A stretch of DNA of 64,000 bases from Gonatopus flavifemur (lineage: Eukaryota; Arthropoda; Insecta; Hymenoptera; Dryinidae), in contig JAFFJZ010000025.1 of NCBI GenBank assembly GCA_018340375.1, forward strand, positions 2,433,501 to 2,497,500, given 5' to 3'. The translations under genes were made by a program, and so were the position numbers. Shown here in pieces: positions 1-64,000 of the stretch. The notes under the pieces were generated by a model. That model ran no database searches and was not told the DNA's origin. It saw only the letters and a list, made by a program, of their open reading frames with translations. How positions within the stretch are numbered: the first letter of the stretch is position 1; the number at the start of each line of letters is the position of its first letter.

Positions 1-2162
1 AGAATATTTCATATTCAAGTTTTTGAAAAAGATTATTGGGTTGAAATTAATTCTTGCCTCGAATCTCAACTAATCGCAATTTCAAAATCTTTCACGACTT
101 GGCTGAGTATCTTAGGATTTCAAGCCTTCATCACTCATTTTGACACTGTACGATGGAAAATTAAATTCACAATCATTCCATGATCAATGCATGCACTGGA
201 ACCTTCACGAGAAAGCACATATATAGGTATTCCAAGCAATGATTTTTTTATGTCTGAAAATTGAAGTGAATTAAAAATTCATACGATGGAGAGAATTGAA
301 GATTTATTTCTTTATACACCAGGGAAGAATTTTGAATTTTGAAACCCCTTCAAAAATAGAGAAAATTCCTGAAATTTGTTTTTGATCATTCTCGAATAAA
401 CAATAGAAAGAATTTCTGGGATAACAATATCCCACTTCTGACACCACTTTATTTGTTATAAATAAACAAATTGTTGTGGTATCAGAAAATTTTTGATTTC
501 TGACACCAGGCTATTTTTTTCTGTTTTTAGGGAAATAACCAAAACTAGGGTACATGCTTGTACTAGAATTTCAGGACGGAGGTTGAGGACGTTGATTGTT
601 TTTCCCCTATACAGGGATGGAATTCATTCTATTGATTGAATGCGACAATTCGATCGAATTACTCGATTTGCAAGATTTGATTTTGAATTTTATTGATCAA
701 TATGTCAACACTTTGACTTATCGAAATTTTTGACATATGTACTTTTGGAAAAATTAAGACAACACAACATGTGAAATTACATGTAGCTAAATTATATTTT
801 GATCATACTGATTGTATACCAGACGAGAATGATACTCACAGAATACTGAAAACTTGGGTATGATCAGATTTGCTGGGGTAGCTTCTCTATCTCTCTCTCT
901 CTCTCTCTCTTTTTCAACGAACTGGGCCTTGTATCCTTGTACACGGAAACACGCACACTGATTGTCTTGATTGGTTACACAACTATACGAATTTCACGTA
1001 AAAGTTCTTTTCATCGTTGATCGTAAGTTACACATAAAGAATACCCGTAGTGAATATTGAGATGGGTTTACGGAAATGTAAAACCCGATAAATAAGTTGG
1101 AAGATAAGGAATTCCTCTACACGTGAATTGTAAGGGGGAGTTTGAGTGGAAAATACACGTTAAAAGTTCGTGGTAAAACACCAGTCTTGACACACGCGGA
1201 CTTCGAATACCGAGCGCAACTTCGCGACTTGAAGAGGCAAACGAGAGAGTGTAAACTTCTCTTCTTCTGCTTTCCTCGTCGACTTCGACCCCCCTTAGAC
1301 TTACATCGATGGCATGTCGAAGTCGACGAAGTTCTCAGAATTAAATAATGCAGGGCCAGCAGTTCGGACTTCTCTCACGTACCACCGTGGGACAAATCAT
1401 GTAACTGGATCTGGCCTGCGATAATTCGTGATAAACACTTTCGTATCGTTTGATTTCAAGAAGTCATTGTATACGAAAGTAACCCGAGTTTACAAAGGCT
1501 CTTTGAAAATAAGATTTAGACAAAATTAAGACTTCATATTGTTAAATTGTTACGGAACGTAACAAGGCTGCCCATCCCTGACTGAAATATAGCACAAGAA
1601 AAATTTACTATATCGTGGATCAACAAAAAAATCGACCTTTTTTGATTTCCAGTTGTTGCAGATTTATCGTGTTTTTATTTTTGTCCTCTTCATCCTCTCT
1701 ATCGCTCAGTATCCTTTTGCAGGCCAACTTCCTATCACCTCTTGTAGGTTCAAGTTTTCCGTATTTTTCCAAGTTGTTCCTCAAGTCGCACATATCATCC
1801 CATTCTATAATGATTATCAGACTTCTATCGAAAATGGATCTTAAAATTGCATATATTTTGTATTGTATATAATTAGGTCAATTCTTCACATACAGTCACA
1901 TTGCAATTATATATACTCCTATATAAAATTCAATAACACTTTCATAAACTGAAATAATTGTATAAAGTGCATATAAAATGGATGTCTCACTAGGGATTTT
2001 TCTCTTCTGCGGTACGTACACCGTAAAGAATTTGATGGAAAACTTCAAATATATATTGTGAAATAATTAATATACATATGCGTTCGGGATTTCCCATGCT
2101 CATCTGAAAATTTATTGTGTAATATTGATAAAAATCTCATAAAATTGGGAATTTTCAGTTCA
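1..2162. other. Non-coding stretch, no gene recognised
   Basis: No open frame here has a recognisable domain, and the base composition is AT-rich with many stops. It holds a small hairpin at about 436-487, where TTCTGACACCAC pairs with GTGGTATCAGAA around an AT-rich loop, and one microsatellite. A slightly GC-richer patch at about 1150-1330 is open for 68 codons but shows no recognisable protein features. Confidence 0.6.
890..911. repeat. (TC)n microsatellite
   Basis: A perfect TC dinucleotide run of about 11 units lies directly before a T-run. Confidence 0.9.
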
Positions 2163-2873
2163 GGGGTTACATGGGTTTCAGAAGCCAGAAAAAAATCTCA
2201 TTTTCTCGATGTTTTCTTACGTGTAAGGAATGCAATTTATTATCTGAATTTTTTAGTACATATGAGGTAACTTTCAAACTATATTTTGCCAAATTTTGAC
2301 GATAAAATTCCGAGAATTAAGCCAATTATAGCCATTTGTCGAAGACATCTCGAAAAAGAAACAGTGGACAAGATTTCTCGAAAACTAATCGACCGATCTT
2401 GCTCAAATTTTGCACACTTCTTTATGGTCTTATTTTCTGGTACTTGGATGGAGGATTTCCCTTTCCTTCAACTACAAAAAATTTCATGAGGTAATAAATA
2501 CCGAAAATTTGACCCGAAAAATACACTTTGTACTAAAACCTCTGCCAAAAATTTAATTCTCGATTTTGTTCAGGATCCTTTATTCAAGTACTAGGGGATG
2601 TTATTATACAGGAGTGTGCAAAATTTGAGTGAGATCGATCGATCAATTTTGCGAGAAATCTTGTCTACCGCAAACCACTTTCCTTCGGGATGTCTCCGAA
2701 AAATAGCTATAACTGGCTCAATTCTCGGAATTTTATCGTCAAAATTCGGCGACATATGGTTCAAAAGTTACTTCATATGTACTGAAAAATTCAGATAATA
2801 AATTGCATTCCTTATATGTTAAAAAAAATCGAGATAATGAGCTGTTTTTGGCCTCTGAAACCCATGTAACTCC
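2163..2873. mobile_element. Foldback repeat, GGGGTTACATGGGTTTC ends
   Basis: The left end reads GGGGTTACATGGGTTTC and the right end is its near inverse. The arms keep matching inward: the segment around 2230-2330 (growth to CATATGAGGTAAC and GACGATAAAATTCCGAG) is mirrored at about 2715-2790. The middle is a long imperfect palindrome with no coding content. A diverged second copy lies at 58701-59616, which supports a dispersed mobile repeat rather than a chance palindrome. No target duplication was identified. Confidence 0.65.
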
Positions 2874-3482
2874 TCAAATTTATGGTAAATTTCATACAAA
2901 TATACCGAAAACTGATTTCCCATTTGATAATCAGAATTTTCCGATCGGTGCATTCTGGGAAATTTCGATCATTTTTTACAGTGTACATAATCATACTTAT
3001 ATATGGGGCGTCCCACGCCAAATCAGACACTATTGAGCTTTTGCATCCCCAATTTCCTCCATAATTTTTTGTCTTTCACTATCTATTGAGAGAAGCCTCC
3101 ATGCCAATTTTCAGCTTTTTTCATCCACCCATATCCAAGATATGAATTTTTTAAAAAACACGGCACTTCTTTTTTTGAATGCCTATAACTTCGCGAAAAA
3201 TTATCCGATTGAGATGTTCTTTTTTTTGAAATTTCCGTTTTGAGACGCACTTCAAGAGAAAAAAAACGATACAAAATTATCACAACCGTATTCCCATGAG
3301 ATTTTGGAGTTTTAAATATTGAATGTTGATTTTTTAAAAACACGTAGTGATCGATTTTCTTCAAATTTTTCCTGAAAAAACCGTCACTCATTATGCAACT
3401 TTCGAGCCCGACACGGTGGTAGGATAACGTTGGGATCCATATTCTTTTGAATTTTAAAATACTCTCATTTCACTTATATGTA
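2874..3482. other. Non-coding, repeat-like sequence
   Basis: No gene recognised. From about 3005 the sequence starts with GGGCGTCCCACGCCAAATC and looks like part of an interspersed repeat, but there is no partner copy in this window to define its ends. Confidence 0.4.
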
Positions 3483-4691
3483 CGAGGTGTGTTCAAAAAG
3501 TAAGATGACTTTTCAAATTTCGCGGGCAACGTACTTTCGATTATCGATTTTTTTGTTTTGTTATGTTGGCACACTCTTCCCGAAAATCTGTACCAAGTTT
3601 CAAGTGTATAGCATTTTTTGTTTGGTTGTGAGAGGCGTAGAGGTTATAAGTGTTTTGCGTGCTCGGCGATTTCTTGCCATCGAAGAATATGGATCAAAGG
3701 ATTTGCATCAAATTTTGTGTAAAAAATGAAATAAAGTGCTCCGGAACACTTAAAATGTTGACAGTAGCATACGGTGAAACTGTTCTGAGTAAAAAAAATG
3801 TCTACAAGTGGTACAAACTCTTCCAAGATGGCCGGGAAGATGACAATGACGAGCCTCGCTCTGGACGCCCAAGTACGTCAACAACTGATGGAAACGTTCA
3901 AGCAGTGAAGAAAATTGTTTTGGAAAATCGTCGAATCACTATCAGAGGAGTTGCTGAGGATGTTGGTTTATCGCTTGGCTCGTGCCATGAAATTTTTTCC
4001 AACGTTCTGGGCATGAGACGTGTGTCAGCGAAGTTTGTTCCGAAATTGCTAAATTCTGACCAAAAGAACCGTCGCATGAGCATCGCTCAAGAACTGTTGA
4101 ATGACGTCAACGACGACCCAGATTTACCCGAAAGGGTCATAACTGGTGACGAATCATGGGTATATGGTTATGATGTCGAAACCAAACTCCAATCGTCCCA
4201 ATGGAAGACCCCAGATGAGCCAAGACCGAAAAAAGCACGCCAAGTTCGGTCGAATGTCAAAGTTTTGCTCACTGTTTTCTTCGATTACCATGGCGTGGTG
4301 CATCAGTTCTTACCATATGGTCGTACGGTCAATGAACAGTTTTATCTTGAAGTTATGCGCCGTTTGCGAGAAGCAATATGAAGAAAACGTCCAGAATTGT
4401 GAAAAAATAATTCATGGCTTTTGCATCACGATAATGCCCCTGCTCACTCATCTTTGCTTGTGAGAGATTTTTTGGCCAAAAACAACACCACAATCATGCC
4501 TCAGCCACCATATTCACCGGATTTGGCCCCATGTGACTTTTTCTTGTTCCCAAAATTGAAGAGACCTATGAAAGGACGGAGATTTGCAACGATTGAAGAG
4601 ATAAAGACTGCATCGCTGGAAGAGCTCAAGGCTACACCGAAAAGTGCTTATGAGAAGTGCTTTGAGGATTGGAAAAACCGTTGGCATAAGT
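3483..4691 (+). mobile_element. Mariner element, 3' end missing
   Basis: The left end starts after a TA dinucleotide (3481-3482) with CGAGGTGTGTTCAAAAAGTA, a typical mariner terminal sequence. The transposase reading frame follows. The element should end with the inverse of that sequence but instead stops abruptly at about 4691, inside the last part of the transposase, where the foldback element at 4692 begins. The lost 3' end is not found directly after the foldback element at 12226, so the element is truncated and not simply interrupted. Confidence 0.85.
3689..4690 (+). pseudogene. Mariner transposase, two nonsense codons, truncated
   Basis: This is a mariner-family transposase, which cuts and pastes its element into TA sites. 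The frame opens at ATG 3689 (MDQRICIKFCVKN). The helix-turn-helix half is followed by the catalytic D,D34D motifs: TGDESW at about 4146, HHDNAPAH at about 4421 and YSPDLAPCDFF at about 4510, so all three aspartates are present. Two TGA codons break the same frame at 4379-4381 and 4400-4402, in the segment just before HHDNAPAH. Both look like single substitutions (CGA to TGA and TGG to TGA) because the frame does not shift. The last roughly 20 residues are lost where the next element begins. The copy is dead by nonsense and truncation but otherwise well preserved, so it is not ancient. Confidence 0.92.
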
Positions 4692-6339
4692 ATCTCCGTG
4701 AACTTAGCCAGCAAGTGGGAGATAAAGATTTTTTGTTAATTCCAATCAAAAGTACTTCGTTTGTACCTGATTGTACCGCAAAGATTTTCGTTTGTACTTC
4801 CAAGGGTACCGAGATATAGCACGGGGGCTTAAGCCCCAGCCAGCAATTCCGACCAATCGGGACGAGTCTGGTGTCATTCGAAGGGGTATCGTTTGTACCT
4901 GATTGTACCGTTGGAATTTTCGTTTGTACCTCAAAGGAAAAGGAGATATAGAAGAAAATATGTTCCGAGTCGAGAGCCGGAGGAATCGTCGACAGAAGTG
5001 GTACCTTTGGACTTGAAATGACTGGAACTGATCTACTCTGGCTCCAAGCTGCAAATCCATACGGCACCACAGTTCAGGGAGAGTTCACGGATAATTCATT
5101 TGGACTCAAAATGAATACATTATGAACTCTTTCGGGAGTGTGGTGATGCGTGGGAGGGAACTCGGATTTCTTTTATGGCATCTGGAAGAGGTGTGTAAGT
5201 AATTGATTATAACGCGATATATTTTGTTCGTACCGCGGAAATGAAAAAACTTCCACACCCAGAGAGATGGTTTAAGGGAAGGTTCTAGTCAAAATTGACG
5301 GGAAAAATTTTGTCATCTTTTTGCTTTATTTTTATTCTTAGGGTCTTGGAAATGTGTAGCCAAAATTATATTTTCCCACGCAGTTCATTTTATACTTACG
5401 AGTTTTTCTTCCTCGAACTTGAGACGCGTCTTTCTCAAAACTGTTTCTTGCGCGCGGAGCACGATTCTGCTTCAACGACTGAACCGATTTTGATGTTTGA
5501 TGGCTCAAATTGAAGCTTATTCAATTTAGGGGGCCTTATCCAAGCGTTTTCAACAAAATTGTCTATTCCTTTCCTTTATCGTTGAAGCAAAAGAAAAAAA
5601 ACACGGGAAAAAAGGGGCTTCTTCTTTGTAAAAGCTGTTATTTTTTTTTAAATCGTTTTTTAGAAATCGGAAATTGAGAAGGCCCCCCAATTTCAATTCT
5701 CTCGAGAATATTTTTGGTTGTTTTGTTTCCTAACACTTGACAGGGCTGTAGAGTGCTCCGCGCACATTGATCATCGTCGCGCACGGCTTTGTTCAGTGAG
5801 GGCTGGAGCTACCACTTTATTTATTTATTTTTTTTTTTAATTTCATTGACATCTGAGAAGATATACGAATAAATGGCATGAGAATTTTTTTCAAAGAACA
5901 TTTAGGATCACTTGAAAAAAAAATGATGAAACTACGTTAGTTTTCGACCTATATGAAGTCAGCCCCCGAAGTGGGGAAAAAATTTTTTTTTATGGCATCC
6001 GGGAGCGCAACGTTAGTACCTGATTGTACTGAAAGAAATTTCGTTTGTACCTCAGAAATAAAGAAGTTACAGAAGTTTGGAAAAATGGTCTGCCCTCGAC
6101 TTTCACCGACTTTAATGAATGATAGCTCATTTGAAAGGTCTCGGAACGTAGATGATTGTTACGCAAAGGATTTTTCGGAAAAGTAAAAGGGGGGGAAGTT
6201 ACAAGCGAAGAACTGATTTTACATGGGAAAAAAATATTTTCGAATTTTAAACAATCGCAGTGAATTGCCCCTGACTGGGGCAACTTTTCTATGCATAAAT
6301 TATTGTTCCAGGACCTCCCGAGAATATTCCCTGCGAGTT

Positions 6340-9268
6340 TCATCGTTTGTACCTCCTTGGTATGGTAGTTATAGGGCTTGGAATGTATAAATATCGGAAT
6401 TTTGGAACTTTAAAGAATCATACAGAATTGCCCCTGACTGGGGCAAGCTTTCTATGCGTTAAATATTGTTTGGTGACCTCCCAAGAATATTTCCTGCAAG
6501 TTTCATCGTTTGTACCTCCTTGGTTTAGAAGTTATGAGCCTGAAAATATATAAATATCGAAATTTCTGAAACTTTGAAAAAACACACAGCATTGCCTCTT
6601 ACTGAGGCAAACTTTCTATGGATGAATTATTATTCCAGGACCCCTTGAGAATATTCCCTACAAGTTTCATCGTTTGTACCTCCTTGGTTTGGAAGTTATC
6701 AGCCTTGGAATATATAAATATCGGAATTTTCGAACTTCAAAAAATCTTACGGAATTGCCCCTGACTGGGGCAGATCTACTATAGATGAATTATTGTTCCT
6801 GGACGTCACGAGGATATTCCCTGCAAGTTTCATCATTTGTACCTCCTTGGATTGGGAGTTATGAGCCTTGGAATATATAAATATCGAAATTCCTGAAACT
6901 TTGAAAAATCAGACAGCATTGCCCCTGACTGGGGCAAACTTTCTATGGGTAAATTGATGTTTGGGGACCTCCCAAGAATATTCCCTGCCAGTTCCATCGT
7001 TTGTACCTCCTTGGTTTGGAAGTTATAAGGCTTGGAATATATAAAAGTCAGAATTTTCGAACTTTGGAAAATCATACAGAATTGCCCCTGACTGGGGCAA
7101 CTTTTATATGAATAAATTGTTGTTCGGTTACCTCCCAAGAATATTCCCTGCAAGTTTCATCGTTTGTACCTCCTTGGTACGGAAGTTATAGGCCTTGGAA
7201 TGTATAAATATCGGAATTTTCGAACTTCAAAAAATCTTACGGAATTGCCCCTGACTGGGGCAGATCTACTATAGATGAATTATTGTTCCTGGACGTCCCG
7301 AGGATATTCCCTGCAAGTTTCATCATTTGTACCTCCTTGGATTGGGAGTTATGAGCCTTGGAATATATAAATATCGAAATTCCTGAAACTTTGAAAAATC
7401 AGACAGCATTGCCTCTTACTGAGGCAAACTTTCTATAGATGAATTATTATTCCAGGACCCCTTGAGAATATTCCCTACAAGTTTCATCGTTTGTACCTCC
7501 TTGGTTTGGAAGTTATCAGCCTTGGAATATATAAATATCGGAATTTTCGAACTTCAAAAAATCTTACGGAATTGCCACTGACTGGGGCAGATCTACTATA
7601 GATGAATTATTGTTCCTGGACGTCCCGAGGATATCCCCTGCAAGTTTCATCATTTGTACCTCCTTGGATTGGGAGTTATGAGCCTTGGAATATATAAATA
7701 TCGAAATTCCTGAAACTTTGAAAAATCAGACAGCATTGCCCCTGACTGGGGCAAACTTTCTATGGGTAAATTGATGTTTGGGGACCTCCCAAGAATATTC
7801 CCTGCCAGTTCCATCGTTTGTACCTCCTTGGTTTGGAAGTTATAAGGCTTGGAATATATAAAAGTCAGAATTTTCGAACTTTGGAAAATCATACAGAATT
7901 GCCCCTGACTGGGGCAACTTTTATATGAATAAATTGTTGTTCGGTTACCTCCCAAGAATATTCCCTGCAAGTTTCATCGTTTGTACCTCCTTGGTACGGA
8001 AGTTATAGGCCTTGGAATGTATAAATATCGGAATTTTGGAACTTTAAAAAATCATACAGAATTGCCCCTGACTGGGGCAAGCTTTCTATGCGTTAAATAT
8101 TGTTGAGTGACCTCCCAAGAATATTCCCTGCAAGTTTCATCGTTTGTACCTCCTTGGTTTAGAAGTTATGAGCCTGGAAATATATAAATATCGAAATTCC
8201 TGAAACTTTGAAAAATCGGACAGCATTGCCCCTGACTGGGGAACACTTTCTATGGATGAATTGATGTTTGGGGCCCTCCCAAGAATATTCCCTGCAAGTT
8301 TCATCGTTTGTACCTCTTTGGTTTGGAAGTTATCAGCCTTGGAATGTATAAATATCGGAATTTTCGAACTTCAAAAAATCTTACAGAATCGCCCCTGACT
8401 GGGGCAGATCTACTATAGATGAATTATTGTTCCTGGACGTCCCGAGGATATTCCCTGCAAGTTTCATCATTTGTACCTCCTTGGATTGGGAGTTATGAGC
8501 CTTGGAATATATAAATATCGAAATTCCTGAAACTTTGAAAAATCAGACAGCATTGCCCCTGACTGGGGCAAACTTTCTATGGGTAAATTGATGTTTGGGG
8601 CCCTCCCAAGAATATTCCCTGCAAGTTTCATCGTTTGTACCTCCTTGGTTTGGAAGTTATAAGCCTTGGAATATATAAAAGTCAGAATTTTCGAACTTTG
8701 GAAAATCATACAGAATTGCCCCTGACTGGGGCAGATCTACTATAGATAAATTATTGTACCTGGACCTCCCGAGGATATTCCCTGCAAGTTCCATCATTTG
8801 TACCTCCTTGGATTGGAAGTTATAGGCCTTGGAATGTATAAATATCGGAATTTTGGAACTTTCAAAAATCATACAGAAATGCCCCTGACTGGGGCAAGCT
8901 TTCTATGCGTTAAATATTGTTGAGTGACCTCTCAACAATATTCCCTGCAAGTTCCATCGTTTGTACCTCCTCGGATTGGGAGTTATGAGCCTTGGAATAT
9001 ATAAATATCGAAATTCCTGAAACTCTGAAAAATCAGACAGCATTGCCCCTGACTGGGGCAAATTTTCTATGGGTAAATTGATGTTCGGAGACCTCCTGAG
9101 AATATTCCCTGCAAGTTTCATCGTTTGCACCTCCTTGTTTCGGGAGTTATAAGCCTCGAAATATATAAAAGTCAGAATTTTCGAGATTTCACAAATCATA
9201 CAGGATTGCCCCTGACTGGGGCATGTTTTATATGCATGAATTATTGTTCGGGGACCTCCCAAGAATAT
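6340..9268 (+). repeat. Left tandem array, 18 units of about 163 bp
   Basis: Each unit carries the core CGTTTGTACCTCC followed by TTGG, an AT-rich stretch, a hairpin TTGCCCCTGACTGGGGCAA and a GAATATTCCCTGCAAGTTTC segment. Cores fall at about 6347, 6510, 6670, 6833, 6998, 7160, 7327, 7487, 7650 and onward to 9121, about 163 bp apart. A block starting near 6580 is repeated 817 bp further on (five units) almost without change, which shows recent array growth. Confidence 0.9.
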
Positions 9269-9331
9269 TGCATAATATATGATAATGAATTATAATATGG
9301 AAATATTGAATATAGAATATCAAATAGTATA

Positions 9332-10640
9332 TGACTGGGGCAATTCTGTATGATTTTGCGAAGTTCGAAAATTCTGACTTTTTTGTATTCTAAGGCTTAT
9401 AACTTCCGAACCGAGGAGGTACGAAGGATGAAACTTGCAAGGAATATTCTCGGGAGGTTTACGAACAATAATTCATGCATATCAAAGTCGCCCCAGCCAG
9501 GGTCAATCCTGTATGATTTTTCAAAGTTCGAAAATTCTGACTTTTATATATTCCAAGGCTTATAACTCCCGAACCAAGGAGGCACGAACGATGAAACTTG
9601 CAGGGGATATTCTCGGGAGGTCCCTGAACAATAATTTATGCATATAAAATCCGCCCCAGTCAGGGGCAATCCTGTATGATTCTTCAAAGTTCGAAAATTC
9701 TGAGTTTTATATATTCCAAGGCTTATAACTCCCGAACCGACGAGGTACGAACGATGAAACTTGCAGGGAATATTCTCGGGAGGTCCCCGAACAATAATTT
9801 ATGCATATAAAATCCGCCCCAGTCAGGGGCAATTCTGTATGATTCTTCAAAGTGCGAAAACTCTGACTTTTATATATTCCAATGTTTATAACTCCTGAAC
9901 CAAGGAGGTACAAAGGATGAAACTTGCAGAGAATATTTCAGGAGGTCACCGAACAATAGTTGATGCATAGAAAGTTTGCTCCAGTCAGGGGCAATTCTGT
10001 ATGATTTTTGGAAGTCCGAAAATTTCGATATTTATATATTCCAAGGCTCATAACTCCCAAACCAAGGAGGTGCAAACGATGAAACTTGCAGGGAATATTC
10101 TCGGGAGGTCCTGGAACAATAATTCTCCTATAGTAGATCTGCCCCAGTCAGGGGCAACGCTGCGTGATTTTTCAAAGTTCGAAGATTCCGATACTTCTAT
10201 ATTCCAAGGCTTATAACTTCCAACCCAAGAGGGTACAAACGATGAAATATACAGGGAATATTCTTAGGAGGTCACCAAACAATAGTTGATGCATAGAAAG
10301 TTTGCTCCAGTCAGGGGCAATTCTGTATGATTTTTCAAAGTTCGAAAATTCCGATACTTCTATATTCTGAGGCTTATAACTTCCAAACCAAGGAGGTACA
10401 AACGATAAAACTCGCAGGAAATATTCTTGGGGGGTCACCAAACAATATTCAACGCATAGAAAGCTTGCCCCAGTCAGGGGCAATTCTGTATGATTTTTTA
10501 AAGTTCCAAAATTCCGATATTTATACATTCCAAGGCCTATAACTTCCATACCAAGGAGGTACAAACGATGAAACTTGCAGGGAATATTCTCGGGAGGTCC
10601 TGGAACAATAATTCATGCATAGAAAAGTTGCCCCAGTCAG
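9332..10640 (-). repeat. Right tandem array, 8 units in opposite orientation
   Basis: The same 163-bp unit as the left array, read on the minus strand, with inverted cores (GGAGGTACAAACGA and variants) at about 9417, 9580, 9744, 9905, 10069, 10233, 10395 and 10557. The array is shorter than its partner, so the foldback is asymmetric at its centre. Confidence 0.9.
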
Positions 10641-12225
10641 GGGCAATTCACTACGATTGTTTAAAATTAGAAAAAAAATTTTCTACCCATGTAAAATCAG
10701 TTTTTCGCTTGTCACTTCCCCCCCTTTTACTTTTTCGGAAAATCCTTTGCGTAACAATCATCTACGTTCCGAGACCTTTCGAATGAGCTTTCATTCATTA
10801 AAATCGGTGAAAGTCGAGGGCAGACCATTTTTTAAATTTCTGTAACTTCTTTATGTTTGAGGTAGAAACGAAATTTTTTTCGAGTCAATCAGGTACTAAC
10901 GATGCGCTTCCGGATGCCATAAAAAAAAAATTTTTCTCTCCACTTCGGGGGCTAACTTCATATAGGTCGAAACCTAACGTAGTTTCATCATTTGTTCTCA
11001 AGTGATCCTAAATGTTCTTTGAAAAAAGTTTTCATGGCATTCATTCGTATATCTCCTTAGATGTAAATGAAATTAAAAAAAAAAAATAAATAAATGAAGT
11101 GGTGGCTCCAGCCCTCACTGAACAAAGCCGTGCGCGACGATGATCAATGTGCGCGGAGCACTCTACAGCCCTGTCAAGTGTTAGGAAACAAAACAACCAA
11201 AAATATTCTCGAGAGAATTGAAATTTGGGGGGCCTTCACGATTTCCGATTTTTGAAAACCGATTCACAAAAAAATAACAGCTTTTACAAAGAAAAAGCCC
11301 CTTTTTTCCCGTGTTTTTTTTCTTTTGCTTCAACGATAAAGGAAAGGAATAGACAATTTTGTTGAAAACGCTTGGATAAGGCCCCCTAAATTGAATAAGC
11401 TTCAATTTGAGCCATCAAACATCAAAATCGGTTCAGTCGTTGAAGTAGAATCGTGCTCCGCGCGCGAGAAACAGTTTTGAGAAAGACGCGTCTCAAGTTC
11501 GAGGAAGAAAAACTCGTAAGTATAAAATAAACTGCGTGGGAAAATATAATTTTGGCTACACATTTCCAAGACCCTAAGAATAAAAATAAAGCAAAAAGAA
11601 AGACAAAATTTTTCCCGTCAATTTTGACTAGAACCTTCCCTTAAACCATCTCTCTGGGTGTGGAAGTTTTTTCATTTCCGCGGTACGAACAAAATATATC
11701 GCGTTATAATCAATTACTTACACACCTCTTCCAGATGCCATAAAAAAAAATCCGAGTTCCCTCCCACGCATCACCACACTCCCGAAAGAGTTCATAATGT
11801 ATTCATTTTGAGTCCAAATGAATTATCCGTGAACTCTCCCTGAACTGTGGTGCTGTATGGATTTGCAGCTTGGAGCCAGAGTAGATCAGTTCCAGTCATT
11901 TCAAGTCCAAAGGTACCACTTCTGTCGACGATTCCTCCGGCTCTCGACTCAAAACATATTTTCTTCTATATCTCCTTTTCCTTTGAGGTACAAACGAAAA
12001 TTCCAATGGTACAATCAGGTACAAACGATACCCCTTCGAATGACACCAGACTCGTCCCGATTGGTCGGAATTGCTGGCTGGGACTTAAGCCCCCGGGCTA
12101 TATCTCGGTACCCTTGGAGGTACAAACGAGAATCTTTGCGGTCCAATCAGGTACAAACGAAGTACTTTTGATTGGGATTAACAAAAAATCTTTATCTCCC
12201 ACTTGCTGGCTAAGTTCACGGAGAT

Positions 12226-13431
12226 CATTATACGTGTCTCTAATCAAATGTACAATTTAGAATTTTGTTTTTATAAGGGATTAATTAACTATGAAAATGT
12301 ATAATCCTTTGAATTTCAATTTTATGAAAAATTCCATAGACCAAAAATATAATTCCACCTGAGATATGATTATTCAAATCAAATTCAAACAGTGAAATCA
12401 AATTCACATGAGACTCCTTGTAATGATTTTGAAAACTAATTTTCTCTTCTTGAACACTTCATGACTTTCTAACGAGAAACACCCAGATTCTTTCAACAAA
12501 AATTGGAGAAAATGGGAGACATTGGGATGGTATTTTGATTCGAATAGATTGACTTTTTCTAAGAGTATTGTAGGAGTTACAGTATCCTGAGGGAAATTTA
12601 CCCCATTTTATCCAAAACACCTCATATTTTTTCCGAGGAACTGGAAGAAAAAATGACGCGTTTTGGTCGAAATAGGGTAAATTTTCCTAAAGGTGATTAT
12701 GATAATGAAAAACATAAAAACGCGTAGTTTGATTTATAATTCGTGAAACACCTTGAGAAAACAAAGTTTGAATTGATCTGAGTGTAATTAATCTGATGAT
12801 ATTCGCGTAGATATAGAGATCTTTCTTTCCAATATAGAATTCACTTTTTTATCGAAGAATAGGGAAGAGTGGGGTAATGGAGAACCCTCAAGCGGAAAGT
12901 CGAATAAAACAACTCCAGAACGAAAATAAAACATATCCATTGCGTATTTTCTCAGCTGATCTCATCAGTAACTAATTTTCATGACGAATATTTATTATTC
13001 TTCCAGTTAAAATAGATTTTTCATCGAGAAACAAAACTCTTGGTTTTCGAAATTACCCAATGGGTGTCGGGTAATCAGGAACAGCTACGTGATATTCCCG
13101 GAAGAGATGATGATTAAGATCAGTAAATACCCCACTCTCCCCTACTAATGTTTGATGTACTTACACAATTATCGTCCATTGGAGAATTTTCAATATAATC
13201 AAATATCACGTGCGCATTAGCGCATACATCCACTTGTTTTCGAATTGTTATATTTTTAGTCTTCATTTCAGTATACATACAAATTTTATACCACCAATAC
13301 TTGTATACCGCGAACGTCAACAGAAGTCACAACAATGGCCGAATCTTCGAGAACGGTTTCTCTACACACTTTTCGAGTAGGTGAAACGGACTAAAAACGT
13401 CCGAATGCGCAGAAGTCGAGAGTATGGTTCT
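12226..13431. other. Non-coding stretch with one short palindromic element
   Basis: No gene recognised. The segment is AT-rich and holds the TAGGG-ended element at 12860-13144. Confidence 0.6.
12860..13144. mobile_element. Short palindromic element, TAGGGRAGAGTGGGGTA ends
   Basis: The terminal inverted repeats TAGGGAAGAGTGGGGTA and TAGGGGAGAGTGGGGTA differ at one of 17 positions. The 285-bp element has no coding content. There is no second copy in the window. Confidence 0.6.
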
Positions 13432-14444
13432 CTGCCTACCGCCAGTGATGCCAGCATTTGGTCGACCGAGTCGATTTACCCTCTCCATCTGACCATTTCT
13501 CGTCCCCACCATTCCAGCCGGGAGTACGCACACATTGAAACCCGTATTCATGTGATTCGGAACCGGTCGGTTCACTTCGAGTCAGCTCGGACAATCGAGA
13601 GAGAACCAACTATCCGTCGGTCTTTGTCTTCTCAATATGTTTTACGATCGGCTAACTCCGTGCAAGATCGGGAAAAATTTAAAGCCCACGCGGTCGACTT
13701 ACCGAAAAGTTTCACCGCTTTTTCTTTTCCAAGCGACAATTTTATTGCAATCAGTATCGAACTGACTTACCCGGCACCCTGGGCAATTCTCGGCCGGGGC
13801 CCTTCGATATTTTTTTCGTTTTTTTTTCGAATCAAGAGCCAGTTCAATACCGATTCTTAAATTATCACGATGAAATATAGATTTGATGCATAGCATCATT
13901 TAATTGAATTAAAATCAAATATGAGTAAATAATTTTTCAATTATCATTTATTTTTCATAAATTTTATAAGATTATTGGTTCTTCTTATGACTGATTATGA
14001 AGCTTTCAAGAACTCCTATATGTATTGTATAAAAATTTTCTAATAGTTGCGTATTTCTAATCATTATTTTAAATCTTGATGATTTTTCAATGAATTTCAT
14101 TAGAATTGTCAATCAATCGATGGTTGAAAAATTCTAAGATAGTTTGGGGATCTATGATAAATGTCCTGCGGTGAATTCCATAATTTTCCCTGATAAATCA
14201 ATTTTCAGAGATCACTATGATATTCCGATAATGAGGATAATCAAATCAACATCGATTATCAGATGTTGATCAACATCAAAATAATAAGACTGAATATTCA
14301 ATTGATTGAGTGCAAATTATTTTCAATGGACTGAATAATTAGATTTGAGCATTCAAATTGATATTTCATCATTTCACGCATTATCAGTCTCTTTCCTCCG
14401 CTGCATTACTTCATAGATGTAATATGTGGATCGAAATATTACAA

Positions 14445-14515
14445 GCCCCCATAGCCTAGCGGCAAAAGACATGTTTCTTGCGGAAGAACGGTCGGGTTCG
14501 ATTCTGTGTGGAGAC
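14445..14515 (+). other. Degenerate tRNA-like sequence, left palindrome arm
   Basis: It starts GCCCCCATAGCCTAGCGGC, a good A-box context, and carries the B-box-like GGTTCGATTC about 45 bases on. The acceptor stem pairs at about five of seven positions and the T stem is poor, so this is a tRNA pseudogene or the head of a tRNA-derived SINE, not a working tRNA. Confidence 0.5.
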
Positions 14516-14697
14516 ATTTCATTTTTTTTTGTCATCTCTCTGGTGAATAATTAAATTTCACATCCGATTATTATTTTTTATGTCATTACATCGTCATGTT
14601 ATCAATAATCCTGATCTTTCGGAATGCACTTGCGGATTCGACCAAGTACAGGTCCGAGTCGATTGGAAATTTCCCAAATATTCGTGTCCATGAGATA

Positions 14698-15062
14698 TAC
14701 ACAGTAAAAAATTTTTCGTCAAATTCAACACACAAGCGAATGTTAACCATTTTTCTTCACACTCAACGTGTGTTGATTCCAGAGTGACACTCACAAAGTG
14801 TTAATTTGAACTCGAATAACATTTTAATGTGTTGAAAATGAATCGATCGAACAGCATTTGATCAGTGTGTTAAATGAACACACAAAAGTGTTAAATATTC
14901 AACACTTGAATTCTAACACGTAGGTCAATATTCAACACTTGAATTTTGACACGTAGTTGAATATTCAACACTTGAATTTTGACACGTAGTTGAATATTCA
15001 ACACTTGAATTTTGACACGTACTTCTTTTTTACACAATGACGGAATTTCTTTTTACTGTGTA
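14698..15062. mobile_element. Palindromic element with TACACAGTAAAAA ends (left arm)
   Basis: The inverted ends are TACACAGTAAAAA and TTTTTACTGTGTA. Inside are four tandem 33-bp units built from TTGAATATTCAAC and ACGTGTCAAAATTC. The mirror copy at 16535-16866 has three units. Confidence 0.7.
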
Positions 15063-15365
15063 GACCGACTGATGCAGAATCTTCTGAAATGAGAAATGAA
15101 TAGCACTTCAGAGGAACGTTTTTGAAGAAGTGTACTTGCAAATTCCATCAATCCCTGTGACGAATTGATGAAAAAATTTCAAAAATTTGTGTCCATCGAA
15201 TAAAGACCGATCGATTCGAAATCTAATGAAATGAAAAATCAAATCACTTCGGAGGAACGTTTTTGAGAGAGTATACTTGCAAATTCCATCGAACCCTTTG
15301 ACGAATTGATAAAAAAATTTCGAAACTTTGTCTCCGTGGAATATAGACCGATCGATTCTGAATCC
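15063..15365 (-). repeat. 131-bp repeat array, left arm, 2 units
   Basis: There are two units, one of each subtype seen in the right arm, on the opposite strand. Each holds GGAATTTGCAAGTA and AACGTTCCTC and a variable GATCGGTCTWTATTC segment. Confidence 0.8.
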
Positions 15366-15954
15366 CCTCACGCAGAGCAATGGATTCTAAGGAGTATGAC
15401 AAATATCATGAAGGCTGGAATATTTCATAATATATTTTCGAGTATGAGGACAAGTATCTAGATTATAAGTGTTATAAGTACAAGTATCCATTTATGATGA
15501 AGGTGTTTGTTTTGGGGTAGATGGTACTATCAACTCCAGAGCTCTATATGAATTCACTAGTTCGAAAAGAATTCTTGAAGAGTTCTATTCTCGCTCTTGA
15601 AAAAGAATTCTTCGTGTGGTATCTTGGCGGGTTCATGTCCTGAGGAATGTCTTTTTTTCCGATTTCATATTATTCTTTTCTCAATTCAAGCAACTGAAGA
15701 TAGTAATTGTAATAATCTTATATTATAATAGGAACTAACTTTTTTTCCTTGCTGTTATTATATTGATATATTACTGGTTGACGGTACCATCTACCCCAAA
15801 ACAAACACCTTCATCATAAATGGATACTTGTACTCATAACACTTATAATCTAGATACTTGTCCTCATAGTCGGAAATATATTATGAAATATTCCAGCCTT
15901 CATGGTATTTGTCATACTCTTTAGAATCCATTGCTCTCCGTGGGGAGATCCAGA

Positions 15955-16534
15955 ATCGATCGGTCTATATTCCACGGGGACAAAGTTTCGAAATTTTTCT
16001 ATCAATTCGTCAAAGGGTTTGATGGAATTTGCAAGTACACTTTTTTAGAAACATTCCTCCGAAGTGATTTCATTTTTCATTTCAGTAGATTGCAAATCGA
16101 TCGGTCTTTATTCGATGAACATAAGTTTCTGAGATTTTTTCATCAATTCGTCACAGGAATTGATGGAATTTGCAAGTACACTCTTTTAAAAACGTTCCTT
16201 CGAAGTGATATTCATTGTTTTTCTTTTCAGAAGATTTCGAATCGATCAGTCTATATTCCACGGAGACAAAGTTTCGAAATTTTCTTATCAATTCGTCAAA
16301 GGGTTTGATGGAATTTGCAAGTATACTGTTTCAAAAACGTTCCTCCGAAGTGATTTGATTTTTCATTTCATCAGATTTCGAATCGATCGGTCTTTATTCG
16401 ATGGACACAAATTTTTGAAATTTTTTCATCAATTCGTCACAGGGATTGATGGAATTTGCAAGTACACTTCTTCAAAAACGTTCCTCTGAAGTGCTATTCA
16501 TTTCTCATTTCAGAAGATTCTGCATCAGTCGGTC
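15955..16534 (+). repeat. 131-bp repeat array, right arm, 4-5 units in A/B order
   Basis: Units alternate between subtype A (GTCTATATTCCACGG, then GTCAAAGGGTTTGATGG) and subtype B (GTCTTTATTCGATG, then GTCACAGGRATTGATGG). This makes a two-unit higher-order repeat of about 262 bp. The right arm has about two more units than the left. Confidence 0.8.
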
Positions 16535-16866
16535 TACACAGTAAAAAGAAATTCCGTCATTGTGTAAAAAAGAAGTACGTGTCAAAATTCAAGTGTTGAA
16601 TATTCAACTACGTGTCAAAATTCAAGTGTTGAATATTGACCTACGTGTTAGAATTCAAGTGTTGAATATTTAACACTTTTGTGTGTTCATTTAACACACT
16701 GATCAAATGCTGTTCGATCGATTCATTTTCAACACATTAAAATGTTATTCGAGTTCAAATTAACACTTTGTGAGTGTCACTCTGGAATCAACACACGTTG
16801 AGTGTGAAGAAAAATGGTTAACATTCGCTTGTGTGTTGAATTTGACGAAAAATTTTTTACTGTGTA
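16535..16866. mobile_element. Palindromic element with TACACAGTAAAAA ends (right arm)
   Basis: Mirror of the element at 14698-15062 but one 33-bp unit shorter. The copy-number difference must postdate the formation of the palindrome. Confidence 0.7.
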
Positions 16867-17048
16867 TATCTCATGGACACGAATATTTGGGAAATTTCCA
16901 ATCGACTCGGACCTGTACTTGGTCGAATCCGCAAGTGCATTCCGAAAGATCAGGATTATTGATAACATGACGATGTAATGACATAAAAAATAATAATCGG
17001 ATGTGAAATTTAATTATTCACCAGAGAGATGACAAAAAAAAATGAAAT

Positions 17049-17119
17049 GTCTCCACACAGAATCGAACCCGACCGTTCTTCCGCAAGAAACATGTCTTTT
17101 GCCGCTAGGCTATGGGGGC
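17049..17119 (-). other. Degenerate tRNA-like sequence, right palindrome arm
   Basis: This is the exact mirror of the sequence at 14445-14515 on the opposite strand, duplicated as part of the palindrome and not independently inserted. Confidence 0.5.
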
Positions 17120-18440
17120 TTGTAATATTTCGATCCACATATTACATCTATGAAGTAATGCAGCGGAGGAAAGAGACTGATAATGCGTGAAATGATGAAA
17201 TATCAATTTGAATGCTCAAATCTAATTATTCAGTCCATTGAAAATAATTTGCACTCAATCAATTGAATATTCAGTCTTATTATTTTGATGTTGATCAACA
17301 TCTGATAATCGATGTTGATTTGATTATCCTCATTATCGGAATATCATAGTGATCTCTGAAAATTGATTTATCAGGGAAAATTATGGAATTCACCGCAGGA
17401 CATTTATCATAGATCCCCAAACTATCTTAGAATTTTTCAACCATCGATTGATTGACAATTCTAATGAAATTCATTGAAAAATCATCAAGATTTAAAATAA
17501 TGATTAGAAATACGCAACTATTAGAAAATTTTTATACAATACATATAGGAGTTCTTGAAAGCTTCATAATCAGTCATAAGAAGAACCAATAATCTTATAA
17601 AATTTATGAAAAATAAATGATAATTGAAAAATTATTTACTCATATTTGATTTTAATTCAATTAAATGATGCTATGCATCAAATCTATATTTCATCGTGAT
17701 AATTTAAGAATCGGTATTGAACTGGCTCTTGATTCGAAAAAAAAACGAAAAAAATATCGAAGGGCCCCGGCCGAGAATTGCCCAGGGTGCCGGGTAAGTC
17801 AGTTCGATACTGATTGCAATAAAATTGTCGCTTGGAAAAGAAAAAGCGGTGAAACTTTTCGGTAAGTCGACCGCGTGGGCTTTAAATTTTTCCCGATCTT
17901 GCACGGAGTTAGCCGATCGTAAAACATATTGAGAAGACAAAGACCGACGGATAGTTGGTTCTCTCTCGATTGTCCGAGCTGACTCGAAGTGAACCGACCG
18001 GTTCCGAATCACATGAATACGGGTTTCAATGTGTGCGTACTCCCGGCTGGAATGGTGGGGACGAGAAATGGTCAGATGGAGAGGGTAAATCGACTCGGTC
18101 GACCAAATGCTGGCATCACCGCCTAGCGCTTGTCGTTCACGGAAAATATTGTAGGCAGACCAAGTAGTATCAAGGGAGCGTATCCGTAGTGGGGATGACG
18201 CGAATCCACATGCGCAATTTGAATAATCAAATGTAATCGAAACTTCCCGATCGATCGTGCAAACAGGATCAATCCATTTTGTCACTGGTTACAGTGGTTA
18301 CCTGTAATTATCATCTCCTGTAGAATGATCGCGATGTTGCCTATTTTCACAATTGCGCGGTAATTTTTTCACAGTTCGGCATTCTCAAACGTTCTTTCTG
18401 ATTCTCCAAGTGACTTGAGTCACGTGAAAAGTTAAAAAAC

Positions 18441-18669
18441 ATGAGGGAGGAAAAAAGTGATTATTCTAGTGCAGCATTGTTTGATTTCATTGAAGAACAA
18501 AAAATTGGCGTTGGGTTTGTATCTTGGATTAAGTGTGACAGTGAGATTAGTGAAGAAAATCTATTCACCTGGAGAAACGACGCAGTTACATTGGTGATAA
18601 ATTATCCGCACAACCATGATGAACAATCAGAATCTACCGAAGTATGTGCCACATTGCTGGGCTACGGAA
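18441..18669 (+). CDS. Possible first exon of an unknown gene
   Basis: An ATG at 18441 opens a frame beginning MREEKSDYSSAALFDFIEEQ that continues through WIKCDSEISEENLFTW to VCATLLGYG, ending at a GTGAGT splice donor at 18670. The 76 residues are acidic and globular-looking. The pattern of a short phrase around VGFVSWI and a closing VCATLLGYG recalls the N-terminal module of some transposon-linked insect proteins (DUF4806-type), but this is a weak impression. No matching downstream exon is evident before the Transib element at 19823, so the gene may be broken, or the later exons may lie beyond it. The start lies about 280 bp from the outer edge of the giant palindrome, in sequence that could be a promoter, though no TATA box was identified. 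Confidence 0.35.
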
Positions 18670-19288
18670 GTGAGTATTTTATCGTACACAATTATCAGTC
18701 TTTGATTTATATGTATGTTCTGGTAAAATACATTTTTAGAACTGTCCCAAAAATCTTACGACTCGTGATTTTGAAAAATATTACGATCATTTAGGATAAA
18801 GAACAAATACGCACTTATGAACCAAATCAAATGTTTGTTCGCCAAATTACATAAAAAATACGACAGAATTATGTCATTATCACCACGTACGCAATTTCAT
18901 ACATTTTCGTACAAAAACCTAGAAATTGTTGTTCATTTTTGTCAACTGGAAAATAAAACTTTCAAGCTGCATAATATATATCTACACAAAATAATGCCGG
19001 AGGTACGGCGAAATTACGTTAAAATCTACAGCGTACTTACAGTTTGCAAAGTAATGAGTACTCCGTTTTTTTTCACCATTTGTTCTCTACGATTGTTCTT
19101 CCTCTTTCTTTGTGAAGAAAAGTTTTTTGTGAGAAAATTTCGTTCCAATAGTTACGTAAAAAATTTTGCTTTCACGGATTTATTCGTATTACTATGTTAT
19201 TCCACGTACTTTAATCATGTGTTTAGACCGGAATGTTTATTTGCAGATACCTACTCACTAAGAATTTCCAAGTTTAATCACGCATCAC
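18670..19288. other. No clear gene
   Basis: A 194-codon open frame (18817-19401) crosses this stretch. It runs into the AGATCT foldback element and has an AT-driven composition rich in F, K, L and Y, so it is probably chance. No other feature is seen. Confidence 0.4.
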
Positions 19289-19589
19289 TACTCGAAAAAA
19301 AGAGATTAGATCTAATGAGATCTATGTTAATCTCTCGAAACGTAAATTTTGGCGAAGATCTCTACAAATCTCTTGATATCTACTTAGATCTAAAGATTTG
19401 AATTTTCGAAGAGTTCGACAGATCTCCAGATATCTCTTTGGATCTTCATAGATTTTCTTGGATTTCTTCCGAAATTTAAATTTTCAGATCTGAGTAGATG
19501 TCAAGAGATTTGTGAAAATTCTTTGCCAAAATTTAGATTTTAAGAGATCTACATATATCTCAAAAGATCCGATTTTTTTTTCTCGGGTA
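19289..19589. mobile_element. Foldback element rich in AGATCT
   Basis: The ends are TACTCGAAAAAAAGAG and the near inverse TTTTTTTTCTCGGGTA, with TA at both margins. The interior repeatedly contains AGATCT or close variants in both orientations. It has no coding content. Confidence 0.6.
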
Positions 19590-19822
19590 CGCAAACGATG
19601 GACCATCCAATATCTCTCAGAGAAAAGAAATGACATTATTCTTCACGTCATTCATGACGTTGAAAATTACGTCAAAAATGACGTGAAAAATCACGTTGAA
19701 AATCACATGATTTTTCAATGTTGCTGAAGTTTGAAACGTTCATTGAAACGAATTCGTAATCGACTGGCGAAATATTCAGCTGTGAAAGATCCAATATCTT
19801 ATAGTATGTTCTTTGAACGATG

Positions 19823-19857
19823 CACAGTGGGGCCAAATGCCAAAAAGCTGGCCAAAA
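19823..19857 (+). repeat. Transib left terminal inverted repeat
   Basis: The CACAGTG heptamer is followed by 21-22 bases and then an A-rich nonamer-like block GCCAAAACC. Confidence 0.93.
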
Positions 19858-20399
19858 CCCCAAAAATGAAGTTTGTAGTTGGGGATATTTGACCCTTGGG
19901 ATAAGTAAGGTGATGTCCCAAGTATTGGAATTCTGATATAAGAAGATCTGATTTCCTCCCCCTGCCCTTGTGTACCAGTTGCAAAATACCCTCCTTGAAG
20001 TATAATCCGCATGATTGAAAGACAGTAAAATAACGAGCATGTTCAAAAAGACGCTGTGTCTCGAAAAATGAACCGATTCAACTTTTTCAAATTGGAGTCT
20101 ATTACTGAAACTATGTAGAATACACTAAAAATTAAGAGAATATCAATTCGATGAGTGGAAAATACTGACAGAGCAATGATTGGATGTAATTTCTATATCT
20201 ATAAATGAGAAAATGTGTTTGGTTTTTGAAGGAATAGTAGAGAATTACGCAAAATTACGTCGTTTAACTTATTGGAGGTGGTAGATGGGACTCTTACCTA
20301 AACATCAGAAAAAAAAACGGCTGCCCATGTCTGCCCCTAAGCAATTCCGCCATGTTTTTGTGCAGGAAATCACAAAAAATTAGACGGAGTGATGAGGAG

Positions 20400-20870
20400 T
20401 CCTTAGATCCGTCTGGAACTTGATATGCAGAAGTTTGTGGGGTCGCTGATTATGAATCCGTTGTCTTCATTTCGGAATTCAAAATGGCGGACGAAAATTG
20501 AAAGAAATCATCGGATTTTCTTCAAATTCGTTACCCAGGGGTTTCTGAGGGCGCTGATTACGAATCCGTTGTTTGAATTTCAAAATTCAAAATGGCGGAT
20601 CCAATATGGCGGATGAAAATTGAAAAAATCATCGGATTGCCTTCAAACTCGGTACCCTGAGGTTTTTAAGGTCGCTGATTCCGAATCCGGTGTCTGAATT
20701 CCAGAATTCAGAATGGCGGATCCAGTTTGGCAGGAAAAAATTGAAAAAATCATCAGATTTCCTTCAAACTCGGTATCCAGGGTTTTGTGGGGTCATTGAT
20801 TACGAATCAGTTGTCAAATTCCAAGAATCAAAGATAGCGTATCTAAGATGGTGGACACAAAACTCAGAAT
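20400..20870 (+). repeat. Transib left subterminal repeat array
   Basis: About four units of 115-120 bp, each with GTCGCTGATTACGAATCCG, a polymorphic AATTTC/AAAATTC stretch, ATGGCGGATCCAATATGGC and CATCGGATTTTCTTC. Confidence 0.88.
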
Positions 20871-21528
20871 TCAGTAGATTCGCTTTGAATTTTATCTCAA
20901 CGTTAGTATGTGTTTTATTTCGAGTGTACATTTGCTGCACGAGGAAAACTGTATGAGATTGATTACCATTCGTTTTTCTTCTCATCGCGGGCTTAGGGTA
21001 CACAAAAGCCAGAAATCATTGATATTTAGGAAGATGATGGACCATTGAGAGAAAAACAGTATTGCTGGAGAATATTCGTAGTGAATTTACTATGAGTTGA
21101 TGAATTCACTATGGGAAATGACAATAAAACTACCAACATTTAGTATTATTACTACGAATTTTTGGTAACTTCACTGCTAACATTCTTCAGCGATGCCCTT
21201 TTTCCCTAAAGTAACCGTCATTTTCCTAAATGTTTATAAATGTTATTCAAGTATTGATATCTCTTTTCTCTTCGTGAACTGAATCATGACTCGCGATTTG
21301 GTGATCGTTCTTATGTTAACCTATCGTTTCCATGGCAACGTAAATAGTTGGTTTGTAATCGGTCTGATTTCAAATGGTGCTTATCACAATTGTGCAATAG
21401 CTGTCACCGAATTCTTACTCTTGCTAGTAATCGTTACCGTAAACTTTTTTCCGCGTGCAAGTTTGAAGCTTGGTGAATATTTTTCGTTTTTTAAAATCAT
21501 TCAATGTTAACATACAATTCCAAATGAG

Positions 21529-24240
21529 ATGGATTCCGCTGCCATAGGTGAGTGTTTCAACAACCTATATTTTCTTAGTAGTTTAATTTGAACAGTTGAC
21601 TGCAAAAAAAATTAGCTTAAGAGGGTTGAATCCGACCCAAGAAAATTAGGAAAATTTTTAGAAACACATGGGGTTTCTGTAGCGAATTTTATCGAATTCT
21701 ACAACGTTTGTAGATTTCAAAGATGATTCAATATCTATGACTCGGAGAGAGATGTACAATATTTTAAGGAGCAGTCCTCTACCTACGTTGGATGAAAAGT
21801 TCACTTTCCTTCAAGGAAAAATCATCGAGATAACGTGTTGTCCGGATAACAAAACTACAGAGATCTCTAACCTTTTATCTACTTTCAAATGTGTATTTAA
21901 AAAGAGATGGGAATCTTCTCAAAGGACCGAAGAACGATTTCATCAAAATAATGAAGGATGGTTAAAACAAGAGGTAGTGTTTTGTACTTTCAGGAATCCC
22001 CATTCTGTAACTGTTCACACGCAAGTGGGAAGACCTCTTGTTGAATTCAACGAATGTTCAGAAAGAACGAAACGTAGGAAAACGGAGAATATCAGAGTAA
22101 ATACTCCTATCTCAGAGCTGTCTTACGCCACACAAATGTGTTTGAGAGCGTCTGGACAGATCAAAGCCGCAAAAATTGTGAAGGATGTTACATCTTCTGA
22201 TCCTGAGCTTGCCAAAATGTATATGGAAGGTTATCAAACTTTCAAGCGAAATGAGCCAAAGATGTTGAATGATGAAGATGCTCTAGCTCTCCTAGTAGAT
22301 GCCGAGCTCTCAAAACATCAGTACTGCTTATTGCGTGAAGCTGATCCGCAGAAATGTCCACCTTATAAAAAAATTCAACTGGCCAAACGCATGTGTTTCC
22401 CTGACAAGGAATTTATTCAAATAACAGAAACCTGCGGTGTTGTGCAACTACAAGCACTTCCTGATCACACAGCTACACGTATTTTAAAGCTACAGAATTC
22501 GGTTTTGTCAACTTGATCTGATGAAGAGTTACAAAACCTGGTACTTATTTCCAAATGGGGGTTTGATGGGAGCTCTGGCCACTCCTCATACAAACAAGCA
22601 TATCAAAGTTCGGAAGCTAGTGATTCCGCTGTGTTCATTACTTCACTTGTGCCTCTCCGCCTACACTGCAATTCAAAAATGATTTGGCAGAATCCAAGGC
22701 CATCATCAACCAGATTTTGTAGGCCAATCAAAAAAGAGTTTGTGAAAGAATCAACTGAAGTTCCGGTTGCAGAGAAGCTACGGGTTGATAATGAAATAGA
22801 AAATCTGAGGGCTACTTCTTTCAGAACTGATGAAAAACATGTTTCAGTGAAACATGAGATGATTTTTTCTGTGGTGGACGGGAAGGTATGCAATGCCATA
22901 ACTGAGACAACCTATACCCAGAAGTGCTATATATGTGGTGCCACATCTAAGGAATTCAACAAATTTGATGATATAGTATCCAGGCCGGTCAAAACCGAAC
23001 ACCTCCAGTTTGGTTTGTCTTGTCTACACGGCTGGATACGATTTCTTGAGGGCCTCCTGCATTTGTCTTATAAGCTACCTATTCAGAAGTGGCAAGCACG
23101 AAAACAAGATAAAGCTTTGGTGGAAGAACGAAAAAAGGTTGTACAGAAAAGTTTTAAAGAAAAATGTGGCCTCATTGTCGATGTTCCTAAGCCAGGGTTT
23201 GGGAACTCAAATGATGGGAATACCGCTAGGCGATTTTTCGCACAACCCGAAGTTTCTGCCGAAATCACAGGGGTGGATGTCAACCTAATACAACGACTTC
23301 ATGAAGTATTAGCTATCGTTTCAAGTGGCCATGAAATAGACGTTGAAAAGTTTCGGAGTTACGCTTTAGACACGGCACGCTACTACGCGACAAAATATCC
23401 GTGGTACCCAATGTCACCTACGATGCACAAGTTTTTGATCCACGGACCTGAAATCATTGCATCTGCTCTTCTACCTATAGGCCAATTGACTGAGGAAGCA
23501 CAAGAGGCTCGTAACAAAGATTTTAAAAGGTGAAAATGATGTATATCACTTAATAATAGTCTATATTTGTCACAGTGGACTCGACACTTTGAAGGGAAAA
23601 ATTTGACCTCTCAAGTACTGCAATCAGTTTGATACATTGCACAATACGTTTTTGACTACTAGGCAAACTATATATTCATGGTAACCACGAGAATATATGT
23701 TCGCGAAGATTGTTTTGTTCTGGTAAGGAATTCGGGGAATTATGAATATTCATATACTTTTTTTTATTAATAAGCCACATTGTTCATCCTCTGGAAACAT
23801 AAATTCATAGACTAGAAAACAATTTTGAGAATCAAGTAAACTTATGAATTAGAGGATTTATTCAAAACTTTATACTGATGACCCCAAAGTGCAGCTGCTT
23901 TTTGTTTTTCCTTGATTTTGCTTGTCATGTTGAGATCAAAAGCTTTAACGGTGTCGATGAATACATGATTATATTCAAATATCTTAACAACATTCATTTC
24001 CAAAGGTACCGAGAGCATCACTCCAGGAAATGCAGTAGAGAAAAAACGAATGAAGACATTTTTGAATGGTTCCTTTTGAGTTCTGATCCAATGTTATCGA
24101 GTAAAAGACAGTTGCCCAAGAAAAAACTAAAGTTTCTCCCTAGAGACGTGTTAAGCCTGATCAAAACTCCGGATATACTTGATAAAGACAACGTAACTTC
24201 CCCATTATCTTCCTCTGAGAGTGAAGAAGAAGAAGACTGA
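21529..24240 (+). pseudogene. Transib/RAG1-like transposase, three exons, one stop
   Basis: Predicted exons are 21529-21547 (MDSAAI), 21723-23529 and 24006-24240, joined in phase across GTGAGT/AAAG and GTGAAA/AAAG introns, giving about 686 codons, a normal Transib length. Recognisable pieces are GFDGSSGHSSYKQ (a candidate for the first catalytic acidic residue), the CYICGATSKEFN zinc-binding pair, which parallels RAG1 CTLCDAT, and HGPEIIASALLPIGQ followed by TEEAQEARNK, which parallels the RAG1 HVPEII and SEGNESGNK region holding the catalytic glutamate. The C-terminus is acidic (SSSESEEEED). An in-frame TGA at 22514-22516, between VLST and SDEELQNL, breaks the reading without shifting it. 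Everything else appears intact, so this copy died recently or could be read through rarely. The gene lies in the centre of the element. Confidence 0.9.
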
Positions 24241-24479
24241 TCTGAGTAGAAAAAGTGTGGCAAAAGTAAAAACCATTACGATTTCAGTTTTTTATATTAT
24301 TGTATATATTGTGAATGTATATATCTTTCGATTGAACACATTTGGTGTGTTAATATCATTCGATAATTATATTAATAATGATTCAATGTTGGAAATAATA
24401 ATAATAATGATCATAATAGGAACAACAAAATGGGCCGTTTAGTTCTTGTTTAATATTAAGTTATAAATGAAGTTTTGAT

Positions 24480-25430
24480 TTTTGGCAGCCGCCATCCTGA
24501 ATTTCGGAATTCTGACAACGGATTCGTGATCAGCGATCCCGAAAACCCCTGGGTACCGAGTTTGAAGGGAATCCGATGATTTTTACAATTTTCGTCCGCT
24601 ATATTGGGTCCGTTATTTTGAATTTTGAATTTCAGACCGTGGATTCGTAATCAGCGACCACAGAAACCCCTGAGTACTGAGTTTGAAGAAAATGCGATGA
24701 CTTTCTTAATTTTTGTCCACCATATTGGATCCGCCATTCTGAATTTCAAAATTTTGACAACGGATTCGTAATTGGTGACCCCAAAAACTCCTGGATGCCG
24801 AGTTTGAAGAAAATCCGATGATCTTCTCGATTTTATTCCACCATATTGGATCCGCCATTTTGAATTTCGAAATGCAGACAGCGGATTCGTAATCAGCGAC
24901 CCCAAAAATCCCTGGGTACCCAATTTGAAAAGAATCCGATGATTTTTTCAATTTTCGTCCGCCATATTGGATTCGCCATTCTGAATTTGGGAACTCAGAC
25001 AGCGGATTCGTAATCAGCGACCCCGAAAACCCCTGATCACCAAATTTGAAAAAAATCCGATGATTTCTTCCAATTTTCGTCCACCATATTGGATCCGTCA
25101 TTTTGAATTTCGAAATGAGAACAACGGATCCGTAATCAGCGACTCCAAAAACCGTTGGGTACCCAATTCGAGGAGAATCCGATGATTCTTCAAATTTTCG
25201 TCCGCCATATTGGATTCGCCATTTTGAATTTTGGAACTCAAACAGCAGATTCGTAATCAGCGACCCCAAAAACCCTTGATCACCAAGTTTGAAGAAAATC
25301 CGATGGTTTCTTTCAATTTTCGTCCGCCATATTGGATCCGTCATTTTGAATTTTGAAATTCTGACAACGGATTCGTAATCAGTGACCCCATAAACTTCCC
25401 GAGTACAAAGTCGCAAGCGAATTTGAGAGC
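24480..25430 (-). repeat. Transib right subterminal repeat array
   Basis: About eight units of the same 115-120 bp repeat as on the left, in the opposite orientation, so the arrays extend the terminal symmetry inward. Units show CGGATTCGTAATCAGCGAC and CCGCCATATTGGAT. Confidence 0.88.
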
Positions 25431-25439
25431 CCCTTATAA

Positions 25440-25474
25440 TTTTGTCCAGCTTTTTGGCATTTGGCCCCACTGTG
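25440..25474 (-). repeat. Transib right terminal inverted repeat
   Basis: Inverse of the left end, identical over the first 29 bases. The block after the 22-base spacer reads ACAAAATTA. Confidence 0.93.
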
Positions 25475-25501
25475 CGATGTTCCGAATCCTGTCGAATTGA
25501 G

Positions 25502-26032
25502 TTAAGAGGATACCAAAGTTACCATCGGAGCACGTTTTCTTGCACTGAAATACTCGAAACTCAATTTTCGAAATTCAAAATTCGGGCTCTGTACAGAACT
25601 AGATGAGGTTTCAAAGAATCATCCCTGAAAATCTCAGAATTTTTTATGAATTCAGTTTCGAGTATTTCAGTGCAAGAAGACGTGATCCGATGGTAACTTT
25701 GGTATCCTCTTGAGTGGATACGAGCTTACCATCGGAGCACGGTTTTCTTTGACCAAATTACTCAAAACTGAATTTATGGAATAATCTGAAATTTTCAGAG
25801 ATGATTCTTTGAGACTTTATCTTGGTCGCTAAGGAGCTCGAATTTTGAATTTCGGGAATAATTTTTTTTTCCAAAATTTTTCTTCGAAATTCAAAATTCG
25901 GGCTCTTCAGCGACCAAGATAGAGTCTCAAAGGATCATCTCTGAAAATTTCAGATTATTTTATGAATTCAGTTCCGAGTGATTTGGCCGAAAAAAACTGT
26001 GCTCCGATGATAAGCTCGTATCCTCTTAAGAG
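25502..26032. repeat. Two adjacent palindromes of one repeat family
   Basis: The first palindrome runs from 25502 to 25713 with AAGAGGATACC ends. The second, at about 25714-26032, has GGATACGAGCTTACCATCGG against its near inverse. Both share the core TACCATCGGAGCACG and the arm phrase AATTCAAAATTCGGGCTC. They begin 23 bp beyond the right Transib target duplication. No coding content. Confidence 0.7.
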
Positions 26033-26723
26033 GATAAATAATGACAATTCACCAGATTGTGTGAGTTTGAATTCTCGTTTCGTTTCTATAAACGATTCAA
26101 ACTTCAACAAAATACTTTTTACGTCATTTTTGCGGAGATTTTTCACGTGGTTCCGACGTATCACTGCACTCGATTCCTAATGGCTGCCCAACACTTCATT
26201 TATTCAATTGTCAAAAAATCCTTACAAAAATGACGTGAAAAATCACGTGATTTATAACGTGATTTGCAGCTTCAGCCGGCCAGGAGTCCATTTTATCATG
26301 ATATACCATGTGATTTGTTTTCTGTGGGCTAGTTTCTCGTGAACTGTCTGCTTAGTTGTTACTAACCTTCACGTATAAGTACATTCTTGTGAGGTTTCGA
26401 ATCCATTGTTCGATTACAGTACAAATTTGCAAAAATACGTAAAAATTAACCCTCCACAGACTACCCCGAATTTCGCTGCTTAGTCAGACCACCCGAGTCT
26501 CCAAGAAATCAATTAAAATTCAAGAGAGGAAATGAAGTTTTCGAAAATTCAGAAGACTTCTGATACATCCCTTCAACCATCGGGAACACATTTTTGAAGC
26601 GATAATATCGTGAAAGTATGTTCTACTCTTAATATAATAACATTGAAATTAGGAAGAACTTTGAAAGCAGAAAACTTTCTGAGTTTTCAGATCATCAGGT
26701 AGTCTGCGGAGGGTTAAGAATCC
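26033..26723. other. Non-coding stretch
   Basis: No gene recognised. It contains several ATGACGTGAAAAATCACG phrases, also found near 19650-19710 on the other side of the Transib, so the Transib probably landed inside an older palindromic repeat. Confidence 0.5.
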
Positions 26724-26936
26724 ACCTCCGTGAACTTGGCCGGGACCCGGAACGGATTGGAAACTTATATACGGCAATCGAGAGAGCATCGTTTGTACCT
26801 GATTGTACCGATGATATTTTCGCTTGTACCTCAAAGGGGGAGGAGATATGGGGAAAAATAGTTTTTAGCAATTTATATCGATTTTTTTGGGGATTTCTGA
26901 TTAGGAGGACTCTGGATTACTTCAGACTGTATCCTG

Positions 26937-28450
26937 AACTGTGTAAGATCTTGAGGCAGAGACCCATACACCTCAAGAGTGGAATCCCGTCGTTTTTACC
27001 TTCTCAGTTTTGCCACAATAAGCCCAGATTGCCCGAAAATCGATATAATTTCTCGATTTTTCCTCCATCAGGACCCAGGATTAGTCCAGGCTATGTTCTG
27101 AACGAGATGAAAACTTGGATTGAACCTCCTCACATACTGGAAAAATGATTTCGTCGTTTGTACCTCCCCGGTTTTGCCACAATTAGCCTAGATTGCCTAA
27201 AAATCGATGTATTTTCACGATTTTTTTTCCATCAGGAACCAGGATTGGTCCAGGCTATATTTTGAACTGCATGGAAACTTAGGTGAAACCTCCTCACATA
27301 CTACAAAGATGATTTCGTCGTTTATACCTCCACAGTTTTGCCACAATTAGACTAGATTGCCCAAAAATCGATATACTTTTACGATTTTTTCTCCACCAGG
27401 ACCCAGGATTAGTCCAGGCTATATTCTGAACTGCATAGAAACTTGGGTAGAACCTCCTGACACACTAGGGAAATGATTTCGTCGTTTGTACCTCCACAGT
27501 TTTGCCACAATAAGCCCAGATTGCTCAAAAATCGATATACTTTCACGATTTTTTTTCCATCAGGACTCAGGATTAGTCCAGGCTATGTTCTGAACGGCAT
27601 GAAAACTCAGATTGAACCTCCTCACATACTAGAAAAATGATTTCGTCGTTTGTACCTCGCCAGTTTTGCCACAATAAGCCCAGATTGCCCAAAAATCGAT
27701 ATACTTTCTCGATTTTTTTTCCATCAGGACCCAGGATTAGTCCAGGCTATGTTCTGAACGGCATGAAAACTTAGATCAAACCTCCTCACATACTAGAAGA
27801 ATGATTCCGTCGTTTGTACTTCCACAGTTTTGCCACAATTAGCCTAGATGGCCTGAAAATCGACGTATTTTCACGATTTTTTTTCCATCGGGACCCAGGA
27901 TTAGTCCGGGCTATATTCTGAACGAGATGAAAACTTGGATTGAACCTCCTCACATACTGGAAAAATGATTTCGTCGTTTGTACTCCCCCGGTTTTGCCAC
28001 AATAGGCCCAGATTGCCCAAAAATCGATATACTTTCACGATTTTTTTCCCATCAGGACCCAGGATTAGTCCAGGCTATGTTCTGAACGGGATGGAAACTT
28101 AGATTGAGCCTCCTCACATACTAGAAGAATGATTTCGTCGTTTCTACCTCCACAGTTTTGCCACAATTAGACTAGATTGCCCAAAAATCGATATACTTTC
28201 ACGATTTTTTCTCCATCAGGACCAAGTATTAGTCCAGGCTATATTCTGAACTGCATAGAAACTTGGGCAGAACCTCCTCACACACTAGGGAAATGAATCC
28301 GTCGTTTGTACCTCCACAGTTTCGCCACAATAACCCCAGATTGCCCAAAAATCGATATACTTTCACGATTTTTTTTCCATCAGGACCCAGGATTAGTCCA
28401 GGCTATGTTCTGAACAGCATGGAAACTTAGATGGAACCTCCCCACATACT
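26937..28450 (+). repeat. Left array, 9 units of about 165 bp
   Basis: Each unit holds TCGTCGTTTGTACCTCCACA, then TTTTGCCACAATAAGCC, AAAATCGATATAC and GGATTAGTCCAGGCTAT. Cores fall near 26985, 27153, 27319, 27483, 27647, 27815, 27976, 28137 and 28304. Confidence 0.9.
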
Positions 28451-28455
28451 AGAAA

Positions 28456-28975
28456 AAGAGTTTTCATGCCGTTCAGAACATGACCTGGACTAATCCTGGG
28501 TCCTGATGGAGAAAAAATCGTGAAATTATATCGTTTTTTGGGCAATCTGGGCCTATTGTGGCAAAACTGTGGAGGTACGAACGACGGAATCATTTTTCTA
28601 GTGTGTGAGGAGGTTTTACCCAAGTTCCTATGCAGTTCAGAATATAGCCTGGACTGATCCTGGGCCCTGATGGAAAAACAATCGTGAAATTACATCGATT
28701 TTTGGGCAATCTAGGCTAATTGTGGCAAAACTGTGGAGGTACAAACGACGAGATCATCTTTCTAGTATGTTAGGAGGCTCAATCTAAGTTTTCATGCCAT
28801 TGCGAACATAGCCTGGACTAATCCTGGGTCCTGATGGAGAAAAAATCTTGAAATTATATCGATTTTCGGGCAATCTGGGCTTCTTGTGGCAAAACTGAGA
28901 AGGTACGAACGACGGGATTCCACTCTCAAGGTGTATGGGTCTCTGCCTCAAGATCTTACACAGTTGAGGATACAG
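28456..28975 (-). repeat. Right array, 3 inverted units
   Basis: The same unit on the minus strand, with inverted cores near 28574, 28739 and 28899. Confidence 0.88.
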
Positions 28976-29310
28976 TCTGAAGCAATCCAGAGTCCTCCTA
29001 ATCAGAAATCCCCAAAAAAATCGATATAAATTGCTAAAAACTATTTTTCCTCATATCTCCTCCCCCTTTGAGGTACAAACGAAAATATCATCGGTACAAT
29101 CAAGTGCAAACGAAGCCCTTTCGAATGACAACCAGATCGTCCCTATCGGTCCCAGTCACAGGCGGGGGCATAAGCCCCCGGGCCATATCTCCGTCCCCTT
29201 TGAGGTACAAACGAAAATTTTTGCGGTACAATCAGGTACAAACGATGCTCTTTCGATTGCCGTATATAAGTTTCAAATCCGTTCCGGGTCCCGGCCAAGT
29301 TCACGGAGGT

Positions 29311-31207
29311 CGTATAATGAATGATACCTGCTGTCAGTATTAAGACGAATACACCCATATAGTCAATCCGACACATGACGTACATGGCATATCTGGGTCT
29401 AATTCCAATGCGTTCAGTATGTTTTCACAAATTGCATGGTTAATGACGTGTTCAATCTTTATTATCTAATTCGAAGAATGACATGTTCCTTTCTTTTTTG
29501 CTTCCTAATAGTAATTCCTATTTCTACTTAACTTTGATGTATATAATGATGGATTATTGGTTCATCGAGATCATCTATATTGAAACCTACTTGAATTTCA
29601 CGGAATTATTGTACGTGAAGAAATATTCGTTCGTTTTCTAACATGGAGTGTAAACAGATTGTGAGTAGAGATTGAAAGTTATCATTCTGAAGCCTCTTTT
29701 GCCCTAAGTTTCCATGTGGAAAAAATGACCAAAAATGTATACAATTGTACACAAATTGTATACAAATCGTATACAATTGTATACAAATTGTGTACAATTA
29801 TATACAGTTTTGGTCATTTTTTCTACATGGGTTCTTAGGAAAAATTCGAGGAAGTGTTGAAAAAGAACTTCCTTCAGTCTTGAAATATTCTTCTGAATCA
29901 CTCAGATTTATTGAATATTCAGTCAATTCCTTGATACTGTAAAGTTTGCCATTGTAAATTCGATATACTTTTCTTCATTCCCAATTGTTTATCGGGATAT
30001 ATATATTCTAACAATGTATTGATCAAGTAATGAAAAGAACATGTATCAAAATGTGCTTGAAGTTTGCCAAATTGTCTATGTTGAAGATACCTCACTTTTC
30101 TACTCCAGAAAATGTGAAGTCAAATGGTTAGGTCGACAAATTTTTGATTCTTTGATCATTCAGTCTTTCACCCTTTCTTCGTTGGCACTTCCTTTGGGAA
30201 AATTTTTTTCATTCTGAACATATATTACAATTTTTTTCAACAAGAAGATGGAGACTAGGGTGTTCCTTAAAATTGAACGTTCGAAATATTAACGGGGCAC
30301 CCTCCCATTTTCTACTCCATCTTGAAAAATACGCATACCTGAAATTTCATTGAATTTTACCAAATTTCAGAGGTCGCTAACCGCATTAGGATGGTCCTTA
30401 TTTGAATCAAAAAAATTTGTTCTCATTTTTTGTATGAGGCACCCTCTAATTTTGTTCTATATTGTGGAAGAGTGCTACAATATTTTTAATATAATTTTCA
30501 CAAGAGATTTAGGGGTCGCTACCGGCGTTTGAAATAGGCGTTTTTGATTAAGAAAAAAAAAGAAACACTTGAAATACCTTTTTATGAGTTTCCATTCTAA
30601 AAAAATCCATGTGAAGTCGAACTCGAAAATCTCGAATGATGCGAGTCTCATTGTTACCGTTTTATTCCTAACGTGATTGGTTGATTTTGAAAAGACTAAG
30701 AAACTCCAATAAATGGCTACCTCCATGTGTATTATGTTTCGACGCACCAGACATGATACACAATAATAACCTTGAAGGTTTGCAATATATACACGTGCCG
30801 ACTTATCACAGTCATACAAGTAATTATAAAAATTATCCATCCTGAATTATTGAGATATTCTGTCTTCCATAGGATGAATTGTTTGTGAATTTTAATAAGT
30901 GTATTTTTTTCACTAAAAATAGATAATTTGCAAAGTTCGGCAAAATGTCCAAAGTTATTCATGCAGTAGCTTCGAAGAAGTGTCGTGGGCTTTTATATCT
31001 TCACAACTAGAACGATTAAACATGTGTTCGGTTGGTTCGTTATTTTTTGCATGTGGAAATGAATTCAACCTCAAAATAGAAACACGTGGTTTGGTAATTG
31101 TTATAACAATGTTTCAGATCCTTCGACTTGGAGGAGTTACAAAATAGATAACTGTACAACAGCGAGAATAAATGAAATTGAAAACGGCATGGGTTAAAAA
31201 CTAATCA
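29311..31207. other. Non-coding stretch
   Basis: No gene recognised. Short AT-rich frames only. One clear palindrome is listed separately. Confidence 0.5.
29703..29839. repeat. 137-bp palindrome of GTATACAA repeats
   Basis: The arms start CCTAAG, continue through CATGTGGAAAAAATGACC and its inverse, and meet in repeated TTGTATACAATTGTACAC motifs. It would fold into a long hairpin. Confidence 0.75.
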
Positions 31208-31690
31208 TAGAATGGATTTCCAAAATGGAAATCAAAAATGGTATTGAGGTTGAAACTGTATTGCGGCCATGAAACTGTGAGTTCTCATTGTCACTTCATT
31301 GTTTCTAACTCATTAATAGTAAATGAATTGAATATTTCGATTAAACATGCCGCAGCTTATGAAGGTGCAGTGAGTAAAGAATTCAATACTTCATTCGAAT
31401 ACTTCCCTCATTTCCATTTCAATGAGATGTTATCAAAACCATTCAAGCAATGAAATCCCATTCTTTCTTTCAGTTGTTGAAGGTGACGTGAGCGTGGATT
31501 TTCAGCAGATGTCGACGGGTAGTGGTAATTGCAGTTTTTCGAATTCAAATTGCAAACCACAAAGAACTAACTCTTGACGTTAGGTACACATGCAAGGGTT
31601 AGAGGAAATATGAGGGGAGATAGATGTGAGTTGGGAATTTTTCCACTGACATTGAGAACAATGTTTTGAAATCAAATGTATATCGCAAAA
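31208..31690 (+). pseudogene. Decayed duplicate of the gene at 46209-46743
   Basis: The sequence aligns along its length with 46227-46790, sharing HAAAYEGAV and MSTGSGNCSFS. The first exon-like part has lost its upstream region. In the second part (after the CAG acceptor near 31493) a deletion follows NCSFS, removing the segment that encodes GAITDGIYKLR in the other copy and shifting the frame to an early stop. It is therefore the broken copy of the pair. It lies at the start of the first unit of the segmental duplication. Confidence 0.7.
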
Positions 31691-32298
31691 TTCATGACGA
31701 GATTGCGGCAATTTTATATATACAGGGTGTCCCAAAAAACATTACCGGGGTTTTACAGATGAATTCTGCAGTCAAAATGCAATAATTTCTCGTTTGAAAA
31801 AATTTTTTTGGAGGCTTTGTTCTCGAAATATGAGCATTCTTAGATTTTTTCTTCAAATTTAAATCACTCAAAGGCATTGTGTGCTACATACTGGAGCTTT
31901 GCACCATTCGCTAAGTTGGAAAACGGTGGATCTCCGGAAAAAAATTGAACGAGACATGAGAAAATAATTGAATTTTTTTCCAGAGATCCGCCGTTTTCCA
32001 ACTTAGCGAATGGTGCAAAGCTCCACACTGTTAAAAATATTTATGAATTTAATACATGTTCATACAAAAAAGTGTATGGAATTTCAAGACTCGTGTTTTA
32101 ATTCTATTTCGTATGTACATATTCGGAAATCTATACAATGATTTGTAGATTTCAAACACATTTTGTGAAATTCAATCGGGTGTTTGCAAATTCACATGAA
32201 TGTTTTAATTTTGCAACATCCATGCACGGAACCAATGCGCAACTGGTTTGCGCAATACGTCTTGATGTATATCCATGTGTGAGATATTACGATGTAAA

Positions 32299-32535
32299 GG
32301 AGTAGACACATAAAATACGTAAACGTAAACGTGAAAAACGGAAGACTGCACAGATCTTATATACGGTCCCTGCGCAGCCTTACGTTTTTCACGTTTACGT
32401 TTACGTAGTTTATGTGTGTACTCCTTGAAGGTCTGTCTACATAACTAACGTAGACGTAAGAACGCATGCGCAGAAACTACATACGATCTACGCTGTCTTC
32501 CGTTCATTACGTCCACGTCTACGAAGCTTGTGTAG
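32299..32535. repeat. Subterminal ACGTnnACGT repeats and palindrome
   Basis: A palindrome (about 32299-32424) has arms built on GTAAACGTAAACGTGAAAAACG-type sequence. Immediately after come ACGTAGACGTAAG and ACGTCCACGTCTACG. Such clustered motifs within 500 bp of the end are typical of transposase binding sites in CACTA elements. Binding here is inference. Confidence 0.6.
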
Positions 32536-33413
32536 TTGTTTCTTAATACGGCTAACCAGTGGATGGTTGATGATCTTCATCATTTTACAAAGTGGACGAA
32601 CAAAATACAAGATCCAGAACATAATAAGTATTCAAATTGGATAGAAAATTTGATTTATTATATACAGGTGAGTATATTGTCATTTCATTCAATCAACAAC
32701 AGTTGTAAGGATAGCTTTCAATTTACATAACCTAACTTTTTCAAGTATCAGATTGAAGTAATCGCGTATAAAATTCACCAACATTCAATATGCAAATGCC
32801 ATCCAATGTCAGACCTGAACATGTTGCATTTAGAATTAATGAAAACGAGAGTCTCATTTTCAATATTGAAAACTATGAAGGAATGTGAATATAGTTACTA
32901 CGAAAACTGTTGACCTGAATTGCGTCTATATAACCTCCGAGTTCATATTGTAAAATATAACACCTCGAGTGTGATTGAATATTTTATGTTTTTTTTGCAC
33001 TTGAATACTCATGAAACATACTATATTATGTGAAGCTAAAGTGGAAAATAGCAGTGGTTGATACTGTACTTAAGCAACTGATCAACGGATTTTCTCATAC
33101 GTTTGCTCAACTTTACACTTTGATAAATTTCTTTTTTTATAATAAAAAACAAAAAATTATTGAATTAAATATGGAACTATAATGATTGTTGTTATATATA
33201 TTGATACTCATGAAACCTCCCCATTTCAAAGTTCCATAAATCATCGTGGATATTCGATTAGTGTTATTATGAACAGCGCAGTAATGAAAATTTCTTGTAT
33301 GCAAAATTAGATATGTTCATTTGTGATTATACTGACTAGTTCTGAGAATTAAGGGTTTCCAAATTACTGATTTCTGAAATTATGTTTCATCTATATCTTA
33401 TTTTGCAGAGAAT

Positions 33414-36146
33414 ATGTACATCTGTACATTTTGTTCAACAACACATACAAAATTTCAAGCTCATTTGGCTCATCACAAATACCATAAAAATTTGACGCAA
33501 AACTTCCACTGCGGTTTTCAAGGATGCAAGCATTTATTTCGCAAAGAATCTTCTTTGAGGATGCATTTAAAACGTACTCATAAAATCAATTTGAGAACTG
33601 AAAAGATTGTTCGCAATAAATGTCTTCCCAACGAACATTCTGTTTTCACATGTGAATTATCAATTTGTCAAAAGAAAATTGAAAATTATAATGTGTTCTT
33701 GAAACATCTCAAAGCACACATGAGAGAAGGATTAATTGTATCTTGCCCAGTGCAATATTGTCTGGCGAAGTATGAAAATGTGCAATCTTTCACAAGTCAC
33801 TTATCGAAACGTCATAAGGATATTTCTGTCGATGATATGAGAACCAAAACTATTTTGAACAACGATGCAGAGTCCTTCGAAATGATTACTAAAGTGAATG
33901 ATCTAACAACAGAGAATAATTCCTCAAACATTGACATCAATCCTTCTACCACTGTTGAGAATATTGAACTGAACGATGAATCTGAGCTTGATTTGAACGA
34001 TCTTTTTCTATGTCAGTTGGCAAATTTGTATCTCAAACTTGAAAGTCAATATCTTGTTCCTGTGAGCACTATAAATCACTTAGTATGTGAATTGAACAAT
34101 ATTCAGAATGAAAATAAGATCATAATGACTAACACGCTCAAAATCTCTCTTCTCAAGCACAATGTTCCATCAGAGTCGATACAATCTATAATCAATGATA
34201 CCGAAGTGAATACTTTTTTATCGAACAACCAATTATTAAGTACAAATTATAAAAGGAAACAATTCTATGCTGATCGATTATCCTACGTTCAACCAAGAGA
34301 GATATTCATTAACATGATTGACAACAAAAGTCAATGTTTTCATTACGTTCCTATAATTGATACCATCAAAGCACTATATAAAAATAAATCTTTACAATCA
34401 GACTTGGATAAGTGTTCAGGATATGAAGAAGATTATTATCAAGATTTTACCGATGGTGATGTATATTGTAATAACGAGTTTTTCCGAAACAATCCTGATT
34501 CACTGAAAATCATTTTGTATCAAGATAGTTTCGAAATTGTTAATCCTTTAGGAGCTGCTAAGAAGAAGCATAAGATTCTTGCCATTTATTTTACTTTGGG
34601 AAATTTACCAGATTATATTCGAACACATATTAACAGTATTCAATTAGTTGCTCTTTGTAAAGAGAATTTATTTGACCATGAAACAGTATATGGCCCATTG
34701 ATTGAAGATTTGAAAATAATAGACACTCAAGGAGTAGAAATTACATCAAACAAATTCAGGAAAGGAAGTGTGGTATTCATAGCAGGGGATGATCTCGGAA
34801 GTCATGCTCTAGGAGGATTTGTAGAAAATTTTTCCACTAGTCAATATTTTTGTAGATTTTGTACAATCACTCGTAATAATTTTGTAAACGGAATTACGGA
34901 AAATTATTTTGACGGTGCTAAATGTGATCAAACACAATCGTTCTCGTACAGTCGACAGCAGTGTGAATCCCGAACAGTGGATTCATATAAAACATCTATA
35001 GATAAGATTGGAAATGAAAGCCATTACGAGGGAGTTAAATTCGATTCGTGTTTTAATAAATTACACTATTATCATGTTTGCGCTCCTGGTCTTCCTCCTT
35101 GTGTAGGTCATGACTTGATGGAAGGTGTGATTGCATATGATTTGGCACTGTTTATTAATTATTTTGTGAAGCAACGGTGGTTTACTTATTCTCAGTTAAA
35201 CCAAAAAATGCAGCAATTTCCATACTCTGTTGAAGACTCAAAAGATAAGCCATCCAATTTTTCTCCTGGAAGTTTGAGAGTCAATGGTGGAGCTTGGCAA
35301 GTATGGACGTTTCTCAAATTTTTCCCTATGATAATGAGAAACGAAATTGCAGATTTTCAAGATTCCGTCTGGCACACTGTGCTTTTGTTATCTGAAATTG
35401 TTGAGATTGTATGTGCTCCATCAATTCATAAATCTCATTTATCTTATCTCCAAGTTATAATTGATGAATATATTGGTTTGAGGAAAAGATTATTCGAGAA
35501 TAATTTACGTCCAAAACATCATTATTTATCCCATTACCCTGAGTTGATTACGAAATTTGGACCTCTCATGAAAGTATGTACCCTGAGATTTGAAAGTAAG
35601 CATACTTATTTCAAGAGAGTTATACGATCTTCTCAAAATTTCATCAATGTTACTAAATCTTTAAGTGAAAAACATGAGTTATTTCAAAGTTTATTAAGAT
35701 TAGGAGCTGACTTGAGAAGCCCTGTTCAAGTTGAACAGGAAATCGCTTATGATCCCCATATGTATTCAAATGCCATAAAAACTGCTGTCATTAATGCAAA
35801 TTTAATTACCAATGGAATCGAAGAATGTTCTAAAGCTGTTATCAAAGGAACTATTTACAAAAAAGGAGACATTGTCATTGTCAAACAAGCTCATTATCAG
35901 AACGATGTGCAAATGGGTAGAATTTGCTTGATTTTATTCGTTGACGATCAGTTCGTTTATTTAGTTGTGCAAAAATTATCAACGAATTTCAACCCTACCA
36001 TTCGTTTTTACGAAATCAGTTCCACAAATTCATACGAATGTTTGAGGATAGAAGATTTATTGACTTTCGCTCCACATCATGAGTATACCATAGATACAAT
36101 TACTGGTATTAGGTTGAAATATGGATTGGTTGGAAAGAGTATTTGA
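33414..36146 (+). CDS. CACTA-like transposase with N-terminal zinc fingers, 910 aa
   Basis: The protein is intact and opens with an imperfect finger (CTFC) and three C2H2 zinc fingers (HCGFQGC, TCELSIC, SCPVQYC; residues about 1-140), probably for DNA recognition. The catalytic-type region follows: YQDSFEIVNPLG (D near 371), a GDDLGSHALGGF phrase (D near 459), the FCRFC pair, VGHDLMEG (D near 567) and KHHYLSHYPELITKFGPL near 700. The order and phrases match a transposase family widespread in insects, fish and Hydra. Assigning it to CACTA/EnSpm rests mainly on the ends and target duplication. A CAG acceptor stands right before the start (33405-33408). A possible 5' exon ends at a CAGGTGAGT donor near 32666, but its phase does not join cleanly, so it is probably untranslated. 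The accessory gene starts 127 bp downstream on the same strand. Confidence 0.8.
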   Translation: MYICTFCSTTHTKFQAHLAHHKYHKNLTQNFHCGFQGCKHLFRKESSLRMHLKRTHKINLRTEKIVRNKCLPNEHSVFTCELSICQKKIENYNVFLKHLKAHMREGLIVSCPVQYCLAKYENVQSFTSHLSKRHKDISVDDMRTKTILNNDAESFEMITKVNDLTTENNSSNIDINPSTTVENIELNDESELDLNDLFLCQLANLYLKLESQYLVPVSTINHLVCELNNIQNENKIIMTNTLKISLLKHNVPSESIQSIINDTEVNTFLSNNQLLSTNYKRKQFYADRLSYVQPREIFINMIDNKSQCFHYVPIIDTIKALYKNKSLQSDLDKCSGYEEDYYQDFTDGDVYCNNEFFRNNPDSLKIILYQDSFEIVNPLGAAKKKHKILAIYFTLGNLPDYIRTHINSIQLVALCKENLFDHETVYGPLIEDLKIIDTQGVEITSNKFRKGSVVFIAGDDLGSHALGGFVENFSTSQYFCRFCTITRNNFVNGITENYFDGAKCDQTQSFSYSRQQCESRTVDSYKTSIDKIGNESHYEGVKFDSCFNKLHYYHVCAPGLPPCVGHDLMEGVIAYDLALFINYFVKQRWFTYSQLNQKMQQFPYSVEDSKDKPSNFSPGSLRVNGGAWQVWTFLKFFPMIMRNEIADFQDSVWHTVLLLSEIVEIVCAPSIHKSHLSYLQVIIDEYIGLRKRLFENNLRPKHHYLSHYPELITKFGPLMKVCTLRFESKHTYFKRVIRSSQNFINVTKSLSEKHELFQSLLRLGADLRSPVQVEQEIAYDPHMYSNAIKTAVINANLITNGIEECSKAVIKGTIYKKGDIVIVKQAHYQNDVQMGRICLILFVDDQFVYLVVQKLSTNFNPTIRFYEISSTNSYECLRIEDLLTFAPHHEYTIDTITGIRLKYGLVGKSI

Positions 36147-36272
36147 CTGTTGGAACATTTGCTATGTTTCGTGTATGTTTCAAACATGTTTTTTATAACT
36201 CTCTAAATATATATATTCATGTGCAAATATGAAAGTATCATCCTTTTCATGAATTCCCTCATTCTTTGCAGC

Positions 36273-39200
36273 ATGCCGTTGTTTAAGGTTTGTGATGAGA
36301 CACGAGAACATAAAATTCTAATGAAAGCGGATAGTTTAGAAGAATTGATGTCAATTGCAGTAAAACACTTTCAATTTTCATCTGAACAGCGAGTGAAGGT
36401 CAGTTGATTCCAAATAAATTTCTAAAGCGACTTATATTTACACCCTCATACAATTATAATGAATAACAAGTTTTGGATCCTATCCACAGGAATTATAAGA
36501 TTCACCCCAAGTTTTTGTTGAAACTTTGATCATACATAATACGTATAAAAGTGTATAGAATTAATTTCTATTGAAAATATATTGGATAGATAATGTAAAA
36601 ACTTGAATCTTATAGCGTTCATCATGACTGTAGAAGGAATTAGGCAGTCTGTTATTTATTTTACTTCCATTCCCTTATTATCACGATGACTCAATTTTTT
36701 AAACAATTTGATATTAATCCATGTTGGAAATTATTTTATTCTAGATTGTGTTAGAAGAAGATGGTGCCGAGATATATGATTCCAATACGCTACAAACTAT
36801 GGCTGACTTTTCAAAAAGCCCAATTTGTTTAATGATTTTGAAGACTGATGTGTCATGGCAACCTGTTCAATTTAAAAATTCCCTGGAAGAACAGGTATCA
36901 AAACGCAACCAAACAACTGTGAAGGACGTAGATGTTGTACGAAATAATAATCAAAACATGGGAGTGATTTCCGAAAACAGAAATCCATCCCTAGATACTA
37001 CTCAATCTGGTGATGCTATGATTGAGGGTAAAGTATATTCCAGAAAGAACATGCAAAATTTGTATGATAATGTTTTTGGCGCATGAATAGTATGAACGTT
37101 TAGCTTCGAATAAAAATATTCCCCTTCAATGCAAGTGTAGGGTGTTAAAAGTTTGATCGAATATTGAATAAATACTTCGAGTCACGATAATTTTTCTTTT
37201 CTACATAAAAATATAATGAGGAATTACCACATTATAATACACCATATCAATAATGTAACAGATTCTTTGTCATACGAACGATATAACAGAGGCATCTAGG
37301 TGTCCGCTTCATACAAGGAGCACTTACATCTTACATCACATGACTTCTGATATACCTGTGACAGTGGAGGATCCAGAGGGGGGGCGATAGGGGTGATCGC
37401 CCCTCCCAAGCCAACTAAATCAGTTCCTGCAATGGGGAGTTTTTGAATTTCCACGATCTTAATTTTTTTTGAGTTAAAATAAGTACTTTTTGCCCCCCCC
37501 CCCCTAAGACAAATCCCTGGATCCGCCCCTGACCTGTGATGTAGAAATTACGTACAAAGTTATATGATGTAACTAGTACGTGTTTGAAGCGTGCATTTGG
37601 ATGCTGTCGTTATATCAGTGATATTTAACTCACGTAAGTTGTAAAGGGTGCTGTTACACTTACTGTTAGAGTTCTGTAGGGTACGTGAAGAGAATTTGAA
37701 TTCAATGAAAATGGAAAAAAACACGTATATCACTTAATATCCCAACTTACATTCAGAAAGTTGTGAGATGTCTTACTAAGACTTTTTTGAGATATCTTAG
37801 AAAATCCGAAAATATGTCTAATGGAACACGATTAGACCAATTTGAGAAAAATTTCTACTTGAAGACGGAATTGTTCTTAAAATGTGCTCATTATGTTTCA
37901 TAAGATATCTCACCGGATTTTATACCCAAGTAGCAACAGAAGTTTGAAGCATATACGAAATAGAAACATTCGTAGGATGTACAAACAAGATACGAAGAAC
38001 ATATAGTGAACGTTCATAGAATATTCGAATAAGACTGTTTCAAATATACTTAGTACGTTCGTAGTACATTCGAAATTTGCGATATTCATTCGATCGACGT
38101 TCGATAAGCGTACCATCGTATATTCGATCACATAGGTTCGAAGAATGTGCATAGCACCTATGAAACAGTCTCATTGAAATGTGCATAGAATATATGTCGA
38201 ATATTCGAAGAACGTTCATAGGATATTCTGGTGCTGCTTGGGTAAGACATCTTCAAGAAGTCTTGGGTAAGATATCTTCAAGAAGTCTTAGCAAGATATC
38301 TTCAGCATATCTGAATTTTAGGTGGAATACCATGATTTGTAAAAATAGAAATCTCAATATCATTTTGAAAGAATATTATTATAGTTTGCGCAAAATATCA
38401 TTTTTGCAATTGAATTTCACATCTAAATAAAATTCCTAATGAGAACAGCTTTTCAAAATGATATCAAATTGATATGATTTGGACTGAGGTCTCATAGGGT
38501 TGGCTTATTTGTGATAATTGATAGAGCATTGATGAAGTTTTAAATCTTTTCTCTTAACACAATTCTTCAGTAACCTAACTTGACCTGACTAATAATTTTC
38601 CATTCAATTTTCAAAACGACAATTCTTCTATTTTTTTGTAAATTTATTTTTATTATTATTATTTTTAATTACACTATATTTCTTTTGTCTCAAATTAGCT
38701 CTTTCGACTTCAAATAATTCTGATTGTACAGGAGCACTAGGACCATTGCCCTGGAATAAATTCCCCAATAGTTTAATTCAAGCCTGCGAACATGGAAATG
38801 TTCCGAATCCTCACGCGCGGCGAGTCATGGTTTCGATCATAGCTGAATACTTGATGAACGAATTAAAAGATCCTTCTCGAGGAATGGCAGGGAAAGTAGC
38901 TGCAAAAATACTCTCCAAATATCCGCTCTCATTTCAAGACAAAATTGGAAATTCTGTTATTGGGAACGGAATCCAGTCCCTACAGATTCAAATTTATAAT
39001 AGAATAAATTATTGTAAATGTCAGGAAAATTCATCAGCTAAAAAACACTCCATCGGAGATGAAGAAAATGACGATGGAAACACAAATGTACCACAGAAAA
39101 AAATTAAATATGATGAGTATGGCTGCGTGGCATATGAACCACCTTTACCTGTAAACGAATGTGCACAAACACAAGAGCAGAAAAAAAAATGGTTAATCGA

Positions 39201-40222
39201 ACAAAGTGCATCAACTGAACGAGACGTCTTGCAAATGAAGGCTTTCGTGACAGACACGTATCCCTCCCAAAGAATGATGATTAATCACCGAAGAGGGAAG
39301 ATAAATGCAATTTTCAATGAATGGCCGCTTTTGAAAGAGCCAGAATATTTCCTCATTCATGCGTGTATTCTCCTAGGAAAAGCAGTCCATGAAATATGGC
39401 AACAAAACTTGAAATTCAATGGCATTCACGAATACATGAAGCATTATTGCCATAGCTCATTGAAATCAAATAAAAATGCTCAATTTGTTCTTATGATGGG
39501 AGTATTAGAAGAGTCTAAGAATTGCGATCCAATTTACCTTTGACAACAGCGATATTCCCATTGTTCATTCATTATTTTAAGGAATCCACTAATTTTTTCT
39601 ACAAAATTGTTGATGTGAGTCATTTTTTTATAATAAATATGAACTCAAATATTCAATATGATGGACGAAACTTCTATTATGTATGTATTCATTCCAGAAT
39701 ACCATTTCTGATGAAGACTTGAAAACCACGTTGACAACAAATGCACCGATCTTAGTAATAAAGGGTAAAAATTTCGAGTATTTCTCAAATTTTTCATCAT
39801 ATAGTTCTCATAATGTTTTTTGAAATATATGCATGATATATGAATCTGAATTATATCATTTTAAGGACAATCTTTGTATGATGAAAATGCATCGTCAATT
39901 GTATTCGTCGAACAGGACATAATGATGAAACCCAGAAGTATGGTTGAAGGCTTTCTTGTGACTATTCTCACTTATTTTGTCTTTGGCTTAGAATATCCTC
40001 AAGAAATTAAGAAGAGTTTAGAATGTATGCAGAGGTAAAGAAATAATGTTCACTTCCAATTAATTTATTCATATTTTTCATTTCACCTCATTTCTGATTT
40101 TCAGACTCCTGTTGAACATCAATCCCCCAAAAGGAAGTAAGAAGAATAGTGGGAAAACCCAATCACGCTTTTACAGCGCAGTTGTTAAATCATTTTGCGA
40201 TAAAATACAAGTATATTTCTAA
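36273..40222 (+). CDS. Accessory gene: CIDE-N domain plus transposon-linked protein, six exons
   Basis: Predicted exons are 36273-36398, 36745-37027, 38732-39614, 39698-39764, 39866-40034 and 40105-40222. All five junctions have GT-AG borders and keep phase, giving about 548 residues. Residues 1 to about 75 read as a CIDE-N domain: LFKVCDETREHKI, the LEELM helix, IVLEEDGAEIYD and a closing ICLMILK. CIDE-N domains bind each other in the DFF40/DFF45 apoptotic nuclease system. From exon 3 (LPWNKFPNSLIQACE) the protein resembles one I recall beside this type of transposase in other animals, where it usually carries a different N-terminal module (SAM). One base seems missing near 39536-39541, giving an early stop after CDPIYL; later exons stay open in the other frame. 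The role could be transposase partner or host-pathway mimic; neither is shown. Confidence 0.72.
37362..37531. mobile_element. hAT-type short element in the accessory gene intron
   Basis: The 170-bp element has ends CAGTGGAGGATCCAG and CTGGATCCGCCCCTG and is flanked by a perfect 8-bp duplication, ACCTGTGA (37354-37361 and 37532-37539). The 8-bp duplication and CAG-type ends are hallmarks of hAT elements. It contains a G7 run and a C13 run but no coding content. Confidence 0.9.
37925..38242. mobile_element. CCCAAGTAGCA-ended short element, TA duplication
   Basis: The ends are CCCAAGTAGCAACAGAA and the inverse of CCCAAGCAGCACCAGAA, flanked by TA on both sides. The interior is a degenerate palindrome of ACGTTCGTA-like motifs. 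A second copy is at 50570-50808. It lies in the same intron as the hAT element. Confidence 0.8.
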
Positions 40223-40945
40223 ATCTGCGTACAATACAGTCATCGTTTCTTTTCATATATATTTATTTTTTTATCTTTTGAAATAATATTTCTATTAGAA
40301 TCACTAGTATTTGTAGGGTTATTCATCCATCATGAACAATCGAAATTTTATCGACGATGTGAAATTATATTTTTCTTTCGATGTGTATCTATTACGTTGA
40401 GCATGTGTCTATTGATTTTGAATAATTTTTATCCCAACTTCTATCGAAGAGTTTTTAAATATTATTTGTTCTTGAAAGTTTAATTTTCTTCCCGTTGAAA
40501 AATGCATTGACTGAAATAATTCAGTATTCAGTGTTCTATGCAACAAATTCCTCGGAACTAATAAATAATATTACATATCTATAATTGGTTTATTGATTAT
40601 TTTGAGTATAATTTCTCGTAAAAATTATATCATTTTTATTGATTTCATTTCTAATTTATTTCCACAGACTTACACACACTGATGAAAATATTACAAAATC
40701 CTCTATCAAAAATGATGTCAAAATTCACACTCAGTTGTGATATAAAATTTTGTATCAAAAATGGTTCAGATATTGACAGAAATGGCCACTCTATTGCAAA
40801 AATGCAGGTAAGAATTCATATAGGAATCCAGATGTATTCCTCTGTTTTCATATAAAAATTCCGGATGGTGTCCTATGGGTTTGCTTGAATCCTATGGTTT
40901 CCTACGCAAATTCCTACCTCGTTCCTCAGATGGAAAATTTTTATC

Positions 40946-41173
40946 ATACACGAAGAAATTTGACACAGATAGTCAATAGTGTGCACATTGATGGCCAATG
41001 TGTGACAAAAATATTTTTTTTTCGCATTAATTCTCAATGCGCTGACATAAGTGTTCAATTTTTATACATCAGTCATCGGTGTATTCACTCTGAAGATCGA
41101 TATGAAAAATATGTTTCACATTGACCATCAATGTGCGGGTTTTAGTTATCTATCTGACAATATCTCCGTGTAG
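40946..41173. mobile_element. Palindromic element with TACACGAAGAAATTTGACA end
   Basis: The left TACACGAAGAAATTTGACA and following AGATAG are mirrored by CTATCTGACAATATCTCCGTGTA at the right. The middle has ACATTGATGGCCAATGTG and its inverted counterpart. Nested in the CACTG element. Confidence 0.55.
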
Positions 41174-41284
41174 TTCCTCAGCAGTTTCAACTGGATTTCA
41201 AAGCTTAATTCCTATGGAGACTTTTGGATGTGTACCTGGATTCCTACCTGAATTTTGTGCAATAAGACACATGTGTCAACATAA

Positions 41285-41680
41285 AAGTTCGTAACTCGTA
41301 CAGCACAACCACGAATCCTCCACCTAGGACTTCGGTGGTACAAAAGTGGAGAAATGGGAGCCGTGGGAATAGGGGAGAATTAAGAGAAAATCCCCGTTGA
41401 AGCAACGGAAAGGCGATGGAGAAATGTCCGCCCTCTTTATTTTCAATCAAACTCATAATAGTGAAGATACATAACCAAATCTTAGTATATTAATCCCCCA
41501 ATATGAGTTGTATTGAAAATAAAGAGGGTGGACATTTCTACGTTGCCTCAACGGAGACTCTCCCCTATTTCTCTCTTTTTTTCACGGCTCCCATTTCTCC
41601 ACCTCTGTACCACCGAAGTCCTAGGTGGAGGATCGGTGGTTGTACTATACGGGAATATTTACACATAATAAAATTTGTAT
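41285..41680. repeat. Inverted repeat with CACCTAGGACTTCGGTGG arms
   Basis: The left arm phrases CCTCCACCTAGGACTTCGGT and CCCTCTTTATTTTCAAT recur inverted on the right near 41520-41640. No coding content. Confidence 0.7.
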
Positions 41681-41790
41681 CCGGGTTATGAAGTTTTGTA
41701 ATGATCTTTCTAACAGTGCAGAAAGCGGACCGTTTCTGAAATCATGACATTCCTACTAAATCCGCAGAATGAGTGAAAATTTCATGGTTA

Positions 41791-42133
41791 TTGTTAGACA
41801 GTGTACTAAAAATGCGCATTTGATCATGTGAAGTGTTGCACACTATCTAAATCTGGAAGTAAAGAATCGCATATTTCACTGCACTAAATCTTGGAAGTGA
41901 GCCTGTGAGCTTCAAGTGAGAAAAATTCACCCTATAATTGAAGTGGGGTTGTGAATATCAAACCTCACCTTAAACCTCAGACTATTACTATACAAACATG
42001 GAAATTGTACTCAAAAACTTGATAAGCTCACTTCTGGCTAGCTAAATAATGAAATGTGACTATGAAAATTTTGGAGAGCATGCGCATTAAACTTTGTCTG
42101 TAAATTACCTGTTTTTTTCACACTGTCTAACAA
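41791..42133. mobile_element. Palindromic element with TTGTTAGACAGTG ends
   Basis: The ends TTGTTAGACAGTG and CACTGTCTAACAA are perfect inverses, and the inner TGCGCAT is mirrored as well. 343 bp, non-coding. Confidence 0.7.
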
Positions 42134-42260
42134 AACAACAGAGATATTTTCATTCGACCTACTGATTTGATAGCTACGGAGTAATTTTTTTATCATTATT
42201 TTCCTCCGTGTATTGTTGATCGAAATAATATGAGCAATGGCCAAAAAATAATTTTGATTA

Positions 42261-42520
42261 TACGTTGAGAAAAAAAATTGTAAAATTTACATCTTGTCCA
42301 GTAAATATATGGAGAATGCAAAATATAGTTCCAGCTATCATAATTTTGATTGATTGAAAGATATACATCACCTGTAATATATTCTGCATCAGCTGTGGGG
42401 TATATCTTACATACACTGTTGTAATATCAACCAAAATTTTGATAGGTCGAATTACATGTTGAACTGCCCATATATTTACTCAACAAAATGTAAATTTTAT
42501 ACCTTGTTTTTCTCAGTGTA
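42261..42520. mobile_element. Palindromic element, TACRYTGAGAAAAA ends
   Basis: Left TACGTTGAGAAAAA and right TTTTTCTCAGTGTA are near inverses. The TAAAATTTACAT arm segment and the GGCAGTTCAACA/AGTAAATATATGG sections also mirror in part. Confidence 0.55.
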
Positions 42521-42644
42521 TCCACAAAGATTTCCGGATTCCGTCATATGGATTCTTTGACATTTTAAAGAGGATTTTGGATGATTTCCTTGCGGAATTA
42601 ATGTTAGGGATTGAAAGAATTCATGAACATAAATGCATTAATTT

Positions 42645-42843
42645 TCAAAATTTTGTGTAATAATTCCTCAACAACTGATCATGCAGTTTCATGAAATTAA
42701 TATATCGAGTGTTGAAAATTTATGCAAAAATGTGTATGAATAATCAAAATTCCGTGTAATAATTTCTCAACAACTGATCATGAAGTTTCATGAAATTAAT
42801 GTATCGAGCGTTGAAAATTTATGCATAAATGTACATTAATTTT
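42645..42843 (+). repeat. Tandem dimer, 99-bp unit, right subterminal region
   Basis: CTCAACAACTGATCATG recurs 99 bp later within otherwise closely similar sequence. It lies 140-340 bp from the right transposon end and could be part of its subterminal repeat zone. Confidence 0.7.
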
Positions 42844-43720
42844 CAAAATATCGTACATGAATCGTGATAATCTAATGTATCATCTTCAATACATGAAAAT
42901 ATTGGAAACTTATAGCATTTTTTTGTTTGTTAATTGCTTCCAAACTTTATGTACTAAATTTCATGCAGATTTTTTTAACAGTGCAGTGTATAGCACACAA
43001 TGCCTTTGACTGATTTAGATTTGAAGAAAAAATCTTCAAATGGTCATATCTCGAGAACGAAGCCTCAAAAATAATGTTTTCCAACGAGAAATTCTTGCGT
43101 TTCGGCTGCAGAATCCACCTGTGAAATCCCGGTAATGTTTTCTGGGACACCCTGTATATAAACAAAACTACGTTCAATCGATCTGACCACAATATTAATT
43201 GATTCAACCTCGCTACAAATTCTGTCTCATTCAAATTCCGCCAATATTGTAAATTCATCACGTTTTTCTCAGTGTGTGCATCTTTTATTGGCCATGGACC
43301 TCTAAAAAGACGGGCAGAAGTTTGTTATTTATTTATTTTTTTTTTTTGAAACTGAGTGATAAATAGTAATGCCTAATATGCAATGATGAGGATATTGCAG
43401 ATTTTAGACTTTGAATGAAAAATTAAAAGTCAAAAGTAATATCTAAAAATGGAAGAAAACAAGTTATGAAGATTATTGACATTTGTAAGGTATTATATTT
43501 ATAATTTTTTGCATAATTTTCAAGAATATTTTCCACATTCAATCAAATATTCAAAGTTTGATTTTGTCAACGCGTTTGTTGCATCAATGCATATTAAAAA
43601 TCTTGATCTATTGCTCAGTGTTTGGGAAAGTACGTACCGAAATTTCGCCCATTTTCTAGAGCTCCATGAGCCTCAATATCCCCCTATATCATAAGACAAC
43701 TGTTCCTTCCACTTTTGCAG

Positions 43721-43841
43721 ATGGGGCTTGCTATTCACAAACTGAGACCTTCGACAATTTTCCGTTCATTGATGGAAAAAAATGCATGCAGACAACCTAG
43801 ATAATGGTTACAGGGCTCCATTGACAGTCCTACCTTCATAA
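43721..43841 (+). pseudogene. Frameshifted duplicate of the exon at 48215-48336
   Basis: After a CTTTTGCAG acceptor the sequence parallels 48215-48336 (SQTETFDNF against LQTETIDNL). An extra base in the A-run near 43775-43780 shifts the frame, causing a stop where the other copy continues with DQLDNGYKAPL. It is in the first duplicate, beyond the inserted transposon. Confidence 0.45.
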
Positions 43842-46208
43842 AATTAATAACCTGTGTTGAGACTTAACTAGCATAGCGCATAGAAGGTATCTTTGAATTA
43901 TAAAGTATTCGAAAACTGCGTGATTTTTAAAAAATAAAAGTGAAAAACAAATGAATACATTGAGCTTCAAGGTGTAGATTGATATATACTTGAAAAACAT
44001 AAATTGGCAGGGAAATGATTGATTAGGAATTCATTAATTCATTTCATAGACGCAAGTTTTCTCAATTAGCGGGCGTGGTAATTGAAAAACTGAATGACCT
44101 GTTGAATCGAACCAAATGTTTCTCCCTTCAGTATTGAATTCTCTCCAATATAAACTTGAAAAATCAGTCAATAAATTTATTTGAATAATTTTTATAGTAC
44201 ACCTTGAAACGTTTTTTTTTGTTGAGAAAAACTGCATTTTTCCGTTTATTAGACCCAAAAAAGTCATACAAAAAGAAATATATATAAAAATTAAAGAACT
44301 TTTTTGTATTCTATTTAGTCAAGATTGAAGAGCTAGATTTTGACCGCTGATTGAAAACTGCAGCGATAAAGGGCTCACGAAATAGCTTAATCAATCTGTT
44401 GTATTTCATTATTTCCCTGTGACAAAATCTTCTTGTACATTTGAGATAAATAAAAAATTATAATTGAAAACACGATAATTTCTTTTCTTTTTCCGTGTTG
44501 AGAACAAAACTACGAAGGAATTATCTAATTCAGAAGACCTCCCTGAACACACTTTCAGAAATTCTCATACATTTTTCTTATTATTGGGACATTTATTTTT
44601 CTTGACACATTCTTTTATAAGTGAGACTGATTTCGTGAATTCAATTCTGAGTAATTTGGTCAAACCAAACCATGTTCGGTCGGTAAGTTCGTGTTCTCTT
44701 GAAATGAAATTCATTAAATGATTATTCCATGGATTTATTTCTATTTAAACTCATTGTGTATTCTCGTTGTTAATTATTCTTTTTATTATTTCCATCACAT
44801 CCATTTCATCCATTAGTTTGGCAAAATATCTGTTTTTTCTTCGACTTTGTTCTTTTTTTTCTCAACTCGTTCTGCAACGTGGATGAAGAGTATAGGAAAT
44901 TTGCGAGCTTGAGGAAATAGATATCGAGGTTCAGCACATAAGAATTCCAAATCCATTCTGAAAAACAACTCTTTGGAAACTTCTTAAATTACAAAGTTTT
45001 CTTCAGAGTTTCAGAAAGTTGAAATGTCTTGGATGTTTGAAGTGTCAATTTGAATCTCAAAAAAAATTCGATTTGTCAGACATTGGCGAGTGTCGTTAAA
45101 ATCCTCAAAGGAGTCTCAAAATGTCAAAAGAACTCATAAATGTCGGAGGAATCAATTTCATTTCAAAACTCTTTGAGAGCTCTTTATATTTTACAAGAAT
45201 TTTTAAAAACTTCATTCTGCAGAATCTATTTAGGATTTTTGTATGCAATCAGGGGAGGAAAAATTTCATCACGAGTTTTTTTTAAATGAAAAGTCATTGA
45301 TATATAATGAAGCTATGGGTTTCAGAATTATTCTTACGTCACTGAGAACATCGATCAAATCACATCAGAACAAAAAGACAACCGGGTTTTAGATTGAATC
45401 TCAGATATCAGATGCTCATTTTTTGAAAATGTGTTTTTTTGTGAAAGAAGAAAAGATATAAAATCGTTATTCATTTCATTCTCAGATGAAAATTTCATTC
45501 GTCATTCTGTCCTCAATCTTCATCATCGTTCGTCGTTCCCATCGTTTCAGTGATTGATTATTCCAGTCGTGTTAGGGATCGAGAATTCAATCGATTTGTT
45601 GATTTATTATTGTTTATCTGAAGTGTTGATCTCTGTACTATAACGATAGAAATGGGTGATCAAGTGATTCCAACATTTACATCGAGCGATATGTTACGAG
45701 AGGTCTCTCCAGGAGATAATATGATCATACAAATCATCCAAGGAACGATATAGATCGCCAGCATGGCCATCTGTATCGTCACCATAGCGATACAGTATTT
45801 TCACTACAGCTATCTCTTCTTGACCATACTTTAGATCGTTATAATAGCCATACTTTTTTCCGTGTATTTTATCTCGAACTGCGTGAAGAAACATGTCAAC
45901 ATCGAAGAACATGAATCACGAATCTTTTGAGATTACTTTACCGTGAAGTTGGATATCTAAAATCAAGCATCTTGATGATGCAGAAGTATGCAGTTGGTGA
46001 TGAAACATCACCAATCGGTTGATTCTGTTTCACGTCACTTGCGAGATGAAAAATCACGTAAAGTTCGTTGATTTAATATTCCGGAATTTCTACTTGAGGG
46101 TGTTTTTTGTCTGCATGGAATTCCAATTTTTTTTAGATTCATGGGGGATGCTTCACTCCCACCGAATTGCATGAATTTTGATTTCCTCGAATTTTCAATT
46201 CAAATTAG
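43842..46208. other. Non-coding; remnant of the duplicated block at 44337-44800
   Basis: From about 44337 to 44800 the sequence matches 49110-49600 (CAGCGATAAAGSGCTCACGAAA, CACGATAATTTC), extending the segmental duplication. At 45486 an ATG opens MKISFVILSSIFIIV, which looks like a signal peptide and could be the first exon of the gene at 46209, but the next plausible donor is weak. No other gene is seen. Confidence 0.45.
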
Positions 46209-46743
46209 ATCATCAAGTTTGAATACGTGAAAGCTACATTCGTCGCCGTTGAATACGTGGAAGCAGATGAAGGATTTTTACCGTACGAACTGTCAATTCA
46301 GAGAAAAACTACTCTGAGTTTCCATGGTCCCTTCATTGTGCCTAAATCATCAATAGCGAAAGAATTGAATATTACAATCGAACATGCCGCAGCTTATGAA
46401 GGTGCAGTAGGTAAGGAATTTAATAATTCATTCGAATACTTTCCTCATTTCCGTTTCAATAAGATTTTATTAAAATCATTCAGGCAATGAAACTCCATTC
46501 TTTCTTTCAGTTGTTGAAGGCTACGTGAGCGTGAATTTCCTGCAAATGTCGACAGGTAGTGGTAATTGCAGTTTTTCGAGCGGTGCCATTACTGATGGCA
46601 TATATAAGCTGCGAATTCAAATTGCAAACCACAGAGAAGTCCCTTTCTTGACGTTAGGTGCACATATAAAGGTTACAGGAAATATGAGGAAAGATAGATG
46701 TGAGTTGGAAATTTTTTCACTTCCATTGAGAACAATGTTTTGA
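46209..46743 (+). CDS. Two 3' exons of a small unknown, possibly secreted protein
   Basis: Predicted exon 46209-46410 begins at a TTAG acceptor (IIKFEYVKATFVAVEYVEAD) and ends at GTAG/GTAAGG. Exon 46511-46743 begins after TTCTTTCAG and ends MRKDRCELEIFSLPLRTMF with TGA. The junction keeps phase (EGAV-VVEGYV), giving about 144 residues, with beta-strand-like alternation and two cysteines (NCSF and DRCE). There is no start methionine, so an upstream exon is needed; the signal-peptide-like ATG at 45486 is a candidate. The pattern vaguely recalls small secreted lipid-binding (ML or DUF1091-like) proteins, but I do not recognise the family. A broken duplicate sits at 31208-31690, so this copy was the one retained. 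Confidence 0.5.
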
Positions 46744-46792
46744 ATTCAAATGTATATTGCGAAATTCACAACGACGTTGCGGGAATTTTATA

Positions 46793-47271
46793 TATGCAAG
46801 GTGTCTCAGAACCCAAATCAATGTTCTTCAAATCTAAATCACTCAAAGGCATTGTGTGCTACATACTGGAGCTTTGCACCATTCGCTAAGTTGGAAAACG
46901 GCGGATCTCTGGAAAAAAATTGAACTATTTCCTCACGGTTAGTTCTGGAGCTACAGGGATTTGAAATCTTCTAGCTCTCAATCAATCAGAATTCAGCAAC
47001 TTCAAATCGCTATAGCTCTGGAACGAGACATGAGAAAATAGTTGAATTTTTTTCCAGAGATCCGCCGTTTTCCAACTTAGCGAATGGTGCAAAGCTCCAG
47101 TGTATAGCACACAATGCCTTTGGCTGATTTAGATTTGAAGAAAAAATCTAAAAATGCTCAAATCTCGAGAACGAAGACTCAAAAAAAAATTTTCCAATGG
47201 GAAATTCTTGCACTTTGGCTACAGAATTCACCTGTGAAATCCGGGTAATGTTTTCTCGGACACCCTGTATA
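46793..47271. mobile_element. Uninterrupted copy of the TACAGGGTGTCCC palindromic element
   Basis: The ends are TATGCAAGGTGTCTCAGAAC (decayed) and GGACACCCTGTATA. The two inverted arms carry AAAGGCATTGTGTGCTACA and GCAAAGCTCCAGTGTATAGC. The latter is the empty site of the 10,958-bp transposon. This copy also keeps about 120 bp near 46918-47035 that the other copy has lost. Confidence 0.85.
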
Positions 47272-47394
47272 TAAAAAAAACTACGTATAATCGATCTCAC
47301 TACAATATAAATTGATTCAACCTCGCTACAAATTCTCTCTCATCCAAATTCCGCCAATATTTATTGTAAATTCATCACGTTTTTCTCAGTGTGT

Positions 47395-48200
47395 GCAACT
47401 TTCAACGGCCATGGAGCTCCGAAAAAACGGGCAAAAGTTTGGTCCGTATTGTTTTTGAAACTAAGCGATGAATAACAATGCTTAGTATGCAATGAAGGAG
47501 CATATTGTAAAGACTAGACTCTGAATGGAGAATTATTATAAGAGTCAAAAGTAATATCTAAAAATGAAAGACAACAAGTTATGAAAATTATTGACATTTG
47601 TAAGGTATTATGCTTATAATTCTTCGCATAATTTTCAGGCATATTTTCCACATTCAATCAAATATTCAAAGTTTATCTTGTCAGTGTGTTTCATCAATGC
47701 ATATTGAAAATCTTCATTCATTGCTTAGTGTTTGGAAAAGTACGTAGTAAAATTTTGCACATTTTCTCAAGCTCCATGGGCTTCAACGACCACGGAGTCC
47801 TAAAAGAACGGGCCGAAATTTCCTATGTACTTTTCCTCAAACTGAGTGAAAAATAAAAATGTTTAATATGCAATGATGGAGAATCAAGTCGAGATCAGAC
47901 TTTGAATATAAATTGAGAGTCCAAAATGATATCAAAACATGAAAGAACCCAAGTTATAAAGATAATTGACATTTGTAATTTATTATGTTTATAATTCTCA
48001 GCGTAATTTTCAGGAATATTTTCCAGATTCAATTGAATATTCGAAGTCTAATCTTAACAATCTGTTTCATCACTGCATATTAAAAATCTTCACTCATTGT
48101 TTAGTTGTTGGAAAAGTACGTAGCCAAATTTCCCCATTTTTCTAGAGCTCCATAGGCTTTCATACCCCCCCTCCCCCCTGTATTATACCACAACTGTTCC
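47395..48200 (+). repeat. Tandem duplication, two units of about 400 bp
   Basis: The phrases GGCCATGGAGCTC then ACGGGCAAAAG, AATATGCAATGA, CATTCAATCAAATATTC and TGTTTGGAAAAGTACGTAG recur in a diverged second unit from about 47780. The first segmental copy (43270-43690) has a single unit, so this expansion is specific to the second copy. Confidence 0.7.
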
Positions 48201-48214
48201 TTTCGTTTTTGCAG

Positions 48215-48336
48215 ATGGGACTTCCCATTTACAAACAGAGACCATTGACAATTTATCGTTGATTGATGACACGAAGATGCCTGCGGACCAGCTTGATAAT
48301 GGTTATAAAGCTCCATTGAAAGTGCCACCTCCATGA
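48215..48336 (+). CDS. Possible terminal exon, unknown protein
   Basis: After TTCGTTTTTGCAG one frame reads GTSHLQTETIDNLSLIDDTK then MPADQLDNGYKAPLKVPPP and a TGA. It is conserved in the duplicated copy apart from one indel, which argues for past coding use. Which upstream exon it joins is unknown. Confidence 0.35.
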
Positions 48337-48919
48337 AATTAATAGCCTGAGTTACAACTGAACTTCTATTTCATGAACAAACAAATCGTAACACCCGCCG
48401 ATCAATGAACCAATTATCAAAGCTTTCCTGGTGTTAAAAATTTGTTCTCATTTGTTTTTGTATATATTCTTCACCATATATTTTCCTCCATTGTATTTTC
48501 ATTGAGTTGAATGTATTGTTTCTCAATTATTCATTCACGAAAATAATTTTCTTCACAAAACAGTATACACTGTAGTCACTGTTTTCTATAATTCATTATT
48601 TTACTGAGAAAAATTGTATTGTTTATATTCCTGTTTCTGTTCATAAACCAGTAAAATTGAAATCTCTCGACAATAATTGTTAATTCTCTCCAATTACTGA
48701 AATAGAGATGTGAATACTTGTAAGTAAATGGTGCTTCCTCTGAATAGGAACGGATCGATGCGAAAACAAAATTGGGAAATATAAATAGCCATTCTATTTT
48801 AATTTCCATTATAATTCGTTCGTATAGCTCGATTTTTCTAAATTGAATCATTTTTACATAATGATATTCTGAATATGATACATGAATTATAAAATAATAT
48901 TGCTTATATATATCTCAGA

Positions 48920-49077
48920 TAGCATTACGAAGTTTGAAAGAAATCGTGAAGAGCATCGAAGTGATCTAAAAGTATTCTATTCTACCTGTATAAAAACTTG
49001 TGAATTTTCCAAATACTATTCTATAATTCAGAAGAACCCTCCTCGTTCGAATGATGAATTTGTATCCTATCTGGAGG
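48920..49077 (+). CDS. Possible internal exon, unknown protein
   Basis: An open segment between a TATATCTCAG acceptor and a GAGGTATAT donor reads ITKFERNREEHRSDLKVFYS then TCIKTCEFSKYYS and NDEFVSYLE. It is charged and free of low complexity, but no relative or partner exon was recognised. Confidence 0.25.
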
Positions 49078-49223
49078 TATATATAAAAACTGAAAATCTT
49101 TCGGGTTTTTTTCACTGCAGCGATAAAGCGCTCACGAAACAGCTCAGTCAATCTGTTGTATTTCATCATTTCCTTTTCCTTTTGGAAAATTCTCGTACAT
49201 TTGGAATAGATAGAAAATTATGA

Positions 49224-50569
49224 TTCGACACACGATTATTTCATTTCTTTTTCCGTGTTGTTCATTAAAACGAAATCACGAAAAAATCCTCTAATTCAGA
49301 ACATCTCCCTGAACACACTTTCAAGAATTCTGATACATTTTTGCTTGTCTGTATTTCATTATTGGGGCATTCATTTTTCTTAATAAATCCTTTTATGAGT
49401 TAGTGATTTCATGAATTCAATTCTGAGTGATTTGGTAAAACCAAACTATATTCTGTCGGTAAGCTTGTATTCCCTTGAAATGAATTGCATTCAATCATTA
49501 TTTTTCATGGATTCATTTCCATCGAAACTCTTTGTGTATTCTTATTGTTTATTATTTTTTTTCATTCTTGGATATGACAGAACTTGTTCAATAGTTGTAT
49601 AAAATCGATCTTAATGTAACAATCGATATATTTCGTTGATTACTTCATGACTTTCGTATTATATGAAATAGTGAATGTCAATAATTGTTCAAATGATAAG
49701 TGATTATCAAATATTTAGATTTATATTGGCAAATAAATAATCAATTGCAATCTAGAAATTGTGTTCTTGTTATACTCAGACATCAACTTTGATTATCAGT
49801 GGTGAATTAATTCACGTGGATTGTCAATGAGTGCCAAGTGATTTAAAAAAAACGGATAATAGTAGCAATCAAAAACATTAACAAACTATTGCTGAATTAT
49901 CTGGAAAGAGTTGCTTGTGAATCTCCATGATCAGTGGATGTTATTAATCAAATTGTTGATCAATACGTTTGTGAAACTTGGAATTCGGTCGCTTGACTTT
50001 GGCTTGTCAATTATTCTGTCAAGTTTAGGTACCACAAATTTCAGTGAGTATATTTTCATATTGTATTGTTTCTCAGATTGTAAAATTATCAATAGTAAAA
50101 ATTAGGTGTACTCTCCATGATTTCCACCACATTGTTTTTTCTTAGTACGAGCTTGAATTGTAATGATGCGTCAAAAAAATGACAATGTGCCAGTATGGGT
50201 GGAATATTGGCTGACAGTAAAATCGGTAATCCATCAATGTCAAAATCGTGATTGCAAAAATCTGGGTGTTATAATGCATCAAAGTTGCGGTATTGAGTTC
50301 ACATAAGAAACATTTTACAATCAGGACTATGCAGACTATTCATATTCCCACAATAATGACAGTTTTGGGATACATCAGAATTTATGGATATCCGTCTTAT
50401 GATTTATGGTCAGTTTATCTCTTGGGGCAAGGTGATTCCAGAATCAATAGGTGCTTACGATATTCTCATTTTTCATGCAACTAAACATTTTGAAAAATAT
50501 TTTCCGACTTTTTGATTGTGACCGAAAAATGAATCAGGATCCAGATCTGAAAAAATATTAAGCACCCAA
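49224..50569. other. Non-coding; second copy of the 44.3-44.8 kb segment to about 49600
   Basis: Up to about 49600 it matches 44337-44800. Beyond that it is AT-rich sequence in which no gene was recognised. Confidence 0.5.
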
Positions 50570-50808
50570 CCCAAGTAGCACCAGAATATACTATGAACGT
50601 ATGTAATTGAATATACGATAGTACGTTAATCGAACGGCGATTGAATGAATATCGTATAATTCGTACGTACTATGTACGTTGAAAGTATATTTGAAACAGT
50701 CTCATTCGAATATTTTATGAACATTCGTTATATATTCTTCGTATCTAATTCGTACATTCTACGAACGTTTCTATTTCGTATATACGTTGAACTTCTGTTG
50801 CTGCTTGG
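50570..50808. mobile_element. CCCAAGTAGCA-ended short element, second copy
   Basis: Ends CCCAAGTAGCACCAGAATAT and the near inverse TTCTGTTGCTGCTTGG, followed by TA. Interior similar to 37925-38242 read in the other orientation, including TATTTGAAACAGTCTCATT. Confidence 0.78.
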
Positions 50809-50889
50809 TAAATCATTAATGATTTTCTCACCTATTTTTCTATGATTCTTTACACAGGGTGTTCTAGAATTCATCATTCACATTTCTAT

Positions 50890-53800
50890 AGCACACTGTA
50901 ATTCATCATCATGAAGTAATCAGTCTTACGACTGGTTTGATGAAACCCTCCACCCCTGTCTATTATCCGCCAAACGCTTAATTTCTACATATCTACTACA
51001 TCCCTTGTCTTGTACGATTTGCTTCATATAACTCAATCTAGGTCTACCTTTACCAGTTTTACCATTCATTTTCCCTTCCAATATTGTTTTCAATAAACTC
51101 TCATGCCGTAATGTGTGTCCTATAAGATTGCTTCTCCTTTTCACGATGTGTTTCAAAAGATTTCTTTCTTCATTTATCTGCTCGAGTACTTCTTCATTTT
51201 TGACTTTGTCTATCCATTTTATTCTGAGCATCCTCCTATAACACCACATTTCAAAAGCTTCAAGTCTTCGTTGATCAGTTTTCCCCATTGTCCAAGTTTC
51301 GCAACCATATAATGCTGTGCTCCAAACGTAACTTTTCAAGAATTTCTTCCTTACTTCCAAGCTTATATTTTTTGAGCATAATAACTGTCTCTTTTGATAA
51401 AAAGCCTGTTTCCCTTGTGCTATTCTTGCTCTTATATCTCTTTCGCTTTTGCCGTTCTCTGTAATTATGCTTCCTAGATATTTGAATTCTTTCACCTGTT
51501 CAATTGTCTCGGTATCTATTTTGATTCTCGTTCTTCTAGCTGTTTTCGCTGCTGTACACATCATGAATTTTGTTTTGTCTTTATTTATATTCATACAATA
51601 GTTTTCCAATAATATTGTTCTCATGGTGTTGAGAATATTTTCTAACTCAGTACTACTCGTGGCCAATATAGCTATGTCATCCGCGAATCTCAACATACTT
51701 ATATTTTCTCCCTGAATCTGTAATTTCGATTGAATTTCCTCCTTCACTTCGTTCATTGCTTCTTCTATATATAAATTGAACATCAGTGGCGATAATGAGC
51801 ATCCTTGTCTCACCCCTCTTCTTGTTTGTGCTTCCCCTTCCTGACCCTCTATGTCTATTATTGCACTTTGATTCCTATATAATTCGTATATTATTCTTCT
51901 ATCTTTATAATTTATTCCCACCTTCTTCAGGATCGCAAACATCTTCTCCCAGTCCACATTATCGAAAGCCTTTTGTATATCTACAAAACCTATGTACACA
52001 GATTTCTTCAGCGCTATCCTTTTCTCTATTACTGCCCTGAGTGCTAAGATTGCTTCTCGCGTTCCCCTATTTTTTCTAAAACCAAACTGATCCTCTGCCA
52101 ATCTACTCTCTATTTTATTTTCCATCCTCCTGTATATAATTTTGGTCAGTATTTTCGAAGCATGTGAAGTTAAACTGATCGTTCTGTAGTTCTCGCATTT
52201 GTCTGCCCCTCGTTTTTCAGGATAGCGACAATTTTATTCTTTTGGAAATCTTCCGGTACTTCTCCTTTTCGTACATATCTCTAATCAATTCAAACAGTGC
52301 GTCGCGAGTTCCTTCACTGGAGGCTTTTATAAGGTCCGCACTTATGCCATCTATGCCTGGCGCTTTATTATTTTTCAATTCTTTCAAAGCCTTGTCGAAT
52401 TCTGATCTCAATATCGAATCTCCCAATTCTTCCTCATCTACATCCTCCTCCTTCTCTAATAGTGCTATATCATCGTTTCCTCTATACAAGTCTTCCAAAT
52501 GATTGATCCACTGTTCTATTTTCTCTTCCGTTTTTATCAATTGTCGTCCTAGAGAGTTTCTAATCTTATGGCTTCTAGATTTCATTTGTCCGAAAAATCT
52601 TTTAATAATCCTATATGCTTCATCTATTTTTCCTAAATGCAATCTTATTTCTATTTCCTGACATTTCTCTTCTAACCACTGTTCTTTTGCTTTCCTTGAT
52701 TCTCTTATTATTTTATTTCTCAATGATTTGTATCGTTGCTGGCCTTCTTGGCTATCATTATTCTTGTATTTTCTTCTTTCATTTATCAATTCTAAAATTT
52801 CTCCCGTTATCCATGGGTTCTTAGCTTCTACTCCATCATTCTTCAAAATCTTATCCGCACATTCTCTTATATTCCCCTTCATCTTTGTCCATCTCCTCTC
52901 TATTCCCAAGTCTTTCTCTTTTTGATCTCCCAATTTTTCATGCAACATTTTCTCGAATGCCTCATGCGTTTGTTTTTGCTTGAGGTTCTTCAAATTCCAT
53001 CTTTTCTGCATTTTCCTTTTCTTCTTCAGAGATTTGAATTTCAGAGAATATTTCATCATCAACATATTATGATCACTATCTATATCTGCACTTGGATAAG
53101 TTTTACAGTTTTTCACTTGGTTTCTAAATCTTTGTTTCACTAATATGTAATCAATTTGGTATCTTGCTGTATCTCCTGGCATTTCCCAAGTGTAGATTCT
53201 TCTTGAATGATTTTCGAATAAAGTGTTTGTGATAACCATCTGATGATTTTCACAAAATTCGACTAAACGTTGTCCTCTATCGTTCCTCCTCCCTAACGCG
53301 AAATCTCCTATAATGTTGTCCTCTTTTCCTTGTCCTACTACCGCATTCCAATCCCCCATCACTATCAAATTCTCTTCTCCCTTCACATATTCTATCACTT
53401 CTTCTATTTCTTCGTACGTTTTTTCAATATCTTCCTCCGAATATGCAGATGTGGGCATGTATACTTGGACTATGACTGTGTCTACCGGTTTTGTTCTGAT
53501 TCTAACCATCATCACACGTTCATTATGTTGCAAATAATTTTCTATTCTATTTCCTACTCTTTTATGCATCACAATTCCTACACCTGCTTGACCGTTCTTT
53601 GATCCTGTATGAATCATTCTATAATCCCCACTCCAGAAATCGCCCTCTTGTGGCCATCTCATTTCGCTGATCCCCATTACGTCTATATTCAACCTATTCA
53701 TTTCTAAGTTCAAATTTTCTAATTTTCCCGCTTGCCTCAGTGATCTAACATTCCACGCTCCGACTCGAAGAATGTTGTTTCTTTTCCCTATCCTATTCTT

Positions 53801-53950
53801 CGGTTTTCGTTCCTTGCTGATGAAGCTTCCTCGAGCAGCCTCCACCCGGAGATCCGAACGGGAGACTAGTTTACCTCCGGAATATTTTACTCGAGAGAGC
53901 GCCATCATGTATTTATTAATTTGTTTGTTTGTTTTTGTTACATAATATTC
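50890..53950 (-). mobile_element. RTE-like LINE retrotransposon, nearly full coding length
   Basis: The element reads on the minus strand, with its 3' end near 50890-50920 in a short TGATGATGAA-type run, as common for RTE-class LINEs. Endonuclease and reverse transcriptase are both present. The 5' end is not defined; unassigned sequence continues to about 54280. Confidence 0.85.
50926..53908 (-). pseudogene. LINE endonuclease-reverse transcriptase, two 1-nt deletions
   Basis: From the ATG at 53908 the first part (563 codons) is an apurinic-type endonuclease: GAWNVRSL, ISEMRW, MGDWNAVVG and SDHN give the catalytic N, E, D-N and H positions. A lysine-rich linker and the start of the reverse transcriptase (NNKAPGIDGI) follow. 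The second part (399 codons from 52125) continues with QFGFRKNRGTREA, the palm region DIQKAFD, GVRQGCSLSPL and the catalytic FADD box, ending in a C-terminal GRPRLSYMKQI segment typical of RTE-class elements. The parts lie in different frames. Reading across 52125-52250 suggests two single-base losses, one within a GAGAAGTACC context near 52242 and one in the A-run near 52217. The rest is open, so the copy is young. Confidence 0.9.
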
Positions 53951-55375
53951 CAGGTTAGGAAAAAGGTTTCATTTCCTCGGGAAGTATTGAAACATGTCAA
54001 GGAAGGTAGTTTCCCCTTCCTTTCCTTCCGTTTGATTTTGCCGATGTTTCTGGCATTAGGATGATTTCGTTTCTCTCAGTTTGTATTCTTTTTCTTGAGT
54101 AGTTTATTCCACTCAAAAAAAAAGATCCAACTCTGAGATACTTATCCTCCCCACCACGTAAAGGAAGCAGATACTACCAGGGATGGATAAAAAGGATATC
54201 AAGGACAGGTATCATGAATATCCCCCTGGAAGACCCGCAATCATCCACGGGGAGGACACTGTAATTAAGATACAATAATTTCTCTTGTAGAAAAAAAATC
54301 GCTTCTAACCTCAATTTTTGTGATATGAATATTTTTGGATTTCCTTCATCTGCTGATGAAGATCGTAATTTTTACGTTCCCTCCCTCTCAGTATATACCA
54401 CAATCCTAAATTGAACGAATTGTAATCCCGTATGAATTTGAGTTCAACTGATTCAAAGCAATTGGAAGAAAATGAATAAAAATACAAATGGAAATGTATA
54501 TATCTCATCTTTTTAATCTCCAATTCGCATGAAATTTGTTCCATATTCCAATGATATGGTCTCATGATGGTTTCGTATGAGTTGCAGTCAAATCAATTGT
54601 GAAATGATGAACAATTTTCTCCCAAACCTTATATTTTTGAGTAGTTTCTTGTGGACGTGTCTTTATTATATTCTGATGATCCAATTATATGTAATTTAGC
54701 TTCGTCCAAATGAGTCTACTAATGCACATTGCTACTGAGAAAATGTTGCATTTGAATGTTGTCCATTTGCAAAAATATTCAGAGAATCTTTTCAATTGAG
54801 GAGTTCAGGTTAAAATTTGAGGCCTACAAAACGATCGATTCTTGGATTCAGCATATATCCAACACTCGCTACCATAGTCGTGAGGAAAGTCACTATCAAT
54901 TAGAACAGAGAATGAACCTTGTATTTAAATTGAATTGATGGAGCATTGTATCTGAAGGTACCCAGATAACATGTAAGCTTGTCATAACCTTGTCAGTCTT
55001 GTCATACAATTGTTTTTGACTGTTTATTGACAACTTTGTCAGTGTAAGGTTGCTACAACTCTGCTGCAAGGGTTTTGTAAGCCTGTGTCCTTGTGGTATG
55101 TCAATTAGGAGGCTTATGTTAACCTTGCCACAAGCTCGCCTGAAAATATTGCAGCAAGATTGAATTGCTATTCAAGTATCCGACTGTTGTGCTTAATTGA
55201 ATTCACTTTCTTTTTTCTCAGTTACCCTCAATAGAGTGAGGAAGACATCATCCGGCATTATTCGAAGAGTGGACTGTATATTTTTATTTGTATTCCAAAC
55301 ATATGAAAGAAATGTTTTGGGAGTGAATGTAATCAAGGGCGTACCAAGAATTCGAAATAGGTAAGGGCAATGCTA
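53951..55375. other. Non-coding stretch
   Basis: No gene recognised. 54100-54280 may belong to the LINE 5' region. 54960-55200 repeats TTGTCAnnnnTTGTCA motifs and may be a decayed short element. Confidence 0.45.
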
Positions 55376-55579
55376 CACTGTGAAAAAAAAGTAGTGGAGC
55401 CAACCTCGCGGCGAGTTTGGATGCGGCGAATCTCGCCATGCAGTTGCATCAACTGCATATCGATTGAAATGACCGAATAAACGTTTACTTTAATCGATAT
55501 CCAGTTGAGTCAACTTCGTGGCGAGATTCGCCGTAACTAAACTCGCAGCGAGGTTGGCTCCACTACTTTTTTTACAGTG
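55376..55579. mobile_element. CACTG-ended palindromic element, TA duplication
   Basis: The ends are CACTGTGAAAAAAAAGTAGT and ACTACTTTTTTTACAGTG. Both arms carry GGAGCCAACCTCGC. 204 bp, flanked by TA at 55374-55375 and 55580-55581. Second copy at 58922-59124. Confidence 0.88.
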
Positions 55580-55662
55580 TAACCGAGCAGATAAATTTTC
55601 AAAATTATATATAGATAATTTATATAGAATTATATATAAATTGAACATAAGATATATGCAAT

Positions 55663-56350
55663 TACACAGGTTGTTCCAGGCCAAGTTAACAACATTTCTG
55701 TGACATACTCTGCAAGAAAAATACAATAATTGAAATTGAACTATCCCATTATCATTCCATCCGAAGTTACAGCGATTCATAATTTTTTAGCTTTCAACCA
55801 ATCACCATTCAGGAAATTCAAATCATAGCTCCAAAGCCAAAAGTAATTGGATGGTTCCATTTTTTTCTAGAGGACCGTCTTTTCCCAATTGAGTGAATGC
55901 TCTGAAGCTCAAGTACGTAACACACGATGCTTTTGAATGATTTGAATTTTTGAAAAATCTACACGGGAAGAATAATTTAGCCGCAGCAGCTAAATGGCTA
56001 GCACGGACGCGGACAGCCATTAAATTAGCTCGTGCAGCTAAATATTAACTGCTACACCGAAAAAATTTGCTCGTGTAGCTAATCTTTTTGCTGTATCCGC
56101 TAAAATTTAGCCGCAGGAGCTAATTTAATGGCTGTCCGTGTCGGTGCTAGCCACTTGGCTGATGCGGCTAAATTATTTTTTCCGTGTAAAAGGACTCATA
56201 TCTCAAAAACTAAGCTTAAGAAAGTTGTGAGTGATATAAGTTGTCAAGTAATATAATAAGTTTCCGTCGTTTCAAACGGGAACTTATTATATTTTTCTTG
56301 CAGAATATGCCAAAGAAATATTGGAAACTTTTTTTGGGATACCCTTTATA
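55663..56350. mobile_element. Diverged copy of the TACAGGGTGTCCC palindromic element
   Basis: Starts TACACAGGTTGTTCCAGG and ends TTTGGGATACCCTTTATATA, with inner similarity to 46793-47271 (AGTACGTAACACACGATGC, GAATGATTTGAATTT). It is interrupted by the element at 55960-56188. Confidence 0.65.
55960..56188. mobile_element. Palindromic element TACACGG, nested in the previous one
   Basis: The ends TACACGGGAAGAATAATTTA and the inverse of TACACGGAAAAAATAATTTA are followed by mirrored GCTAAAT, GCTAGC and GGCTGTCCGTG blocks. 229 bp. Confidence 0.82.
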
Positions 56351-56546
56351 TAAATTATGTATAAAATATATTGAATCATATATAAACTTCTCTATCTTGA
56401 ATTATATAATCTCAAAGGCCCCGATCAAGTTTTCGCAAGCTCGTACAGGTTAAAACAAATGAACAACTGGGATGAATTCACATATATATATAACCTGCTG
56501 AAAACTGCTATTAGATCCGCTCAAGAAATAATTGTTGAATCTGGAG

Positions 56547-57285
56547 GGGTGAGCAGGGGGGGGGGGGGTTTCAGTCAGAAAAATCCACTATTTTTGCGGA
56601 TTTTTTCAGAAAAACTATCTGAGTAAATTCATTGAAACTTTTTGGACATTATTAAGTATGGTTTGAAGGATATGCTGTGAAATTTTGATGCAAAAATATC
56701 CACAAATAAGTCAGCAGCAGAGCTTTTCCCAGAGCGCCTTACAAAAAAGACGGACAAAAGATTTGCGGTGTTCACTGTATCTCAGCTAAAGTGATTTTCG
56801 AGTAAACAACATTTAGATTCAGTCGAAGTATTGATAAATCCTCCCCCCAACGATCTCAGATTTTTTTTTCCACTTTGAGATTTTTATACTGACCATTCAA
56901 AGTGAAAAGTGCTGTTTTTTCACCAAAAATTCCGCCATTTTGTGAGTAAAAAACCCCTTTAATGAAAAGAAAAATTCTGAAACTCTTCGTTGGGGGGAGG
57001 TTTCTTATGTGCAGAGTGTGTGTACCAAATTTGAAATGAATCGGTTCAGTACTTTTGTAATGAGAGTTAACACGGGATTTCAAGAAGGTGCTCTCGGAGG
57101 AGCTCTGTCACAAAGTTGTTTGAGGATATTTTTACATAGTAATTTCACAGAATATTCTTCAAACCATACTCAATACTGTACAAAAGGTTTCAATGAATTT
57201 ACTCTACCCGTTTTTTGAAGAAAAATTCGTAAAATCAGTGTATGTTTTTTTGTACTGAAAACCCTACCCCCCCCCCCCCCGCCCT
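56547..57285. mobile_element. Foldback element with G13 and C14 tracts at its ends
   Basis: A G13 run at 56556-56568 faces a C14 run at 57267-57280. The arms match through ATTCATTGAAAC, AGTATGGTTTGAAG and AGAGC. An inner palindrome with CCTCCCCCCAACGA and TCGTTGGGGGGAGG spans 56840-57001. Confidence 0.7.
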
Positions 57286-57405
57286 TAAACGTTCTTTCTC
57301 TCTGAAAATCTGATCAGGAACTGAATAACTGTTTACTCAATCTTGACAGGAATTGCCAAATCCGAAAATTCTGTTGAAAACTGACAGCAAATTTTAAGAT
57401 GCACA

Positions 57406-57633
57406 AAAAGAAGGATTTCTTTGAATCAAACAAATTGTTAATTGAATAGGTTCAAATAGATATTTCTTTCAAGAAAATAAATATTTCTTTGATCCAAATG
57501 TATTTGTTATTTGATTCTTCTTCCAAATACCAAATGCTTTTGTATCGGAGAGATATTCATTTCCTTCAAAGAAATATCTATTTGGACCTATTCAAATAAC
57601 AATTTCTTAGATTAAAAGAAATGCTATCCTCTG
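57406..57633. repeat. Inverted repeat with ATAGATATTTCTTT arms
   Basis: AATAGGTTCAAATAGATATT and its near inverse AATATCTATTTGGACCTATT enclose an AT-rich loop; the margins AAAGAAGGATTTCTTTGA and AAAGAAATGCTATCCTC are weaker mirrors. Confidence 0.65.
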
Positions 57634-57850
57634 TGTGGTTCTGTTCAAGGATAAATTACATACATTATGAAAATGATACATCGCTGATGACGCGTGATTT
57701 GAAATATGATGCATGGCACAGTGAAACTAATAAACACAAATTCGAGTCATTCTGATGCGAATGTTTTCATGAATATTGAGACATATATTTTTCAATTTCT
57801 CTTTATTTATGTATAGTTTCAATCTAAAATCGATAAATCCTTAAAACTTG

Positions 57851-58224
57851 CACTGAAAAAAGTTTAGTACTCAAGCTGCCATTCCATTGGGGCACAGCGT
57901 CCGTACGTACGACTTGGTACAGCTTGTATTTCAAATCAGGCGCAGGAGCTACACACGAGTACGTACAATTACATTCCACACCTGAGTCAGATTTGATGTA
58001 GATGCACCGAATCAGTATTGCACGATATTTCACGACTTCGATATATTGTATATAAACTTTGTCGAGTTTATTTCGAATTTTATAGAATTTTTATATAAAA
58101 TTTATAAAAATTGTATATAAAATATCAATATTGTAAAATATCGTGCATCACTACAGCGAATCGTAAGTACGGACGCTGCGCTTCATTGTAATGACACGTG
58201 TTAAAAACCAAATTTTTCGCAGTG
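57851..58224. mobile_element. CACTG-ended palindromic element, TG duplication
   Basis: The ends are CACTGAAAAAAGTTTAG and AAATTTTTCGCAGTG, flanked by TG at 57849-57850 and 58225-58226. Arms share CAGCGTCCGTAC. A smaller palindrome (58013-58153) is nested at its centre. Confidence 0.78.
58013..58153 (-). mobile_element. Nested AT-rich palindrome, TAGTGATGCACGATA end
   Basis: Ends TAGTGATGCACGATA and TCAGTATTGCACGATA in inverted orientation. Closely similar to 60435-60575. Confidence 0.72.
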
Positions 58225-58700
58225 TGACAACTATTTTTTGAGCAGATCTGAATATTGAGCATGTTACTGAAGTTCGAATCGTTTTTTGAAACGAATGAGT
58301 AATCGAATAACGGAGTTATTGAAAACCCAAAATTTTGCAGGAAATTCTTAAAATGATATTTTCCGTGGCGAAGAGTCAATTCGAGAAAATAAATACCAAT
58401 GATTCGTTAGATTCCATGAGTTTGAATTTTTGTTTCGGTTCTTTAAACGATTGAAACTTCAGCAAGATGTTTGCAGCAGGGTAGTTTTATCCGTATTATC
58501 CGAGAGTCCAATTTGATCAATCTGCAGTGGTTTCCTTGCTCAAAAAATCTGATTAAAACCTATATGAAGCGATTGATTCCGAGGCAAATTCCGGATGAAC
58601 AAACCAGTGGTAGTGAGGCTCTAAATATATCTTATTCAAGATGAATAAGAATTGATAGGGATCAATCAGGAACAGTCGGAAGAAAGCAGAAGTTTTCATT
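58225..58700. other. Non-coding stretch
   Basis: No gene recognised. A segment near 58260-58460 resembles sequence flanking the Transib (19730 and 26070 regions), with AAACGATTGAAACTTCAGCA-type phrases, so another decayed palindromic repeat is likely. Confidence 0.4.
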
Positions 58701-59616
58701 TTAAGGGGTTACATGGGTTTCCTCGGTGAAAAAACGGCCTATTTTCAAAAATTCTTTTTCCATATAAAAAATGAAATATTTTATTCAAACTTCTTACTGT
58801 CTCAAAAATACATATTTGACAAAGAATTTTTGAAATTTTCGTAGAAGAATATTTGAAAATCCGCAATTGCGACGACATTTCCGTTAGTCTTCGGAAAAAA
58901 GGTGATTGACAGCAGAACTCGCACTGTAAAAGAAGTAGTGGAGCCAACCTCGCGGCGAGTTTTGATACGACGAATCTCGCCATGAAGTTGACTCAACCGA
59001 ATATCGATTGAAGTAAACGAATATTCTGTCATTTCAATCGATATTCGGTTGAGTCAACTTCATGGCGAGATCCGCCGTATTCAAACTTGCTGCGAGGTTG
59101 GCTCCACTACATTTTCTTACAGTGCATGAAAGGATCATCGAAAATGCAAACACTGAAATCTGTGTTTCAGTTAAGACCATAAACTAGAACTTGGACGAAG
59201 GAAAAAAAGGAAAAGTGGAAATTGGATTTTGGTAGACATTTTTACCAGAAAATGAAAATTTGGGTGAAATTTGCACTAAATTTTCGAGAGAAAAAAAGGT
59301 GGAATTGGGAGAAAGAGAAATCCTTCGACCAAGATTTTGTGAATTGGATCTCGAAGCCCTGTGTGAAATTACATTAAGACCAGTCGAGTAGTTCACAAGA
59401 AATCTTGACAACGGTTTTTTCCGAAATGTCTCCGAGAAATGCTTATAACTGACTCAATTCTCAAAATTTTAACTTTCACAAAAATGGCAACATATAGTTC
59501 AAAGGTTACTGTATATGTACTCGAAAAATCGAATAACAATTTGCATTCCTTATATGTAAAAAAAATTGAGAAGATGGGCGTTGTTTTTTTGCCTCTGAAA
59601 CCTATGTAACCCCTTG
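58701..59616. mobile_element. Second GGGGTTACATGGGTTTC foldback, interrupted
   Basis: Starts TTAAGGGGTTACATGGGTTT and ends with the near inverse at 59616. The right part matches 2680-2873 (TGTCTCCGAGAAATGC, TTGCATTCCTTATATG). It holds the CACTG element at 58922-59124. Confidence 0.72.
58922..59124. mobile_element. CACTG-ended palindromic element, second copy
   Basis: 203 bp, close relative of 55376-55579 with CACTGTAAAAGAAGTAGTGG at the left. The flanks are CG on the left and CA on the right, fitting a 2-bp duplication with one later CpG transition. Confidence 0.85.
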
Positions 59617-59671
59617 AATCAGATTAGTTTGAAGACATCTGAATAAAAATGTCCCTGGAATAAGCAATCAG

Positions 59672-60209
59672 CACTGTAAAAAAAACTTTGTTAGATTCCA
59701 AACCAAAATGCTTGGAAATTTATAAACTGGTTTTAGAAAAATAATTTCCGAACTTTTTTTGTAAATTATCGAACAAAAGTCCGTGAATACACAATCAAAA
59801 GTGAAACTTGGTGTCAGCCTGAATATCAACTTAAAACTGCAGCCGAAAGTAGCCCTATTCCAACTGAAAGTAAGTCCCAACAACAAATGAAATTACGTTG
59901 GAATTCCGTCTTGATTTGGAATGAGGATAGAATTCCGACTCAATTTGAAATTGAGATGGGATTCCAACTTAATTTCATTTGTTTTTGGGGCTTACTGTCA
60001 GGTGGAATAGGGCTCCTTTTGGCTGCAGTTTTGAGTTGATATTCAGGCTGATATTAAGTTCCACTTTTTTTTGTGTATCCGAAAACCTTTGTGAAGCCAC
60101 ACTATTTTTTGAATATTCACAAAATTTTGTTTGGCGATCTACAAACAAAGTTTATGTAAAGAGCTGCCAAAAATTCTTTGACAGTTTAAGGAGTATTGTT
60201 CTCACAGTG
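59672..60209. mobile_element. CACTG-ended foldback, AG duplication
   Basis: The left end is CACTGTAAAAAAAACTTTGT and the right end TTGTTCTCACAGTG. AG flanks both sides (59670-59671 and 60210-60211). The long arms mirror through ATTCCAACTGAAAGTAAG and GGCTGCAGTTTTGAGTTGAT. Confidence 0.8.
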
Positions 60210-60434
60210 AGGTGATATTGAATGAAAATTGGGATAATAATAAATTTTCGGTATAAAATCCGGATACATTCCGATTGAATTCTGTTGATCGGTTGTAATG
60301 AGATTCCTTAAGCAGGATCAAGCCGCGGATAATGCGGAGTTTCGATCAATTGGAGGCCGAGTAATCGAGGTTTTACTGCAATGTAATTTATGAATTTATT
60401 ATTACGGTAACGTGGTTCAAAACTGACCCCCAAA

Positions 60435-60575
60435 TAGTGATGCACGATAATTGACAATATCGATATTTTATATACAATTTTCATGAAGTTTATATAAAAT
60501 TTTTATGAAATTCAATATAAACTTGACAAAGTTTATATATAATGTATCGATATCGTAAAATATCGTGCGATACTA
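60435..60575 (+). mobile_element. AT-rich palindrome, TAGTGATGCACGATA end
   Basis: Left TAGTGATGCACGATA and right TATCGTGCGATACTA enclose AT-rich mirrored arms. Second copy at 58013-58153. Confidence 0.75.
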
Positions 60576-61476
60576 ACCCCTGATCAACACACAACACGAC
60601 GTGAAATCATAGAATAAAGTGGGAAGAATATGGCTCTTTATTTCTAAATTATCGATGTTGCAAGAGCTCTCGAATGCCACCACCGATAGTTCCGGTGGCA
60701 GCACAAGTACTGGGAAACTTGGATTAGAACGGAACCACTGCGCGGTCGGTTTCGGACCATGTTACCCTACATTCTGCCATTTGTTCCAGATGAATATTTG
60801 ATTATTTTATGTTTCAGCTCCCGGAAATTGGAATTTATAGTTTGCTTGGCAAACTATAGCTTCGAATTTGCGTGTGACCACGCTTTCACAGATGAAAAAC
60901 AATCACAGTGAACAATACCTATGATGATTATGATACAGATGAAAATAATGATGACTAATGATTTTGATATATTGACATATATTAACATGTAATATATTCA
61001 CATACATCACAATATAATATATTGACGTATATTAGAATACAATAGAATATATTAAAATATAATACAATACAATAAATATAATACAGAATACATAGAAATT
61101 CATAGAATTTTATCGATTCGAATTCCATATACATTCTCAAATAAATCGAAAACTGTTTGTTTTGAATACAAAATAAGATTTTTTGGAGTTTCACAAACAT
61201 CAAATTCATCCATTGCTTCGAAAAAATTTTTGCATCGATAATATAGAATACTTTTGGCTTCTTTTATTTTAACATAATTGTTTTTGACACATGGATCTAC
61301 ATACGATTTACGTATAAAATAGAATTGAGAAAGGCACCCCAATTTTATTAAGTACTGAAATCCTTTTGATGCACTTCACATATAAGAAAGTCGAATAATA
61401 ACGAATCAAATCAAAACTTTTATATCCAATTAATCAAATAAAGTTTGACTCGGAATCTCAATTTTTAATCAAAGAA
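60576..61476. other. No clear gene; one minus-strand frame of 80 codons
   Basis: The frame 61342 to 61100 on the minus strand (MGCLSQFYFIRKSYVDPCVK, later FFEAMDEFDVCETPKNLILY) is diverse in composition and starts 135 bp from the Helitron frame in the opposite direction. It might be a real small protein or part of the Helitron's neighbour, but nothing identifies it. 60960-61080 is simple ATA-rich sequence. Confidence 0.3.
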
Positions 61477-63014
61477 ATGGGTAGGAGGAAAATTCAAAGA
61501 ACAGCGGAAGAAGAAGAAGAATTTCAACAAGAAAGATTGAAGAGAAGAAGAGAAAGCCAACAACGGCGGAAGGAAAGCAAAAATCTCAATGATAAAATGA
61601 AGGAAACAAGTTATCAAAATGATTTCCAAACCATTATACGGGGATCGTTCAATCAAAGTGACTTGAGGTTTTCACAATTCAGTAGAGGGAAGCAATGCAC
61701 TGCTAATGCTGTGTAGCAATAGCGATGGCTACTTTGAAACCAGTTTTATTGTGGACTACCAATGTTATTGATTCTATTCTACTTTCTGGTGATGCGTCAT
61801 ACGTTGATAGTATAAATACTCGTAAACCGGTGCATGAACATGAGGATTACAGATACTTTTTATCAGCTTCTGAAATAAAAGGAAGTTTTGAATTGTTATC
61901 AACGCACTGTAATTTTGAATTAGGCAATGTAATGTTTGGTCACCTTTTTCGTGACAATACAGATATTGGAATGCCTAACTTGATGAATAGATTGTATTCT
62001 TCCTTTAATCGATCAAATTCTGGAATTCTGACTTGCAATGGGATTTCTGTTGCTATTGGTAAATTTGAAAACATTTTCTGGATGTTTGATTCCCATTCTA
62101 GAGGTGCTGATGGAAAATCAGTCAGTTCTGGTTTTGCATGCGTCGTGCTTTTCAAATCAATTGAAAGTTTATTTTCATTGCTAGAAACAAACATCCCTCC
62201 AACAGTGGACAGAGCTGGGAATCAGTATGATTTGACTCCTGTTGATATTGATCTAATCCATTCAACTGCATATCCAAACATTTCTCCCAAAAATTCGATG
62301 CCTCAAATATCGGGAACTTCGAAAATGTTTGGAAACAATATCATCAATTCAGAAAATCGTATCGATGGCACTTTTCCAACATCAAATACGGCATTTTATA
62401 AGGTACAACACGTCAATAATTTTGAAGCAAACGATAATTCTTCAAATCAAGATCTACAGCAATCAAATAAAAATTTGCAGCAGACGATAGGATTGATGAA
62501 CAACAGTCAACAACTAATTGAAAATAAAATTCAACTTGAAAATTTTTATGGGATTTTGAATGAATGCAGAATTTTGCCTATTCCAGAAAGTTCAGTTCCA
62601 AAACCCAATGTAATTGTTGGAGATGATACAGAAACATTATTAATGAATAAATTTACAATCCCAAATCGATGTGAGATGATTTCATTGAAAAAAAATGTGG
62701 GAACAAAACCACGTGCAATAGAATTGAATGAAAATCATACTATTCTTCTTCGTGAGGATGAACAATTTCGTCCATGCAACTCAATTCCGCCATCTAAATT
62801 TGTAAACAATTTATCAAACGAATCCCATTTATACAGTCACACTGAAATACATCTTGATCAACGTTATAAAATTCATTCGGAGTCGAGAAATATTGTATCA
62901 GCAACTGAAATCAAGCATTCAGAATACGTACGTCACGTCAGAGCTCGCCAAAGAATACATAACGATACAGATTATTCAAATAACAATTGTTCAAATAAAT
63001 ACACAGAGCATTAG
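61477..63014 (+). pseudogene. Helitron N-terminal module with cysteine-peptidase-like domain
   Basis: From ATG 61477 the product starts with a charged arginine-rich tail (MGRRKIQRTAEEEEE), then FNQSDLRFSQFSRGKQCTAN, where the cysteine codon at 61696-61698 is the likely nucleophile. About 390 bases later FWMFDSHSRGADGKS gives a D-x-H pair (codons 62088-62090 and 62094-62096). A Cys followed by a D-x-H pair, with W-x(n)-ILLSGDASY in between, fits papain-fold peptidases of the herpesvirus-tegument (C76-like) deubiquitinase type found in some mobile elements. That assignment is from motifs only. One base appears lost at 61711-61713 (ANAV to VAIAMA), splitting the frame. A low-complexity N/Q-rich linker follows to a TAG at 63012-63014, in the same frame as the next part. 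Confidence 0.7.
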
Positions 63015-63023
63015 ACTGATCCA

Positions 63024-64000
63024 ATGAATTTAACATGTGCATCTTGTGGCGCAAAACATGTTAAACCAGAAATTGTATCAAATAAAAACACTTTTAACGA
63101 TTGCTGTTCTCATCATGATGTTACTCTCGAGGAAACGCCGGAACCTCCATCCGAATTACGTGCTTTATTTGGAGGTCATCATGCCAAATCTGGAAGATTT
63201 TTCGAGAAAATTCGAAGTTACAATAGTTCAGTTTTATTTGCTTCTTTCAATGCAAACTTGGTGAATTTTAGAAGTAGACGTTCTGGACCATACTGTTTCA
63301 AAATTCAAGGACAAATTTATTATCAAATAAATGAAGCATTATATCCTGAATTGAATGAGAATCCGAGTTTTGGACAATCATTTATTGTAGATGCTGAGGA
63401 AGCTACAGAATATCGGCTACAAGCAAATTCAAATCTAGACTACGGAATACTTGATATTCTGGATCGTATCATTCGCGAAAAAAATGTTTTCGCCAAATCT
63501 TATCAAATGATGAGAGAAGAAACTCAACCAACAAAGGTCATCAAATCAGGAATCAGAATCTTCGCCAGAACTACAACTGCTGTTTACTTTGAAATCTGGG
63601 ATGGATCGTCGGCGATACAATTTTCAAAGATGTAATGAAGTTGCTGCTGTTTTTTCTACTTCAGCTGATGGAGAAATCCCACGATCTTATGTCACTATTC
63701 GTAATGAAAATACAAAAGTGTTGAAAACAGTAAGTTCTGTGGATCCGAACGTAGAACCTTGGATTTATCCATTATTTTATCCTTACGGTACCCAGGGATG
63801 GCATCGTAATTTAGAACGCAATGGCCTAACTGGCTCTCAATGCAAACGAGTGAGCAGAGCAGCATATGTCAAATACAGAATGGCTATACGTGATCATGAA
63901 TTTAATGTTTTTATTTTAGGCAGACGTTTGTTTCAACAATGGGTTGTAGATAATTATGTGAAGATTGAAAGAGATCGTATTGAATATTTGAAAACTCATT
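63024..64000 (+). pseudogene. Helitron replication protein, N-terminal part, frameshifted
   Basis: The frame opens with CASCGAKHVKPE and a CCSHHDVTL pair, the usual metal-binding start of Helitron proteins, then PPSELRALFGG, FFEKIRSYNSS, FKIQGQIYYQINEALYPE and FGQSFIVDAEEATEYR, all standard Helitron phrases. Near 63585-63602 the frame shifts. The continuation from 63602 reads RRRYNFQRCNEVAAVFS, EPWIYPLFYPYGTQGWH and GRRLFQQWVVDNYVKIERDR, the Helitron-like N domain. It runs to the window edge without a stop. It follows the peptidase part in the same frame after one TAG, so the two may once have been one protein or two adjacent ones. Confidence 0.88.

Follow-up and report, generated by a model that had tools for sequence, protein, structure and literature searches.

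A CIDE-N domain at the start of the helper protein of a CMC-like transposon family in Gonatopus flavifemur

Does a DNA transposon encode a protein that begins with a CIDE-N domain, the interaction domain of apoptosis nucleases, and what would such a domain do there? The locus that raises this question lies in the dryinid hymenopteran Gonatopus flavifemur, in a 64,000-nt stretch (contig JAFFJZ010000025.1 of assembly GCA_018340375.1, positions 2,433,501 to 2,497,500 of the forward strand), which we call the window. The initial annotation had read the first two exons of a gene in the window as a CIDE-N domain heading a transposon accessory protein, and had proposed that a mobile element captured it. 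No description of a CIDE-N domain in a transposon protein was found in the open-access journal literature searched. CIDE-N is a known self-assembly domain, and a helper that carries it would open this class of proteins to direct mechanistic tests.

The gene was confirmed to be part of a transposon. Inverted CACTG ends bound an 11-kb element in the window (Table 1), and both the transposase ORF and the helper gene lie inside this unit on one strand, with the transposase upstream. A 99% identical sister copy on another contig (C57) has both ends as in the window copy, set in unrelated flanks. Terminal inverted repeats of the CACTA/CACTG type are present in the window element, in its sister copy and in three full copies of a related element (L025, L026 and L036), and the 2-bp duplications read CA around the window element and TA around the sister copy and all three full copies. 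Among six aligned transposase members scanned with Pfam at E-values up to 1, three matched Transposase_21 (best 3.7e-4), and the window transposase gave no match to this family.

Table 1. Features of the window element (positions refer to the 64,000-nt window)
Feature	Position	Strand	Remarks
Whole transposon, 10,958 bp, CMC (CACTA/EnSpm)-like	32026..42983	+	CACTGTTAAAAA at both ends
Left terminal inverted repeat, CACTGTTAAAAA	32026..32037	+	identical in L060
Right terminal inverted repeat	42972..42983	-	identical in L061
Candidate 2-bp target site duplication, CA	32024..32025 (left), 42984..42985 (right)	.	
Transposase ORF, 910 aa	33414..36146	+	N-terminal C2H2-like fingers, putative tnp2-like core
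Helper exon 1, first half of CIDE-N	36273..36398	+	ends AAG, then GTCAGT; phase 0
Helper exon 2, second half of CIDE-N (to about 36861) and linker start	36745..37027	+	
Helper exon 3, conserved partner domain	38699..39614	+	frame lost near 39500-39520 in the window copy
Helper exon 4	39698..39764	+	predicted by eye (splice sites, phase)
Helper exon 5	39866..40034	+	predicted by eye (splice sites, phase)
Helper exon 6 including stop (at 40222)	40105..40222	+	predicted by eye (splice sites, phase)

Several repeats accompany the window element. Its ends hold 10 repeated 9-mers against a shuffle maximum of 4, part of them from one local hairpin; the ends of L025 and L026 hold 2 and 3, which do not exceed the respective shuffle maxima of 5 and 6. 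The 10-mer ACGTAAACGT occurs four times in the end regions of the element, and nested inverted repeats made of it occupy 32297-32533, near the left end. Downstream of the helper gene, an inverted repeat with 111-nt arms (84%) and 133 nt between them (41297-41651) is perhaps a nested small element. The transposon is itself nested in another repeat (31712-32025 and 42984-43165) with 182-nt inverted arms (86%), a TATACAGGGTGTCCCA-like end and a 58-nt hairpin on its left side.

Relatives of the helper gene are numerous in the same genome. Searching the whole genome (636 Mb) with the Pfam CIDE-N profile PF02017 returned at least 24 matches, from which the window copy is absent, its domain being divided between exons. 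Inspection of the reading frames assigned 19 matches to helper genes and five to pieces of what are apparently three host genes (L001, L005, L006, L016 and L022). The 19 helper loci carry the CIDE-N domain without an intron, and in 11 of them the domain and the partner domain share a single ORF. A transposase relative lies upstream on the same strand at every one of these 19 loci (seen for L017 in the extended stretch L032 and for L023 in L034) and at none of the host CIDE-N loci. L025, L026 and L036, the longer stretches of three of the 19, are full elements that are 99.4% identical over 7.2 kb, with alignment limits at most 4 nt from the termini; the 902-aa transposase ORF is open in all three, and the helper ORF in two.

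The window copy belongs to a second, divergent group, in which an intron cuts the CIDE-N domain at one conserved site. With exon 3 as the query, 66 matches were found in the genome, and we inspected the upstream DNA of 19 such loci besides the window: seven high-ranking ones (L041-L047) and 12 with an open frame (L048-L059). A profile of the intron-type CIDE-N exons, built from the window copy and L042-L046, detected at least one CIDE-N exon at an E-value of 1e-3 or better upstream of exon 3 at 16 of the 19 loci, six of which are profile members or, as L041, identical to one. Among L048-L059 alone the count was 10 of 12, including the near copies L049/L051/L052 and L056/L057/L058. The exon was weak in L054 (E 0.04), and this profile found none upstream in L053 and L047. 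Against the antisense strands of L048-L059 and both strands of 49 kb from elsewhere in the window, the profile had a single match, at E 7.8. The phase-0 site at which the window copy interrupts the domain is shared by the sister copy and by L042-L046, and a transposase relative lies upstream on the same strand in five of seven intron-type loci tested; for L041 and L047, the sequence inspected starts too near the gene to contain it. The CIDE-N domain lies inside the mobile unit and travels with it; it is found in most of the relatives sampled from this genome and kept between subfamilies.

The exon structure of the window copy is consistent with a single protein. Borders are of the GT-AG type and phases agree throughout exons 1-3: TTCTAG precedes exon 2, which ends before GTAAAG in phase 1, and exon 3 follows AATTAG and completes in frame the codon it shares with exon 2. 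Splicing of the three exons into one protein is predicted because of these agreeing phases, because the splice site recurs in the sister copy and in five more distant copies, and because related elements encode the CIDE-N and partner domains in one unspliced ORF. The predicted product consists of the CIDE-N domain, a linker and the conserved partner domain. Neither copy is intact. In the window, exon 3 runs out of frame towards its 3′ end, and the reading frame returns further downstream; the sister copy stays in frame there, but two stop codons interrupt its exon 3 at other places.

By profile comparison, the N-terminal segment of this protein is a CIDE-N domain. On the joined exons, PF02017 matched with an E-value of 3.8e-13 and 49.7 bits (Pfam cut-off 23.5), covering residues 4-81 and profile positions 4-76 of 76, and the four motifs named in the initial annotation (FKVCDETREHK, LEELM, VLEEDGAEIYD and ICLMILK) are all there, in order. 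CIDE-N was also the top Pfam family in all ten further copies, nine of them above the cut-off (L045 reached 21.9 of the 23.5 bits), and in the four single-ORF copies scanned. From the single window sequence, the closest solved structure was human CIDE-B (1d4b, E 3.4e-4). When a profile built from 18 of the transposon domains was searched against the PDB at E-values up to 0.1, the first 13 of 19 sequences returned were all CIDE-N proteins (best 3.7e-13). The transposon domain resembles those of DFF40/CAD, DFF45/ICAD, DREP1-4 and CIDE-A/B/C in its full-length profile match, motif order and acidic second half. It differs from the cellular proteins in being fused to a transposon helper, in forming a separate group in the tree described below and in its companions: no DFF-C domain or nuclease was matched by Pfam in the window pieces or in the nine longer copies scanned.

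The partner domain may be akin to that of a SAMD3-like transposon partner of fish; no fish sequence was among the protein-search returns. These returns included P0002 and P0003, in which the second CIDE-N half is mostly present (2.5e-7 and 9.4e-7) together with the partner domain, and P0001, with the partner domain only; they likely point to a second species. A weak structural model of the partner domain (mean pLDDT 56.1) matched no solved structure.

Host genes were compared as a possible source of the domain. The genome apparently contains three intron-bearing CIDE-N genes (L037, L038, L039 and L040), which we take to resemble DREP2, ICAD and CAD. Their CIDE-N introns lie after KLK in the CAD-like gene, inside VLEQDG in the ICAD-like gene and before GKEKLG in the DREP2-like gene, and the intron site of the transposon domain equals none of the three. 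In an unrooted tree (27 rows, 81 columns, automatic alignment, near copies omitted, one row with X), 21 transposon domains fell on one side and six cellular ones, including a long CAD-like branch, on the other (94/96), and each of the two transposon groups was undivided (87/84 and 87/93). In a similar alignment the two transposon groups are offset by a gap, several columns wide, for which the helix lengths give no reason, so that the split between them may be overdrawn. As the tree is short, it fits one old origin of the transposon CIDE-N without proving it, and gives no direction.

Selection on the domain was estimated between subfamilies, where dN/dS was 0.17-0.29 in eight of 12 pairs and 0.59 in one, with dS high throughout and saturated in the remaining three. 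Four close pairs were uninformative on selection; one of them, L010/L020, differs by two synonymous and eight non-synonymous changes. Overall, CIDE-N seems to have been a fixed component of the element for a long time. One recent capture from a host CIDE-N gene of this insect is disfavoured: the domain occurs in two deeply divergent groups, its intron site matches that of none of the three host genes examined, and its tree group lies apart from the cellular domains sampled. An apoptosis-nuclease interaction domain would then have persisted for long in a second setting, that of transposons. The widest reading, which we consider quite unlikely as a whole, makes CIDE-N an ancient, integral part of a CMC lineage of animals, forming a filament that brings transposon ends together and is able to mix with host DFF proteins; the transposon and cellular families would then be sister lineages, and the apoptotic domain might even derive from the transposon, a direction that the unrooted tree permits.

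What the domain does can be approached through known elements of this class. In maize Spm, both TNPA and TNPD are essential, and the animal CACTA element SmTRC1 encodes helper-like proteins without detectable relatives, according to the parts of PMC1636069 cited here. The window element shares with CACTA/En-Spm and animal TRC elements the CACTG-type termini and 2-bp duplication, as well as a probably tnp2-like transposase accompanied by a second, non-catalytic protein. Animal TRC termini, as given in those parts, begin with CCC, whereas the window element begins with CACTG, and their text on TNPA and SmTRC-PrA makes no mention of a CIDE-N domain, with which the helper described here starts.

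The charge pattern of the domain bears on its role. In CIDE filaments, neighbouring domains join head to tail by faces of opposite charge (PMC8647176). Across the 21 transposon domains, the second half of CIDE-N is always net negative and the first half net positive in 15, being neutral or negative in six; such a pattern would suit the two oppositely charged filament faces. In the window copy, the first half has a net charge of 0, and the position equivalent to DREP3 Lys132, placed by hand via the CIDE-B alignment, is not basic, while the preceding residue is.

From this charge pattern and the two essential Spm proteins, we propose, with moderate confidence at best, that the second gene of this CMC (CACTA/EnSpm)-type transposon encodes a TNPA-like helper whose CIDE-N domain serves self-assembly. 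Like maize TNPA, the helper would bind the element and gather its ends and the transposase. The CIDE-N domain would let the helper self-assemble, by head-to-tail contacts like those in DREP CIDE filaments, and so cluster it on the element ends. Speaking against this model, TNPA-like arrays of subterminal repeats are not clear at the ends of L025 and L026. DNA binding by the partner domain is a guess, because the model of that domain is weak and no solved structure matched it.

Self-assembly is one of several conceivable uses of the domain. By analogy with the CIDE domain of DREP4, which binds histones H1, H2a and H2b according to PMC8891305, CIDE-N could instead tether the transposition complex to chromatin. 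We regard this as unlikely, since in the same work most histones failed to co-elute with the DREP1 CIDE domain, which argues against a general property.

It is rather unlikely, in our assessment, that the domain acts against the host by binding CAD, ICAD or DREP proteins and blocking or redirecting DNA fragmentation at transposition breaks. The three host CIDE-N genes mean that possible partners are present in the genome, and contact with DFF was called conceivable for the CIDE_N proteins of granuloviruses in the portion of PMC5245865 cited. However, the transposon domain is fused to the protein adjoining the transposase at all loci where this is visible, is common to both deep groups of the element and lies far from the host domains in the tree. 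The viral CIDE_N proteins are mostly of 91-111 aa. The granulovirus case (MyunGV#8 ORF38) shares with the element the presence of CIDE-N on selfish DNA; there, it belongs mostly to small viral proteins, and that portion of PMC5245865 mentions no transposase link.

A further reading takes the segment as merely ubiquitin-like, of the KHA or PB1 kind, with its CIDE-N likeness due to convergence. KHA, a potassium-channel dimerisation domain, was the second-best Pfam family on the window copy (PF11834, E 2.2e-7) and scored over its cut-off. Its match comprises residues 11-54 (36303-36398 and 36745-36780). The last six of the 19 PDB matches were plant potassium channels (E 0.037-0.078), the matched part of which is presumably their KHA domain. 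Nevertheless, CIDE-N scores above KHA in every copy with a KHA match, and CIDE-N chains precede the channels in the PDB list by about two orders of magnitude in E-value, which leaves convergence very improbable. The KHA score of the window copy hints at an old relation between the KHA and CIDE-N folds.

Finally, an artefact joining a host gene to a transposon, by chance read-through or mis-assembly, which the broken state of the window and sister copies might suggest, is refuted to near certainty by the other copies, with their single-ORF fusions at 11 of 19 loci, three near-identical full copies and conserved intron site.

CIDE-N helpers of this kind may not be confined to this genome. Two Hydra genomes are rich in CIDE-N, with counts of 10 and 7 where five other cnidarians have 1-3, and CMC is among their large transposon classes (PMC7642931, in the sections cited). 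There, the authors place CIDE-N among DNA-binding motifs and draw no tie to a transposon protein. By analogy with the family described here, the Hydra surplus may represent a related transposon family, and some of the CIDE-N genes counted in genome papers may belong to transposons.
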